Assembly: GCA_944470555.2 (NCBI GenBank)
Contig: OX104134.1
Coordinates: 53,311,890-53,375,889, forward strand
DNA: 64,000 nt
Source: Heterobilharzia americana
Taxonomy: Eukaryota > Platyhelminthes > Trematoda > Strigeidida > Schistosomatidae
Direction: 5' to 3'
Below the pieces are notes generated by a model. It did no database searches. It saw only the letters and a list, made by a program, of their open reading frames with translations, and was not told the origin of the DNA. This document shows positions 1 to 64,000 of the stretch, piece by piece. The translations under genes and the position numbers were made by a program. Each line of letters starts with the position of its first letter. The stretch's first letter is position 1.

Positions 1-975
1 AGATTTTTAAGACGCCTCACTTCCAGTTTTGATTTTATTTTTGTCACCCCTTTCACACCACTACTATATTCACATTTAAGCCTGATGATACTAAATTACC
101 TGAGTTTCCTTTTGGTTTGACGGTCCTGGTGATTGTCACACGAGGAAGATATCTGCGTTCACGTAAGCACTTCTTTATTGATCTCTCTCTACTGTCGTGA
201 TTGTCTTATGCTTAGTTCTCTAATATTATCACTTTACTTTTGTTCAATGCAAAGTCCAACTATCTGATTGTTATTCATCTTTTATTTCTAGTTTGCTGAT
301 ATTTTACTATGCTTACATTATCTGAATTAAGTTTGCGCACTGGATTTTTCTTTTCATTCTTATTCAACTCTCTTCACATGAATAGTCCTGATAATTCTAG
401 CTACTACTTTCTATTACTTGTTTCAACCGCTCAAAAATAATGATTTAATAATACAAAGTGGAAAGAATAATGGTGTGATTTTGACGCAAACTATTCCAAT
501 ACAGATTTGGATCTTCGTGTTTATCTATGCAGCTTTTGAGAAAACTAATTTGTGTACTTCCTATAGCAAGCTTGACAGAAAACTTCAAAAACCCATGGAG
601 TCCCTTCACTATCATAGGGCCATTGCTCAATTTTTGTCGTCTAAAGTTCGACCTCAATAACTTCCGCAAGTTTTGTAAAGAGTAGAAAATCAGAAGTTGA
701 TTGACTTACTGGTAATACGAATGGTGGTCGCTTCAGTTGACGTTTTCTTTGTTCTTGTAATAAGTTTGCTTGAACACAATAGTTAACCTGTAGATTTGTA
801 GGTGAATAATAAGTATGCAATAAATAAAAATTCTACCATTCAATCTTTGAAGGTAATCTTTATAAAATGAACCATCCATTTTAGGCACAAAAAAAGAAAA
901 AGTGCAGAGAATTTCTGCTTCTTGTCGACAAAGAAGTTACAGAACCAAGGCAGATAGTAAAACCCATCTTCGTCG

Positions 976-977
<2 letters not shown>
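1..977. other. AT-rich non-coding stretch, no gene seen
   Basis: No reading frame here has exon-like splice borders or a recognisable product. Two short overlapping frames on opposite strands around 418-669 have no convincing composition. No known repeat was recognised. Confidence 0.5.

Positions 978-1040
<63 letters not shown>
978..1040. repeat. (AT)n microsatellite, about 31 units
   Basis: An uninterrupted run of alternating T and A. The flanks are near-complementary (atcttcgtcga on the left, tcgatgaagat on the right), so the whole site can form a long hairpin or cruciform. It is one of three such runs in the window. Confidence 0.95.
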
Positions 1041-1047
<7 letters not shown>

Positions 1048-2264
1048 GATATTCTGCACTAGGATGTATTCTCACCCTTCTAAATTTCCAATGTTAAACT
1101 TCACAAATATCCTGCCTATTCATTCTATTCACATTTCTGCACACCTCAAGTAATTATTATCTTTCAGACTAATACTTTTGACAGGTGCACGCTTTATTAA
1201 ACTGTTTGAAATGCGTTGCGTAAATATATTGTACAATTCAGGCAAATTATGTCTTTTTATTGTTTTGTCGAAAAGTAGTCTCAACTAATTCTCTCTCTTA
1301 AGAAATGATATTTCATTTATTCCCTAGGTAGGTGGAATGAGAGAATATTCTACCCTAATTACTGTAATTTATTGGCACCATCCAGATGGACGACTGATTT
1401 CACTACAGAATAGGAAATTTTATTTTTGGATTTAAAATATCACAAATAAGAAGGTTAATTGAGTCAGCGAACGTAATAAACTCCACTTTTCTGAACCAAT
1501 GGTTAATAACGCTTCACTTTTGATCTTTGTGTTCAGAAGGAGACAGTGATTGACTCATCATTGAAAAAGGGGCATCATCTCATCTATCCCCATTTTTCAA
1601 CTGTTTATTTTTGTTATTCTGATTTGTTGCAAGTGTTTTAAGCAGTCGAGCATGAATCTATTTGCTGATGTGTACTGGTTTCGTCGCTTTCATTTTAAGC
1701 TATCTGCTGAAGCTCTACACTCATCACTGTGCCAGTTGATAACTAAGTTTGCGATTCATCTTCAATCCTTATTCGTAACAGTAAAACTAGTTTGCCACTC
1801 CATAGCTCTCTCTCATAGGGTCTCGGATTATAGACAAAACCTAACCACTGTTGTTAGTAATGGGGGTAATCTTCATTTGATTTCGCCAACTCTTTCTTTA
1901 GAAAATTACATCGTTTAACTCTGTGCTAATATATAGATGTATACAATCAGGTTGTATTTTTGATTATTCTGAACTATAGTGACCAAGTTAGGAAACTCAC
2001 CGTCATAGTGAGATTTGAATGATGTTAGCTGGTTGGAGACTTTCAGTGGAAAGACCCAACAAACGCCTCTAGCTAACTATCATTAAGGTTTATTTGGGCT
2101 CAACCACTGAATATCAGAATCTTGCACTATGTGGTATACATGTGTGTGTACTAAAAATTCCGATTCGAATTTACCAACAACCAGCTATTTATATTGTGAA
2201 GGATGTAGCGTGGTAGCGAAATGATTATTACTAGGAAATGGGACTGGATAATAATTAAATACTT
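1041..2264. other. Non-coding, nothing recognised
   Basis: An 88-codon frame at 1652-1918 (+) has no splice borders or family motif and is treated as chance. No repeat was recognised. Confidence 0.45.
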
Positions 2265-2590
2265 GAAGAGCTTATTCATTGCGGAATGAATCAAACCAAG
2301 TCGGACGTGAAAACAAATACTAAACAGTGACAATGGATAAAGGTCGCACTATATCGCGAATTGATAGAAGTGAGAAAATGTGAACCATTGGGTTCCTACC
2401 TGGTGGCCTAGAGGTAACGTGTTCGTCACGAAACTTGAAGGTCCTAGGTTCGATTCCTGGTAGGATTATGGGCACGCGCTGCCGAGGAGACTCATACTGA
2501 GGCGAAACAGCTGACCAGTTCTTCCAGGTTTTTAGTGGTCCTCCCAATGACATCATTTCATGATGAAATCAACAAATCTTTACAAACCAC
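2265..2590 (+). mobile_element. tRNA-derived SINE with decayed hammerhead
   Basis: The order of parts matches the better copy at 14015-14375: a 5' segment, a tRNA-like promoter (A-box-like ggcctagaggtaacg, B-box ggttcgattcc near 2449-2459), a hammerhead-like segment and a tail resembling tgatgaaatcaacaaatc. The hammerhead is broken: the core reads CCGAGGA instead of CTGAGGA, stem II is mismatched, and the cleavage triplet is GAC instead of GTC. The GAAACAGCTG block survives. This is an old, probably catalytically dead copy. Confidence 0.75.
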
Positions 2591-4284
2591 TAAATTAAAT
2601 TTAGAATAAATGTCCAAACAGAATCATCAGACCTGTAAGCCTTCGGTCGGTGTCGTAACAAGTATGGGTATACATATAAGTAATTGCTACTGTGAAGTCA
2701 GAATGAAATAAGCATGAAGTTGAATCGAGATTAAAACAGGTAGTGAGTACTATAGGAATAACAAACTACTCACCGAACGAGAAACGCAAAGGAATCAAAA
2801 GTGATTACATATAAAATAACCGTGGGAAGCATGAATGAAGCTGAGATAAAAACCTGGTTCACGACAAGGTTCAAACGAACAACCCTCTGACTACCGACCC
2901 AATAGTATACTGACCTGTCTCTAAGACCTGGTTTCTGTTGCTGTTTCTTCCTTATAGTTGCTTTATGACGTTATACCCTGGTAATCTTCATCTTATTGCA
3001 TTACCATGGTTGTCTTATTAATAAATTCCTTTGTGTCATATTTATCCATTTTCTACTTCCACTTTTCAGATAAAATGCCTTAACAAGCATGTGTGTTCAA
3101 AATATGCGGTGCAAACACATCAGCTATCAGGGGGGTATACTTAGGTTTATTAAAACAAATATTAAATGGAACTAAGCTGTCACACTGTGTCCTATTCTTT
3201 CTTTGGCAGAGCGTTTTTTACCAAATAACAATAAATATTTGAATGTCTATAAATGCTGTAATGTTACAGCTTGGTTATATGTATGCATAAAATATTCCAT
3301 CTCTTCCAACTGCTTATTTTGTTGGCTACAAACTATTCTTTCAGAAGTAACCGAGATCTAATGGTACAGTGTCAGTCGTAACTGATTTCTAATGCATACT
3401 CATTATTTGCCATCTTTTAGTCATATGTTTTGTTACTCATGCAGACTGAATTAAAAGAAACTGAAAACCCTAGAATAGTGAGTCAATAAGTCCAACTTTG
3501 TGTTCGTTCGATCAGAGGTCAACTCATCCAGTGTACGTGTACAGCCGGGTGTTAAAAGTTTACAACACGAACTTTCTTTCATTCAGTCTAAAATAGACAC
3601 AAAATGCCATTGAAACTACTCCATTTACTAAAATTTACAACTCTCAACAGGAAAAACCGAATGGAAGACTGAATTTCAGCATTAAATATCGACTTTAAGG
3701 GAATTTTCATAATATTGGTATGAAGTTACAACATAATTAAAGAGTGAATTTGAATAATATCTCGCTTAACTCAATATATCTGCTGGTGATTTTTAGAAAA
3801 TGTTCAACTCGTTTAATATCTAAATTTTGCAAGAAACAACTGGTTTACCTATGCACTGTAGATTAATCTACAGCATACAAATGAGTGAATGACTGACTCA
3901 CTGTCCAAACTTAAGTTGAATAAAGTATCTCCACTTACAGTTAGGTATTCCTGAAGGAAATACATGACTCTTACCAAGTGCTTTGAATGCAAGATAAACT
4001 AAGGGTTAAAATGCAAAGCAGCAGCTAAGAAACCACATTACAGGCATAAATTTAAAATGGTTGCATGCTGTTATTTCGCAATTTCTGTGGGACGCAGCAG
4101 TTTTTACTGAGTAGAAAAAAACTATATACCCATAGGAGAAAACGATACATTTTCACAATGACTAGTGTTTTCGGTTAATCAACTAAGTAATGAGGCCAAT
4201 GAAAAATAAAGAAGGTTTAAAGTTATCCAAAGATGCATATAATGATATGAAGATATAGCTTTGTAATAAAAATGCCGTCAAAAT
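2591..4284. other. Non-coding, no gene recognised
   Basis: AT-rich DNA with no long frames and no recognised repeat. It could lie in the 3' flank of the MPEG1-like gene or in an intron before its missing last exon. Confidence 0.4.
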
Positions 4285-4427
4285 GGATGACTTTAAAGGC
4301 CACTCTAGCTATTGATGAGACAGTCAATCACATTCCTTTATTTTATCGAAAAGTTCTTTCCCAGGCGAAATATCGAAGCTTTATTGGCCATTTCTGGAAT
4401 TGTTAGGGTGGCCTTTAAAGTCAGTCG
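4285..4427. repeat. Palindromic MITE-like element, copy 1
   Basis: The left end reads gactttaaaggccactctag and the right end is its near reverse complement (gttagggtggcctttaaagtc). The ~145-bp unit folds into an imperfect hairpin with an AT-rich centre. No coding capacity is visible. The same ends recur through the window. Confidence 0.8.
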
Positions 4428-6822
4428 TCAAAACCAATCGGAAATAATAAATACTATTCGCTCATCAGTTTCGATAAATACTTCAACTCCAACAGATCCT
4501 CAGTGTGTTAGTTGTTTAGTCGGTAGGTTTTACTTCAAATAAAAACGCTTATTGAAGGATTTGTTTATACAGATTTAAAGTGTTTTGATGAGTAGCAAAA
4601 ACTGAGATGAACTGATTGTCTTATCTGTGTAAATGATATCTATTGATACGAGATGGGTTCTAGTCCCCGTTGGAACACCTTCATTTACTGGGGTGCAAAT
4701 ACATCTGTCTAACACGCATTATGCATTCCCCCGCTAGCCGCAAAGAAAACTATACTAAATGTGAATAGTAGTTGTTGGCAATTGACATTTTCAAGCGGTT
4801 TTCATCATTCATAGATATCCATTGAAGGACCGCTGAATGCATGCGATAACCGGAAAATTGCGTCCACCTGGTTCGAAACTCTTCAGTGGTGCAGACACAT
4901 GGTCCTCCAAAAAGCTGAGCCTTAGATCGTCAGGATGTGCAGTGAACAGGTTACAATGCAACCACTTGACTGAAATCCCGTCGTTCACCATTTCCTACTT
5001 TTGTCGATTCACAATAGAGTGTGGTAATCATTGAAACTAGGAAGAAAAATGGTGTCCAGTTCTCTTAGGTTTTCAAAAGCTCTCCAACTGATCACACTCC
5101 GTAGTAAAAAGTGCTTGGAAATCAGTTAGTGTCTACCAACCATGAATTATATTAATAGTCATATTTCAAACAATAGTCTGGTACTCAATGAACATCAGGA
5201 AATGTGCCACGGAGTGATGTTTGGTTTTAAAAGTATTTCTTAGCTAAATTAGACCAGCCAACTTCTGGGACAGTGTAGAAGTATCTTCTCGAAAGAAGCC
5301 AATCAGATATGATGTAGCGCAGATTTTTCTTGATGCGTCTTACAACTAGGACATTTAGCCATAGGGAAAGGATATTTATTCAACTTCAATCAACTAACAA
5401 ACTAATCTTCAAGTCTCTTGATTATAGAGAGGAAGTATGAAATGAAGCCATAATAGTTGTGGTCATGAAACGTCGTAAACTCAACTGTGGTATTCTTTAC
5501 TGTAATAATGGGTAACGTGAGTATGGATTTCTGAAATCGCATCAGTCCCCTCAACTTCACCTTTTTGACAAGTGCAAGACAGAGTTTTAGGTCCCCCACT
5601 AATTGTCATCAACGGAATAATTGTCAGTCAAAAGTGACATTAGTCACTTCTTTCTAAACTACCTTGTAACCTTTTCATTTCAGTATACATCATAGGTGGT
5701 TATTAGTTTCAATATGTCTTTCAGTGTCTTTTCATCTTTTAAGAATCATAAACTAGTCGTTGAGGGAACCTTTAATTTTAATCGCTATAACTCTTGATCG
5801 AAAACCCTATGATTATTCACTTATTGGAAAATGATTGCATAAACTTAATTTTCAAAAGTCTTTGAGCATTCAAAGTGGTGCTTATAATACCATTGCAGAT
5901 CAAAGATAAACGGAAATCATCGGTAGATTGATTTCACTATGCACATTGCTGGTCAGAGTTTTACATTACGTGATCGAATGTACTGAACACTGTTTTTTTG
6001 CAAATATTATCACATTCGGAAATTTTAGAAAAAAAGTTTCCAAAGATGATCAGAGTTGACAGAAAACACAGGTCGCAATTGAGATAAAATCGATAATATT
6101 CTGGTTACCCGTCCGAGGCTTCATCACCTCAGCCATAAGACTGTTCTGACCAGTTTTTACTGTCAATTCAAAAGTGTGCTTTTCCCGAATATAAAATGAG
6201 TGTCTATCATTTCTTATTCGGAGGTTTATCGTTCGGATTCTGTCGCGATTTGTTTTTTCTACTCGATTCAGTGATCTATGAATATGAAAACCAGCCTACT
6301 AAAAATGGTTGTGTAATGCCATTTAGTTAATGAAGTAAAAGTCCTTACTGAAGTCATTTTTATGTGGATAAAAAGGATGTAGGCGGAAATCTAGGGTGAT
6401 AATGAGCAAATGGTCAAGTAAACTTGATAAGCATGAAAATGGAAAAAAACTCGAATGGTTGTAGTAACGTCGACACAGTTATCATTTGTATCTTGTGACT
6501 AAATCCAATACAGGGTAAACTGAGTGCTCCAAATCCTGCCATGACTCGGATATCAATTCAAATAAGTACAGTATCCTCGAATATAACACCCAAACTCCCA
6601 GCCAATGCCATTTCGGGTAGACTAGTTGAAAACTGTTCTTCTAAAGCCTAAGTTATTGGAAACTGTATAGCACTCAGTACAAACGCTTTTGCCATGATAC
6701 TTATGATGAGTGTGTGTACTCTTGACAAAATAGATTATTCAATGGTTTTTGGCTTCTAATAAAAATGACATTGACTCTGTTAACGATTAGAATATTAGAA
6801 AAAAATCAGTATCCTTTCTTAC
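4428..6822. other. 3' side of the MPEG1-like gene; last exon not located
   Basis: The last MPEG1-like exon seen ends at a good donor at 6822, so at least one more exon, with the rest of the Cys-rich domain and the membrane anchor, must lie 3' of it on the minus strand. No convincing one was found. A short open stretch near 6655-6565 (-) follows an AG but has no family similarity. Region 4630-4730 looks SINE-like but was not assigned. Confidence 0.4.
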
Positions 6823-7667
6823 TTGACATATATCTTCCATAGAAGCTAAATGTGCTGTATATCCAGTTGGACATCTTTTTGGCCAGAAGATTGCAAATAA
6901 TTGTGAATAATCATTCTGCGTAGATTTCCCACTGAAGGGAATGATACTTTCTTCCCTTGATGTTGGTGAAGTCGAAAGACGTTTCTGTTGTGAATTATTA
7001 TTTGGTGAAAACTTTGCCTGTTGTTGACTCTTGAACCAATCTGGTAGAGATGCACTTTTTGATGTACCATCACCACTACTAGTTTGGTTATTAGTGATTA
7101 AATCTGTCAAGGGATTTCCAGAATAACAACTATAGAATCCACCAAATGGTAGTGAATGTTTTCCAGCTAACTCTCTATCACTTGATAGACAGATACGCAT
7201 ACGTCTACCAAGTGCTATTGGCCAATAATATTGTGGACAATTGTACTGTTTGGTCAAACTATTCACCTCTTTATCTGTATACAGTCCACCAAATAAGTAA
7301 CCACTATCATTGATATCCGGTAGGAAATATGATGGATCACGTGAACACCAATATGATTCTGTAATCGCACAGTTAGTTGTACAATCAGGATTTTTGAACC
7401 ACGATTTCTCACTGCATACACTATAACACCTTCTAACTTGTTGTGGTAACAACTGTACAGGTATATAACCATGTGGACAGGTTAAATCACCAGTAAGTGG
7501 ATTCGCTATAACTTCACTGATGCACAAATCATCTGGACCCACACACTTTTGAAAGACACCTCCAAGATACAAGGTTGAATTCATTGTTTGTTTACTGTGT
7601 ATATCGCATTCTGTAGAGGCTACATTGGCTTCATTATCATAGAATGCTGATAAAGGATTCATACAAC
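6823..7667 (-). CDS. MPEG1-like exon e (Cys-rich lumenal domain)
   Basis: An 845-nt exon from acceptor atattatag to donor CAA|GTAAGA; 281 full codons. Its first codon is completed by the G left over from exon d, giving VGC. Motifs in order: GGVFQKC, NPLTGDLTCPHGYIPVQLL, YLFGGLYTDKEVNSLT, CPQYYWPIALGRRMRICLS, LPFGGFYSCYSGNPLTDL and CPTGYTAHLASMEDICQ. The paired Cys and FGG repeats are the hallmark of the P2/Cys-rich domain. Between the GNPL block and CPTGY is a long Ser/Gln/Asn-rich insertion, longer than I recall in vertebrate proteins. Confidence 0.93.
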
Positions 7668-10600
7668 CTATAATATAAATGAATACATTATTGTCTATAA
7701 TATTAGGACGTAAAGATTGTTATTGTGTAGGTTCAATTATCCTATCTTTGTGCATGTTTGTTTCATATATAAAAAGGTATTACTCATCGCTTACGCGTAC
7801 CCAAACATTTCAACTTGAGCACTATCACTGGGATGTGCATCATCTGCTAAGCAAAATGGCACGATGGTCTAAATGAAACGACTCTCTTGGTGCATTGCAT
7901 GCAAGAGCATGAAATTCACCATAGGAATGTTGCTTGCACAAATCTTAACTTGCAGTCAACTTTCACTTTTACAACAATCCATTTCATATTCTTACCAATG
8001 CAAAGATCTTAAACGAAGATTATCTAGAACTTTTCAAAGAATCTCTGTTTGTTCCATATTGTTTCAAACAGGATCGGCTATCATTCAGCAGTGTCAATGC
8101 CTGAGTACAGAATGCAATGCCGAGAGAAATTCACTCATCCTGGCCTCAATCCACTTAAACAGTGTTTGCAAACTGTAATGTGTTAAGTCTTCCAACTATA
8201 TGTGTTCTTTTCCTGCTGTATACTTCGGAATTCACATTGTTGTTTACTTATGTCTGTGACATAATTACTGAGTGATGAAGACAGCTCTTTTGAAATCGTC
8301 ATTAGATCACATATGCTAGAAAGGGTTTGTGTTTGCGTTGATAATTGGTCATACAGTGAGCAGTGTAAAACCCATGTCCTAAATGGAGGCAACTCTCAGG
8401 TGCATGATTAGTCATATGCCTTGCAATTGTGATTAGTAAACATAATTTAACCGCAATATTCTTTTGTCTTCTTTGTAAAAGTTTTAAGTGGAATTTCGCC
8501 TACATTATTTGCACTTTACCAATTTAGCACTAGCGATGCAAAATAATTAGTAGACAAGGAATTAGGGAACTTGTTATTGAAAGAAATGGATATTAGTAAG
8601 CTCATCTACTCCAAATTAATTATCACTAGCTTCAATTCCATTTCGATTATATGGGTTCAGTCATATAGTCTGAACAGCCTTTCTACTCTCTCTGGTAACC
8701 TGGTAACCAACTTGATCGGCGTTAACAGGAGGTAAATACTGAAGGTTTCTGACATTGTTTACTGAAATGCTATAAATTTTCAAGTCCACACATACTTTAT
8801 TTTAGTAGAACCCAAAGGTCTAGACTCGAATTGAAGTTTTTCACTATTCATACTTGATAAAAGATTATCGGAGGAACCATACTATTTTACTACTTCTTAA
8901 TGAGTCAGAATTCAAAAGCATAGATTGACTGACTGACAGGATGAAAATTAAACAAAAGAGTTAGTCCCCTTGTTGCAAAATGTCACTCTTTATCACCATA
9001 CTAAGCAGAAATCAATTAATAAGGGTCTCGATGGGTCATAAAGAAAAAAATTAACACAAGACAATTCAGTGAAGAAATTTTGTTATAACAGTTCGTTTTT
9101 CATATATCACATGGTGAAACAGTATTGTTTATTGATATTATTTCAAGTATTATTTATCGTCCACAATCATATTAAGTTTTCTTTCGATGATTTATTTTTA
9201 GTAGCTGCACATTCGTAGGGATAGTTAAGACGGCAAAATATGTTCATCAGTGTCTAATGAGTTAACACACAGGTGTTATAAGAAAAAAGTAGCTTCCAGA
9301 ATAATAAAGGAATTGGGTGTTCACTGTTGTGTTCAAAAGAATATCGTCCATTCTGTAATTTTACCCTGAACGTATACATTTCATCTGTCAGTATTATTAT
9401 TTAGTTTGGGGTTTATGGGGATTTTATTTATTTCAAGGTATTACTAATCACGAGCTGGTATCAACTCGAAAATCATTGAAAACCTTGAAGCACTGGACAG
9501 CTGTTTCGTCCTACTATGAGACTTCTCAACAGCGTCTACCCACGAGGTGTCCCACGGGAATGAACTCAGAACCTTCAGCTTTTATGGAGAAAGCATTGAC
9601 CATTCAGCTACTAGGTCGGAGTCCAGTTGTTCACAGTTCCCAACTCCTGTCAGTTCGCTATATAACATGACTATCCACCAGGGTCTTTTTCAGTTGGCAT
9701 CCACTGAGAAGTACGACATACTGCTGCGGAGGCCTATACTAGGATGAATCAGCTGTTCAGTCCTCCCAAGTTTCTAATTGTTCTCCGATTGATTTCAGCC
9801 CATGATGAACGCCACCCTAAAATATTATTCTCATCCTCTTTTCCTTAATCTGTAATTGTATATACCAATTTTCCTACTACTGTCCCACTTCTTTAACCTC
9901 TTCCACTCCTTTGCAGCTATTACTCAATCACCCTGTTATTCTAAAAACCACTTACCAATAAAGTTTAAAATGAAATTTTGATGGCCTTGTGTTGACCTCT
10001 AAGTAGGTGGTGAAAATATAGTCGGCTTGTAATTCATTCAGAAATTTTGATTACGTTGTGTTGACCTGCTCTCACAATAACTATGATTCACCGACAAAAG
10101 GTCCAAGAATGTAAGGCTATCCACTGGAATAGCTAGCTCCAAGTTGGTTACTTCCGAGCTTTGTCAGCTAACATGGTGTCCATGGAATTGTGAATCTCCT
10201 AGTAATCTTAAGACGACTTTTATCTAGTATTAAGAATCCGTTCAACCATACTGTAAACAGATTACGCAGCTCATCTGTGAAAGGTGTATGTTTTTCCTAG
10301 TAATGAATTCCGTAAATTAAAAACCAAAACCCAATCTGACTGAAACCTTATTTAGATACAGTTAGACATCAGAGGTGGTGAAATCCAAGACCTGACCAGA
10401 AATTGTTCATGACATGTACAAACATCTGTACTGATGTCCTCTCGCAGAAAACAGAGGTGATCTTTGCTTTTACCGTCGGGTTGTTATCATCTAGGCTACT
10501 CAGTTACTAGACTCATTATGATCCAAGCACAGATCAATATGATTATTGCCATTAACTAATCATTATCACTCTGATATACTTACCAACCACAGTATTAGCC

Positions 10601-13600
10601 TTGTAATATCTTTCAACAGCTGATTTCAGTGTGGCAGTTAAACGTAATATCATGTGACCGGGTAATTCAGGCAGTGATCTGTCTGTTATAACTTCATAAA
10701 TTAGTTGTCCACTTCGATCGATAGCAACTAATTGGTTGTCTAAATCAGCTTCCCAATATGATAAATTAACACTGGACATGTGTATTATTGGACCACCATA
10801 AGTTGTAATTTGACTGAAGGTTACTGTACTTTCATAATTCTCAACCTATAAAATGATAGCATCAGTAAAAATGGTCAACAAGCTATTTATAATAAACACT
10901 TTACGTTTCTATGATCTATAATACCTTTCAAATACAGGTTGGTGCTTCAGCACTGATCTAAGCTTATTTGTGTTGTTGTCATAGTATTCAACTATTCGTT
11001 TATGAAGTTGACATTAGAGTATTGAATCTCCTAATCAGTAGTCGAAATGGATACTTTCATCCATGAGTACAAGTCATATGCAACACAGTTCACAATCACT
11101 AATTACACAGTCTTTTAGCAGTATGCGGGAAGTTCTAAAGCAACAATAAATATTCACCAAAAACCCTTTCAGCAGTGTTATATCCTTTTATAAACTGATC
11201 ACTCTTCCATCATTTATGAGCCTACCTTGGTATCAGTAAAATTATGTTTGAAAAGCGTTACGAATGGCATATCTCTGATGTTTTTCTAAACCATTGTTGT
11301 TGCTGGCGAAAAACTAATACATTCATGTTGAGGTACATGCCGTTACAATCAACAGCACCTGATTAGTTATCAGACTCATAGAATGTCAGTGTGTATAATC
11401 CAAGATAGTCTTAAAATCGTAAATCACACTAACACAAAATTATATCCTATACGCAAGCATGTAATATTGCATTCTTAGGTAACATCGATTGTACGCCCGT
11501 AGCACAGTATGAGTGAATCTGTGACTTCTTTATCTAGATGTCCAACTACTGAGTCCCAGGTTCGAACCCTCCAATAGGCATTCAGGTAGTATCAAACGCT
11601 ACAATAAATAGCTGTGCACTAGATCGCAAGTGGTCACTCAATTGCTTTTTAGTTCTACACATGTACGCTTTCATTTTGTAAATAATATTCTCAAGTTATA
11701 ACTATCATATCTGTTAAACAAGTATAATTCAAGCCGGTTCAAAAGAAGATGAGCAGTTAATGCCCTATGCCTAACTATCTGTTCATCAGTGGTGATCAAT
11801 ATTTTTAGATCGTTTTATAACTTGTGGTTGAAGTTTTCAGGAGTCATCTAATTGCTCAATTTTGAGTAACTTTTTAACAGAATGTAAACACAAATTATGA
11901 ATCTTCAAGAGTAATTTAATCATACAGAACATAATGCTAATAAACACGCATACACAAACAAAGTATTCCTATTTGTCTAAATACAGTACTACATTATTCT
12001 ATATGTCTCATTTAACTTATTTAATAATTTCCAAAGATGATCAATTTATTTTATTGATCCAACTTATAACAAAAGGTTAACAACTAATGATTAGTTAATT
12101 GTATTAAACAGACTATAAGAAAAAAATAAGAGATTTGGTCGATAAATTATTAACAATCATACTATGTATACATTATTTACAAACCAACGAGAAATTATTC
12201 TAAGCAAACATTTAGAAACACAATTCTTGATAAGCATTTAACAATGAAGTCTTTGACTTCAGTACTGAATACCACATTCTGAGGTCTTCAAGAAGACATT
12301 GGTTTTCAGATGACTGCTGATACTTTTTGTCGATGAGTAGGAGGCCTCTTGCAGGTTAATTCTAAACATCTTACAATGGTATTTCTAGGATAATTAATCA
12401 ATGAATCGAGGATAATTAGGAAGTCGAAAGCAGTTGATCATTCTTGAAAACGTTCTGCCATAACGGACAGATATACAGTCCAACTCTTATCTACATGAAG
12501 AGTCTACCAACCTTCCCATCATCCTTGAATGACTATTTGGCTGTCGCATAGATAGTTTGGTAGGGATATCATCTAGGTCATATCTTTTGTATCCAAATAA
12601 AAGCTTACTCCATTGTTCTGCTGTCAGATTTAGGAGACTGAAATGTCGAAGTGAGTCTAACGACTATTCAATCGTCTCATGAGACTGAATTTTCTTAAAT
12701 AAACTTAGTTAAACAGGGTATGATATTGAAAAAAAAAAAAAAGAAAACCTCTTTTATTGGTGGGTTACGTAACACCGAAAGTGGTTTGGCCTAGAAAACT
12801 TCTTCTAAAATGATGATGGTGATTTCAGCTAGAAACTAACCAGACTTCAAATAGGGCAGACAAACGGGCTAGTATCAGGGTAATCGCATCGAAGTTTAGA
12901 TTCAGTATCAAACCGCAAATAGGATATAAAAATCTGACTGAGATTCATGTTGAAACATATGAGGATGTAAAACAGTGTTGGGTTGAAGTAATTTGGAAAG
13001 CTTTTAATATCTATCACATTTCACACTAAAGTACTAAAAACTCCAACAGTGAGATGGACGTGCAAATTATCGTATTCAGAAAGGTAATAGAAAATAGTTT
13101 GAAGAACCTCATAGGAGATGAAAAATGACGCATTAATCACCAGACTACTAATAAGCATTTGTAAGTAAGCGTCTTTTCATTGCTCAAAATAATTATCTGC
13201 ATGTTACTGAGTAGTCAGTTACGTTACCTGTTAAAGTAATCAAATAAGCATTAAACGAAGGTTGAATGAGTAGCTTTTACTTCTCATTTGAACTTAGAGA
13301 TACTTGAATCAGGGGCTAGTAAAGTTGCATATACGTAATAGAGCAGTAGCATGTTCCAGGCGATCTTGGTGATCCTACTTCAAGAATACCAAACTCCTAA
13401 CTAGTAAATGCTTCCATCATTATCATCTCTCACGCTGTACCTCATTACAAAGTTATCTTAAGTTTTTGAAGAGGTCAATGGAAAACAGAAATATAGTCTT
13501 TAGAGTTACTAATTTATGATAACGTATGATAACGCAAGTGCAGTAATATTCAAATGATGGGGCGTATAGAATGGGCTGATTTTTAAGTCCACTCTAGCCA

Positions 13601-16600
13601 CTGCTGAAACATCCTATTAAACCTATCTATTTTGTAGTGAAAAAAAGGATTTTGAGACGAAGTAAATAAATGCAGTCGGCAAATGAAGTGGTTACTAAGG
13701 CGGTCTTTAGAGTCATTCTCAGAAAGTCAGGATCACGTGGCTGGGCCGAAGTAAGATATTTACAGCCACCAGTTCAAGCATGTGATTGTATACATTTTAT
13801 CGATCACCAAATTTGCTACTTTTCATTGCTACACGATTACTAAGGGTCACATCTAATTTCGCGTCTATTTGTTTCTCTTTGGGAGTCGTCAGCTGGGTGC
13901 ATCCACATCCGAAACTAGACTCGCGAGTTACTGTGCCCATCAAGTGGCAATATTGAGATAACCGCGTAATCAGCTACTTTGTACAGGAGGAAGCATTTTC
14001 TAATGCTCATGGGTGACTAACTTTGAGAGGTGAATTTCTGAGGTTCTAATGAGAAGTCGTGGCCGGTGAGGCAAACCTGATGGATGTGAGGACAAATACT
14101 CAACGATGACATTGGATGGAAATCGTCCCATATCGTGAACTGACAGTAGTTGGGAATACAGACCATTGGATTCCAACCCTTGGTTCAATGGTAACGTACC
14201 GGCCAGGGAATCTAAATGTCCTGGGGTCAAAAGTGCACACTGCTGAGGAGTCCCATACTAGGATGAAACAGCTGTCCAGTGATCCCAGGTGTTTAGCATT
14301 TCTATGACTGATGTCAGTCTATGACGAGTACCAACTTGAAATCAATAAATCCCCACAACCTCTCAAACTGAAAAAAATGTTTGTGTAGATTTAGAAATTT
14401 AAAGGGTTTCACATATCTATAAAGTTAGTTGAACATATATGTACTGCAAACTTTATGAGCTTTGAAGTCGTGGCTAACGGTAAAAGCATAAGCCAGATAC
14501 TCTTTAACAACTTGAAAACTGATCAAATAAAAAGCAAAACGGGTAACTTCTTGAATGTTGAAGACCTTTAATTCTATATGTTGCTCTTATTTGATTGGTT
14601 GTTTGTTTGGGCCTGTTTGAAAACGACTGATTTTATCTGCCTGTCATTCTGATAGTTGAATAGCTGATCAAATTCAAATACGGAAACATACTGAGATACT
14701 CACTTGAAGTACCTTCAGAGGAAAAAAATACTCCAATGAGATAAAAAGAAATATTCCTTCTATGAACATTTTTCCAGAAGACAAAACTTACTGTGGATAC
14801 ATTACTTTTAGTTGACCCTTCAAGTTTAAAGTTGAAAAGATTCGCAAAACTAACTGTTGCTGATGTGCCTAATCGCCATCTGTCCTCTTTCTTAACATTG
14901 AATGAACTTGTGTCCAAAGTATCGGTTTTTGCTAAGACTGCGCCAACATGAATCGAATTTATGCAGTGTGTGCCAAAATCTCTAAAAAATAACAGTAATG
15001 GTAGATTAAGATGATTTAGGGATTCCGTTTGTCACCGCTAACAGGTTTAACTATTAGTTATTTTTACAGACTTATGGTACAATAAAAATATCTGGTATCA
15101 TCGTGCATTTTTTCACACTAGTGGTTATCTCATTTTAAGACTGTTGTCGAAAGAACCGTTAGAAACTTAACCAAATATCTAGATTGTACTTTCAGCCTAC
15201 CTTCGACGCAAAAGCTTAACCAGTTTATTTTCGCGTCAATGCACTATTAGAAAGATAAGTGATCATACATCGTCTCTTGATACTTGTAATTTCCCGTTAC
15301 TATACATGGCCGCATCACTTGACCTCTGTTGGAGGAGGTTGAGTCACACTAGAGGCGGCTATCTTATCCCAGTGGCCTCGTGGGTAACGTTTTGGCGTTT
15401 GAAGCCGTGGATACTGGGTTATAGTTTCAGTGGGAACAACATCACTCATTGGGCACAGATATATCCGGCCGAAGAGTCCTGAATAGGACTAAACATGCGT
15501 TTCTGATTCCACTGCTAGTCAGCAAAATGAATATTCATTAATTCCGTTCAACTCTTCAGCTTAAATACCAAAGTGGGCCGTAACACTCGCTAACTTAATG
15601 TATTCTACACCTTTCAATGGGCATTCATGGTTCATCTCTGTCTCACTTGATGTATAATCAGTTTTTGTGTTTACTACCTATCATTTCTTTTGATTCGTAT
15701 CTTCTGCTGATAGGACTGGATTTACTCACCCTTCATTGAGTAACAGTTTGCAGCCTGAAATTTGAACCTTGTTTTGACTTCTTCAAATACCAGTATACTA
15801 TTCAACAGACTACTTAGCCAAAACAGCCCCTTTTGTGTTACAGATCTTATCATACTCTTAATTTCCAATGCAAATACGAGATTCCGCAGTTAGCTACTAC
15901 TTAAAGAAAAGAAATTTCGAGTTGACTCTGCAAGGATACTCCATCACATGCCACCAAAATTCGACCAATTAGACCCAAAAGAGCAAAACAGTAGATTGCA
16001 GAATGTAATTACTGACAATCAATTCTTCTCAAAAGTGTTTAACAGTCTGCCTTTCAATTATTCTGTACACTGTTGTAGGGATGAAAACTGGAACAAATTG
16101 AAATTACACGCGAATAGGAACCATGGTGCACAATTTTCTATACTTTTCTTTATTTTACATTCTGTTTAGTTTTATTCTTCAAATCCTTGTGGTCAACAGC
16201 AGAATTAATAAATAAAAGTAAGTAAACACTTAAAATGGATATTATTTTGGCTTAAGTTGCTTAAGATAGGATTAGTTGACAGACTTAACTAAGGGGATAT
16301 TGAATGAAACTGAAAGAGAAGATGGATAGACAGACCAAATTTCATTCAATATAAATTGAATGAGTAACAAAACTCAGTTGCTGACCTCGTGTAATTTTCA
16401 ATTCAGTTATGAAATTTTGTTGTGTGAAAATGAATGTGATGGTTACAGTAAGTAGGTGAAGGTTATAAGAAAACGATGTTCACTTGTCCAATACTTTTTT
16501 AATGACCGGTCTAAAATGATGTTGCTAACTAGTTGACTTAAAGTTTCGGTTTTTGACTTTTTAGTCAATCCTCATCTCTCCTCAATAAAAAATTCATTTT

Positions 16601-19600
16601 TTACACTCTTACTGTATAACCTGAAATGCGTACTATAACACCGATAGTAAAATTTACTTTATTATATGGAAAGATTTTGTGTACTGAGGTGCATTTGCAT
16701 CTTTTGATTGTGCAATAAATGATTAGTAAGTTAATTTATGTGACTTAGTATTGTAGTGGGCGCTACTGATAAGAATCTAGATAAGTAGTGTATGTTGAGA
16801 GGCTGAAGGAAGTCATATGCAATTATGAGCGATGAATAAATATTCTACCCAGCGAAGCGCAGAAGATGACGTGGGCGTATCAAGAGCAAGACGAGATAGA
16901 AGAAGAAGAGAAAAATGAAACATATTATGCAAATAGGTATTTTAACGGGAAGGTCTCAGTATTTCATCAGTTATGTATAAAGTGTCATTAGAAACATCCT
17001 TCTGCGTTTCATTCTTTGCTGTTTAATCTTAGTATTACCAAGCGCATAGCCTTTAACTGTAATACTGATTGTTTCCATCAAAATATTCCATATTGCGGCT
17101 TGACACCAAACGACAAAATGAGTTGTCCTAACTATCAAGTTTATCTGATACTCAAATACAAGAGCTATTACTTAAATGAGAACAAGATATGGTGTTTTTC
17201 ATAGTTTTTTTACACTTACATGTAAATTTAATTCAATAATGTTTTTAAACTACATCATTCACCTGTTATTACTTCAAATAAAGCTGTTAATAACAAATAT
17301 TATTGATTCCGCATCCTTGGATTCAGATGGTTGATGCGTTACTTGTTTCCTCTGCCTACTTTTCCGACTAAAACGTGCCAACAATGCAAATAAACGTCAA
17401 TCCCAGTTAATATACAGTTGAAAAACATTGTAACTGTTGATCAGCAAAGACCGATAATCATATGAAATTAGGAAATCCATTGAATAATTTGGTTATTCAT
17501 CTTGAGAAACTTGAAAAGTTTAGGGTTAGGAGGTAAGGATTCAAATTTGCCTAGTTTGACTTGCTAATACTTAAAATCTTGAGATTGGGAGATTAAGGGT
17601 AGGTGGGATCGTCGGTGCGCACTGCCGAGGCGCCCACAGTAGGACGAGACAGCTGTCCAATGCTCCCAAGTTTCCACTGGTTCTCCAACTCATGTCACCG
17701 CCTTGTAGGTGTTTAAAGTTGAACTATAGTTCAAGTGTAAGTTATCAGTGAATTACTTCGTTTAACTTTATCATGTCTCAGTTTACTAACATTTACTTTA
17801 TTAAAGAACAGTTTAGTTAGTGCGAGGCCGTTCGGCATCTTTTCAGGGCCATGTAATTCATTCAGATACACTAAGGAATCTCTTCTCAGTATTTTCAGAT
17901 ACATACATAGCCACTATTGTTTTGACTTCAAGAAAGTTAAAAGTCTAAGTTCTACTCATCATATTTTCTCAGGTAGTTTAACTCCTCCAATCTTTCTATG
18001 GTTTCTATGTAAAGCCTTTCTAAGTACGTAGCCTAAATTCGTATCTGTTTGTTGGTAAACTTTCACTCTAGAATATTTGTTGAATCACTCTGCACATAGA
18101 CAATCTTATTATCAGTTCTTAATCTCTTACTTCCATGACCTCAATCACGCAACTAAAATGTTATCTTTGCTTCAGGCCGATAACTTTCTATCAAATTTAT
18201 TCACATATTGAAACGGAGTGACGACTGAAGGTGCAGTCAAAATCTGTACTGTATTAGGTTTCATACCGACGACCATCAGGATTTCTGTCCGGCGCCCTAC
18301 CACCTGAGATACGAGACCCTGCTGCTGATCAGATAGTACGACCCTCTCTAATTCAAGTAGATCTGGAGTAGGATGAGAAATCCTGACTGGGCAGCGTGTG
18401 CCAGTAGGATCAAGCGATAGTACAGAATCACGAATTTATACAACAGTCTGGCAAAACCCTTGGTGACTAAAGGGAAATAAAAATCTGATCAGCAACCTGG
18501 TATTGAAGCTCAACTGGCAGAGCACCAGACCGGGAATCCTGTGATCGCTGGTTTGAATCCTACTGAGGTCCAGATTTTCATTTCACCTTCAATCATCACC
18601 TGGTATCAGTACAAGTCTACCAAACCACGGCAATCTCAGATAGTCAAACTGATTCAGGTGTGTAGACATTTTTGAACATTTTATTGCTAAATAGTTTTAA
18701 GTTTTAGACACCTGATGAGAAGCACCAAACTAAAATGAGTTTATGTTTTTCTGTAAAAGGGATTGTTCTCGCTGTTTTCCAGTTGGCTGACATGTGATCC
18801 CCACCATAGTGTGCATTGGTGAAGAGTGCCAAACTACGATGAAACAGCTGTCCGGTGCTGCATGGTTTTCACTGCTTCTCCACTTATAATTGATTCTTGA
18901 AGTATGCTTTGGTGTGAATCAGTTTCTTGCAAACCACCCAATTGAAAAAATAATGTTTACAACAACCAAAAGACAAACTAGAAATGTATTGCATGATGAT
19001 AACAAAATAGTTATGAAGACTGTCTTCACAAGTAAATCATGAAAGTTAGATTTTGCAGGATGCAAAGTAAGGAAAAGGAGAAACATAATGCAATAAAAAA
19101 CTGGATATGTTATCCTTTAATGAAAGGCTGGGGCTTGATTGTTAGGTATCACTTCACTAATGTCCACGAACATAAGCCATTTTTCATCTTCTAAACCAGT
19201 TAAGTTTGTAGAAAATGTTTGAGAATAATTTTAATAGAGTTATGCATTCTAAAGTAACTAAATTAATTTCGATGCCAACTGTTAGTTGATTCGTGCTTCC
19301 GCCTCGTAAACATGAAATAGTCTATCTACATTATTTTCAGAAAAACATATCAGTTTTGTCTGCACTAAATAGCTTCGAAGATGAACAAACGTGCTCCGGT
19401 CAACTACCATCGACTATATTGTATAAGGCAATCGACTTGGTATAACGTTCATCAATATCACATATCGAATGACCTTCGTTTTCTATACACATATAACATA
19501 GTGTTCAGTATAACTTATTAGTGATGATGATACAACCTTCAATTTCACCTTGGATTAACTAATCCAAAACGCTGTTGTCTTGGTTGAGCTTTTGTAATTA

Positions 19601-19604
19601 AGTG

Positions 19605-19673
<69 letters not shown>

Positions 19674-20443
19674 CTAATAACTCCAGTCACTTGAACGGTG
19701 ATTGTCTCCTAAGCAATCGTTCGGTTGCGATGCAAGCTTTATTTTTATCACCTTTTGAATAGTCAAAAGTTGTAGCGTAGGGTGCACTCAACAAGAATGT
19801 TTTTCTTGGTATATTTTAGACAATCAGTCGTATAAAATTTACATGAATTTGTAAGAGTGAGATTTTTAACACTGCTGATGAATTAATTTACTGATAAAAT
19901 AAGTCGGAAGTTGATTAGGCTAACTGAAGTATCCTTGAAAGAAAACCTGAGTTGTTGCATGATTCAAACCAATACCCTTAATTTTTTAAATCCCGCGCTT
20001 TTTGATAATTTCAGGTTTTTCGCCCACCTTGATCCTCAAGATTTTCGCAAAGCGTTTATGCGAATATGGGATTCAGGACAGTTTTTTTGTGAAAATCACT
20101 AAATGGCAAGAGTAATAACGATAAACATACTAATTATCAGACATTATCACTTCATTTACTTACCGAACAACTAAATCAGCTAAATAGAATGCATTCATAC
20201 CCTCACTTAAAGATCTGAAATTGTCACTAGTCAGTAGTCAGTGGAATCTCTAAGTGTATTACCCATTAAACCATTATTGAACATTTCTATAAACTCCATT
20301 GAAACGTTTCCACGTTCTAAATACGCAGCTATGTCTAATAACCGATTTTTGAAACGCGAATGTAGTTTCGGATCTGGAATTTGTTGAACAAAATAACGAT
20401 TGTGTCGCATTTCACTTTGAACAATAAGGCCTAATTTTTGACT
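6823..20443 (-). CDS. MPEG1-like: MPEG1/perforin-2-like MACPF protein (partial gene model)
   Basis: Macrophage-expressed gene 1 proteins are membrane-anchored MACPF pore formers that act in endolysosomal membranes against ingested bacteria. Five exons with compatible phases were found: 20443-20295, 20214-20164, 14981-14792, 10845-10584 and 7667-6823. In order they encode the RYFVQ/LLDIA helix region, YLADLVVR, DFGTH, a Gly-Gly block, LVAIDRSGQLI, a paired-Tyr segment and the Cys-rich lumenal domain with LPFGGFYSC. This order matches the family (for example LLDI, YLAEL, YGTH, LVAIDRSG and FGGFFSC in mammals). Missing are the signal peptide, the N-terminal third of MACPF and the C-terminal membrane anchor and tail. 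Introns are 80 nt to over 5 kb and hold SINEs and MITE-like elements. Identification rests on remembered family motifs. Confidence 0.9.
7668..9439 (-). other. Intron of MPEG1-like gene, no other gene
   Basis: This lies between exons d and e. Frames at 7679-7876 and 7873-8178 on the plus strand lack splice borders or family resemblance and are treated as chance. Confidence 0.6.
9440..9690 (-). mobile_element. tRNA-derived SINE (minus copy), hammerhead partly decayed
   Basis: Read on the minus strand, the tRNA-like part is followed by a segment ending AGGACGAAACAGCTGTCCAG, which keeps the GAAA box, palindromic stem III and 3' strand of stem I. The CTGAGGA core is mutated (TTGAGAA). The element's tail is at the low-coordinate end. 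It sits in the intron before MPEG1 exon e. Confidence 0.75.
9690..9800 (+). mobile_element. SINE 3' fragment, decayed hammerhead
   Basis: A plus-strand partial copy next to the minus copy. It keeps ctatactaggatgaatcagctg followed by the element's typical tail (cagcccatgatgaacgcc). The core box and GAAA box are mutated. Confidence 0.6.
10584..10845 (-). CDS. MPEG1-like exon d (GGP, LVAIDRSG, YYxxNT)
   Basis: A 262-nt exon from acceptor attttatag to donor G|GTAAGT, phases 0 to 1. It encodes TTYGGP, WEADLDNQLVAIDRSGQLIY, the LPELPGHM segment and AVERYYKANTVVG. In vertebrate MPEG1 the same order occurs (GG block, LVAIDRSG, LPDLPGP, a Tyr-Tyr pair before NT.PGC). It closes the MACPF/linker part before the Cys-rich domain. 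Confidence 0.93.
11488..11572 (+). mobile_element. tRNA-derived SINE head (B-box)
   Basis: gcccgtagcacagtatgag resembles an A-box and ggttcgaaccc at 11559-11569 is a B-box. The spacing is tRNA-like but no cloverleaf with a paired acceptor stem is seen, so it is read as a SINE promoter relic. Confidence 0.45.
13578..13722. repeat. Palindromic MITE-like element, copy 2 (diverged)
   Basis: The left arm ttttaagtccactctagccactgctgaaa and right arm gtggttactaaggcggtctttagagtc are imperfect inverse complements. Same family as 4285-4427. Confidence 0.65.
14015..14375 (+). mobile_element. Near-complete tRNA-derived SINE with intact hammerhead
   Basis: A 5' segment (aatgagaagtcgtggccggt, then aatactcaacgatgacattgg) is followed by a tRNA-like promoter (ggttcaatggtaacg as A-box), the hammerhead at 14238-14281, and a tail with tgatgtcagtctatgacgag. 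The same order recurs in inverse orientation at 31170-30810, which defines the ~350-bp unit. It lies in an MPEG1-like intron, opposite to the gene. Confidence 0.8.
14238..14281 (+). ncRNA. Type-I hammerhead ribozyme candidate
   Basis: Stem I is CACTG (14238-14242) with CAGTG (14277-14281). The core CTGAGGA fits the CUGANGA consensus. Stem II is GTCC (14250-14253) with GGAT (14261-14264), one G-U pair. The GAAA box is at 14265-14268. The stem III strand CAGCTG is self-complementary, and the cleavage triplet is GTC (14274-14276). All conserved residues are present. Stem III has no room for a loop inside one molecule, which suggests a dimer, as known for schistosome SM-alpha ribozymes. Activity is inferred. 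Confidence 0.75.
14792..14981 (-). CDS. MPEG1-like exon c (DFGTH, MACPF centre)
   Basis: The acceptor ttttttag is followed by a 190-nt exon whose frame gives DFGTHCINSIHVGAVLAKTD, equivalent to the DYGTH...DAGA signature of MPEG1. A segment follows with WRLGTSATVSFANLFNFKLEG, the family's transmembrane-hairpin and fold region. It ends at ACA|GTAAGT in phase 0. This is the clearest MACPF segment of the gene. Confidence 0.92.
15280..15560 (+). mobile_element. SM-alpha-like element with decayed hammerhead
   Basis: The element starts near acttgtaatttcccgttac. It has a tRNA-like promoter (agtggcctcgtgggtaacg), then gggaacaacatcactcattggg, then a hammerhead-like block with GAGTCCTGAATAGGAC (perfect stem II), ending tctgattccactgctagtcag. 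The core is CCGAAGA instead of CTGANGA and the GAAA box is TAAA, so this copy should be inactive. The layout matches the SM-alpha family of S. mansoni. Confidence 0.75.
17595..17705 (+). mobile_element. SINE fragment with decayed hammerhead
   Basis: tgcgcactgccgaggcgccc followed by taggacgagacagctgtcca is the hammerhead block of the 14015 family. The core is changed to CCGAGGC and the GAAA box to GAGA. The 5' tRNA-like head is missing or unrecognisable. Confidence 0.6.
18485..18575 (+). mobile_element. tRNA-like SINE head
   Basis: agctcaactggcagagc gives a perfect D-stem (GCTC/GAGC) and works as an A-box. ggtttgaatcc (18550-18560) is a B-box. No matching 7-bp acceptor stem is seen, so a functional tRNA is unlikely. 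It is read as a SINE promoter or tRNA pseudogene. Confidence 0.5.
18785..18920 (+). mobile_element. SINE fragment with strongly decayed hammerhead
   Basis: tgcattggtgaagagtgcc and acgatgaaacagctgtccgg keep the GAAA box, stem III palindrome and GTC. Stem II and the core are degenerate. The tail resembles the 14015 family. Confidence 0.55.
19608..19670. repeat. (AT)n microsatellite
   Basis: About 31 uninterrupted AT units inside the large MPEG1-like intron. Confidence 0.95.
20164..20214 (-). CDS. MPEG1-like exon b (YLADLVVR micro-exon, 51 nt)
   Basis: The acceptor acaatttcag and donor gtaagt enclose 51 nt encoding SLSEGMNAFYLADLVVR plus two bases. It matches the MPEG1 YLAEL-(L/V)-V element directly before the conserved GTH motif. 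Its last two bases (CG) join the first base of the next exon (A) to give Arg before DFGTH. Confidence 0.85.
20295..20443 (-). CDS. MPEG1-like exon a (MACPF, RYFVQ/LLDIA region)
   Basis: An acceptor (gtttgatag) precedes the frame SQKLGLIVQSEMRHNRYFVQ. It continues with PDPKLHSRF and RLLDIAAYLERG, the stretch that in MPEG1 comes just before YLAEL. The 3' border is uncertain. A donor at 20294 (gtttat, weak) gives the right phase for exon b. A stronger-looking donor a little further (ggtaatac) puts the next exon out of frame. This could be a poor donor, a rare splice or a defect in the copy. Confidence 0.8.
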
Positions 20444-22315
20444 CTATCAAACAAAAAAAATAATTTAAAACAAGCAAAAATATTTTGAGATAATTGATTG
20501 AGGATATGATGAAAATTATGTCATTTTGGACAGCTATATGAATAAAACAATCAGTTGTCTGTCGACCATAAACTAATTTTGTTTTAACCATGTGCTTATT
20601 ATTTTTGAAATTAATTAAATGACATTCCAGTTTAACCCAGATATAGCTCATTCTCTAAGATGAAATAGTATTCAGAATTGTTCTCTCCAACTAGCGTTAC
20701 TGTTTGTCAACCAAATAGGGATTGTTTGATCTGAGGATGAAGACACCAGTGCATTGCCAAGCGTTCAGAGGGAGTTATGAATTTGGTCAGTGTCAAGAAA
20801 CCAGATGACGAGCTGGCGGTGTTGTGTAATATCGTCTCTTGTGACAGTCAAATAATATCTGGGAACCTCGAAACTGCAATCACATAGATTAGCACATCAA
20901 TCTATCGATTAGAATGATAAAGTCAGTCTGAATTAATGAGGATTGTTCATTGAACTGCACCCAAATCTTTGAAAGGATGAATGTTTGACGGTATATGGAC
21001 TGTTGTATCACATCTGTCGTTTTCTTCCTAGTCACAAGTGAGTATAAGTAATTTTAATTCAATTACCTTCATTATTCTGATTCTACGGTATCGAAACGTG
21101 ACTGCCGAAGAGAGAGGGACAAAAAGGCAGGCAGGATGACAATAAATGTTGAAAAACTCTACTTTAATTGTACAACTGTTATCCTTCGGTACGGATGATT
21201 TTCATGGTTGGTTGCATGCATATCTTCACCAGCTAAACAAATGTACACATATGATGCAAAAAAGATGACTGCAATGATAGTTCTGTAATGTGTCTATCTT
21301 AGGTTATTAGAAGACGTTTCCTGCACTCACTGACTAAAAGAAGGGAATCTCTATTCAAAGAAAACAGTTTCTGAAACTACTGCTGGTTTATTCGTAACTT
21401 TTTAGGATAAAACGTCACTGGCAGTGACTTAATATTTGTCAGTAGGTGGAAATGATGGTCATAGCGCATCTTGTGAACCTTGTCCACAGAAAACACTGGA
21501 AACCCATGTCATCTCTTTGCTCATGTTTCTTTTTAAGAACTGTCCCAGCATAATGCATTGTAGTCTTTCTCGGCGTTCTCACTACAATTTCAAATATCCA
21601 CAGTGATTGCTACTGAAAGTTTTAGATCATTGTGTCCAAGCGGGAGGTCTAACTTTGTTATACTATTGAAGACAATTTCAGACGATAAACAAAATTTGCT
21701 AGTTTTGTTAAATTACTGATTCATAGACGTCACGTAAGAAAGGTAAAAGTGAAGTCAAATACATAAACATATCAAGAGATTTCTGTGAAAGAATTGCATC
21801 TTGTGCCGTTAGTCTTTTCTGGTCATATTTATGATCATGACGGCAACCATGTTGACTGGAAATAAATCCTGGATATTTCACCTGTGAAAAGAAGAGTGGC
21901 AGTTTTCCACACATAGTGAGAAACCATGTTCATCATTATGATGAAGAATGTTTCAAGCTCTAACTTACACTTCTGTATCGGAGAAACACACTATGACATG
22001 AATATTTGCATAATTATTTTGGAGGCCATGTCATCAGTGACTTTATGGAAGACTGACAAATTTGTTTTAACTCTGAAAGAAAAGTGAGTTGACTGGCGTG
22101 AGCTTCGATGTAAATTTACTGTAATGAGCCTTAAGAAATCAAGATAGGCTTTAGCCTTGACATAGGCAGTTAGATCTAGTTTTTAGCAGCTCTGGCAACT
22201 GTTGAGAATACTGATTACATCTTATGGAAGTGGAAAAGGATGAGCTCGATTTTTAAATGGAGGATTGAGAACAAACAATGGTAAGTAGAAGCACGATTAC
22301 TTACATAAATTTGTT
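20444..22315 (-). other. Upstream of the visible MPEG1-like exons
   Basis: The signal peptide and first MACPF exons should lie at higher coordinates, but none was recognised. The only exon-like frame is at 21881-21734, listed separately. A frame at 20412-20651 (-) is a shadow of exon a. Confidence 0.45.
21734..21881 (-). CDS. Unassigned candidate exon
   Basis: A frame between acceptor cttttcacag and a possible donor GTGACG encodes KYPGFISSQHGCRHDHKY, then RLTAQDAILSQKSLDMFMYL and LPFL. Composition and borders look like a real exon (148 nt, phases 0 to 1). I do not recognise the family, and its end phase does not join the MPEG1-like exon at 20443. It may be an upstream MPEG1-like exon with another exon between, or a separate gene. 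Confidence 0.4.
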
Positions 22316-22471
22316 ACTATTATTTGTTCCTTGGGTTCCCAGTGGAACATAGGGCTTCAGTAGCACGTCGCCATTGCACTCTGTTCTCTGCAGTCTTTTC
22401 AACCTGACTCCACTACTGCCCACAAGCTTTTATTTCTTCCTCACATGAACTCCTCCATATCACCCACTTAC
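22316..22471 (-). pseudogene. 3' end fragment of RTE-type retrotransposon
   Basis: The sequence from tgttccttgggttcccagtg to the Cys/Ser-rich pol C-terminus closely parallels the 3' end of the full element near 47070-47210. It is 5'-truncated, as is usual for target-primed reverse transcription, and diverged. Confidence 0.8.
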
Positions 22472-23819
22472 GTAAATATCTAGTGTACATCTGAATAATT
22501 AATAGATATTTTGTCAAATTTTCTGTGTTGGGTCACAGATTCATCATTATTGGTAAAAGCAATCTTGTTTAGAATTGGTGAGACATTATAGATATTATCT
22601 TAGTCAGCAAAATCTAGCCTGAACCGTTTATCATAGAATACCTACTGATAATCAGAAGCTGCCTTAACTCTTAGGTGAAATAAAGATTCTGAAATTCTGT
22701 TAGTCATTTATTAAGTATCCATAAGGGTATTCGATTTGCAAAGTAGATTAAGTATGCTTACAAACAAACTATCCACAAGTAACCACACTGGATCCCTTTT
22801 TTGATGAAATATCGGTCATGAGTCTGAGTTACCAGCAATTACTGAAACCTCATCAAGAAAAGCAATATGATTCAAATGAAGGTTAATGTAACATAAGTCA
22901 AAATGGAACAAACAAAAGAAACACTGAATTACACAAATCTAATATCTGCTCTCAAAAACTGTTCCTTGATGAGAAAAAGAAAATATGGGGAAAGGAAATC
23001 TGCAAGCCAGTTTTATAGTTAATATAGGCAATGGTTGAAGACAAACATTAGTGCATATTTATCAAGTTATAGCTAATATATTGAAGATGAATCAGTGAGA
23101 ACGTTGTTTTTAAATTTTGACACATACTTAACTGGATTCCTTGAGAAATTAAGAATCAATGACTAGTGAGCTTTTTGCCTTTCTACACTGAACTTCTTTA
23201 CTAACCTTCATTCATTTCGCCCATCGTCTCTGCTATGACAGGCTGAAGAAAAGGAAATAGGAAACGTACAGAAGATTTGTAGATTGGACCGAGGAAGACA
23301 ATGGTTCAGTGTCCTCCGAGCTTGGGAAGAATCTCAGTAGAGCTTCATTGGCTGTATTACTGCATTTAATCTAGGAGATATTCTACTCAAGACTTATTTA
23401 ATAGTATTGTTGCATAGCTCAACTATAAAGCTTTTTATTCACTCCTTACTCATTCATTGCTTAAAAATAGTCTGTTTAATAAAATCATTCATTGTTAATC
23501 ATTCCTGCTTTCATGTGTGAAGTCAGATATTTCATTTTCATGAATTATGCTGCATTGTTGACATTTAATTCAGCTCTCAGCATGGATGACTGGAATAGCT
23601 GGAATAAAAGGATATTGAGCATTTAGTCTCAATCTTTTCTTGTACAATGAATGAGAATGGAGGATGAGTAAGAAATGCCGATAGTTCAGGTCCTACAAAT
23701 GACTCATCTTAGTGCTGTTCAGTTGACGACGCTTAGGCACGATAAAACATAGTCAGCGTGGTAGTATTCAGATACCAAGGTATACAGAAAGGCACAGTCG
23801 TATGACACTGTTACACCGA

Positions 23820-23968
23820 TTGACTCATCGGGCCAATCTAGCAACTACTGCAATAACTAACATGATCACTTTATTATATGAAAAACTACCTTGTCAGGCA
23901 AAATACTCATTCCTGATTGGTTATGTCAGCAGTTGCTGGGGTGGCCTTTAGAGTTACTCGTCAGTGAT
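23820..23968. repeat. Palindromic MITE-like element, copy 3
   Basis: ggccaatctagcaactactg at the left, and cagcagttgctggggtggcctttagagt at the right, form the usual inverse arms with an AT-rich centre. Confidence 0.75.
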
Positions 23969-25934
23969 CATACTTTGTCATTATGACACTCCCATACACG
24001 GTTTTCTACCTCAATATCATCCTTTTTTGTTTGCTGTTGTAACCTGCAGTAACTTGAGTCGATGTATTTCTGTACAAGTTTCTACATTGACTTTAATGTG
24101 TAGCTGTCATGGTAATTTGAGACTGTATAGAATAGTAACTTCAAATGGATAAATTTGCTATAGGAATAGATTAGATATTCAGGAGATAATCGTATGTCCT
24201 AGCAGTGTTATTCAGTGGATAATATTCAACACCTGGAAAGTGTAGGACGTTAGTCAGCTTATAATGTGAACTTTTAAGGTAGATTTTCAGGAAAATAAGA
24301 TTTCTTCATTCTGTCTTGATGAAATCTGTGAAATAGTATTATAGAAAGTGATCCTATATAGTTCGATGATGATAGTTTAGTGGTCACTGTTTGTTTATCT
24401 TTCCCGTACTTATAATGACATCTATTCCGTTTAAGAAAGCTTCTTCCAGTATCTGTGTAAAAATGTTTCACACCTATCGTATTTTGCCTCAGTCCCTTAG
24501 GTTCCGTAACTATTTTATATTTCATGATGCTACCAAAGTATTATGTTGACCGGCTTATCGTTTGCCAAGCATCTGTTCAGTGATTTGTAAAATGGTTAAA
24601 AACTGTTTTCTTTATGAAAGCAAACAGCTATCATACGTGTATGAAAAACTTAGAACTAAAAGCGAATACTATGCACGAGTATAAGATTGGTTAAACATCC
24701 TTAGAAATCAAAAATGAAATGTATGCAAGTAAGATGATAGTGTGAAGTTTGATATTATTTGCATATCTCTGTCACTATCATTCTAGATGTGATGAATACA
24801 ACATGCTATCACTTATGACATATAACTCGGATCAGAGGATCTTTTGAGTTGTACCATAACTGCAATAAGGTTGATTTGATGATATCAAGATTGAACACGG
24901 TTGTTTGTTTTAATACTTTCACAATGGATCATTCTGAAGGTTATGGAAGTGATTGATAAAGTCTCTTAGAATGAATAAACTGCCAAAAAAGAATCTCCTG
25001 ATCATTCTCTGACTTTCCACTTTTACAAACTTAGAATAATAAAATGTAGACGTTGTTGCTGATAGAAAAGTGCAAAAGGAGTGTGTGCTTCACATTTCAC
25101 TCCCTTAGTGACTTGATACTAATTCGTAACCGCTTGTTTATTTATTCTTATACCTCACAAACATTCATCAATCACTGCATCACTTTTTAACTAAAATGCT
25201 TAAACTTGACTTCTAATTTATCTTTCTGTTCTATTACCAATGTACTGTTCTAGGGACGTGGAATTGTAAAGTATATGTGGACTTCCGAATTCGTGATAAC
25301 AATAACTGCAAGTATCCAGCCCTCACAGGAACACTATGAATGATAAGTGTAACACTATATCTCATATAATCCAGAAATCTGATCAAAATGGTTAACGAAG
25401 TAATCCAGACATCTCAAACAGTCTGGACCCCATTTTCTGGGTGCGTTCACTGATCACACTGATTCCAATCACTATCCCCAAAAGAGTACTCACTCCTATC
25501 ATCATCATTTCTACTAAATCTTTATTACTTATAAAACATTCCGATTACTTTGAACACAACTGGCTACTACTGTCATTAAAGTTGTGTACTAAAACTTATA
25601 ATCTAGTTGGTATAAATTTCTCATGAAAACTGCTTTCAGACTAGTAGTCCCTTTCAATAACTAATCTATCTGTTGTCTTAGTAAGAACGACATTGCTTGC
25701 TAGGACTCAGGTGCATCTAGCTGTGGGTAGATTCACTCAAGGTTTTGCCACAAGTTTTTGTTTCAATCCAAGATGAAGTAAAATTTCACAAGTGTCATAA
25801 TAACTAAAAAAGCGTTCCCAATTATCAGCTTTCGCTCAGTTCAGGGGATTCATAATACACAGTCAAAATGAAACTGATGGCTCTCCAGTGACAAATCAGT
25901 GTATCTAAGCCAGTCATACAGGAAGTCAATCGTC

Positions 25935-26000
25935 ACCTGAATGGCTCAACTGCAAGGTCTTTGACTGTAGCACTAGGTGACCCTGGTTCGAGTCTTTTAG
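25935..26000 (+). mobile_element. tRNA-like SINE head
   Basis: atggctcaactgcaagg (25941-25957) as A-box and ggttcgagtct (25985-25995) as B-box, spaced as in a tRNA. No acceptor stem pairing is evident. Confidence 0.45.
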
Positions 26001-27775
26001 GTTACCAGCAAGCACAAAACCTAGGTCAAGTTGGGCTACCTGTCGATTGCCTCCAACCATCTAACACCGATAAAGTGCACCATGATAAAAAGTCTCCTAG
26101 CTTGGTGTCCATGTTGTAAAATTATTGATAGAAATCAGTCTCCACGCAGGACCAGGTAACATGAAATTGGTCACACTGCAGTGACCAGTCAGCATATCAT
26201 TCATAATGGTCAAATGTCAGTAGTTTTCTTCAAATACTTCTCCTTACTAGCAAGTGTTGTTTGTTTAGTGGACTGTAAAAGATATCTACTTTGTAAAGAT
26301 GAAATCGACTCAACCTTGTGACTGAATTATTTGCGAACAAAATGTGTCACATATTCCCTATGCATTTATTTTGCGTTTTAATAGATGTACTCCCTATGAT
26401 TATTATCATTTGAACAAAATTTATTATCAGAATGAAAATGGTTACTTACTTGAGGAGAATCAGAACCTCAACATATGGCACCGGATGATTCATGATTCAG
26501 TGAATGAATTTAATGCTATTTTCATGAGAATATTAGTGTCATGGACAAAATTTGACATTTTCCGTGCAGTTATACCTCAATATTTTGACACACTGATACA
26601 TACCTACAGTACTGCTACACATACACATAAACAAAACCTGTACACAAAAACTTCGCTTACGATTTCTATTTTAATGCTTATAAAGATCAGGTCAATTTGG
26701 TTGTGTTGATAGTTTGCACCACACCGACTGGCGGTGAACTGGACAACCATTGGCTTATTACATACACTTTAGTCATAACAGCAAACTACTAGTAGTGAAT
26801 GGAATTTATCAGGTTACAATATTGGTAACCTGTACGCTTTTTCACTGAATAATATCTGTAAAAATATTTCAGTATTTTCTCTAACTTGTGTAGACATGTC
26901 ACGCTTTACCCTGTGCTACGTAAAAACCAATCACGCTATACACAAAACGGTTTCATTTAATCAGCTGACCTAATTCAAATAGTAGTGAATAGTAATACAA
27001 TTTACATAGGCAGACAGGATTTCTGGTAGCAGTTCTTGTGGTTAATCATTTTCTAACCAAAATGACATTACTATCAAGGTTTCTAAAGGAAATGGACGTT
27101 ACCCTAATACATTCACAGTCAACACAGCAGGCCTCAGGGATTTCAGAAGCATTCTCAACTCAGCGCTTATTTATTCGGTTATAATATGATTACGTAGTCT
27201 TTAAAATCCGTCACCAACAGCAGAAGACACTCTAGTGCATTTCAGAAACTTAAGGTCAATTGTAAACAGCTTGAATTGTGTGCATATCTAATCTTGAAGC
27301 GAAGGTAAGAAGTAAAAAACTAGCGCTTTTTATTTTTTGAGCACCTAGGCATAATCAAAAGTGGAAAGTTTAGTTCACATTGTTAGCAAATGGAATAACC
27401 AAACCCGTATAAACCAGTGAGAGTTTAAGATGTGAGTGTATATCATGAAGTTTCAAACTGTCTATACCCTTGAATTTTTCATGTTTCATGTATATCACTG
27501 GCTATCAGCACCAATCATAGATGAGTAATGCTGTCCAAAAATCAGGAAACCACTCGAAGTGTGTTTTTCACGAGAGCAGTCGTTAAATATATAGAATTTA
27601 TGTGGATACATTTTTTGTTAATTATTATATTTACTTTTTATCTATGCACATACAGACAATTCATATTATTATAACTAACAGGTTGATCACATTTCGTACT
27701 TAGGTGGATAAATTCAAGTACTAACCTCATTCGCTGCACAACCCCATTGTGATGTCAATGGAGTCACAGTCTATC

Positions 27776-27920
27776 TGGAGTGACTTTAAAGGCCATTCTA
27801 ACAACTGCTGAAATAACCAATCAGCCTACGGTATTTTGCCTGGGCTGGTAGTTATTCTCAAAATATAGAAATGTTATTGATTATTTCAGGAGCTGCTAAA
27901 GTGACCTTAAAAGTCACTCG
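27776..27920. repeat. Palindromic MITE-like element, copy 4
   Basis: The left arm gtgactttaaaggccattctaacaactgctg and right arm aggagctgctaaagtgaccttaaaagtcac pair over most of their length. Confidence 0.8.
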
Positions 27921-28889
27921 ACTATTTGCCTAGTACACTAGCGGGAAACAAGATTGGTAACCTAATGGAGGAATGTTTTTATTTTCAACTATTCACTGCA
28001 TGTGTTGATGGTAGCACATGAACAGTGGGCTGCATAAGAGTTAGAGACAATAAATACTCCTAGGGTATGTTAGCAGTTGTCAATATTTGGTACTTTTTTG
28101 ATGTGTGAGCCAAACACTAGCAATAGGGTATCGAAAATAGTTTTGAACAGGTAGTGGGAGAATATCACTAGGCTTAAGGAATATGGAAAAGGATAGGAAA
28201 ATCGTGGGGTAAAACATCACCCGATGAGATTATTCTAGAAATGTATAGACATCATATAACTCTTTGAAGTAACGATGATGACAGCGATTGCACATATTCC
28301 TTTTGAACACAGCCTCTAAATAGAGCTATGGATTGTCAGTGCATCAGCAGTATATGTTGCCTTATCCTTATTTTCTCCGAACAATTTTTTCTGACACTAT
28401 TTCAAGAGGAGCTGATGACAAGATGCTCGAGGATAAAGCTAATAAGTATTCTTCTCACCAGGCAAAATGATTAGTATTTCTAAGTACATCTGGCAACTGA
28501 GTACATATGAAATTAACTAAGTCATTAGGACAGGAGCAGTTTTCATAAGGTTTAACAGTTTAGCTTGTTGTTCGTGCACTGAGTAATCAGCTATCGGCAC
28601 AAGAAAACGATTCATAGACCTGTAACAAAGACGGTTCTGGCTAATTATTCTAACTGGCAGCGATATAGAATATCTTCAGTTAAGTTGCTATTGCGTCCAA
28701 GGAAAATTAGATTTTTTTCAACTGCGTAAATCTAGATAAGTCTTTCTCTTACAGGATTATTTGGAATGTTTCAAATTATTGTTTGGTAGTCTAGAATGTG
28801 CACACATTTGTAATCTCTTAAAAAGAAGAATGATACAATCTAGTGTTTTGCTTAAAGGTGTTTCACTTGAAAATTGGTGAGACGATAGC

Positions 28890-29032
28890 TCGAGTGACTT
28901 TAAAGGCCACCCTAGCAACCGCAGAAATGACCAATCTGGCTTAGGTATTTCTGTTGGAAAAGTACTTTTCCACAAAATAGGAGAATGTAATTGGTTGTCT
29001 CATCAGTTGCTAAGGCGTCCTTTAAACCACCC
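28890..29032. repeat. Palindromic MITE-like element, copy 5 (cluster A)
   Basis: gtgactttaaaggccaccctagcaacc on the left and gttgctaaggcgtcctttaaaccac on the right. It is the first of four near-adjacent copies. A 72-codon minus-strand frame here is an artefact of the repeat. Confidence 0.8.
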
Positions 29033-29104
29033 CAATAGTTGGAGGTAGGCAGCATGTAAAAATCAAAGAAAGAACTGTCAGGTTATTTCCAAAGCCAAAC
29101 GTTA

Positions 29105-29235
29105 AAAAAAGTAACTTTAAAGGCCACCTTAGTAACTGAGATGACCAAACGGGTATCAGTATTCCGGCTAGGAAAGTAGTTTTTCATAAAGTACTGGTCC
29201 CCTTAACTGTTGCTACGGCAGCCTTCAAAAGCTTG
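29105..29235. repeat. Palindromic MITE-like element, copy 6 (cluster A)
   Basis: It runs from gtaactttaaaggccacctta to gttgctacggcagccttcaaaag. Slightly shorter than the consensus. Confidence 0.7.
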
Positions 29236-29362
29236 ACTTTAAAAGGACACCCTAGGAACAACTGAAATAAACTTTTATGAAAATCTGCCGTTCTAGCCGA
29301 AATGAAGAAACTAATTGGTTATTTTGGTCGTTGCTACGGTGGCGTTTAAGTCTTCCGTAAAA
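29236..29362. repeat. Palindromic MITE-like element, copy 7 (cluster A)
   Basis: It starts directly after copy 6 (gactttaaaaggacacccta) and ends gttgctacggtggcgtttaagtc. It has the variant centre with gccgaaatgaagaaa. Confidence 0.7.
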
Positions 29363-29436
29363 CTGCTCAAAAATGTTATGCGGTGGGCTTAGCACCTTTC
29401 TGTTTCAAGCTGATGAAAAGGGGGCTATCTTGGAAA

Positions 29437-29575
29437 AATAACTTTAAGGTCAACCGTAGCAACAACTAAAATCACTCACTTGACTTTTCTATTTTATAAG
29501 AATCTGCCTTCCCGACCGAAATGAAGAAACCTAATTGGTTATTCCAATCGTTGCTACGGTGGTCTTGGAGTCGCC
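29437..29575. repeat. Palindromic MITE-like element, copy 8 (cluster A)
   Basis: It runs from ataactttaaggtcaaccgtagcaac to gttgctacggtggtcttggagtc, with the same gaccgaaatgaagaaa variant centre as copies 7 and 11. Confidence 0.7.
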
Positions 29576-30329
29576 CTCCACCAATCATCTCGGTACCAGT
29601 CAACCACGAGGGATTCAAAATGTGATTCTAGTAGTACACCATCTATTGGTCTATTTCATAATGGTATGTGAAGTTAACGTAAAACGTTTGTCTGAGTTCT
29701 TACAGACAGTATGAAATGGAGGTATTAGTTTAACTTCACACAGCTTTTATTTTGATCTGATTCGGTAGAACAGTCGTTAACCAAAAAATCAGGTGCCTGA
29801 AAGTTGAGCTTCATATTATCATTCTTGAAATATTTCAAGCATTTCCCACGCATGACATACATTGATAGCTCATCGATGTCTTTGCATGTGTTGTGAAGTT
29901 GAACAGACATTTTATAATATTGGTTGACCTCCATGAAACACTAGCTTGCGTATTCTCTGAGTGTATACTAAAATTGAATTCAACTAACATAACTCCATTT
30001 TGAAAATCAATAACACTCGTATCAAACCACAAAAGACAAACCATCCGTTCACCCTGGTGATACCGATATTTATCTCATGTGATGTGAAAGTGATACCAAA
30101 TTAAACCGATCCTAGTCACAATATTTCTCTCTCTCCCTCTCATCTCTAATGCCATGCTGTAAACACTAAACACTGCAATGGGCTGGATGGTTTGGGAAAA
30201 CTTGGGTACTAAGTAAGTATGATTCATCGCATAAAGTGTTTCTTACTTGTGTAATCCTGGAGTAGTATGTTAGAACAAATGACAAAACAATACAAAATGT
30301 ATTTTTAAGGTTAGTGGGGATTTGTTTTT

Positions 30330-30600
30330 GAGGTGACATTCATCGTGGAATGACATTAGTTGGAGAACCGTTGAAAATCTGGGAGCACTAAGACTACTGT
30401 TTCGTCCTCGTATGGGATTTCCCAGCACTTCCTACCCACGGTTTGGCTACGGATCGATCTCAGGATCTTCATGTTTCATGGCGAATACGTTAACCATTCA
30501 GTCACTGGATTAGAACTCAGCGTGATTATCACTTAAGGTCGTCAGTTGGCATCCGCTTCCCTTCTAACTGGTTGACTCCACAGGTCATGGCTTCTCATTA
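30330..30600 (-). mobile_element. SINE minus copy, decayed hammerhead
   Basis: On the minus strand it shows the SINE head and a hammerhead block GAGGACGAAACAG with a mutated core (CTGGGAA) and cleavage region. The high-coordinate end abuts the next, plus-oriented copy. Confidence 0.65.
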
Positions 30601-30735
30601 GAACGTTGGGATATCCATCTGGTGAGGAGTCCTACACTAGGATGAAACAGCCGTTCAGTGCTCCAAGTTTTTCAATGGTTATCCAAATGATGTCAGTCCG
30701 TGATGAATGCTACCTTAATAATACAAAATATTTGT
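30600..30735 (+). mobile_element. SINE 3' fragment (plus), partial hammerhead
   Basis: ggtgaggagtcctacactaggatgaaacag keeps most of the ribozyme, but the 5' strand of stem I and the first core base are lost at the junction with the neighbouring copy, and the cleavage triplet is altered (cgttc). The tail includes tgatgtcagtccgtgatgaa. Confidence 0.65.
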
Positions 30736-30809
30736 TTCTTTTGTTCTTTGCTGTCATATACTATTCAAATAAAAATACACCTTATATGATGAATAAAACA
30801 CTGGGTTTT

Positions 30810-31170
30810 TTTCAAGTTGTTATTCATCGAAGACTGACATCAGTTGGAGGAACAAAGGAAACCTGGGAGCACTGGACAGCTGTTTCGTCCTAGTATGGGA
30901 CTCCTCAGCAGTGCGCACCCACGACCCCACCCCACTTGGGATCGAACCCGCGACCTTCAGGTTCCGCGACCAGCACGTTACCATTGAGCCACTGGGTCAG
31001 AATCCAATGCTCCATATTTCCAACTTCTGTTAGCTCACGATATAGCGCAAACCGCCACCCAATGTCATCGTTGAGTATTTGTCCTCACGGCCATCAGGCT
31101 TTGACTCCACCGGTCACGACTTGTCATTGGAACTTCGGGAATACTTCTCGAAGCTAGTCACCAACGGCAC
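30810..31170 (-). mobile_element. Near-complete tRNA-derived SINE with perfect hammerhead
   Basis: Read on the minus strand: 5' segment (ccaatgacaagtcgtgaccgg), ggctcaatggtaacgtgctgg as A-box, ggttcgatccc as B-box, the hammerhead at 30914-30869, then a tail with ccaactgatgtcagtcttcg. The tail's last ~30 bases recur at 31217-31250, which may be a second truncated tail or a flanking duplication. This is the best-preserved copy in the window. Confidence 0.85.
30869..30914 (-). ncRNA. Type-I hammerhead ribozyme, all core residues intact
   Basis: On the minus strand, stem I GCACTG pairs with CAGTGC over 6 bp without mismatch. The core is CTGAGGA. Stem II GTCCC...GGAC forms 4 Watson-Crick pairs around a short loop. 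The GAAA box is followed by CAGCTG and cleavage triplet GTC, with the cut expected 3' of position 30875. ACAGCTGT is an 8-base palindrome, so two transcripts can pair through stem III to form a double hammerhead. Confidence 0.82.
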
Positions 31171-31411
31171 TAGTTCAATTAAATTTTGAGGGGGTTGTGG
31201 AGATTTGGAAATATTTCAAGTTGTTATTCATCGAAGACTGACATCAGTTTTGTTTTTTGTTTAGCACTATTAAGGCGTGAATATTCGTTAAAATATCAAA
31301 CCCAAATTAACTATAAATCCCAAGAAAGTGTGTATTTGTAGAAGAACAGTGAATCAATGTTAACTAGTTCCGGGGGAAATTTGTTAATTTTTATCGTAAT
31401 ACAACTTTGTA

Positions 31412-31798
31412 TTAAATAGAGTTTCCTGCTTTGATGTCAGGTTCTGTCTTTAGGACTTCAGAACTAGCTTGATAATCAGGTCTTGAAGTTGTGTTGGTTG
31501 GTTTATATTCGAGATTTAATGGCTCATTTTCTAGTTCATTGGAATCTGGTGAACAACAGGCGTATTGGTCATGATGGTTAGTTTGATTAGACAGGATAAA
31601 TGACTCATATAATTTGGCACTTTGCATAAGAAGATTTGCACTCATACGTAGGTATAAAGATAACAGACCACTGGTAGTATTGTTTGTTAACTGGATTGGC
31701 AACGGTGCTGCTACAGTTGATGCTGGTATTGTAGTGGCTGTAATTTGTGATGGAAGAGGTAGGAGGTGATTTGTTACATTTGATGAGCCAGATGCAGT
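31412..31798 (-). CDS. Terminal exon of the Ser/Asn-rich gene
   Basis: Acceptor tttcttcgcag, then 128 codons and TAA. The frame begins TASGSSNVTNHLLPLPSQIT, contains SGLLSLYLRMSANLLMQSAK (a possible amphipathic helix), and ends with an acidic segment and DIKAGNSI. It starts in phase 0, matching the exon ending at 35776. No clear AATAAA was found close downstream. Confidence 0.7.
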   Translation of the reverse strand, partial: TASGSSNVTNHLLPLPSQITATTIPASTVAAPLPIQLTNNTTSGLLSLYLRMSANLLMQSAKLYESFILSNQTNHHDQYACCSPDSNELENEPLNLEYKPTNTTSRPDYQASSEVLKTEPDIKAGNSI

Positions 31799-34700
31799 CT
31801 GCGAAGAAAAACGATATATTACTTATCACAGGAAGTTTTAAATACAAGCTTTAGGTGAGAGTTGTGGTGAATTAGAGCTTAAAAACATGGATATGAGTTA
31901 TTCTACATTGAGTTTTCACAGATAATGAATGCAACTTTTCTCATACTGATAGAATACAGTCAACAGAAAATGTCAGTTTCAACATAAGGATAGAACTAAC
32001 TGTGGATATGGTCCAATAATCAGTAGTTCAGTGAATATTCTGTAATATCTAATCATAAACGCAGGTGAACAACATTTTCTGAAATCGGTTTACTGGATTT
32101 ATGAGCAGAAAAGTAACCACGATAAATTATGGAATTACTTTTTTGAGATCGGGTAACAAATTTTATGACTACTAGTACAGAACTAATATACAGTTTTGGA
32201 TCAGACTTAGAGAATCATATCAATGACAAAATTGAGAACCACTTTATCAAAAAGTCACTGTGAATCGTTCAGCTCATTTTTACTCATCAATTTGTGATTG
32301 ACCTTAAGCGGTCCAACAATAATTTGATAACCATAATCAATATAATGTGAACTTACTGCTGGACTAGGGGATAACATTTGTTTTTTGAAGTGATGATTAG
32401 CTCGGTTAGAGTCTTAGTAACAAAAACAACACTTGCAGGGAAATGTATAAAAATATAGTAAGTTCTTATCTACGAGGGCTAAAACCCAACAGATCATGCA
32501 TTGGAAGAGTTATGGAATCAAACGTCTTTTATTTGACTTTACTTCAAGTTGTGTGAGGAACATGGAACTCATGAGTGAAAAATAAGGTTAAGTTTTTCAG
32601 AGACGTTCATATCAAAAGACTGATTAATAAACAGTTTTTTAAAAGAAAAGTAAAATGTTGACGGTTGAAGAATCAACACGTATCTATGTCATTTTAAGCG
32701 TCATCATTTTTCACTTCCTTTAAAAAGGTTATATTTGTTATAACACAAAACTAACTGACTTCCATCTATTGACATACTTATTCACAGAAAGTCTCAGCTA
32801 CAATCAATTAGTTACCTGAGCTCTCTAACTCAGCTTGACTTAGATTGGGTTGAGATCTGGCTAGGTAAAGATAATACTATGATTATCAGGGTACAGCTTC
32901 GTATCATTCATTCATTTGATAACCAAGCCAAAATGGCGGTTTGATGGCTCAGTTGGCAGAGTGGCAAGTTAGCAACCCAAGACCACTAGTTCGAACCCTG
33001 CCCAAACCCGCGTTTTAAACTTAACTTCAGTTATCAGCCTACTATTTCACAAGAGACATGCATGACAGCTAGCCTTTAATGAGACTACAATCCAGTAAGG
33101 GGACTAGTGAATCACAACAATCAGTGACGTATTGTAATATGTTCAGCTTCGTTACCGCTGATTATCAATTGTTCAGTCATACTTGATTAGTATTTTGAAT
33201 AAACAGCCCAACTGTTTCTCAACTTGAAAAGGCTTCACGTAAACAAGAGCTAAGTAGAGTATCAGGTTTCGACAAGTAACATCCAAAAGTATTCAAGGAT
33301 AAAGAATCGACATTATCGTGATATTACATCCAATTAATGAGTCATTACTTGACCTAAGTTTCTTCTTTGCTGATATTTACATGAAATACACATTTCAAGT
33401 CTTAAGGGAACTCATGTTTCGTCAAAGATTAACTCTTCCAAGCCACAACTAGCCGCTGTGGGTTGAAATATCCACGCAAATCACTCAGCAGTAGTAACCG
33501 ATGCAGCGGCTAGTTCCCGACATCCTCAGAATTTCAGATATGAGAATCAGTTGTGACCTCATTAGTTGAGAGGTAAAGTTCCTGACATTAATCCTCACTG
33601 ACACAGGTCCTAATCACTGAGTGAATATGAGTTCATAAGTACAAGCATGCATACCCCCTAGGTCCAACAGGATTTCCTGTTAACTGATTTCTAACATCTT
33701 AAATGAAAAGTAAATGCATAACAGAGTCATATCACTTACCTTATTGGTCGAATTCCAAACTTGATCGATGGGCGTTGGTCATTACCAAGCACTTAGAGCT
33801 TCAAGACTATGCCATTTATCATAAAAATGACCAATCTACATCAAGACTATTTGTTAGACTAACTGAAGTATTCCTACCAGGTAAGGGTAAGATAGGTCAG
33901 TTTCTGTTCGTTCTCTGTCATTTAGTATCCTAGTCCTTAATAAAAAGAGAAACATAATCCAGTACTGACTACTTACCTACTGGACTATTTACAGTGTCGG
34001 TGAGGTATCTTACAACATGCTTAAGTTCTTTTGTACTGATTAGCCATTAATTCTACCTTGGTGTACGTTTGTGGGACATGGCATCATAAACAGAAATTTT
34101 CAGAACGCTTCACTAGAATTTTCTTTGCATTATTGCTTGTATTAAGTAGAATTAACAGGATTAGAAATGAGGAAATTAGGTTCAAGTTGATAAGTAAAAC
34201 GAGTATTTCAGCAAATAATGTTATTTAACTTCCCCGAGTGAGATGGTCAAAATGTATGCTGCACATACCGAGTTACTATCTTCCTCCACATGCTATGGTA
34301 ACTGAAGTAGAATAAGGCTGGAAAAACGTTAGAGTTTGTCGAACGAAGACATGAGTCATGTAGTCTTCCTAGCTGTAGTCCACGAATCGACTATTTTGAA
34401 ATAAGTTACTGCGATCCACCCGTTTTCCCTAATATTTTTCTGAGAGTCAGTCTGTATCAACATTCATAAAGCTGACTACAGATAGTTCCAGATTTCTTCA
34501 CAACAACGACGAATCTGTTTTCATCAACTGTAAAACTAGTTCTTGGTTAAAGAGGTTCTTTAATATCCTCATCTTCAAAATCAAAGGTGAAAATGCTTCC
34601 ATAGCCAAATAATTTGTGTTTATCAAGGGGAAGATGCATAGAGTCTTGAACTAAATCATGACAGAGTTACAAGCATGTGGTCAATCAGCGGCAGAAACTT

Positions 34701-36192
34701 TAAACCAGTTTTCCTAATAGCTAATCATTACAGTCTAGTCAACCTATCCCCAATATTTTGTCAAGGTTGCCAGCTGTTAGGTTATACATTACTTTTCGTA
34801 TCTAAAATTTGTGTTCCCTATTAAGAGTTAGGGTCCAAGAGATAGATGTAGCATTCGGTCATCATTATTGTTTCATAACTGAGATTTTAAGACTATTACC
34901 TTAGTTAGCCTCTGTCTTATCTCTCAACTTTTTCATGGAAGCCACCCACTACAACCGTATCTATCTTTTTGAGGGGGCTAGAATATATCTTCAATTAAAC
35001 AAAACTGCGGGTAGTAAATGGGTGGGTAGGGACTACAAAGAGGTATTTATTTTGATCAGCGAATTCTTATTTTTTTTATTGTTTCTTTCGATCAAGTAGC
35101 GACCGGGTGACTTTTAATTGGAATCCAGTCAAAAGTATGTGTTTAACTCAAATAGGACGTTGATAATGCTCTCTCCATGAACTTGAATCTTGAGCACGAG
35201 CTACAGAGTAAAACAAATTCAAGATATTGAAAAGTAATCAGCTGCGAAAGATAAGGATCTCTTTACAAACAACAAGCAATCCAGTTGGCGGAGATAAGGT
35301 GAGAAAGAAGGGATACTGGAAGTATGCTAACAGTTGCTACTTTACCGTTGTGCTCTGAGTGTAGAAAATTGCTTCCCTCTAAAGTTGCTGGACGAGAAAG
35401 CTGCTGATTTTTGCCTGGCTCACGGGATCTCTAACTGAGTTTGATGGTGCACTCCCTTTTCAAAGTGTTGGGATTTGACTGCCTCCAACTTTTGTTTTAT
35501 AAGATATTTCCCCGATGAAAATACCTCATTGACGTGATTTACTTTCAGTCAACAGCACGACTAACCTCTTTGATTTACACTATAATGATAGTTGTTTCTA
35601 AGTGTGTCACTATTCAACTAATCTTCTTGTATAACAGGGCTTCAAAAAATATTTTCCTAGCCATGACTACTGGCTGAGTTATTACAAAATTTAAACCTCA
35701 CCGTTACACCAAGGTAGCTGTTGTCAGTTAGAATAATAAAGTGGTGTTGATAATTACATGATTACCACAACTTACAGTATAAATTATCTGATTAGATTGT
35801 GTATATTCTGAAAGAGTGATTAATGGAGAATGAAGAAGAGTGATTGGAAAAATAAATGGAACATCTGATTTAGAACCACTTGACAATGCAGGACACTTCC
35901 AGAATTCAGAGTTTTGCATAACTTCTCTATTCGAAAAACTCTTTGAATTATCTGCGCTCGGTTGTATACTAGGCCAGGTACAATTTGGATTCCAGAACAT
36001 TGGTAAGAAAGTGTTTTGCAGTGGTGGATTTATTTCATTATTAGACTTTGAAGCTGGCTAAAAGAGGAATGAAACATATTGTGTATCTAAGTAATATGAA
36101 GCTTCAAAAGGTTCAATTCAAACAACTGCCTGTCCCTTCCACCAAAACAGTTATTCTATCTTAGTACAGATATAATTTATTTAACCTTATGG

Positions 36193-36247
<55 letters not shown>

Positions 36248-38228
36248 GCACCCACGGACTGATCGAAGAACCATTTGGTCTGTCTTCGATATTGATATCC
36301 TGAAGCTTTAGTTGAAAGCTATTATTTATGAGGTAACGATCACTTCCCAGTGATATGTCATAAATGATTTTCGTGCCGCGCTGTGAATCAACAGAAACAA
36401 GAAGCATGAACCACTGGATCCCAACTAACGAGCTGAATGGCAGCAAGTTAGCCAGGGAACGTGAGCATTCTTAGCTTGATCCCTGATGCGGCTGATGTTA
36501 GTTTTCAATGAAAGCTGCTTTTATACCATTGATTCTACACATCGTTATTAAAAATCAAGTACATTTTGCCTAAGAAGTTCTGTCACTGGACTACATATTC
36601 TACCACAGACTATTTCATTCCATTCATAAACTTCAACATCAGTGTCAACATTGTTGTTAGTTCCGTTTGTCATATTCCATTCGGTGCATGTCTCAATTAA
36701 GATCAATAATACTCGTGTGATTCAAATGACGAGTGATTTTGAAGGCCATTCTAGCAACTGATGAGATAAGCAATTACATTCCTCTATTTTATGGAAAGTA
36801 TTCTCTCAGGCAAAATATTGAAGCCTGATTGACCATTTCAGCAGTTGCTACAGTGGCTTTAAAGTCACTCTAGATGACCGACACTTAAAATCCCTTTACT
36901 TTGACTTGTTTAATTTAATTAAAAATTCCAAATCAGCGGTGATAAGAATCTTTGAATGCATAAAAAATTAACAAGTACCCAATTTTTTTGTAAAAGAAAA
37001 TATTCGAGAGTGGATATTGTGCAAGTGCAGATATAAGACATTAAAATGCTGCAGTTCCTCGAAATGGTTACGAAAGTTTTTTTGACGAATTCTTACACAA
37101 GACTACACACAAACGACAATGATCGAGAGTTTTCAAACCAAACTATTTCATGCTTTGGATTCAAATAGCTTTTATCAATACAATAGCCATGAAAAATAAA
37201 TGTCCACGGAAAAAAAAGGCACTGGAAATAATAGGTAACTTGAAAGGCCCTGTTGAAATTTACCCTATGAGCTTGAGGCTTCGTAAAAGAAACTGTACAT
37301 GCAGGTGTAGATTGTATTTTTACTCACAATCTTTCATGAATGAGAATAAATTTTGGAAACTGCTGAAAATACCTGTGCCAGCCAATCTTATATAGATAAG
37401 TAAGTGCACCATTTTCAAAATGACAAGTCTACTTAGACGTTTAGATATAATCTATAGTACTGATAGCAATAAGCCTATAACTTTGAGCTGCTATCAAATA
37501 ACTAACGCAAATGTGAGAAATGTCAGTTGATCGAAAAAGAATTACCATTTGCAATAATACCTGTGAAGTTGACATAGAAATATGCCTCTTGCCACTAACT
37601 GATAAGTTGTTATGGTATGTGACTGTCGGAAAATCAGGCGTATAAATGCATGAGTCAAGCATTGGCAAGTTACTTAAATCAGAATTTGTTCATTTATGCT
37701 CACTTCAGCAGCGTAATTTTGTCCAGCCATTTCTGGACAGTCTGCGAGTTAACAAGAATCTGGTTCATCTGCTTATGATAACTGGATGCACATAAAGTAT
37801 TCGGTTGCTGGAAAGTGATCTTGCCTCCTGGGTTTAAACTGCTAACGATTGACAGTGGTGATGAAGATGATAATGGTGAAGTAACTGAATTTGACGGCGC
37901 AATACATAAATAACTTAATGACATACTTTTATGTGAACCAGGTAAATGATCATACAGACCAGACTTGTCGGAATAGCTTTTAAGCTGCTTTATATCGTTA
38001 GCTTTGGTGGTTGTATTATCAGGTAACTCTTTGGTCTGTGATTTTTTCGCATTCATTTTCTTTAGATTACTTCGGCGAGGTTTCAGTTGAGCTCGTATTT
38101 TCAGCTTGATTTGGCGTGAGTTGAACTGATGAAACGCCTTTTTGTATGCTTTTTCAATTCAATCTAAATGTTCTTTTGACTGTTGGGTAATTAGAAGACG
38201 GTGATCAAGCAACTCTTGACTAAGGTTC
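31412..38228 (-). CDS. Unrecognised Ser/Asn-rich protein, 3' half of gene
   Basis: Four exons in matching phase: 38228-37704, 37672-37561, 36057-35776 and 31798-31412, the last ending in TAA. The visible protein is rich in Ser, Asn, Thr and Pro, with one basic patch (RQIKLKIRAQLKPRR, then KKMNAKK) and no membrane segment. That pattern suits a nuclear or regulatory protein, but no family was recognised. The intron between the first two exons is only 31 nt. An in-frame TGA at 38161-38159 interrupts the first exon unless that exon starts further 3'. An ATG at 38056 could be the start. Confidence 0.7.
31799..35775 (-). other. Intron of the Ser/Asn-rich gene
   Basis: It contains a tRNA-like head at 32945-32998. 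A plus-strand frame at 33703-33933 faintly resembles an LTR-element RNase H end. No other gene was recognised. Confidence 0.5.
32940..33005 (+). mobile_element. tRNA-like SINE head with good A and B boxes
   Basis: tggctcagttggcagag (32945-32961) and agttcgaaccc (32988-32998) fit RNA polymerase III internal promoter boxes. The acceptor-stem halves do not pair convincingly, so it is a tRNA pseudogene or SINE head. Confidence 0.55.
35776..36057 (-). CDS. Internal exon of the Ser/Asn-rich gene
   Basis: Exactly 94 codons between acceptor ctcttttag and donor ACT|GTAAG, phase 0 at both ends. It encodes PASKSNNEINPPLQNTFLPM, then WNPNCTWPSIQPSADNSKSF and SEYTQSNQIIYT. Three Trp and two Cys occur in a Ser/Pro-rich context. 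Confidence 0.7.
36195..36244. repeat. (AT)n microsatellite
   Basis: About 24 AT units in the intron of the Ser/Asn-rich gene. A tRNA-like or SINE-like stretch (ctgaatggcagcaagttagcc) follows near 36430. Confidence 0.95.
36727..36875. repeat. Palindromic MITE-like element, copy 9
   Basis: gagtgattttgaaggccattctagcaac at the left and gttgctacagtggctttaaagtcactc at the right. Confidence 0.8.
37561..37672 (-). CDS. Internal exon of the Ser/Asn-rich gene (112 nt)
   Basis: One base plus 37 codons, from acceptor tctgatttaag to donor CAG|GTATT. It encodes NLPMLDSCIYTPDFPTVTYH, then NNLSVSGKRHISMSTSQ. The first base completes an Asn codon with the AA left by the previous exon. It ends in phase 0, matching the exon that starts at 36057. 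Confidence 0.65.
37673..37703 (-). other. 31-nt intron
   Basis: gtgagcataa at the start and tctgatttaag at the end, joining two in-phase coding exons. Without splicing, the frame hits TGA at once, so removal is needed to continue the protein. Introns near 30 nt are known in schistosomes. Confidence 0.6.
37704..38228 (-). CDS. First visible exon of the Ser/Asn-rich gene, with in-frame TGA
   Basis: The frame runs from acceptor tgttttgtaag at 38229 to donor AA|GTGAGC. It starts NLSQELLDHRLLITQQSK, meets TGA at 38161-38159, then continues open through EKAYKKAFHQFNSRQIKLK, a basic stretch, and a Ser-rich part to QTVQKWLDKITLL. Alternatives: the exon starts after an AG 3' of the TGA; translation begins at the ATG at 38056; the TGA is a sequencing error or disabling mutation; or it is read through. 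Confidence 0.55.
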
Positions 38229-41200
38229 CTTACAAAACACAGAAAAATTGAATAACCTTGAAATAAATCTTAAAACACTTAGTGTAGCATAAATTCAGTG
38301 TAACCTTGACAATGAATCAGTTTCTGATCTTTTGAATAAGTAACTGTTGTAAAAACAAGCCTGAGTTATTACTACCACATAAAAAAGACGTAAGAATATA
38401 GAAGAAGCTCCTAGGTGGTGTAAGTAAACTTGCACCATGAATTGCTAAGTTCTGATATTATTGAAGTGAAAGCCAGAACCGTGTATTCAAAAGCGAATTT
38501 TCCATTCATTTTTTTCATTCACTTCTTAGTATATACAGTCATGAGACGGCTAAATCTTTTTGTATTTTTCGTTTTGATTCATGTCACCTGTTATTCCATA
38601 AAATTCCTATTAGGTAAAACCCTAATTTGAATTCTATTTTCTTTCTCACTGAAAGTCATTTAACTATTCTATTACCTAATCTTCACATGTTAGTGTCAAC
38701 TCAAGCATATTTTCAGCAGCTACTTAAGTAGCAAATTTCTTTCCTACATTATTATGCTGGATACAACTTAAAAGTTGTAGATATCTACTTCGGTATTTTA
38801 GAATTCCTCCAACATATAATTTAAATTTTCTTCAATCCATTTTTTTAGTCCCCAAAGTGTAAATTAAGGGGCAATGAATAATCTGAAAGTGGCTCTTTTC
38901 CATAAAAACAAAATAATGAATACTGTAGCTTTGAAGCTTTTGCTACTGAATACAATGAACTTAACTCGTGCTGAAAACAAGCAGAACGACAAACGAATTC
39001 CACTTGTATGCACTAAAGTACTTATGGTAGGTCTCATCTTGTAAACAGAGTTTTATTCACCTTTTAATACCCCTCAGCGAGTGGGTAACCTACTTATATA
39101 TCCAAAACATTAGTCACATTTTAAGATGAATATGGAAGCCGAATGTCTATTAACAAATATTATAATGAGTCCTTGGAAGTAATCCCCTAGTCTCGGATCT
39201 GGGTTTTTAAATACTCATTACTAATGGGTATTCCCTGTTTCGCGGAAAGTAATACTATTCTAGAGATTTCTAAGTGCATTTCTTGAGCCCTCAGTTGATG
39301 AATTTACCTGTAGGCTACATGGGCTATATGGTTTTCTGCAGAATCCAATCTAATAAGTTATTCGTTACCTGGTTGTGAGAATCAAGTCAAGAATGAGAGT
39401 TGGATAGGATGATATCACGAGTATGTGATAGATAAGTAAATCAACATTTAACCCTAACACTGCACACTTATAATTGCGAGAAAAAGATAAGTTATTGTAA
39501 TAGGTTGAGAATTGGAATTTGGTTTTTTAGCCAGTTTGGTCATTACCTATCTTAACATTAGTTACTTCTAATTTGAAATGTAACGCCAGTCCACTGAGTT
39601 ATTGACAGCTGGTTTGAGTGGTTTACGAAAATGAAGGTTACCTATCCAGTGAAATAACTTGAAATTGGTCACGATGACTTAAATATACCTACTACTATCT
39701 TGGAAAGAAAAATTGGTAAAGGATAATTCCCAGATACTTGTGAGTCCGGTATAATTGCAAGCATAACGGAAGAATACACAAGTTATATCTCACTGTTTTT
39801 TCTCTCTTTCCATTCACACAATCATTTTATTGGGTTTTCACTGGTGCTGTTGAGAAATGATACTACGAAGCATCTTTCAGACCTATTGAGGCACAGAACA
39901 AATGATACACTTTTTCACCTGTGAAAGATTCATTTTTTCATTGAGTTAGTAGAGGAAGTCTTTCTGTCAACAAATATTATCTGTCAGAACTACTCAAAAC
40001 TGTAGGAAACGTTTTGCGGTAAAAATAAGCTAAACGTCAAAAGTTATCTTAAACATAGTAAATTGATGCAATAAATTTTGAACCATTTGAACACATTATC
40101 TTATCCACTTATTCGTACCCAGTCACTCAATGGACTTGAAAGTTTACTCAACTATGGGAAATTTCACCATTGACTATGCAGTTTGCAAATAATTCGCAAA
40201 TTGATCACCTTGCTTAAGGCGCACCGGTCTATCCAAGTCAGGTAGGTATATCCAGTTGATCTGAACTATTTGGCTATGTCAGCTGAATCCTTTTAGGTAC
40301 ACGATTGATCATCTCGGTTTCAAACTAGCAACACTGCCATCTGGTGTTCAGATAACTCTCATTTAGCTAGCAAAATCCACAGATCAGTGTGAATGATTTC
40401 TTACTAATCATATTGTTTGATAGTATATTTCGCTACGCAGTACATTGCTTTCCCACCTATGTCAAGGTTTATTGGGAGCTTGATTTTAGGTGAATACGCA
40501 GAAATTGCTTCTTAACTTCCATATTCTAGAACCAATCTAAACTTAGTAAATTAAGTGACCGGCAAGAAGTTTGATTGTACAATACTCTGGAAAATATCAT
40601 CAAGGCTTAAAGTAAATCTCTACCTGTGGGATATCAAGCTTTAACAGCGATGAGAAGTGTCAGAGCATATAAAAGTAATTGCTAACTTGAAATCACTTGA
40701 AAAGTATTCACTTAGTTCTCAGATAGACTGACATACTTAACCGACTTATACTGTTTTTTGTATGAGTTATTCGATCAAGTAACTTGCAGCATAAGAGGAA
40801 GAGTTGTTTCTTACGATAGTATAGAGGTATAGCTGTAATCTGCTTTTTATAAGTTTTCATAGGATACAACGTCTAATATTATTCAATAATAAGCACAGCG
40901 GGTTTTTGACCTTTATTTATATTCAAGCGACTGTACGTCATCTCTGTTGTTTTGCACTAGTGTTAGAATAAAGCTAAGTCTTAAAAATATGTCATATGTT
41001 TTCTGAGTATTGTGCCCTCAGTGACTGAAATGAAATAAATATTCGCTGCTGACGCTATTGTCTATTGACAGGGATACCAAAGGTATCACATAATTAAATG
41101 CCCACACCGAAGACTAAGAGCTAGATACTTTGGCATGAGAATTTCAAAATTCGCAGTATAACAGACCTTAGAAATGGTGACAATTACTTATAGTTCAGGT

Positions 41201-43117
41201 TGTGTTGTTTTCTAGATTTTTGTTTCAGCAAGTGAATGTTCCACTGTCATGCCGAACATTGCCAATAATACAACTACACAGATAGAACCAACTTAATCTG
41301 AACACGATTTCTTTTCTACTACGTTTTTGGTAGACCGCATATAATATCTTGATGCGTAGAAAAATAATCCATTTTGTCATTTTGAAACATTAAATATGGA
41401 TCATATTTCCTATAAATTTAAACTTATTTCCGGATTTTATCGTGTCAAACCTACTAGATCTCAAAGTCAACAGAAACCAAATAAGATCATACAGCTTTAA
41501 TAAATGAAGTTATCGAAGATGAAATTTCCTTTGCTGAGTTGTCTTTCATCTTTCCTATAAAATGAAATATCTGGAAAAAAAACCATCGAATGTTGGTCTG
41601 CATATTGTACCACTTTTATGATTACTCATATTTGTGTTCAATAGGCATAAAATACAGTGGAATATAGTCTAAAATTTAAAATATAACTTTAGTTTCCTGT
41701 GTATTAATTGAAGTTTTGTATGCAATTTTAAAATGTACAAGGTAACTTACTCTCAAATCGAGTGCCTCTTCTGAAGTGTCCATCTCTGAATAGAAAATAG
41801 TAAGCATTGTAAAGAAGAACGATTGTAACGTGATAATGGACATTTCATGCTTAAGCTCAAAATAATGTTTTGATTCTACTGACCTGGGTTAGGAAGTCAT
41901 TTGATAAAGACATTAAGAAGTGTGATCTGAAAACTGATTCATTGTAACTTTTTGAGTTGAGTAAGGGATTAAATGCAACTTAAGCCAGAGTAATCCTTAT
42001 TTCGGTGTAAACAATAAGAATAGAAAACATTTTTCAATACATAAAGAGTAAACCATTATAATATGGCCAGGTTATTTATTGGTTCTGATACTAGTAACAC
42101 ACTTTCCTAATATCGTATATAAGGTAACAAGAAAAAATATATATCAAAAGCGATACTTGCTGGATGTTGTTAGTTAATTGGCAAGAAGTCCTGAACCTAG
42201 GGTTTCATGTTTTCTGACAGTCATTAGCAAGATGTATCTGTGACCAGGTGTTTCTTTCATTATTGAACAAGCTTTACTTAGTGTCGAAGTCGTCAACTTT
42301 ACAACTAAGCTGTTTAGACCACGACTGACCCCCTGTAGAACTGAATTATATATACAGATTTGTCATCTGTAGTTAACTGATGTGGCTGTTTAATCCTAAG
42401 TGCTCAGCACTGATCAAAGTCTATCGATCAAGTTTTGTAATATGGCCACAAAGCGATAAGTTTTACCAGAGAGTCTACTATAGTATCTCATAAAATTCGC
42501 GGTTAAAAGAAGGATATTTATTATAGTTATTTCAGGGTTTAAATTATTTATTGATAAAGTAACCTTTAAACATAAGTACAAGGATTGTTGACTACCAAGT
42601 CAAACACACCTACTTAGTATTTTAAATAAAAGCTCATTGATTCCAGTTCTCAGATTTCAATGTAGTGCAAAGAGAGGAAATCAATGGAAGTAGAAAAAAA
42701 ATACTCAACAGACCAAATTTGAGACAAAACAAAGCTTTTTTAAACCGGTGGGAACTGGTGGTCAACCATTCACATTGTTTATCAGGTCAAGGATTTGAGT
42801 GAGAGAAAGATTTTCGTATAAGTTGCCAATACAGAGTAACTTTGGAAAGGTTTCACATGAAGAACTGTATTCCCTATAGTGAGCTCAAAGGAAGGAAGGA
42901 AGGCTATGGTAACCCATTAATGTTGTTCTTGCCTTCTGCTATCCTTTTTGTCTATTTGACTCAGACACGTGTGAAAAAACTACACTTGGTTGTCATACAA
43001 CAATGCGTATAAGTTAGTCAGTCAACAGATCCGCTCAAGCGTCAGTACTTATTATTGATTTTCTCTATAGAAGCGTTAAGTCATGGATAAAAATTTAATT
43101 TTCATAACTTTCTCAAC
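38229..43117. other. Non-coding, no gene recognised
   Basis: Upstream exons of the Ser/Asn-rich gene are expected on the minus strand but none was identified. No known repeat was recognised in most of this stretch. Confidence 0.4.
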
Positions 43118-43242
43118 TTTTAATAGTGTTCCACTCAAGCTATGAATCAAGGCCGGATATGAAAAAGTCTGACAATAGTTATTTAGTTGATCCCACATGT
43201 TTTGAGGGTCAGCATAACCTTCTAGCCAGACAGCAGGTATAT
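43118..43242 (-). CDS. Unassigned candidate exon
   Basis: A 125-nt open stretch between an AG (attattaaaag) and a weak GT (gttgag). It encodes IPAVWLEGYADPQNMWDQLN, then YCQTFSYPALIHSLSGTLLK. Composition is protein-like (Trp, Tyr, Pro well spread). The family is not recognised. It may be an upstream exon of the Ser/Asn-rich gene. Confidence 0.4.
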
Positions 43243-46200
43243 CTTTTAATAATAGATTCATATACTATTACTATTCTAGTATCAGTCTTGGCAATGATTA
43301 AAAGTCTCAAATCCACCATCAACTCCAGTCCCCTCTAAGCCTTTTTTTCGTACATACTTATGACATATTTTTCAAAATTCATGCCGAAATTATGTTTCTA
43401 AGCCTGAATTCATTATCGTCATGTCAGCAGTTATCCAATCAACCAATTTTTAGTGTCGAACATGCAAATATTACGTTTCGCAAGTGCTAATAACCAGCAA
43501 ATCCATTTTAACAATAGGCGTACTGGACAATGGTACTTCATTTTATCCTTTTAAAGTTAGGAACTGATTGATATCTAGGTGAATGCAGAATTTTACTTCA
43601 CGCGTATTTTGATGCGCATAGTACCATCTTAATTGTAAAAAAACGATACATCAGTAAATGAACAGGAATGATGAAAATAGAAAGCGACTAGGATCAATAT
43701 CATGTTGAATAGCAGATACACATCTAAAATGAAAACTGACTTCAAAAACTCAATGCAAGAAGGTGAAATATAGTCAATTCCTAGAACATACTAAGCTATG
43801 CTTACCAAATATTTTGCATGTAAACTAAACGACAAATTTTTTTCAACAGGTTTCTAGTATCTAACATATGTGAGAACTGGGAAATATGACGAAGATAAAA
43901 CTAGTGTAAATAACTCCAATGAGAAGCAGTTACATAAAAATAAGGCGGCGTAGCCAAGACAACAAACACGGCAATAAGAGCAGATGAAATATCGTTATCG
44001 GGATTGTAAGTATTCACCAATTCACATTCGTCTCACACACCAGTGACCCAATGTATACTTTGATAAATAGAAATCAAAATATGTTAACTTTTAAATATTT
44101 CATGCATCCCTCTTGAGGGATTCATAAACTCATAAAAAAGCCAACTACCTAGGCTGGAATGTGGAATTCGTTCAACGCCAGTGAACTCAGAAGGATAACA
44201 ATGTACAAATATCAGAAACTTACCATCTTCATCTCACATGTCTTGTAATCATGTCGCTCCTTTTTTTCAACCCACTTCTAATTTAATGGGGTATTACGTA
44301 GAAACAATAAAATGTCTTAGTTACATCAAATTAAAAAACAAATTTTCTTGACCTAGTTGGTATTCGCAACATTTTCAACGTGCAAACAAATGTATGAAAA
44401 TGTACTTTAAAAACAATATATAAGGGCTTGTACAGACCTTAGTAGATGGACGACGTTTAGGATGCAAAAGAGGTTTAAATTCATCTCCCAATCATGATGA
44501 AAGGGGGAAAGGATCAGCCCACTCTGAATGAGAGAACCACTTTTAAACATAACTGGGCAGCCCGATAGCTAAAAATCAAAGTCTGGTTGATACTTATCTC
44601 TGATTGGTTATTGAAAGTTGTGCGTTACGTGGGTTGTTGATTCAAGTTCGATTTTCTTCCAATGGATTTCGAGTATTCCCAGAGTCACAAAATGAAGACC
44701 GGCGAATAAATTTGCTTTAGGTGATATTATTCTCAGGAGCCGTACAACCAAATTTAAGTAATTATTAGTGTCATAGTCATAAGAACATCAATATTTGTCG
44801 ATCAGTAATTTGAAATGCAGAAAACAAAGATAGTTAGTCAGTTTTAAGAATTTATGTTGATAAGTGAATAGGAAAAGCGAGTGGAAAACTTGCTGTTGGA
44901 CACACAATCCTGACTTCCACTTTCGTATTGGTTGAGCTTCAGCAATGCATAACAGACGTTTACTTTAAGGACTTCTAGTCGGTTCTGTAAGCTGCATGAA
45001 ATGATTGTTTTGAAATGTGTTCACTGTCAGTTAAGTGTTGCAGAACGGAACTTCTGATTGATCAAAATTCATTTTGCTGTGCCATCTTGCAGTGGAAAAC
45101 TGCTGAACAGTGATGGAAGTAAAATTAGTTCCTATCATGGTGTAAGCAGTTTAACGCTATAATGAGAGTCAGAGGGCGAAGTCATACCACTCAGTGTACA
45201 GGGTGTGACATCAATAAAGGGTTTCTCCAGGATAGCTAGCATCCCATTATGTTTATGCTTTCCTTTGCTCAAAACGAAGGCAAGAAAGTGTTAAACCCAA
45301 GAGCATAATTCCTTCTACCACCAAGGACTCCCAATTATGATAATATGGGTTTTTCTAGTCTGGGTGTAGCATAGCCAAGTCTAGATCGAAAACTTTTCAA
45401 AAGGCTTTGTATGACTGACCTCTGTCAGTTGTTTCTTGAGCTCTGTAGTACGTGGAGCTAATTTTTTTCTTCTTACTGGTAGCCCATGAAGGTACAAGCT
45501 TCTATGGTGTAAGAGACAGCGAAGTACCAACTACTTGCAGATTTCTAGTGATATATAAAACCCAACTAACATAATAGTAAAACTTCGGCACTGTGACTGA
45601 ATGTAATTCCATTTTAGATGATTAATTAGAGGTATCATATGGTGGAACAGTATTGTTTACTAGATTACGTTCGGACATAGTTTATTGTCCATAGTCACAC
45701 CAAGATAACTACACAATTTTGAGACATGCATCATACAGTCCTAATTTCCTCGCCTCCTTTGTGATATGAGTAGTAGGGTCTTCCATATATCCAGAACAGG
45801 TGGAGATTCATTCCTGTTGTATGCATTAGGTGTTGATTAGATAGAAAAAGATTTAGTTATCAATCTTCCCCTACACTCCGCTATATTAGTTCTAAGGATT
45901 TTGTGTGGATGTGTGTAGTTGCACGCAAACCTATAACGGAGCTTTTTTCTAAATTCCTTATCTTACTAGGACCTACCGTAGGAAGTTATTAAAAGAGAGG
46001 GGATAAAGCAATGATGAAATTTGATATAATGAATGCAGTGAGGATGATATGAAGGTAAGTTCGCACCACTGAGACAGCTGCTGAGTCAAATAAAATAGAG
46101 TCTTCAACTATCAGTTTAACTTGTGACATCAACCTCAACCTTGAAGTCTGCATTATTCTACAGGGCTCACACCAGCAGTCAGAGATTGCGTGAACTAAGG

Positions 46201-47039
46201 GGATTTCAAGTTTGGCTGTCATTAACCTTTTTCTGACCTAAACTCTCTTCATATGTTAGTCAAACTAAAATCTCTTTATTCCTTACTTTGTGTTTACCTG
46301 CCTCTTGGACATTTGGTAAATTGGGATCATATTTTCAACGGGTCAGCTGCTTTTTTTAGAAATTTTTTGTGATAATAAATCTTGAGCATGAATTCGAGGG
46401 AATTCAGTGCATCGATAGAATTTTTTTATTGCACGCGAATCTACAGGTTTTAATTTATCCACCCTCTAACACTGCAAACCATTCAGACAGTTCACAAAAT
46501 AAAATGGAAATGACTCAAAAATCATCTTTAGTGTTCTGGACACATTTATAATTGATGAACAAATTTTAACCGAAATACATAAGAAGCTTTTTTGTACGTT
46601 AAAAGTGAGCGCCTATTAAGCTAAGACCTCGAAACAAAGTGAAATAAATCTTACTTCCTTCCTAAGTTGTGTCACTGAAGAATTTACGTGTCCGAATGAG
46701 TACAAACTTGAAATGAGGTTTGGAAATTCACTAGAAACTTGTAGTTCAATGGACATCCAAAAGATGAAATTTTGAGGAACAGTCTGAAAGATGAATTTTT
46801 CAATACAAGCCTTTCAGTCGACTACTATCTATCAGTACTGTGTTTGTCCATCAGGGACAATTTAGTGTTTCTTTCAAATCAGTGTACATGCATAACTCCA
46901 GTAACTTCTAGCTGATTGTTAACATAGACTGATTTTTGAAGGATACCGGTTTTACACTCAAACTAAACTCACAGTGGTACTTAGAAAACAAAAACATTGA
47001 CAAAATTCTAAATCCTGCAAAGTTTTTGTAATTTGAATT
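43243..47039. other. Non-coding, no gene recognised
   Basis: The minus frame at 45989-46222 and the plus frame at 46369-46551 have no recognised product. The former might be an old repeat but cannot be assigned. Confidence 0.4.
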
Positions 47040-47051
47040 TTATCACAACAT
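47040..47051. repeat. 12-bp target-site duplication (3' side of RTE)
   Basis: ttatcacaacat here is identical to 50267-50278 on the other side of the retrotransposon, which fixes the element's borders. Confidence 0.85.
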
Positions 47052-50000
47052 TATTTATTATTATTATTAGTCCCTTGGGTTCCTAGTGGAACATAGGGCT
47101 TCAGTAGCACGCCTCCAGTGACCTCTGTTCTCTGAGATCTTTTGAACCTGGTCCCACGACAGCCCACAAGCTCTCATTTCCTCCTCGCACGACCTCCTCC
47201 ATGTCACCCTCGGACGTCCAACTCGTCGCTTCCCATGGGGATTCCACTCGAGGGCCTGACGCGTGATGTCCTCAGTCGGCCTTCTCAGTGCATGGCCAAT
47301 CCATCTCCACTTCTTCCTGCATATTTGTTGCGTGATAGGTTCTTGGTTGGTTCGTTCCCAGAGTTCCTTGTTGCTTATTTTTTCTGGCCATCTGATCTTC
47401 AGCAGCGAGCGTAAGCAGTTGTTGATGAATGTCTGTAGTTTATTGGAAATACCTTTCGTGACGCGCCAAGTCTCTGAGCCATACAAGAGCACTGACTTGA
47501 CGTTGGTGTTGAAAATCCGTATCTTGTTCCGCATGCTGAGTGCAGAAGATCTCCACACTGGTTTCAGGCTAATGAATGCCTGTCTTGCTTTTCCGATTCT
47601 GACTTTGACGTCCTCGTCCGTCCCGCCTGTAGTTGAAACAGTGCTTCCTAGATAAGTGAAGGAGGTTACTTCCTTTAAGTTTCTCCCGTTGACAGTGATT
47701 GGAGTTTGTTGTTGTTGTTGTTGATGGTGGTGGTGCGGTATCTTCATCACTTCTGTCTTCTCTATATTCACCTGAAGTCCCGTCTTCGCTGCCTCTTCTA
47801 TCAACTTGTTAGTTTTTGCCTGCAGATCTTCAAGTTTATGTGACATTAGGCATAAGTCATCGGCGAAATCCAAGTCTTCTAGGTTCTTTTCCGTCGTCCA
47901 GTGTATCCCCCTCTTCTCGCTGCCTACTGTTTGCTGCATGATCCAGTCCACCACAATCAAGAATATCATGGGGGATAGTAGGCAACCTTGTTTCACTCCT
48001 GTCTTCACTTCAAAGGCATCACTGAGCTTCCCATTGTGGATTACTTGGCATGTGGCATCTTCATATAGTTGTTGAATGAGGCGGATAAAGGTTTGCGGTA
48101 CTCCGTAGTATTGAAGCAGTTTCCAAATTACTTCTCGGTCGACGCTGTCAAAGGCCTTCTCAAAGTCGATGAAGTTGAGGTGGAGAGGTGATTGCCATTC
48201 TATGCTCTGTTCTATGATGATACGAAGCGTTGCAATTTGGTCTGCACATGATTTGTACTTCCTGAAGCCTGCCTGTTCCGGTCGCAGTTTTGAATCCAGT
48301 GCATCTTTAAGCCTCTCCAGGATGATGCGGCTTAATATTTTACTTGGGGTGGACAGGAGAGTGATTCCGCGCCAGTTCTTGCAAGCACTGAGGTCTCCCT
48401 TCTTCGGCAGTTTGACAAGGTAACCCTTCTTCCAATCGTCAGGTACCTTCTCTTCCTTCCACACCTTCTGCAATAGTGGTGTGAGCATGCCGCTGTTGTC
48501 TCTGCATCTGTTTTCAGTGCTTCTGGCGGTATTCCATCTGGTCCTGCTGCTTTCCCGCATTTCAGTAGCTTTATGGCGTTCAGGACTTCCATTTTCGTTG
48601 GGGGATTAATGTTCACTTGTAGTTCAGCGGCTGCAGGTGGTATTTCTGGACGAAGTGCAGGTGGTGGTCGATTCAAGAGCTTCTTGAAGTGGTCGGCCCA
48701 TCGTTTCCTCTGTTTCTCTTCTTTTGTAATTAAATTTCCTTCTTCATCTTTTATTGGTTTCATCTGTGTTGGTCTCTTCCCTGATAGCAACCTGGTTATT
48801 TGATACAATGTCGTCAGGTCTCTCTTACCTGCAGCCTGTTCTGCTTCACTTGCCAGTGTTTCGTAGAAGTGTCTTTTGTCTTTGCGTGCACTCTTCTTCA
48901 CTTCTTTGTCCAGTGTTTTATACATTGTGCTCAGTTCCTCTTGTCGTTGAGCATCCTTGCACTGGTTTATCTTCTGCTTCACCATCCTCCTCTCCTCTAT
49001 CAGCTTCCAGGTATCCGTCGAGATCCATTCCTTGTCTTCTTTCTTCTTCCTTCCTAATACTGTTGTGCAGGTTTCTTTCCACATAGCTTTCAAAGACTTC
49101 CAGTGTTCTTCCACACAGGTTTCTTCAGGGATGTTGCTCGATGTCTCCCATTTTGTCTTGATGGCTGCCTTGAAGATCTCCTTTGTAGTTTCATCCTTCA
49201 GTTTCCGAGTGTTGTACTTGGGTTGAGGTCTATCACCAGCTTCCTTGAAGGCTTTTAACTTGATTTGGAAGGTTCCTTGCACTAGATAGTGGTCTGAACC
49301 TACATCTGCTCCTCTTCTTGACCTTGTGTTAAGTAGACTGCGTCTCCATTTTCTTGAGATTGAGATAAAGTCGATTTGATTTTTAGTGTGTCCATCTGGT
49401 GAAATCCATGTCGCTTTGTGGATATCTTTGTGCCTGAACACACTGCCTCCAATCACCAAATCGTTGAATGCGCAGAATTCTGCAAACAATTCTCCATTCT
49501 CATTCATTTCACCTAGTGCCTCTCGACCCATGGTTAGTTCTCTTCCCGTGTTGTCCCCTCCCAGTTTGGCATTCATGTCGCCCATCAGAATTTTGATATC
49601 GCCAACTGACGTCTTGTCCAGTGTTGATTGAAGTTGTCTGTAGAAATCCTCCTTTTTCTCTTGCTCTGCATTATTTGTAGGTGCATAACATTGTATGATT
49701 GTGACCTTTCTTCCTTTTGAGTTGAATCTTGCTGTCATGATCCTGGAGGAGATTGGTTCCCACTGCATGAGAGCCTTCGATGCTCTTGAGGACATCATGA
49801 TAGCCACTCCCTCAGTGTGCTCGTGGTTGGCGTCTGGGTGACCGGAGTAGATTATTGATTCTCCAGTTGACAGTTTGGAGAGTCCACTCCCATTCCATCT
49901 GCTTTCGCAAATCCCAAGCACTTCGATGTTATACCTTCTCATCTCCCTTGCAATCTGGGCTGCCTTACTGGGTTCAAACATCGTGCGGACATTCCATGTC

Positions 50001-50266
50001 CCCACGTTTACTTTCGCTTTCATCGAGAGAAGACACATCGGCCAATTGGCTTCCCGAAGGCTTTCACCAACTGGCGTCATTTCGCCTCTCCGATTCCAGC
50101 GGGGAATAAGTTTGTTTTCATTTTTTATATTTTGTTTGTGCTTTGAAGTTTCTTTAGCGGTTAGATTTGTTTTACGGGGTAGGGTTGCTAGCCCTATGCC
50201 CAACCTTCCCTCTTTACCCGGGCTTAGGACCGGCTAGTAACTAGTAAACTAGTTAACCAGGCGAGG
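47052..50266 (-). mobile_element. RTE/SR2-like non-LTR retrotransposon, near full length
   Basis: About 3.2 kb, bounded by a perfect 12-bp duplication. The 3' end (low coordinates) is a short TTA-rich tail, typical of RTE elements, which lack a long poly(A). The 5' end has a short leader with ctagtaactagtaaactagttaacc, shared with the fragment at 54850-55791. The exact duplication and long open frames point to a young insertion. It lies between the Ser/Asn-rich gene and the gene at 51-61 kb. Confidence 0.92.
47067..50203 (-). pseudogene. RTE pol: AP endonuclease plus reverse transcriptase, one frameshift
   Basis: The N-terminal part (from 50203) is an apurinic-type endonuclease with GTWNVRTM, CESRWNG, QCYAPTNN, GDMNAKLGG and GSDH. 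It continues into the reverse transcriptase start (AAGPDGIPPEAL) and then goes out of frame near 48500. The second frame (to 47067) resumes with GMLTPLLQKVW, NWRGITLLS, FEKAFDSVDR, GVKQGCLLSPMIF and LDFADDLCLMS (catalytic FADD), and ends with a C-terminal region (YGSETW, RPRVTWRR). A single base loss or gain would explain the break. All catalytic motifs appear intact. Several plus-strand frames here are shadows. Confidence 0.93.
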
Positions 50267-50278
50267 TTATCACAACAT
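50267..50278. repeat. 12-bp target-site duplication (5' side of RTE)
   Basis: ttatcacaacat, identical to 47040-47051. Confidence 0.85.
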
Positions 50279-50599
50279 AAATAACTTAAATAACATGATC
50301 AGCAAAACACTAACTATTCTAAATTAATTGCACGTCAGTCACTAATTTTCTCAGTTTTCAACCAAAAAGTGTAATTATCTTCCGATAACTATAGAATAAT
50401 TAACCAATACATTTTGTAAGATTTCGGGTTCCACAGTCATCGACACCGAACTACAACTTGGAAAGATTAAACGTAACACGATTAGAAAGTTTCTACACAA
50501 TGGTAAGTTTTTGTTTTGGTAATATTTTGAGTGAAATTACTACCCGTGAAACCATACTAAAGTCCAACTAAAACAAATAGAAAGATCATAATAATAAAG

Positions 50600-50775
50600 A
50601 GAAGCCAGTAGTGGAATCTAAGACGCTCGGTTCGTCTTTTTCAAGACTCATCAGCTGAATGTACCTGCTTCTCAGTAAGTGATGTTGTTCCCACTAAGAC
50701 ATGAATCTACGACCGATAGCTTCGAATGCCAGACCGTTATTCACTAGGCCACTGAGTCATGATAACCACTCCATG
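50600..50775 (-). mobile_element. SM-alpha-like element with near-intact hammerhead
   Basis: Read on the minus strand: gactcagtggcctagtgaataacgg (A-box-like), then gtgggaacaacatcactta, then a hammerhead block. The core CTGATGA is intact (50654-50648). Stem II GTCTT/AAGAC is perfect, and the cleavage triplet is GTC. The box after stem II reads GAAC instead of GAAA, and stem I pairing is weak. Activity is therefore doubtful. It ends ttagattccactactggc. Confidence 0.75.
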
Positions 50776-51318
50776 TGCTATGGGTGCAGTTTTTAATGTT
50801 GTTGCTTGTATTATCCCGTCGTTGACTGGACGAATTGACGGGTTCCCATTGGCATTTGAGCTCCTGCGCGGACACCTGGACATTGTCATTACAATGTTAT
50901 AGTAACGATGGGAAGAAAGGCTAATATATATCGTCTCTAACATCCAAAAAAGGCGACTCAACAAAACTGACAGCCAGTTGGAACATTTTAGTGACAGACT
51001 AACAAACAATGAGCAAAGACTATCTATATGTGACACCTGTTGGTAAATGTGGGCATAAATATTATTAAAAAATTCCAACAGTTGGTGGCGGTAATTTTGT
51101 TCCAGATATTATCAAAATAAAAACTTCCCATTACAAAATCTACGTATAATACAGAAAGTTCTTGACATGACCAGGTTTCGGAACTAGGAACACAGACCTG
51201 AAATCGACGTTTGATTCCGCTGATCGAGACGTCTTGTGCCAAAGTCTTTCAATGAAGACATCACCTGACAAGTACATTTACTTGCTGATGGCCCTGTTCC
51301 ATTGAACCTGTGATCCTC
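50776..51318. other. Non-coding, no clear exon
   Basis: Two overlapping minus-strand frames (50737-51078 and 51024-51242) start in or next to the SM-alpha-like element. They lack family motifs and are treated as chance. Confidence 0.4.
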
Positions 51319-51530
51319 TTAGCAAATGGTTAGCCTATCAATGTAGGCTGTCATCTGTTCTTTACATTTTCCCACAACTTCGTCACAGATGTTTTCATAA
51401 AGGTTTCGGTCTATTTTTTTAACTTTAGATGGATTCATCTCCCTATCGAACGAAGCTGCCCAAGTGCAGATGCCGATTAATAGAAACTTCTTTTCATCTT
51501 CTAAATACAAATTATTTCTTCTTAACTGAT
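51319..51530 (-). CDS. Candidate terminal exon, unrecognised
   Basis: Acceptor ttcaaaacag, then two bases and 69 codons to TAA. It encodes QLRRNNLYLEDEKKFLLIG, ICTWAASFDREMNPSKVKK and IDRNLYENICDEVVGKCKEQ, ending DRLTIC. It looks like a charged helical protein end. Its start phase (1) does not directly join the exon ending at 52976 (phase 0), so an exon between them would be needed if they belong together. Confidence 0.45.
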
Positions 51531-52059
51531 CTGTTTTGAAGGTGAGACAGTAAGAAGTGAACTAGGTTAGTGAATTGGTCGCTTAACTGAGAAGTACGAT
51601 CAGCTCACATGGGTTTTAAAGGCCATGAAATCTTAGCTCGGATACAAAAGGCACAACTGACTTTTACCAGCTGACGCAAATTAAAAAACTGGCAGGCTGT
51701 AAGAGTGCCTGTTAAGGATCTTTTGTACTGATGAAAAAATGATTTCTATTTCTTCGTATTTTATCTTGCTTCGTTTCACTTTAGTTTTATGTGCCCTAAC
51801 TTAGACAGTTATGTGGTAATGCAAAGTTTGCGTTGGTATGCTCTAGTTGAATGATGTTTATATTTACTAAAGCTTCAGAGGCTTTGGAAACCACTAATAA
51901 AAATCAAATTCGTGAGACAGGTATCGGAGTGGACTTTCAGGATTGTCAAATTACTGAAGTCATTGTTTACAACTCCCATAAACTGATATAGTGTATTTCA
52001 AAATGCTGACCGAAAGCAAATTTTTAATAAACAAATCTGAAGACCTAAAATTCATTGAA
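51531..52059. other. Non-coding, nothing recognised
   Basis: Short AT-rich stretch between the candidate terminal exon and the MITE cluster. Confidence 0.4.
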
Positions 52060-52155
52060 AATGACCAGTTGTCTTTTCTTATTTCGGTTAAAAAGGTAGT
52101 TTTCCCATAAAATAAAGAAATCAAAATAGTCATTTCAGTGGCTTTTAGGGCGGCG
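52060..52155. repeat. Palindromic MITE-like element, partial copy 10 (cluster B)
   Basis: Only the centre and right arm (catttcagtggcttttagggcggc) are recognisable. Confidence 0.45.
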
Positions 52156-52279
52156 AACTAAGACTTACCCACTGACTGCCTGCACACCTCGTTGTCTAAC
52201 TAAATACACTAGTATTTGCCGGTAGCTTCTCACGTTTATGAACTGCTGACTTAAAATAAGGTGACAGCGGTATTTTAAG

Positions 52280-52412
52280 TGCGATTTTACAGACCACCCT
52301 AGCAACAGCTGGAATAACCAATCAGACTTCTCGATTTTATAAAAATCTCTTTCCAGTCGAAATGAAGAAATTTAATTGGTTATTTCGATCGTTGCTAGGG
52401 TGGCCTGTAAGT
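52280..52412. repeat. Palindromic MITE-like element, copy 11 (cluster B)
   Basis: agaccaccctagcaacagctgg at the left and cgttgctagggtggcctgtaag at the right, with the gaaatgaagaaa variant centre seen in copies 7 and 8. Confidence 0.8.
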
Positions 52413-52424
52413 GCTTGATTTTGT

Positions 52425-52562
52425 CAGTTGTCAGGATGGTCTTTAAAGTGGCCCCAATTAACCGATCTGGTTGTCTATTTTCCTTGGGAAGAAAATTTTT
52501 ACAGAATAGAGAAACGTGACTGATTGATTCATCAGTTGCTAGGGTGGTCTTTGGAGTCACTC
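52425..52562. repeat. Palindromic MITE-like element, copy 12 (cluster B)
   Basis: gtcaggatggtctttaaagtgg is followed by an AT-rich centre and a right end gttgctagggtggtctttggagtcac. The left arm is rearranged. Confidence 0.65.
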
Positions 52563-52698
52563 ACATAAGGCCACCCTGGCAACTGATGAGATGGCCAATC
52601 ATATCCCTTTATTCTGCGAAAAAGTACTTCCTAAGTGGAATACTGAACCAGATTGATCATTTCAGCAGCTCTAGGGTGGTCTTTAAAGTCACCCTACA
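52563..52698. repeat. Palindromic MITE-like element, copy 13 (cluster B)
   Basis: It directly follows copy 12: aaggccaccctggcaactgatgag to agctctagggtggtctttaaagtcac. Confidence 0.75.
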
Positions 52699-52975
52699 AT
52701 AAATAAGGTATATATAAAGAAAGCTTGTAGGTTTACAAATGAAGAACCAGTTATAGTTAGTTTGCTATTACTTCCCAGTGGAAAAGCGTGAAGCAATAAT
52801 TAATGGGGGAGAGGAAAGTTGTTACAAATGATGACAAAGTAATCCTGTAAAAGGACTTCTGAACAAATGGTATTCAGTGCTGAGTTTAGTAATAATAATA
52901 CTTAACCAAGTATTCCATCTTCCAATTCTATTCAGTAGCTTTCAGTATCTGAGTACTCGAAAAGTCTCTACTTAC

Positions 52976-53023
52976 CATCACTTTTACTCCACCTATGTCT
53001 TTCAAAGTTTTTAGTGTCTTCTG
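52976..53023 (-). CDS. 48-nt micro-exon of the helical-protein gene
   Basis: Acceptor ttttttgcaacag, then 16 codons (QKTLKTLKDIGGVKVM), donor GTAAGT. Phase 0 at both ends. An alternative acceptor three bases further would drop only the Gln. Confidence 0.6.
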
Positions 53024-56000
53024 CTGTTGCAAAAAAGGCAGTGAGAATCGAATCAATTCACTATTCATAAGGTGGATTATTAATCTCCTATTTGAGCTGT
53101 ACCAATCACCAGTGAACGAACTCAATCATTATCTTCTTACGGTAAATGATCTCTGACCTTTTACGATAATTATCACTATCACCTCTTGTGGATTATTCAC
53201 TGTTCTAACGTACACCGTTAACAGAACATTTAGCGATAACAGGTGGGGCGTAACGAATACAAACAAAAATACCTAGCTGAGAATTAGAACAGTCGTGAGA
53301 AGCTCTTATCAAAGGGAAAGAACATGAAGGAAATAATGATTTTCTAAAACACTTGGACTGTTTGAATAGTTTGATTATAGTTAGCTTTATATAGTACCCT
53401 AAAATTCACCTTCACATGACTTGCAAACACACTTTTTTTAGATTAGTACCTCATTGAGGCAAACAATTAGTGACGGAGTAAAATGGATGTTTGAAAAACT
53501 GGAAATCTTACATATTATTCTGATTGAAAGCACACTAATTTATCAATTTATTCTGCTGCAGAAGTAGGTGGAGTGTATTTTAATGACAGCAGTAGACTTC
53601 AATTACATAAGTAGGCAATTAAGGAGTGATGCAACTGAAGGTCCATTATGTTGTGAATTACTGAAAGAACCGCTGGTGTTGGCACTCTACAACTAGTACT
53701 TCTGAGGTGGCTGGTTAATACAATGAGCGTGAAAAGACTTGATCAATCGTGTTCTATTGTTCCTGTCGCTCAGTTCTTTAGCAGGATCGTTTACATGTAG
53801 CACTGTTCTTGAATTATTTGTAACCACTTCTCGGTATTACTTAATAAGGATATATTTAATATTTCCCCATCAATGTGTAACAAACTAAAAGAGCCAGAAC
53901 CAGCGGTTCATCTTCAGCTATTTATCACTTCCTAAAGGGTGTGTTAATAGCTGTAAAACCCTACACCCTCCTAATTGCTATAACAATGGCAATTGGTGCT
54001 GAGATAAAGCTGAGGGTTTCAAAAACAAGACAAAGTAATCCAGTGTGTAGTCACTGACTGTTCTGCATGGGTCCTGTAGACTATCTGGCTGAATTTCTCA
54101 AGTTGCTAAGAGTCAGTGGTTAGAACGTTAAAGTGAAATGATTCAAACTCGATCGTGTTGGTAAAGATGTATTCACCCTGAATAATCTTTTGGTTCACCT
54201 CTTAAACATCTTCATTCATACATTGTTTCCCTGTCTCATACCCATTTTTCCTATTTGACTCAACTGATAGCTGCTACCTTGACATGATGGTCAGGCTTGC
54301 ATATCACACTGATCTAATGATATAAGTTGATGGAACGCTTGTTTTCTTGATGTCCTATCATGCCTGAAAGGTCTGTTGGATAGTGGCAAGACAAAAAGCA
54401 GTTACTGTAATAGTGTATTGTATTACACTACACTACTATTGGGGGGTCCAAGAGCGAGTTCGTACTGCTACCTGGACAAAATATTTCTTGTGAACCAGTA
54501 TAGGATGCTGCATTCCAAACAGAACTGAGAAGCTTAGAACAGATCAGAATCAAGAGTAGAACATTCTCATTTATCCTGAGGTCTCTTGGTGTCAACCTTA
54601 ACGGCTTGTGGCTGGATTCGAAAAAAAAACAACTAAAATCTCAACTTCCAGAAGGTCGCGTCTACAGGCCTTAAGCGGAAGTGACATAGGCTGTGTGGTC
54701 GTGCTCCACAATTATTAGTCGGAAATTATTCTACAGGCACCTCAAGCAGAAATAAACTTGCGCAATATGGGTAGCCCGTAAGTATCAAACGTCCTGACAA
54801 CTTCGTCAGCACTCAGATTCCCTTAGATGATTTTCAGCCTTCAGCGTCTTTGGCTTCTAGTATTTCTTCACTACAGGTTTCTTAAGGTATGTTGCTCAAT
54901 GTCTCCCACTTTTTCATGATGATTGACGTGAAGATATCCTCTGAAGTTTCGTCCTTCAGTTCAGTTTCTGTTCTGGGTGTTGAACTTGAATTGTGGTCTA
55001 TCACCAATTTCTTTGAAGGGTTTCAACTCGATTTGGAAGGTTCCCTGCACTAGATAGTGAGTGGTGTGAACCTACATCTGCTCCTTTTCTTGATCTGATC
55101 TTGTCTCCAGTAGGCTGCGTCTCCACTTTCTTCACACTGAACTGAAGTCAATCTGATTTTTAGTGTGTCCTGGTATCTAGTGAAATCCATGTCACTTTGT
55201 GAATATCTTTGTGTATGATTGTGACTTTCCTTCCTTTTGAGTTCAAACTTGCTGTCATGATCCTGATCCTGCATAAGATTGGTTCCCACTGCATGAGAGC
55301 CTTCGATGTTCTTGGAGACATAATGACAGCCACTCCAAAACTCAGTGTGCTCATGGTTGTCGTCTGGGTGACAATATCGGAGTAGATTATTGACTCTCCA
55401 GTTAACAGTTTGCAGAGTCCACTCCCGTTCCATGTACTTTCGCAGACTCCGAGCACTTCCATGCCATACCTTCTGATTTCTTTTGCAATCTGTGCAGCTT
55501 TGCTAGATTCATACATGTTGCGGACATCCCATGTCCCCATTCTCACTTTCGAGAGGAGACACATCGGCCGACTGGCTTGCGAAGGCTTTCACCAACCGGC
55601 GTCATTTCGTCTCTTCGATTCAGTGAGGGATAAGTTTGTTTTTATTTTTAGATTTTTTTGTGCTTAGAATTTTGTTTAGCGGTTGGATTGGTTTTACGGG
55701 GTAGGGTTGCTAGCCCTATGTCCAACCTTCCCTCTCTATCCGGGTTTATAGACGGGCTAGTAACTAGTGAACTAGTTAACCAGGCGAGGTTTCGCAAACA
55801 GGATAATTTAGATATACAAATTAAGCTACTACCAACATTGCAAGAAGCATACTAATTATAAACATTTTTCTACAAAACACTAAGATGGAACTCGCCCGAA
55901 TTATGTGATGCATTCGTGCAGCACATTTCGAACAATCTGATCACGCACGTACTCGTCACAAGTATTTATATGGGACTTTACAAGGCTATGAGGGATGACA

Positions 56001-59000
56001 TTATGAAAGGGGTTGAGTAGGAAGGCTGAATTAAAGGCCAAATAACGATGAAAATTAATTGAGCGAAGTGATAGCACATCGCAGTGTTGGATTCACCAAG
56101 GTAGGTTGAATGTGGCTCAAACTTCTTAATGACCAAGGGCCTTGTTAAATTTAAGGATCCGTCCCCAATCACTTTTTAAAATATGTCTAATGGCCTTAGA
56201 AACGTCAACTTCGTGGCCTGTCTCAACGATAAGTTTTGCAACCGAAGAACTTGGGCGTCTGCTACCGAAGTTCATGGGTTCGGGCGATTTGATATGTTTG
56301 AAGCCACTTTGGAAAATGGTCTGAGGATCTACGGATCTATAAGTTCTCCCTATGCATGCGTGAGACAGGTCACACGATTGACGTTGCTACGTCCTCTAGA
56401 CCTGTTGGGATGGATCCCTAAGTTTGTCAAGGCCTTGGTCATTATGATGTTTGAGTCACCTTCGTATGTCTAAAAACTTATCACATTGAACCTTCCTTAG
56501 TGAATTCAACTCTGAAACCAAGTTCGATGTACTTTTACTTCGCTCTATTGATCCTCATTGTTTTTTGGCTTTTAACTCCGCCTTCCTACTCGACCTCTTT
56601 TCATATTCTCACCCCTTATCGCTTTATAAACTTCCATATAAACACTTATGACGTATACGCGTGTGATCAGATTGTTCTAAATGTGTTGCACCAATACGTT
56701 ATACGATTCGGGCGCTTGACGCCTTCTAATAATTTTGTTTAGAGAGGGACCTAGTTGTTTTAAATAAACATATTTGTTATAAATATTTACACAATTAATG
56801 TAGATATCAATAAGTAGCAAACTGTTTACCATGAAAATTTTCTAAGACAGCTAGCTAATCTAGTTCACCAGTGAACATGTGAATAAACAGCCTGATTTAT
56901 GGGGTGAGGTTATTGCGATACGGTAACTCGATATAAAGAGCATTTTTGTCAAGAAAAAAATCATTGGTTGCTTTCATATATTATCACACCCAACGTGGCA
57001 ATATTGTGCGATAGATCACAGCACTGAGGGCTTTTGTACAATAACATGATCACAACAGTAGTAAAACTACTGCTATAATATTTTAAAATTTGTGGGAAAT
57101 TTAGTGGTATGTAAACTCGGAGCATTAGATTTATGGAGTAGTAACCTGACGTTTTAAATTAACGAATAACCGATCAAGGTGTCAAAGCAATTTACAGAGA
57201 ATCATCTTATTTTTGAAATTGCAAACAAACACCTAAATGTAAACACGAACAAGTACAGTTGAGTCTATTCTCATACTATGAACTACTCATAGTTTACGTA
57301 AGTTTGAAAGTGTATACAAAATCTAGTTTCATAATGTGAAAATGAACCTTTTCTGAATAGTAATCTCAAAAACATTTGCTTTCATGTAAATATAGCAGTT
57401 TTTGAAACTACAGGTTCCCCGTCTACCATAATGTAGATTTTAAAGCACTAAATTAGAGCGAACAAAGATAGTTTTATTATGCATATAAAATCTCTTATCA
57501 ACCGTCATATACAGAACTGATTTGAAGTATTTGTTTAAGAATTAGGAAACGTTTCACAAATATACTTAGTTTATGACTACTGAACTATGTCGTAGATGAC
57601 AATGAGGGTTGATGAGATATTCTTGGGATATTAACCATTGGTGTTTAAGATAGTTGACGAAATGACTTTAAGTTTGGTCACTTTTATTTTCTAGGCTCCA
57701 AAATGCTTGTAAATAGTTTTAAAGCTGTATCACCTTTTAACCACCGTCTTTCTTTATTCAAAGGGGTAAAAGGCTGAAATATCACTTTCTCAAACTGGTT
57801 TTTTTATTGAATGAAGGCATAAAGCGATTGGTAACTTTCATCTCATGAGCAGATACATTGAGACTCGTAGGTAAGTGGATTTTAATATTACTTATGTGAA
57901 ACTATTTTATACTGACTGACTATCAGAGTCATCAGAATCTCCTCGAAAACTCATGTGATGATCAAAATGGACATTGAACACATACTTGTTTCAGGATAAA
58001 AACTTTATGCACTATATGAAATAAATGAAGAATTATCGGGAATGTCAATGAATTATTCTCGCATGTTGATACGATTATTTCCATTTTTTGTCATCATGAA
58101 TTCTTTTTGGTATGGTGAAAATACTACGTGATAAAAAGCCTCACGAAATCTAATTTCCACATCAGTTCATGTGGTAGACTAGATTGATGAAAGTGAGGAT
58201 CATAGACAACAAGTAATCATGTGGAGGGCCCATGACTATCTATGACTTCTAGTTGATAACTTTTAAGATAAGCAACGGTATCCTCTTGAATTACGTCTTA
58301 GGTCATGTGTAGGACCATGACTCGTTCGTTGTATTAAGCCACTGATTAGCAACAAGTCCAGAGTTAAAACCCCAATCCACCCAACAACATTTCGTTAGGA
58401 GTGGAGAATCATTGAGTCATAATACGAAAGGTGTGACTCATAGCACAATGCACAAAAGTTCACTTGATTATTGGTTTATACCTCTCATGATTTGGATCTA
58501 CAGAAAAGAAATTATTAATGATCATGAGACTTACTTTTTCTTGAGCTACTTTGTCAATGGCATCATTAATCATAGCTTGTATACGAGCTTTGTCAGCTGA
58601 TGATCTGTAAAAATAACATAGCTATATTAGGACAATGTACCAAACAAGTTATTTTATGGAATTTAACATTTTTGGTATGACAATTATGATTGATAATCTC
58701 AATAATGTCTAGTTACGAATCCATAGTATCAGAGAATTGTTTCATTCAAAGAATTGAAAACAAACATCAGTACACGGTTATATAGTGCTGTTTTTACTGT
58801 TCACGATACCAACTTGAATAACAGAAGCAAAGCACTTAATCTTCACATTCCAATGAAAAATAACCCGTGACAAATTTTTAACCTATATTGTAAGAAACGA
58901 CCAAGAGTGAGACGCAGGACAGAATATGTATTATGACATTTTGTATAGTACTGATGAAATATTCTACACTACATTACATTGTCATTTGCACAATGTACTC

Positions 59001-61218
59001 CATTTCCTCTTCTTCTTCTATCTCCATTTACTCATCATACGCCCACACTCTCTTATGTTTTTCTGTGCAGAATGTTTATCCATCGATGATAATTGCCTAT
59101 GACGTCTCAACACATATTACTTACTTATATCCATTCTTGTCAGTAGCACCCACTACAATATTACTAGTTGGCCGAATGATAGCTTACATCATAATAGAAT
59201 ATTTTGATCAATAGGATCATATAACTGTGCAAAGATGTTGTAAATATGTCTTACTTTTACGTAATAATTATTTTGTATGGTGAGTTGATTCAAGTTGGGA
59301 AATGCTGTGGACGAGTATTGGTCTCGAGTGATTTAGAAGATAAAGTCCACTCAATATCATGTAGTTTAAAATTCCATTGTTTTCGGAACTCATTATCCGG
59401 TTAGACTGCCAGAAGTAAGTAATATGTTGCACTGTTTTATGCAAAAATTTTGACGTTTAAACAAGACAACATACTCGTAGTGTGTTACACAGCGCTTAAA
59501 TGAAATTAGGCGACTTGATTTACAGAAGGTAAACTTTAGGTTGCTTTTATCCAAAGTAATTACTTACATAGGATTCGCTGTACATGCAGTATCTGGTGAA
59601 CTATTTCTAGACTTTATTTCATTCACTGCTTGGTTTTATATACTGGTAACACCCACTAGTACAAATATATAACAACTGGACTACAGGCACGACATAACTA
59701 CTCAATTACTCTCCTAACGTTTTCCATTATAACCACCTTAGTTTATAAAACTCACTAATTAATGATCATTTTAAATAAGGTAAAACTACTGTGAAATAGA
59801 GGTTGGTGTGAGAAACTTTGCATTGTCACACTGAACAACATGAGATTCATCTTAAAACTTTTTTGAGCCATCTGAATAGTAGGCATCCCTCCTTGCTTTT
59901 ATGCATTGAATCTTGATGAATCAAAGTATCACGGAAATACAAGTAATTATTACCTGTTTATGTCATAAACCCTGATCTTATCAAAGATTCGAAGGGTCAA
60001 TAACCTGAATGGTTTAGAAAACTTCAGTACTGAAGTTAGCGGTGACGATGTTGTGTAAAAAGACAATGAAAGCTTCTCGATTGAACCACTCACGTCAGAG
60101 AACACAATCAAACTTTACCCGTTCGTGAGACTTTTCCATAACAATGCATTTAAAGCCCTATAAAATGTTAAAATATAACATGAATTACTGTTTAATACTT
60201 GTAGTTTCCCGTTTCTATACATGGTCGAATTGCTCGACCTCTGAAGAGCATAGGAGGTCCTATGCGAACGCCTTGATACTGCCGGTATTCATGATGTTTT
60301 ATTCATCTTGGTGGCTTACAGAGGAATCCAAAACACACGCTCTGTCCTATTTGAGACTCTTTAGCTGCACCCCAGTGAGTGATGTTGTTCCTGCCGAAAC
60401 TCGAACCCGGGACTGATCGCTTCAAACGCCAAAGAGTTACCCACTAGGCGACTGGGGACGAGATATACCTCTTTTGCAACGGGTGTCAGCTGACGAGCCC
60501 CAAATAGGTAGGAAAGCGCATCCTGGATTCCACTGCTAGTCACCAAGATGAATACATCATGAACTATATTGAAATCTAAATTTCACAAGATAATAAAAAT
60601 ATGTAACAATACTCCAATGGGAAGGTTGCAAACCTGAACTGCAGATGACTAATTCCTAGAGCTGAAATGAAATTCGTACAGCTTGAAGTGGTGCTTTTAC
60701 ACAACAGTAGTCGTGAGTGTTCAAATGGCTGATGATGACTATCCACTATTTGAACTATTATGTAAACCGTTTACGAACCGTATAACGGTAGGTCAGTAAA
60801 TTCGACTGATTAATCAGTTTATGCTTTGATTGATAGTTTCAATTCTTGAGAGAAGTTTCTTCTGGGAGGTGAATAGTAAATGATACAAAATTATCATCAA
60901 CAGATAAATGGATCATTAACAAACTTACTTATCTTTACTCATTAAATCCAATAATCCAAATATAGACTGATCAGTATTGGAAGATTCTAGTGTGGCAAGA
61001 TTATTTTCTAAATTATTACGCCGTCGATTAACTTCAATTAGTGCAGTTGTCGCTTTGACAAGTGGATCATCAGGTAGATTAGATATTATTTGAGAGATTT
61101 CATTTGACGGTGTCATTGATTTACCAGAATATTCCATTGCAAGTCGAATACTTGGAAGTAAACTACCGGGACTGAGTACAGGTTGGGAGTTTGAAAGCAA
61201 TGAACCTGGATCCATATT
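52976..61218 (-). CDS. Unrecognised helical protein, three in-phase exons
   Basis: Exons 61218-60929, 58604-58535 and 53023-52976 share phases (2 then 0) and good splice signals. The joined reading starts around MDPGSLLSNSQPVL and moves into a Leu/Asn/Arg-rich, probably helical stretch (ALIEVNRRRNNLENNLATLE). It continues through ADKARIQAMINDAIDKVAQE to KTLKDIGGVKVM. I suspected a centrosomal-type protein from the composition but could not place it, so no name is given. The second intron carries an RTE fragment and the foldback element. Confidence 0.6.
53024..54849 (-). other. Intron, with SINE-like and unassigned repeat remnants
   Basis: gagtcagtggttagaacg near 54110 resembles an A-box. The stretch 54540-54830 looks like worn repeat DNA but was not assigned. 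No exon was recognised. Confidence 0.4.
54850..55791 (-). pseudogene. Degenerate 5' half of an RTE retrotransposon
   Basis: It parallels the endonuclease part and leader of the full element: WDVRNMYESSKAAQIAKEIR, CESTWNGSG, then leader ctagtaactagtgaactagttaacc. About 250 bp of the endonuclease present in the full copy near 49436-49692 is cleanly missing at about 55213. Frameshifts separate the remaining frames. The reverse transcriptase part is absent, which is the opposite of the usual 5' truncation. Confidence 0.85.
55885..56750. repeat. Foldback element with ~350-400-bp inverted arms
   Basis: The left arm (about 55885-56245) and the reverse complement of the right arm (about 56345-56750) match in order over many blocks: aacaatctgatcac; gtcgagtaggaaggc (gttgagtaggaaggc on the left); and, further in, aatgaccaaggccttg with ggatcc. 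A centre of about 100 bp remains unpaired. Divergence between arms is moderate. Frames inside (56183-56473, 56500-56742) show no transposase or polymerase motif. It could be a non-autonomous DNA element or two inverted copies of one repeat. Confidence 0.75.
56751..58534 (-). other. Intron of the helical-protein gene
   Basis: AT-rich, no exon or known repeat recognised. Confidence 0.45.
58535..58604 (-). CDS. 70-nt exon of the helical-protein gene
   Basis: Acceptor atttttacag, one base plus 23 codons (SSADKARIQAMINDAIDKVA then QEK), donor GTAAGT. The first base completes a Lys codon with the two bases left from 60929. Confidence 0.65.
58605..60194 (-). other. Intron of the helical-protein gene
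   Basis: No exon recognised. The plus-strand frame at 58933-59214 is hydrophobic and Ser/Tyr-rich but has no start context or family likeness. Confidence 0.45.
60195..60560 (+). mobile_element. Nested SM-alpha-like elements in opposite orientation
   Basis: A plus element starts tacttgtagtttcccgtttc, as at 15280. From about 60262 to 60460 the sequence is minus-oriented (element tail, a decayed hammerhead with GAGTCTCAAATAGGAC, then the tRNA-like head reversed). From about 60461 the plus element resumes with cagctgacgagccccaaata, ending ctggattccactgctagtc. The plus block keeps core CTGACGA and a pairable stem I. Its stem II is disrupted and the GAAA box displaced. One element seems to have inserted into another. 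Confidence 0.65.
60929..61218 (-). CDS. First visible exon of the helical-protein gene
   Basis: Acceptor ttttcattag, then 96 full codons and two bases to donor AA|GTAAGT. It contains MDPGSLLSNSQPVLSPGSLL, PSNEISQIISNLPDDPLVKA and IFGLLDLMSKD. An ATG at 61215 could be the start, with the exon's first codon as leader. Since a good acceptor precedes it, upstream exons are also possible. Confidence 0.65.
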
Positions 61219-62268
61219 CTAATGAAAATTATTCGAGAAGAAAACTCACTAAGAGGTTGTTCTTAAGTATGCTATAGTTGAAGTTCTCATTCCTACAATA
61301 GACACACACACGTGTATTTAGACTTGTTTATAAATATTTACATTACTCACTGGTGTAATGTTTGCATTTTTCATTGTAATATTCCCATGACAGAGTCGTC
61401 AAAAGTATATGTCTTGACGACGGATATTCAATCATAAGTCTAGCGTTTTAGGTCGCATAAGGTTTCCTGTTGTTGATTAGCAGTATCACATTGTCCTATC
61501 CATTATTAATGGAATGGTTTACCCCACAGATTCTTTGGTACACCTTTCAGTATTATTTTCTTAATAATTAATAACAATCCAGCCTAAAATTGACTGACAA
61601 CTGCATCCAAGATTTGGATTTTGATGGACGTGGACGTGAGTGTGTCATTGGTTGTGTTTGTCGGTTTGTTCGTGATCCTTGTATTAATGGTAGAAGTGAT
61701 ATTTGTGGTTGTTGTTACAATTTTGGTTGTCTTCCGGTTGTGTTGTAGGCCTTTCGTGGGTATGCTGGTGAGAATGTGTGTGTGAGTGGTGTGCTCAGTG
61801 TGTAGATTTGCTTAAATCCTTTTCTGAGATGGTGATCAAACAATCATAAATAGATCATTAAAGTGTGTATTGAAAACTACTTTCAGACTGACAAGTCTTC
61901 CCAAAAACATTTCATAATTGTGTATTAGCGACATTCTTCAAGATATACGTCCCAAAGTTCAGTGCAATGCTCTGAGATAAAAAATCTAAAGGTGAAATTG
62001 CATCGTGAACTAACAAATAAAAAATGTAGATCATCGATTTCCGAGTCAAGTGGCTAGGTAGTTAAACATTTATTGCAAAACTTGAAGGGTCTTAGATTTG
62101 ACTCAGTATGAGAGTGTGGATGTGCAGTTCTGTGTAGTCAAAAATCTGGAAGAAAAGGTTGCTCTACGTTCCATGGATGGTAATGTTACTTTATGATAAA
62201 GATGATCTTCACATAAAGTTTTATTTCATGTATGAAAGTCAGATTTTTTATCTGACTGGTGTGAATTA
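61219..62268. other. Non-coding, SINE-like head only
   Basis: gagtcaagtggctaggtagttaaac with ttagatttgactc near 62045-62105 resembles a worn tRNA-like SINE head. A GT-rich stretch lies near 61625-61800. No gene recognised. Confidence 0.4.
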
Positions 62269-63300
62269 TCAGCTACTGAATTTTAAAACAAATAAGGACT
62301 GAACGACTGTTTCTAGTGAAAGCTCACCACAAGTTCTGCTGACAATCTTCAGAGTTCTATGCAATATTTGCATAGTCCTTTTTCCGCGACCCGGGAAAAA
62401 TAAAGGGGAACAATAGGGAACAGGCAAGATGTAGGAGTTTATCAGACACAAGAGGAGAGGCTGAGTTATACCAGATACTTTCAGCTTCCTAATATAGAAG
62501 GTTAGGCGGAGAGTTGTTTTGGAAATTAGTAAGATATGGGAAGACCGGGAAAGGTTCGAAAGAAAACACACCGAGATAAATCACACTTGTAACATTCTCT
62601 AATGCACAACTATCAATACAACAGGAATCATGAAAACTAAGTGGTTTACATAGTTTATGTTCACGTCTGAAACTAAGGTTTATGGTCTGACATTTTTAAG
62701 AATTAAGAATAAGACCATTCACAGAGGACCATCGTCTAACAGTAGATAGGAAATCATTCAGTTGGGAACAATCAGCTAGAGATTAGATGGGTATGGAAAC
62801 TGTTAGGTTATCAGCATACTTGATGAAATTGATACCAGCTACAGATGGTAAGTCATGTAGGAAGAAAGAGAAAAGATAGGGGGAAAGGATGGCTCGTTGG
62901 GGAACACCAGTCACAATAAGCAATAAAGTGGAATGCTTCCCTCTATGAACGGTATGTCGTCTCCTTTCAGAGATACAGGAATGCAACCAGATGATTATCC
63001 AGGACTCAGTATTTGTCCCGGTTAGCTTTTCCAGCAAAAGAGGTCTTGGGACAGAATCAAATACTGAAGTAAAGTATAAAAAGGCACACCTGACACATTC
63101 GGCACTTTACCAAGATCATAAGCAATACGGTGATATAAGACAGTGATGGGATCTAAAGTGCTTCATCTGCTTTTATATGAAAATTGGTTAGGGTCTCCGA
63201 AAGCCTTCACTGAGGGCTCGAGCACAAATATTATTAGCTTCTCAGTTATTTTTTAAGAACGGAGAGGTAACTGGAATCGGATGGAATTTCGTAAATGAGC
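62269..63300 (-). pseudogene. CR1/jockey-like reverse transcriptase remnant
   Basis: The minus-strand frame at 63037-62783 has GVPQRAILSPYLFSFFLHDL and KYADN where the catalytic YADD should be. Upstream, in another frame, the sequence encodes an FDSVPRPLL-like segment. Downstream (62571-62269), YILPVPYCSPLFFPG and SRTCG.LSLET resemble the C-terminal part of such elements. Frameshifts and the Asp-to-Asn change show it is dead. Assignment to SR1 or another clade is not possible from this. Confidence 0.75.
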
Positions 63301-63710
63301 CTGGAGTCCTTGACTTAGATACGGGACCCTTCTTGATATCTTTCCAGGCAGCTGGTGTAGTATTTTCTAAAAACGATCTGTTGAACATGTTAGCATGGCA
63401 TAAAATAACAGCACACTTTGTAAATACGAAGCTTGACGTAACATCCGAACCTGAACGGTGTGAAGGGTCCAGGAATTTGAGACATTTGAAAAGATCTTTC
63501 GAGGTGAACTCTGGACAACTTTCTTCATTGGAAATACGTAGACAAGGTAGGATGGGATGCTATTTCCTGTCTCATTGTTGAACAGTAATCGTCAGCTGAC
63601 TGCTACCAATGTCCCTCATTTTGTATACTGTTATTTGTTGTGTATTGTAGATACGTTATTCAGCCGCACAAGCCAACGAACTGTAAATCTAAAAGGTGAT
63701 TGTCACTAAA
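63301..63710. other. Non-coding, possibly more of the CR1-like remnant
   Basis: The plus-strand frame at 63333-63581 is probably a shadow of worn retroelement DNA on the other strand. Confidence 0.35.
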
Positions 63711-63856
63711 ATGGGCCACTTTAAAGGCCATCCTGGCAATTGCTGAAATAAACAATCAAGTTTCGGTATTCTGGCTAGAAAGTTTCTCATTAAACAGAGA
63801 AACCTAATTGATTATCTCGACAGTTGCTAAGGTGGCTTTTAAGTCACTCATTAAAA
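63711..63856. repeat. Palindromic MITE-like element, copy 14
   Basis: ccactttaaaggccatcctggcaattgctg at the left and cgacagttgctaaggtggcttttaagtcactc at the right. Confidence 0.8.
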
Positions 63857-63939
63857 TGGAGTTGCGAATATCTCGTAATGTGTTCAACTATGTCGGTGAA
63901 TCGTGAGCAAAGAGAAAGCATAGGCAGGTGAAGCGTATA

Positions 63940-64000
63940 GGAAGTGAGTGACTCTACAGGCTACCGTACCATCAACTAAAACAACCAATCAAACATCTTG
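63940..64000. repeat. Palindromic MITE-like element, copy 15, cut by window end
   Basis: gagtgactctacaggctaccgtaccatcaac begins another left arm. The rest lies beyond the window. Confidence 0.5.

What the first reader, a model, noticed from the sequence alone, without database searches (positions are those of the whole stretch)
30869..30914. Perfect hammerhead ribozyme inside a tRNA-derived SINE, with palindromic stem III
Seen: the minus strand carries GCACTG, CTGAGGA, a 4-bp stem II, GAAA, CAGCTG and GTC, then CAGTGC. Every conserved hammerhead position is present and stem I is a 6-bp perfect pair. Known: schistosome SM-alpha repeats encode hammerheads that work poorly alone because stem III is minimal. 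Inferred: the self-complementary ACAGCTGT would let two RNAs pair through stem III and cut as a dimer. Sequence and layout differ from SM-alpha here, so this looks like a separate ribozyme-bearing SINE family.
Basis: partly seen in the sequence, partly recalled or inferred. Interest (0 to 1): 0.75.

Follow-up and report, generated by a model that had tools for sequence, protein, structure and literature searches.

The report
Hammerhead SINE with Penelope-style insertions
A flatworm chromosome carries a young mobile RNA element with its own self-cutting hammerhead ribozyme; the way its copies sit in the genome suggests it is copied by Penelope-type retrotransposon enzymes, which would explain how this widespread class of ribozyme elements spreads.

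Summary
The hammerhead at 30914-30869 (minus) is real: Rfam type I, 47.8 bits against a threshold of 34. It lies in one copy of a roughly 403-bp repeat with a tRNA-like head (family A). A is not SM-alpha-like beyond the ribozyme: the same 665-Mb flatworm genome also holds an SM-alpha-type family (B, up to 73.2 bits), and A and B match significantly only around the hammerhead. The palindromic stem III is real, but dimer-capable palindromes are already in print and B has one too. The larger finding is how the copies sit. Among the best-scoring places, 18 of 38 clusters are head-to-head inverted pairs and none tail-to-tail; tandems are spaced 401-403 bp. Insertions have two fixed ends 36 nt apart, one on each side in 9 of 9 with both ends read, and target duplications in 6 of 6 tested. 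That is the published anatomy of Penelope-like elements (PLEs). The genome holds a young PLE with the same layout: 17 head-to-head, 0 tail-to-tail, 26 tandem pairs. Best reading: a non-autonomous hammerhead SINE (retrozyme) copied by PLE machinery. That step is inferred; a tail shared with the PLE, and cleavage itself, are untested.

The parts
30869..30914 (-). Type I hammerhead ribozyme, predicted cut between 30875 and 30874
   Evidence: Rfam RF00163 47.8 bits, E 3.1e-9; full-length model match with no non-standard pair marked
30909..30914 (-). Stem I, 5' strand (GCACTG)
   Evidence: read from sequence; alignment
30902..30908 (-). Conserved core CTGAGGA
   Evidence: read from sequence
30887..30901 (-). 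Stem II GTCC/GGAC with 7-nt loop CATACTA
   Evidence: alignment
30876..30883 (-). Stem III + loop, self-complementary ACAGCTGT (2 bp + AGCU loop in one molecule, 8 bp between two)
   Evidence: co-folding
30869..30874 (-). Stem I, 3' strand (CAGTGC), first base 3' of the cut
30810..31249 (-). The whole family-A copy: a 36-nt tail of a preceding unit, then one full ~403-bp unit; 98.4% identical to a unit of L053
   Evidence: A positions 1-439; siblings
30923..30998 (-). tRNA-like head: A-box-like 30991-30981 (TGGCTCAATGG), B-box-like 30948-30938 (GGTTCGATCCC)
   Evidence: read by eye; no tRNA called at default settings, relaxed ARAGORN call on the older consensus only
30810..30845 (-). 3' tail ending at the short end (...CAACTTGAA)
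31214..31249 (-). Upstream direct repeat of the same 36-nt tail (100% identical)
31179..31214 (-). AC-rich 36-nt stretch between the short and the long end; here internal to the copy
   Evidence: sequence; end positions
14000..14367 (+). Older family-A copy with hammerhead 14237-14282 (37.3 bits)
9408..9826 (.). Older family-A head-to-head pair: minus arm 9408-9664 (long end), plus arm 9720-9826 (short end)
30338..30708 (.). Older family-A head-to-head pair next to the main copy: minus arm 30338-30611, plus arm 30619-30708 (ends not resolved)
15380..15521 (+). SM-alpha-type (family B) copy with hammerhead 15463-15507 (35.1 bits)
60250..60543 (.). Family-B head-to-head pair (minus 60250-60446, plus 60487-60543)

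Best explanation
The feature is the ribozyme of a young copy of a non-autonomous retroelement, family A: a ~403-nt unit with a 5' part, a tRNA-like head, a type I hammerhead and a 64- to 100-nt 3' tail. Proposed cycle: tandem copies are transcribed (internal Pol III-type boxes or read-through; inferred). The hammerhead cuts after C17 and releases unit-length 5'-OH RNAs that may be ligated into circles, as reported for other metazoan retrozymes (inferred). A Penelope-like reverse transcriptase/endonuclease then cuts both strands of a target and starts copying inside the RNA at one of two sites, 64 or 100 nt past the ribozyme cut (inferred from the fixed ends). Copying primed from both cut strands, joined in the middle, would give head-to-head arms with tails outward, one short and one long end, one target duplication, and tandem units (structure shown, mechanism inferred; self-priming, proposed for rotifer PLEs, is an alternative for the arms). 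The window copy is a one-strand form: one full unit preceded by a 36-nt tail.
For: Hammerhead. Source-level conservation: 0 of 44 changed sites in 46 nt, P = 0.0035. Pairing kept while letters change between families: 94.6% of cells paired, 17 cells changed on both sides, slid controls at most 36.8% (18 rows picked among Rfam matches, which leans towards pairing). Young siblings 97-98% identical over ~440 nt. 38 clusters of best-scoring places: 18 head-to-head, 0 tail-to-tail, 16 one-strand tandem (3 of them one captured repeat on C128), 4 single; of 5 one-strand clusters read at the join, 3 hold an inverted arm. Random sample plus window: of 23 same-family neighbour pairs within 300 bp, 18 head-to-head, 2 tail-to-tail, 3 same-strand. 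Two 3' ends 36 nt apart; 9 of 9 head-to-head insertions with both ends read carry one of each (L051, L053, L054; L024, L031, L032, L044, L045, window 9408, long ends 0 of 500 shuffles, short ends at least 217 of 500). Target duplications in 6 of 6, score 11-12, against 30 mismatched flank pairs, maximum 9. Same genome: a young PLE, 132 scored RT hits of 28,259 candidates, 129 without a stop inside, frames 383-977 aa, with 17 head-to-head, 0 tail-to-tail and 26 tandem pairs at 2653-2654 bp. Published PLE anatomy: inverted pLTR, optional 31-bp tail, 8-10-bp duplications (PMC3846280 passages); two internal RT start sites in an AC-rich stem loop explaining the 30-40-bp tail, both strands cut and extended, hammerhead nearby (PMC11167929, parts 1-2 of 4).
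Against: No shared sequence between the family-A tail and the genome's PLE was tested: the tail search did not complete and no young PLE sequence was fetched. Old PLE pieces already held show no family-A tail by BLAST, a weak test. Family B's two main end classes are about 110 nt apart, not 30-40, and 11 of 30 B copies fall in neither. Duplications of 12-14 bp are longer than the 8-10 bp quoted for rotifer PLEs. The tRNA head is weak. Core positions are not specially kept in single old copies. No RNA data. In the anole PLE, ribozyme mutants did not affect insertion in vitro. The most stable predicted monomer fold is not the hammerhead (-14.5 against -8.6 kcal/mol), and the 65-nt fold has z only -1.8; tertiary contacts are not modelled.
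Confidence: 0.62

Rival explanations
1. Ordinary tRNA-headed SINE copied by a LINE (for example the LINE-like element in this window); inverted arms are 5' inversions by twin priming.
For: tRNA-like boxes and target duplications of 12-14 bp would fit LINE-type insertion; LINE-like frames lie at 50233-47067 (by eye).
Against: Twin priming (recalled) leaves a 3' tail at one end only; here both outer ends are 3' tails. No poly-A or simple-repeat end was seen in the insertions read. Two fixed ends 36 nt apart, one on each side, are not expected.
Confidence: 0.13
2. The family is already known: a local relative of the S. japonicum Sj-alpha SINE, so only the host is new. This can be true together with PLE copying.
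For: Sj-alpha is a separately named hammerhead SINE, and S. japonicum has ~650 pseudogenes from tRNA-Pro-CGG (PMC2770079 passages; the paper does not link the two). Family A's head also differs from the Gln-type head of the SM-alpha-type family B.
Against: The Sj-alpha sequence could not be obtained (Laha 2000 was not looked up; it is cited in PMC2770079), so there was no direct comparison either way.
Confidence: 0.25
3. Fold-back DNA transposon or MITE whose terminal inverted repeats happen to contain a hammerhead.
For: Inverted arms with a single target duplication.
Against: Arms differ in length with variable junctions, 401-403-bp tandems are common, some places are single units, and the two ends are unequal. 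Conservation of the hammerhead at source level implies an RNA stage.
Confidence: 0.04
4. One reading: the ribozyme acts chiefly as a dimer through the palindromic stem III.
For: 8-bp intermolecular stem III; co-fold -33.1 against 2 x -14.5 kcal/mol. The palindrome is kept in family B with other letters (ACGCGCGT).
Against: A two-pair helix III with a tetraloop is described as similar to invertebrate hammerheads, most of which self-cleave efficiently (PMC7229834 passages), so dimers may be an option rather than the mode. Stem III shows no change on both sides in the pair test.
Confidence: 0.3

Closest known systems
SM-alpha (S. mansoni hammerhead SINE)
   Same: Type I hammerhead with 2-bp palindromic stem III near the 3' end, tRNA-like head, high copy number; an SM-alpha-type family B is in the same genome
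   Different: Family A matches the B consensus significantly only over 48 nt of the hammerhead region, 77%; stem I, loop II and stem III letters differ
Sj-alpha (S. japonicum)
   Same: A separately named hammerhead SINE (PMC2770079 passages)
   Different: Sequence not available here; relation not tested
Metazoan non-LTR retrozymes (PMC7229834)
   Same: 150-450-bp tandem units with type I hammerheads, target duplications longer than 4 bp
   Different: Family A has a tRNA-like head and frequent head-to-head pairs with two fixed ends; a review says metazoan retrozymes show no motif revealing the helper element, while naming PLEs/Terminons as likely candidates (PMC7761336, sections 8 and 9)
Penelope-like elements (PMC3846280, PMC11167929)
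   Same: Tandem and head-to-head repeats, optional 30-40-bp tail, short target duplications, AC-rich RT start region, hammerhead close by
   Different: Family A is ~403 bp, too short to encode an RT, has a tRNA-like head, and its duplications are 12-14 rather than 8-10 bp

Membership tests
Type I hammerhead ribozyme (RF00163) | Match above curated covariance-model threshold | tested here: met
   47.8 bits against 34
Type I hammerhead ribozyme (RF00163) | Conserved core and three helices, pairing kept across variants | tested here: met
   94.6% cells paired, 17 cells changed on both sides, 17 distinct rows of 18; rows were chosen among Rfam matches; stem III has no double change
Type I hammerhead ribozyme (RF00163) | Self-cleavage | not testable with these tools
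   no RNA or wet-lab data
SM-alpha SINE | Sequence similarity along the element, not only the ribozyme | tested here: not met
   one significant match to the B consensus, 48 nt over the hammerhead; three further matches at E 0.36-0.96.
SM-alpha SINE | tRNA-Gln-TTG-type head | tested here: inconclusive
   TTTGAAG loop read by eye in the B consensus, not in A; no default tRNA call for A or B loci
Sj-alpha SINE | Sequence similarity to Sj-alpha | not testable with these tools
   sequence not available; the original paper was not looked up
Metazoan retrozyme | Short (150-450 bp) tandem units with type I hammerhead | tested here: met
   401-403-bp spacing; hammerheads in the tandem units of L051 and L053
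Metazoan retrozyme | Target duplications longer than 4 bp | tested here: met
   6 of 6 insertions, 12-14 bp, at most one mismatch
Metazoan retrozyme | Circular and linear unit-length RNAs | not testable with these tools
   no RNA data
PLE-type integration | Head-to-head inverted units under one target duplication | tested here: met
   18 of 38 clusters, none tail-to-tail; duplications around 6 of 6 head-to-head insertions tested
PLE-type integration | Optional 30-40-bp tail at one end | tested here: met
   ends 36 nt apart; one of each in 9 of 9 insertions with both ends read, 6 of 15 head-to-head insertions not readable
PLE-type integration | AT-rich target site | not tested
   duplications look AT-rich by eye; no comparison with the genome background was run
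PLE-type integration | Autonomous PLE in the same genome | tested here: met
   132 scored RT hits, 129 without a stop inside, same layout; activity only inferred from near-equal scores
PLE-type integration | Tail or RT-start sequence shared with the autonomous PLE | not tested
   tail search unanswered; no young PLE sequence fetched
Classical SINE | Pol III internal promoter | tested here: inconclusive
   box-like motifs by eye; relaxed ARAGORN call on the older consensus only
Classical SINE | 3' end shared with a LINE | not tested
   no LINE 3' ends compared

The most novel reading that the evidence does not exclude
Hammerhead SINEs of the SM-alpha class, in print since 1989 as SINEs, are PLE-dependent SINEs: a tRNA-like head joined to a hammerhead plus a Penelope-type reverse-transcription start region. 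Both hammerhead families in this genome insert as convergent PLE products. This would identify the long-sought helper of metazoan retrozymes.
Probability: 0.5. Interest if true: 0.75.

Novelty: new variant of a known kind. Interest (0 to 1): 0.58.

Why it matters
Hammerhead elements occur in large numbers in many animal genomes, but the helper that copies them is only guessed at: a 2020 review says their repeats show no motif that would reveal it, while proposing PLEs or Terminons, and a 2024 review names LINEs or PLEs. Here the ends and arrangement of young copies point to PLEs, and a young PLE with the same layout sits in the same genome. That makes the question directly testable with one purified protein and one RNA, and offers many natural insertions for mapping the reaction.

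Tried and rejected
A recurrent 5' start at query position 355 in the table looked like a fixed cDNA end. Five of these places were read; in all five the unit runs on past that point, in three of them into an inverted arm, so it is an artefact of match splitting and was dropped.

Hammerhead-only matches (A positions about 318-428) were considered as PLE terminal repeats; their flanks share little beyond the module (one pair, L042/L045, shares 211 bp upstream), so I take them for decayed family-A copies. GIY-YIG: of two hits (150 candidates scored) one reads by eye as a host SLX1-like gene and one as a decayed PLE end, without family-A tail or hammerhead motif. The MIR9677 hit in L051 is the inverted-arm junction. 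A and B as one family: rejected. Species: protein matches are to flukes and a tapeworm; the species was not identified and a schistosome host is not claimed.

Rows dropped: of 15 family-A head-to-head insertions seen, six without two readable outer ends (L015, L034, L040, L042, L055, window 30338) are left out of the 9 of 9. By match ends alone L032 had read short/short; the finer test shows a diverged long tail on its plus arm. Copies above 96% identity were left out of the old-copy comparison. The two tail-to-tail neighbours (L031; window 30619/30810) look like separate insertions side by side.

Full report
Observation. Rfam scores it 47.8 bits, gathering score 34. Eight hammerhead hits lie in the window at E up to 10, and all eight overlap copies of two repeat families, A and B. 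The predicted cut follows C17 at 30875.

Host. The window is part of a 664,890,237-base assembly. One window protein has named relatives in Dicrocoelium, Schistocephalus and Opisthorchis among its five matches, so the host is a flatworm. I did not identify the species.

Two hammerhead families. The 74 scored hammerheads of the genome (207,358 candidates at first look, so counts are lower bounds) run from 62.4 to 73.2 bits, and the 30 fetched are of the SM-alpha type. The window's ribozyme belongs to another family, A. A consensus of the 30 family-B loci and a young A unit match significantly only over 48 nt of the hammerhead region at 77%. In 20 sampled places of 10 kb plus the window I counted 40 A and 37 B arms; without the window's 9 and 4 (hand count) that is 31 and 33 in 200 kb, very roughly 100,000 each per genome.

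Conservation. Among family-A copies of different age, 403 positions were covered by at least 8 older matches. At 44 of them most older copies differ from the young unit, and none of the 44 lies in the 46-nt hammerhead (P = 0.0035; with coverage of at least 20, 0 of 20 sites in 212 positions, P = 0.006; sites are treated as independent). In the well-covered stretch 20 of 166 windows of 46 nt are free of such sites, all starting between 328 and 347, around the ribozyme at 335. Single older copies tell a weaker story: 15.5% mismatch in the hammerhead, 14.6% in the tail, 22.9-26.0% elsewhere, and no special protection of core positions. Across 18 hammerheads of both families (17 distinct, chosen among Rfam matches), 94.6% of cells pair, 17 cells changed on both sides, and slid controls reach at most 36.8%. 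Five of the six pairs with double changes are in stem I; stem III shows none, although its palindrome is ACAGCTGT in A and ACGCGCGT in B.

Anatomy of the insertions. The genome search with the window copy scored 39 of 3265 candidates and listed 87 matches, which leans towards young copies. They fall into 38 clusters: 18 head-to-head, none tail-to-tail, 16 one-strand tandem (three of them the same captured repeat on C128), 4 single including the window copy. Five one-strand clusters were read at the join, and three hold an inverted arm after all. Tandem units are 401-403 bp apart. In the random sample plus window, 23 same-family neighbour pairs within 300 bp are 18 head-to-head (9 A, 9 B), 2 tail-to-tail and 3 same-strand.

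Ends. Family-A insertions end at one of two places, 64 or 100 nt after the ribozyme cut and 36 nt apart. Of 15 head-to-head insertions seen, 9 have both outer ends readable and all 9 have one short and one long end: L051, L053, L054 and L024, L031, L032, L044, L045, window 9408. In one search the long ends beat 500 of 500 shuffles and the short ends did not beat at least 217 of 500. Six of six tested insertions have a target duplication of 12-14 bp with at most one mismatch, scoring 11-12, while 30 mismatched flank pairs reach at most 9 (mean 4.9); boundaries were set by hand. So the inverted pair arrived as one event.

What this resembles. Penelope-like elements occur as tandems and with an inverted pLTR, an optional tail of 31 bp and 8-10-bp duplications; their authors propose self-priming for the head-to-head arms (PMC3846280, passages). 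In a purified anole PLE, reverse transcription starts at two adjacent internal sites in an AC-rich stem loop, which explains the 30-40-bp tail; the enzyme cuts and extends both strands at AT-rich sites, and a hammerhead lies nearby (PMC11167929, parts 1-2 of 4). Family A matches in tandems, head-to-head arms, tail length, an AC-rich stretch between the ends and a hammerhead nearby. Its duplications are somewhat longer, and target AT-richness was not tested.

A helper is present. A composite PLE RT query, typed from recall, found 132 scored hits (28,259 candidates) at 45-47% identity, 129 without a stop inside, in open frames of 383-977 aa. Neighbouring hits within 6 kb are 17 head-to-head, 0 tail-to-tail and 26 same-strand, all 26 at 2653-2654 bp. 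The genome's own PLE therefore has the same layout as family A. I could not read its ends, so tail sharing is untested.

SM-alpha-type copies do likewise. Of 30 family-B loci, 16 have an inverted copy of the ribozyme side upstream and 10 a direct one; downstream, 2 have an inverted and 2 a direct one. B's 3' ends fall mainly in two classes, 31-43 nt (13 of 30) and 150-152 nt (6 of 30) after the cut; 11 fall in neither, one being the reference. The step of about 110 nt is longer than the usual PLE tail.

Mechanism. I think family A is a non-autonomous hammerhead SINE or retrozyme copied by PLE machinery. Shown: the ribozyme motif, its source-level conservation, the two ends, head-to-head arms, target duplications and the PLE. 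Inferred: transcription, cleavage, circles, and PLE copying from both cut strands. Against: no shared tail shown, weak tRNA head, family B's longer step, no core-specific constraint in old copies, ribozyme mutants of the anole PLE still inserted in vitro, and a predicted monomer fold that beats the hammerhead on pairing energy alone (-14.5 against -8.6 kcal/mol; 65-nt fold z -1.8). The dimer idea is possible but not new: palindromic stem III sequences allowing dimers are described in PMC3088659 (figure legend).

Novelty. Reviews say that no motif reveals the helper of metazoan retrozymes, though PLEs or Terminons are proposed (PMC7761336, sections 8-9), or name LINEs or PLEs (PMC11722881, passages). 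So PLE copying is an idea already in print; the insertion evidence is what is new here. My searches listed nothing whose title, abstract start or passages read report head-to-head, two-ended insertions of hammerhead SINEs. But key older papers (Ferbeyre 1998, Cervera 2014, Lunse 2017) are not held and I did not look up Laha 2000, so this is weak evidence of novelty.

Noticed in passing
50273-50200 (minus): twister-P1 ribozyme-like match, 50.8 bits, below the gathering score of 67.2, at the 5' end of LINE-like open frames 50233-47067; PMC7761336 mentions twisters at 5' ends of RTE elements (passage). LINE-like is judged by eye; no domain search was run.
   Followed up: partly
G000 contig C128, near 54447, 59951, 65455: A family-A partial dimer recurs every 5504 bp, so it has been captured in a longer tandem repeat.
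   Followed up: no
G000, for example C4:19924900-19943667 and C6:11848752-11866156: Long tandem arrays of a young Penelope-like element with long open frames.
   Followed up: partly
L001-L030: SM-alpha-type copies have two main 3' end classes about 110 nt apart (31-43 and 150-152 nt after the cut), longer than a PLE tail.
   Followed up: partly
6787-7719 (minus): 310-aa open frame with relatives in Dicrocoelium (47%) and a tapeworm protein named WSC domain-containing.
   Followed up: no
50090-50025 (minus): SECIS-like match, 34.2 bits against a gathering score of 35, inside the LINE-like frame; probably chance.
   Followed up: no
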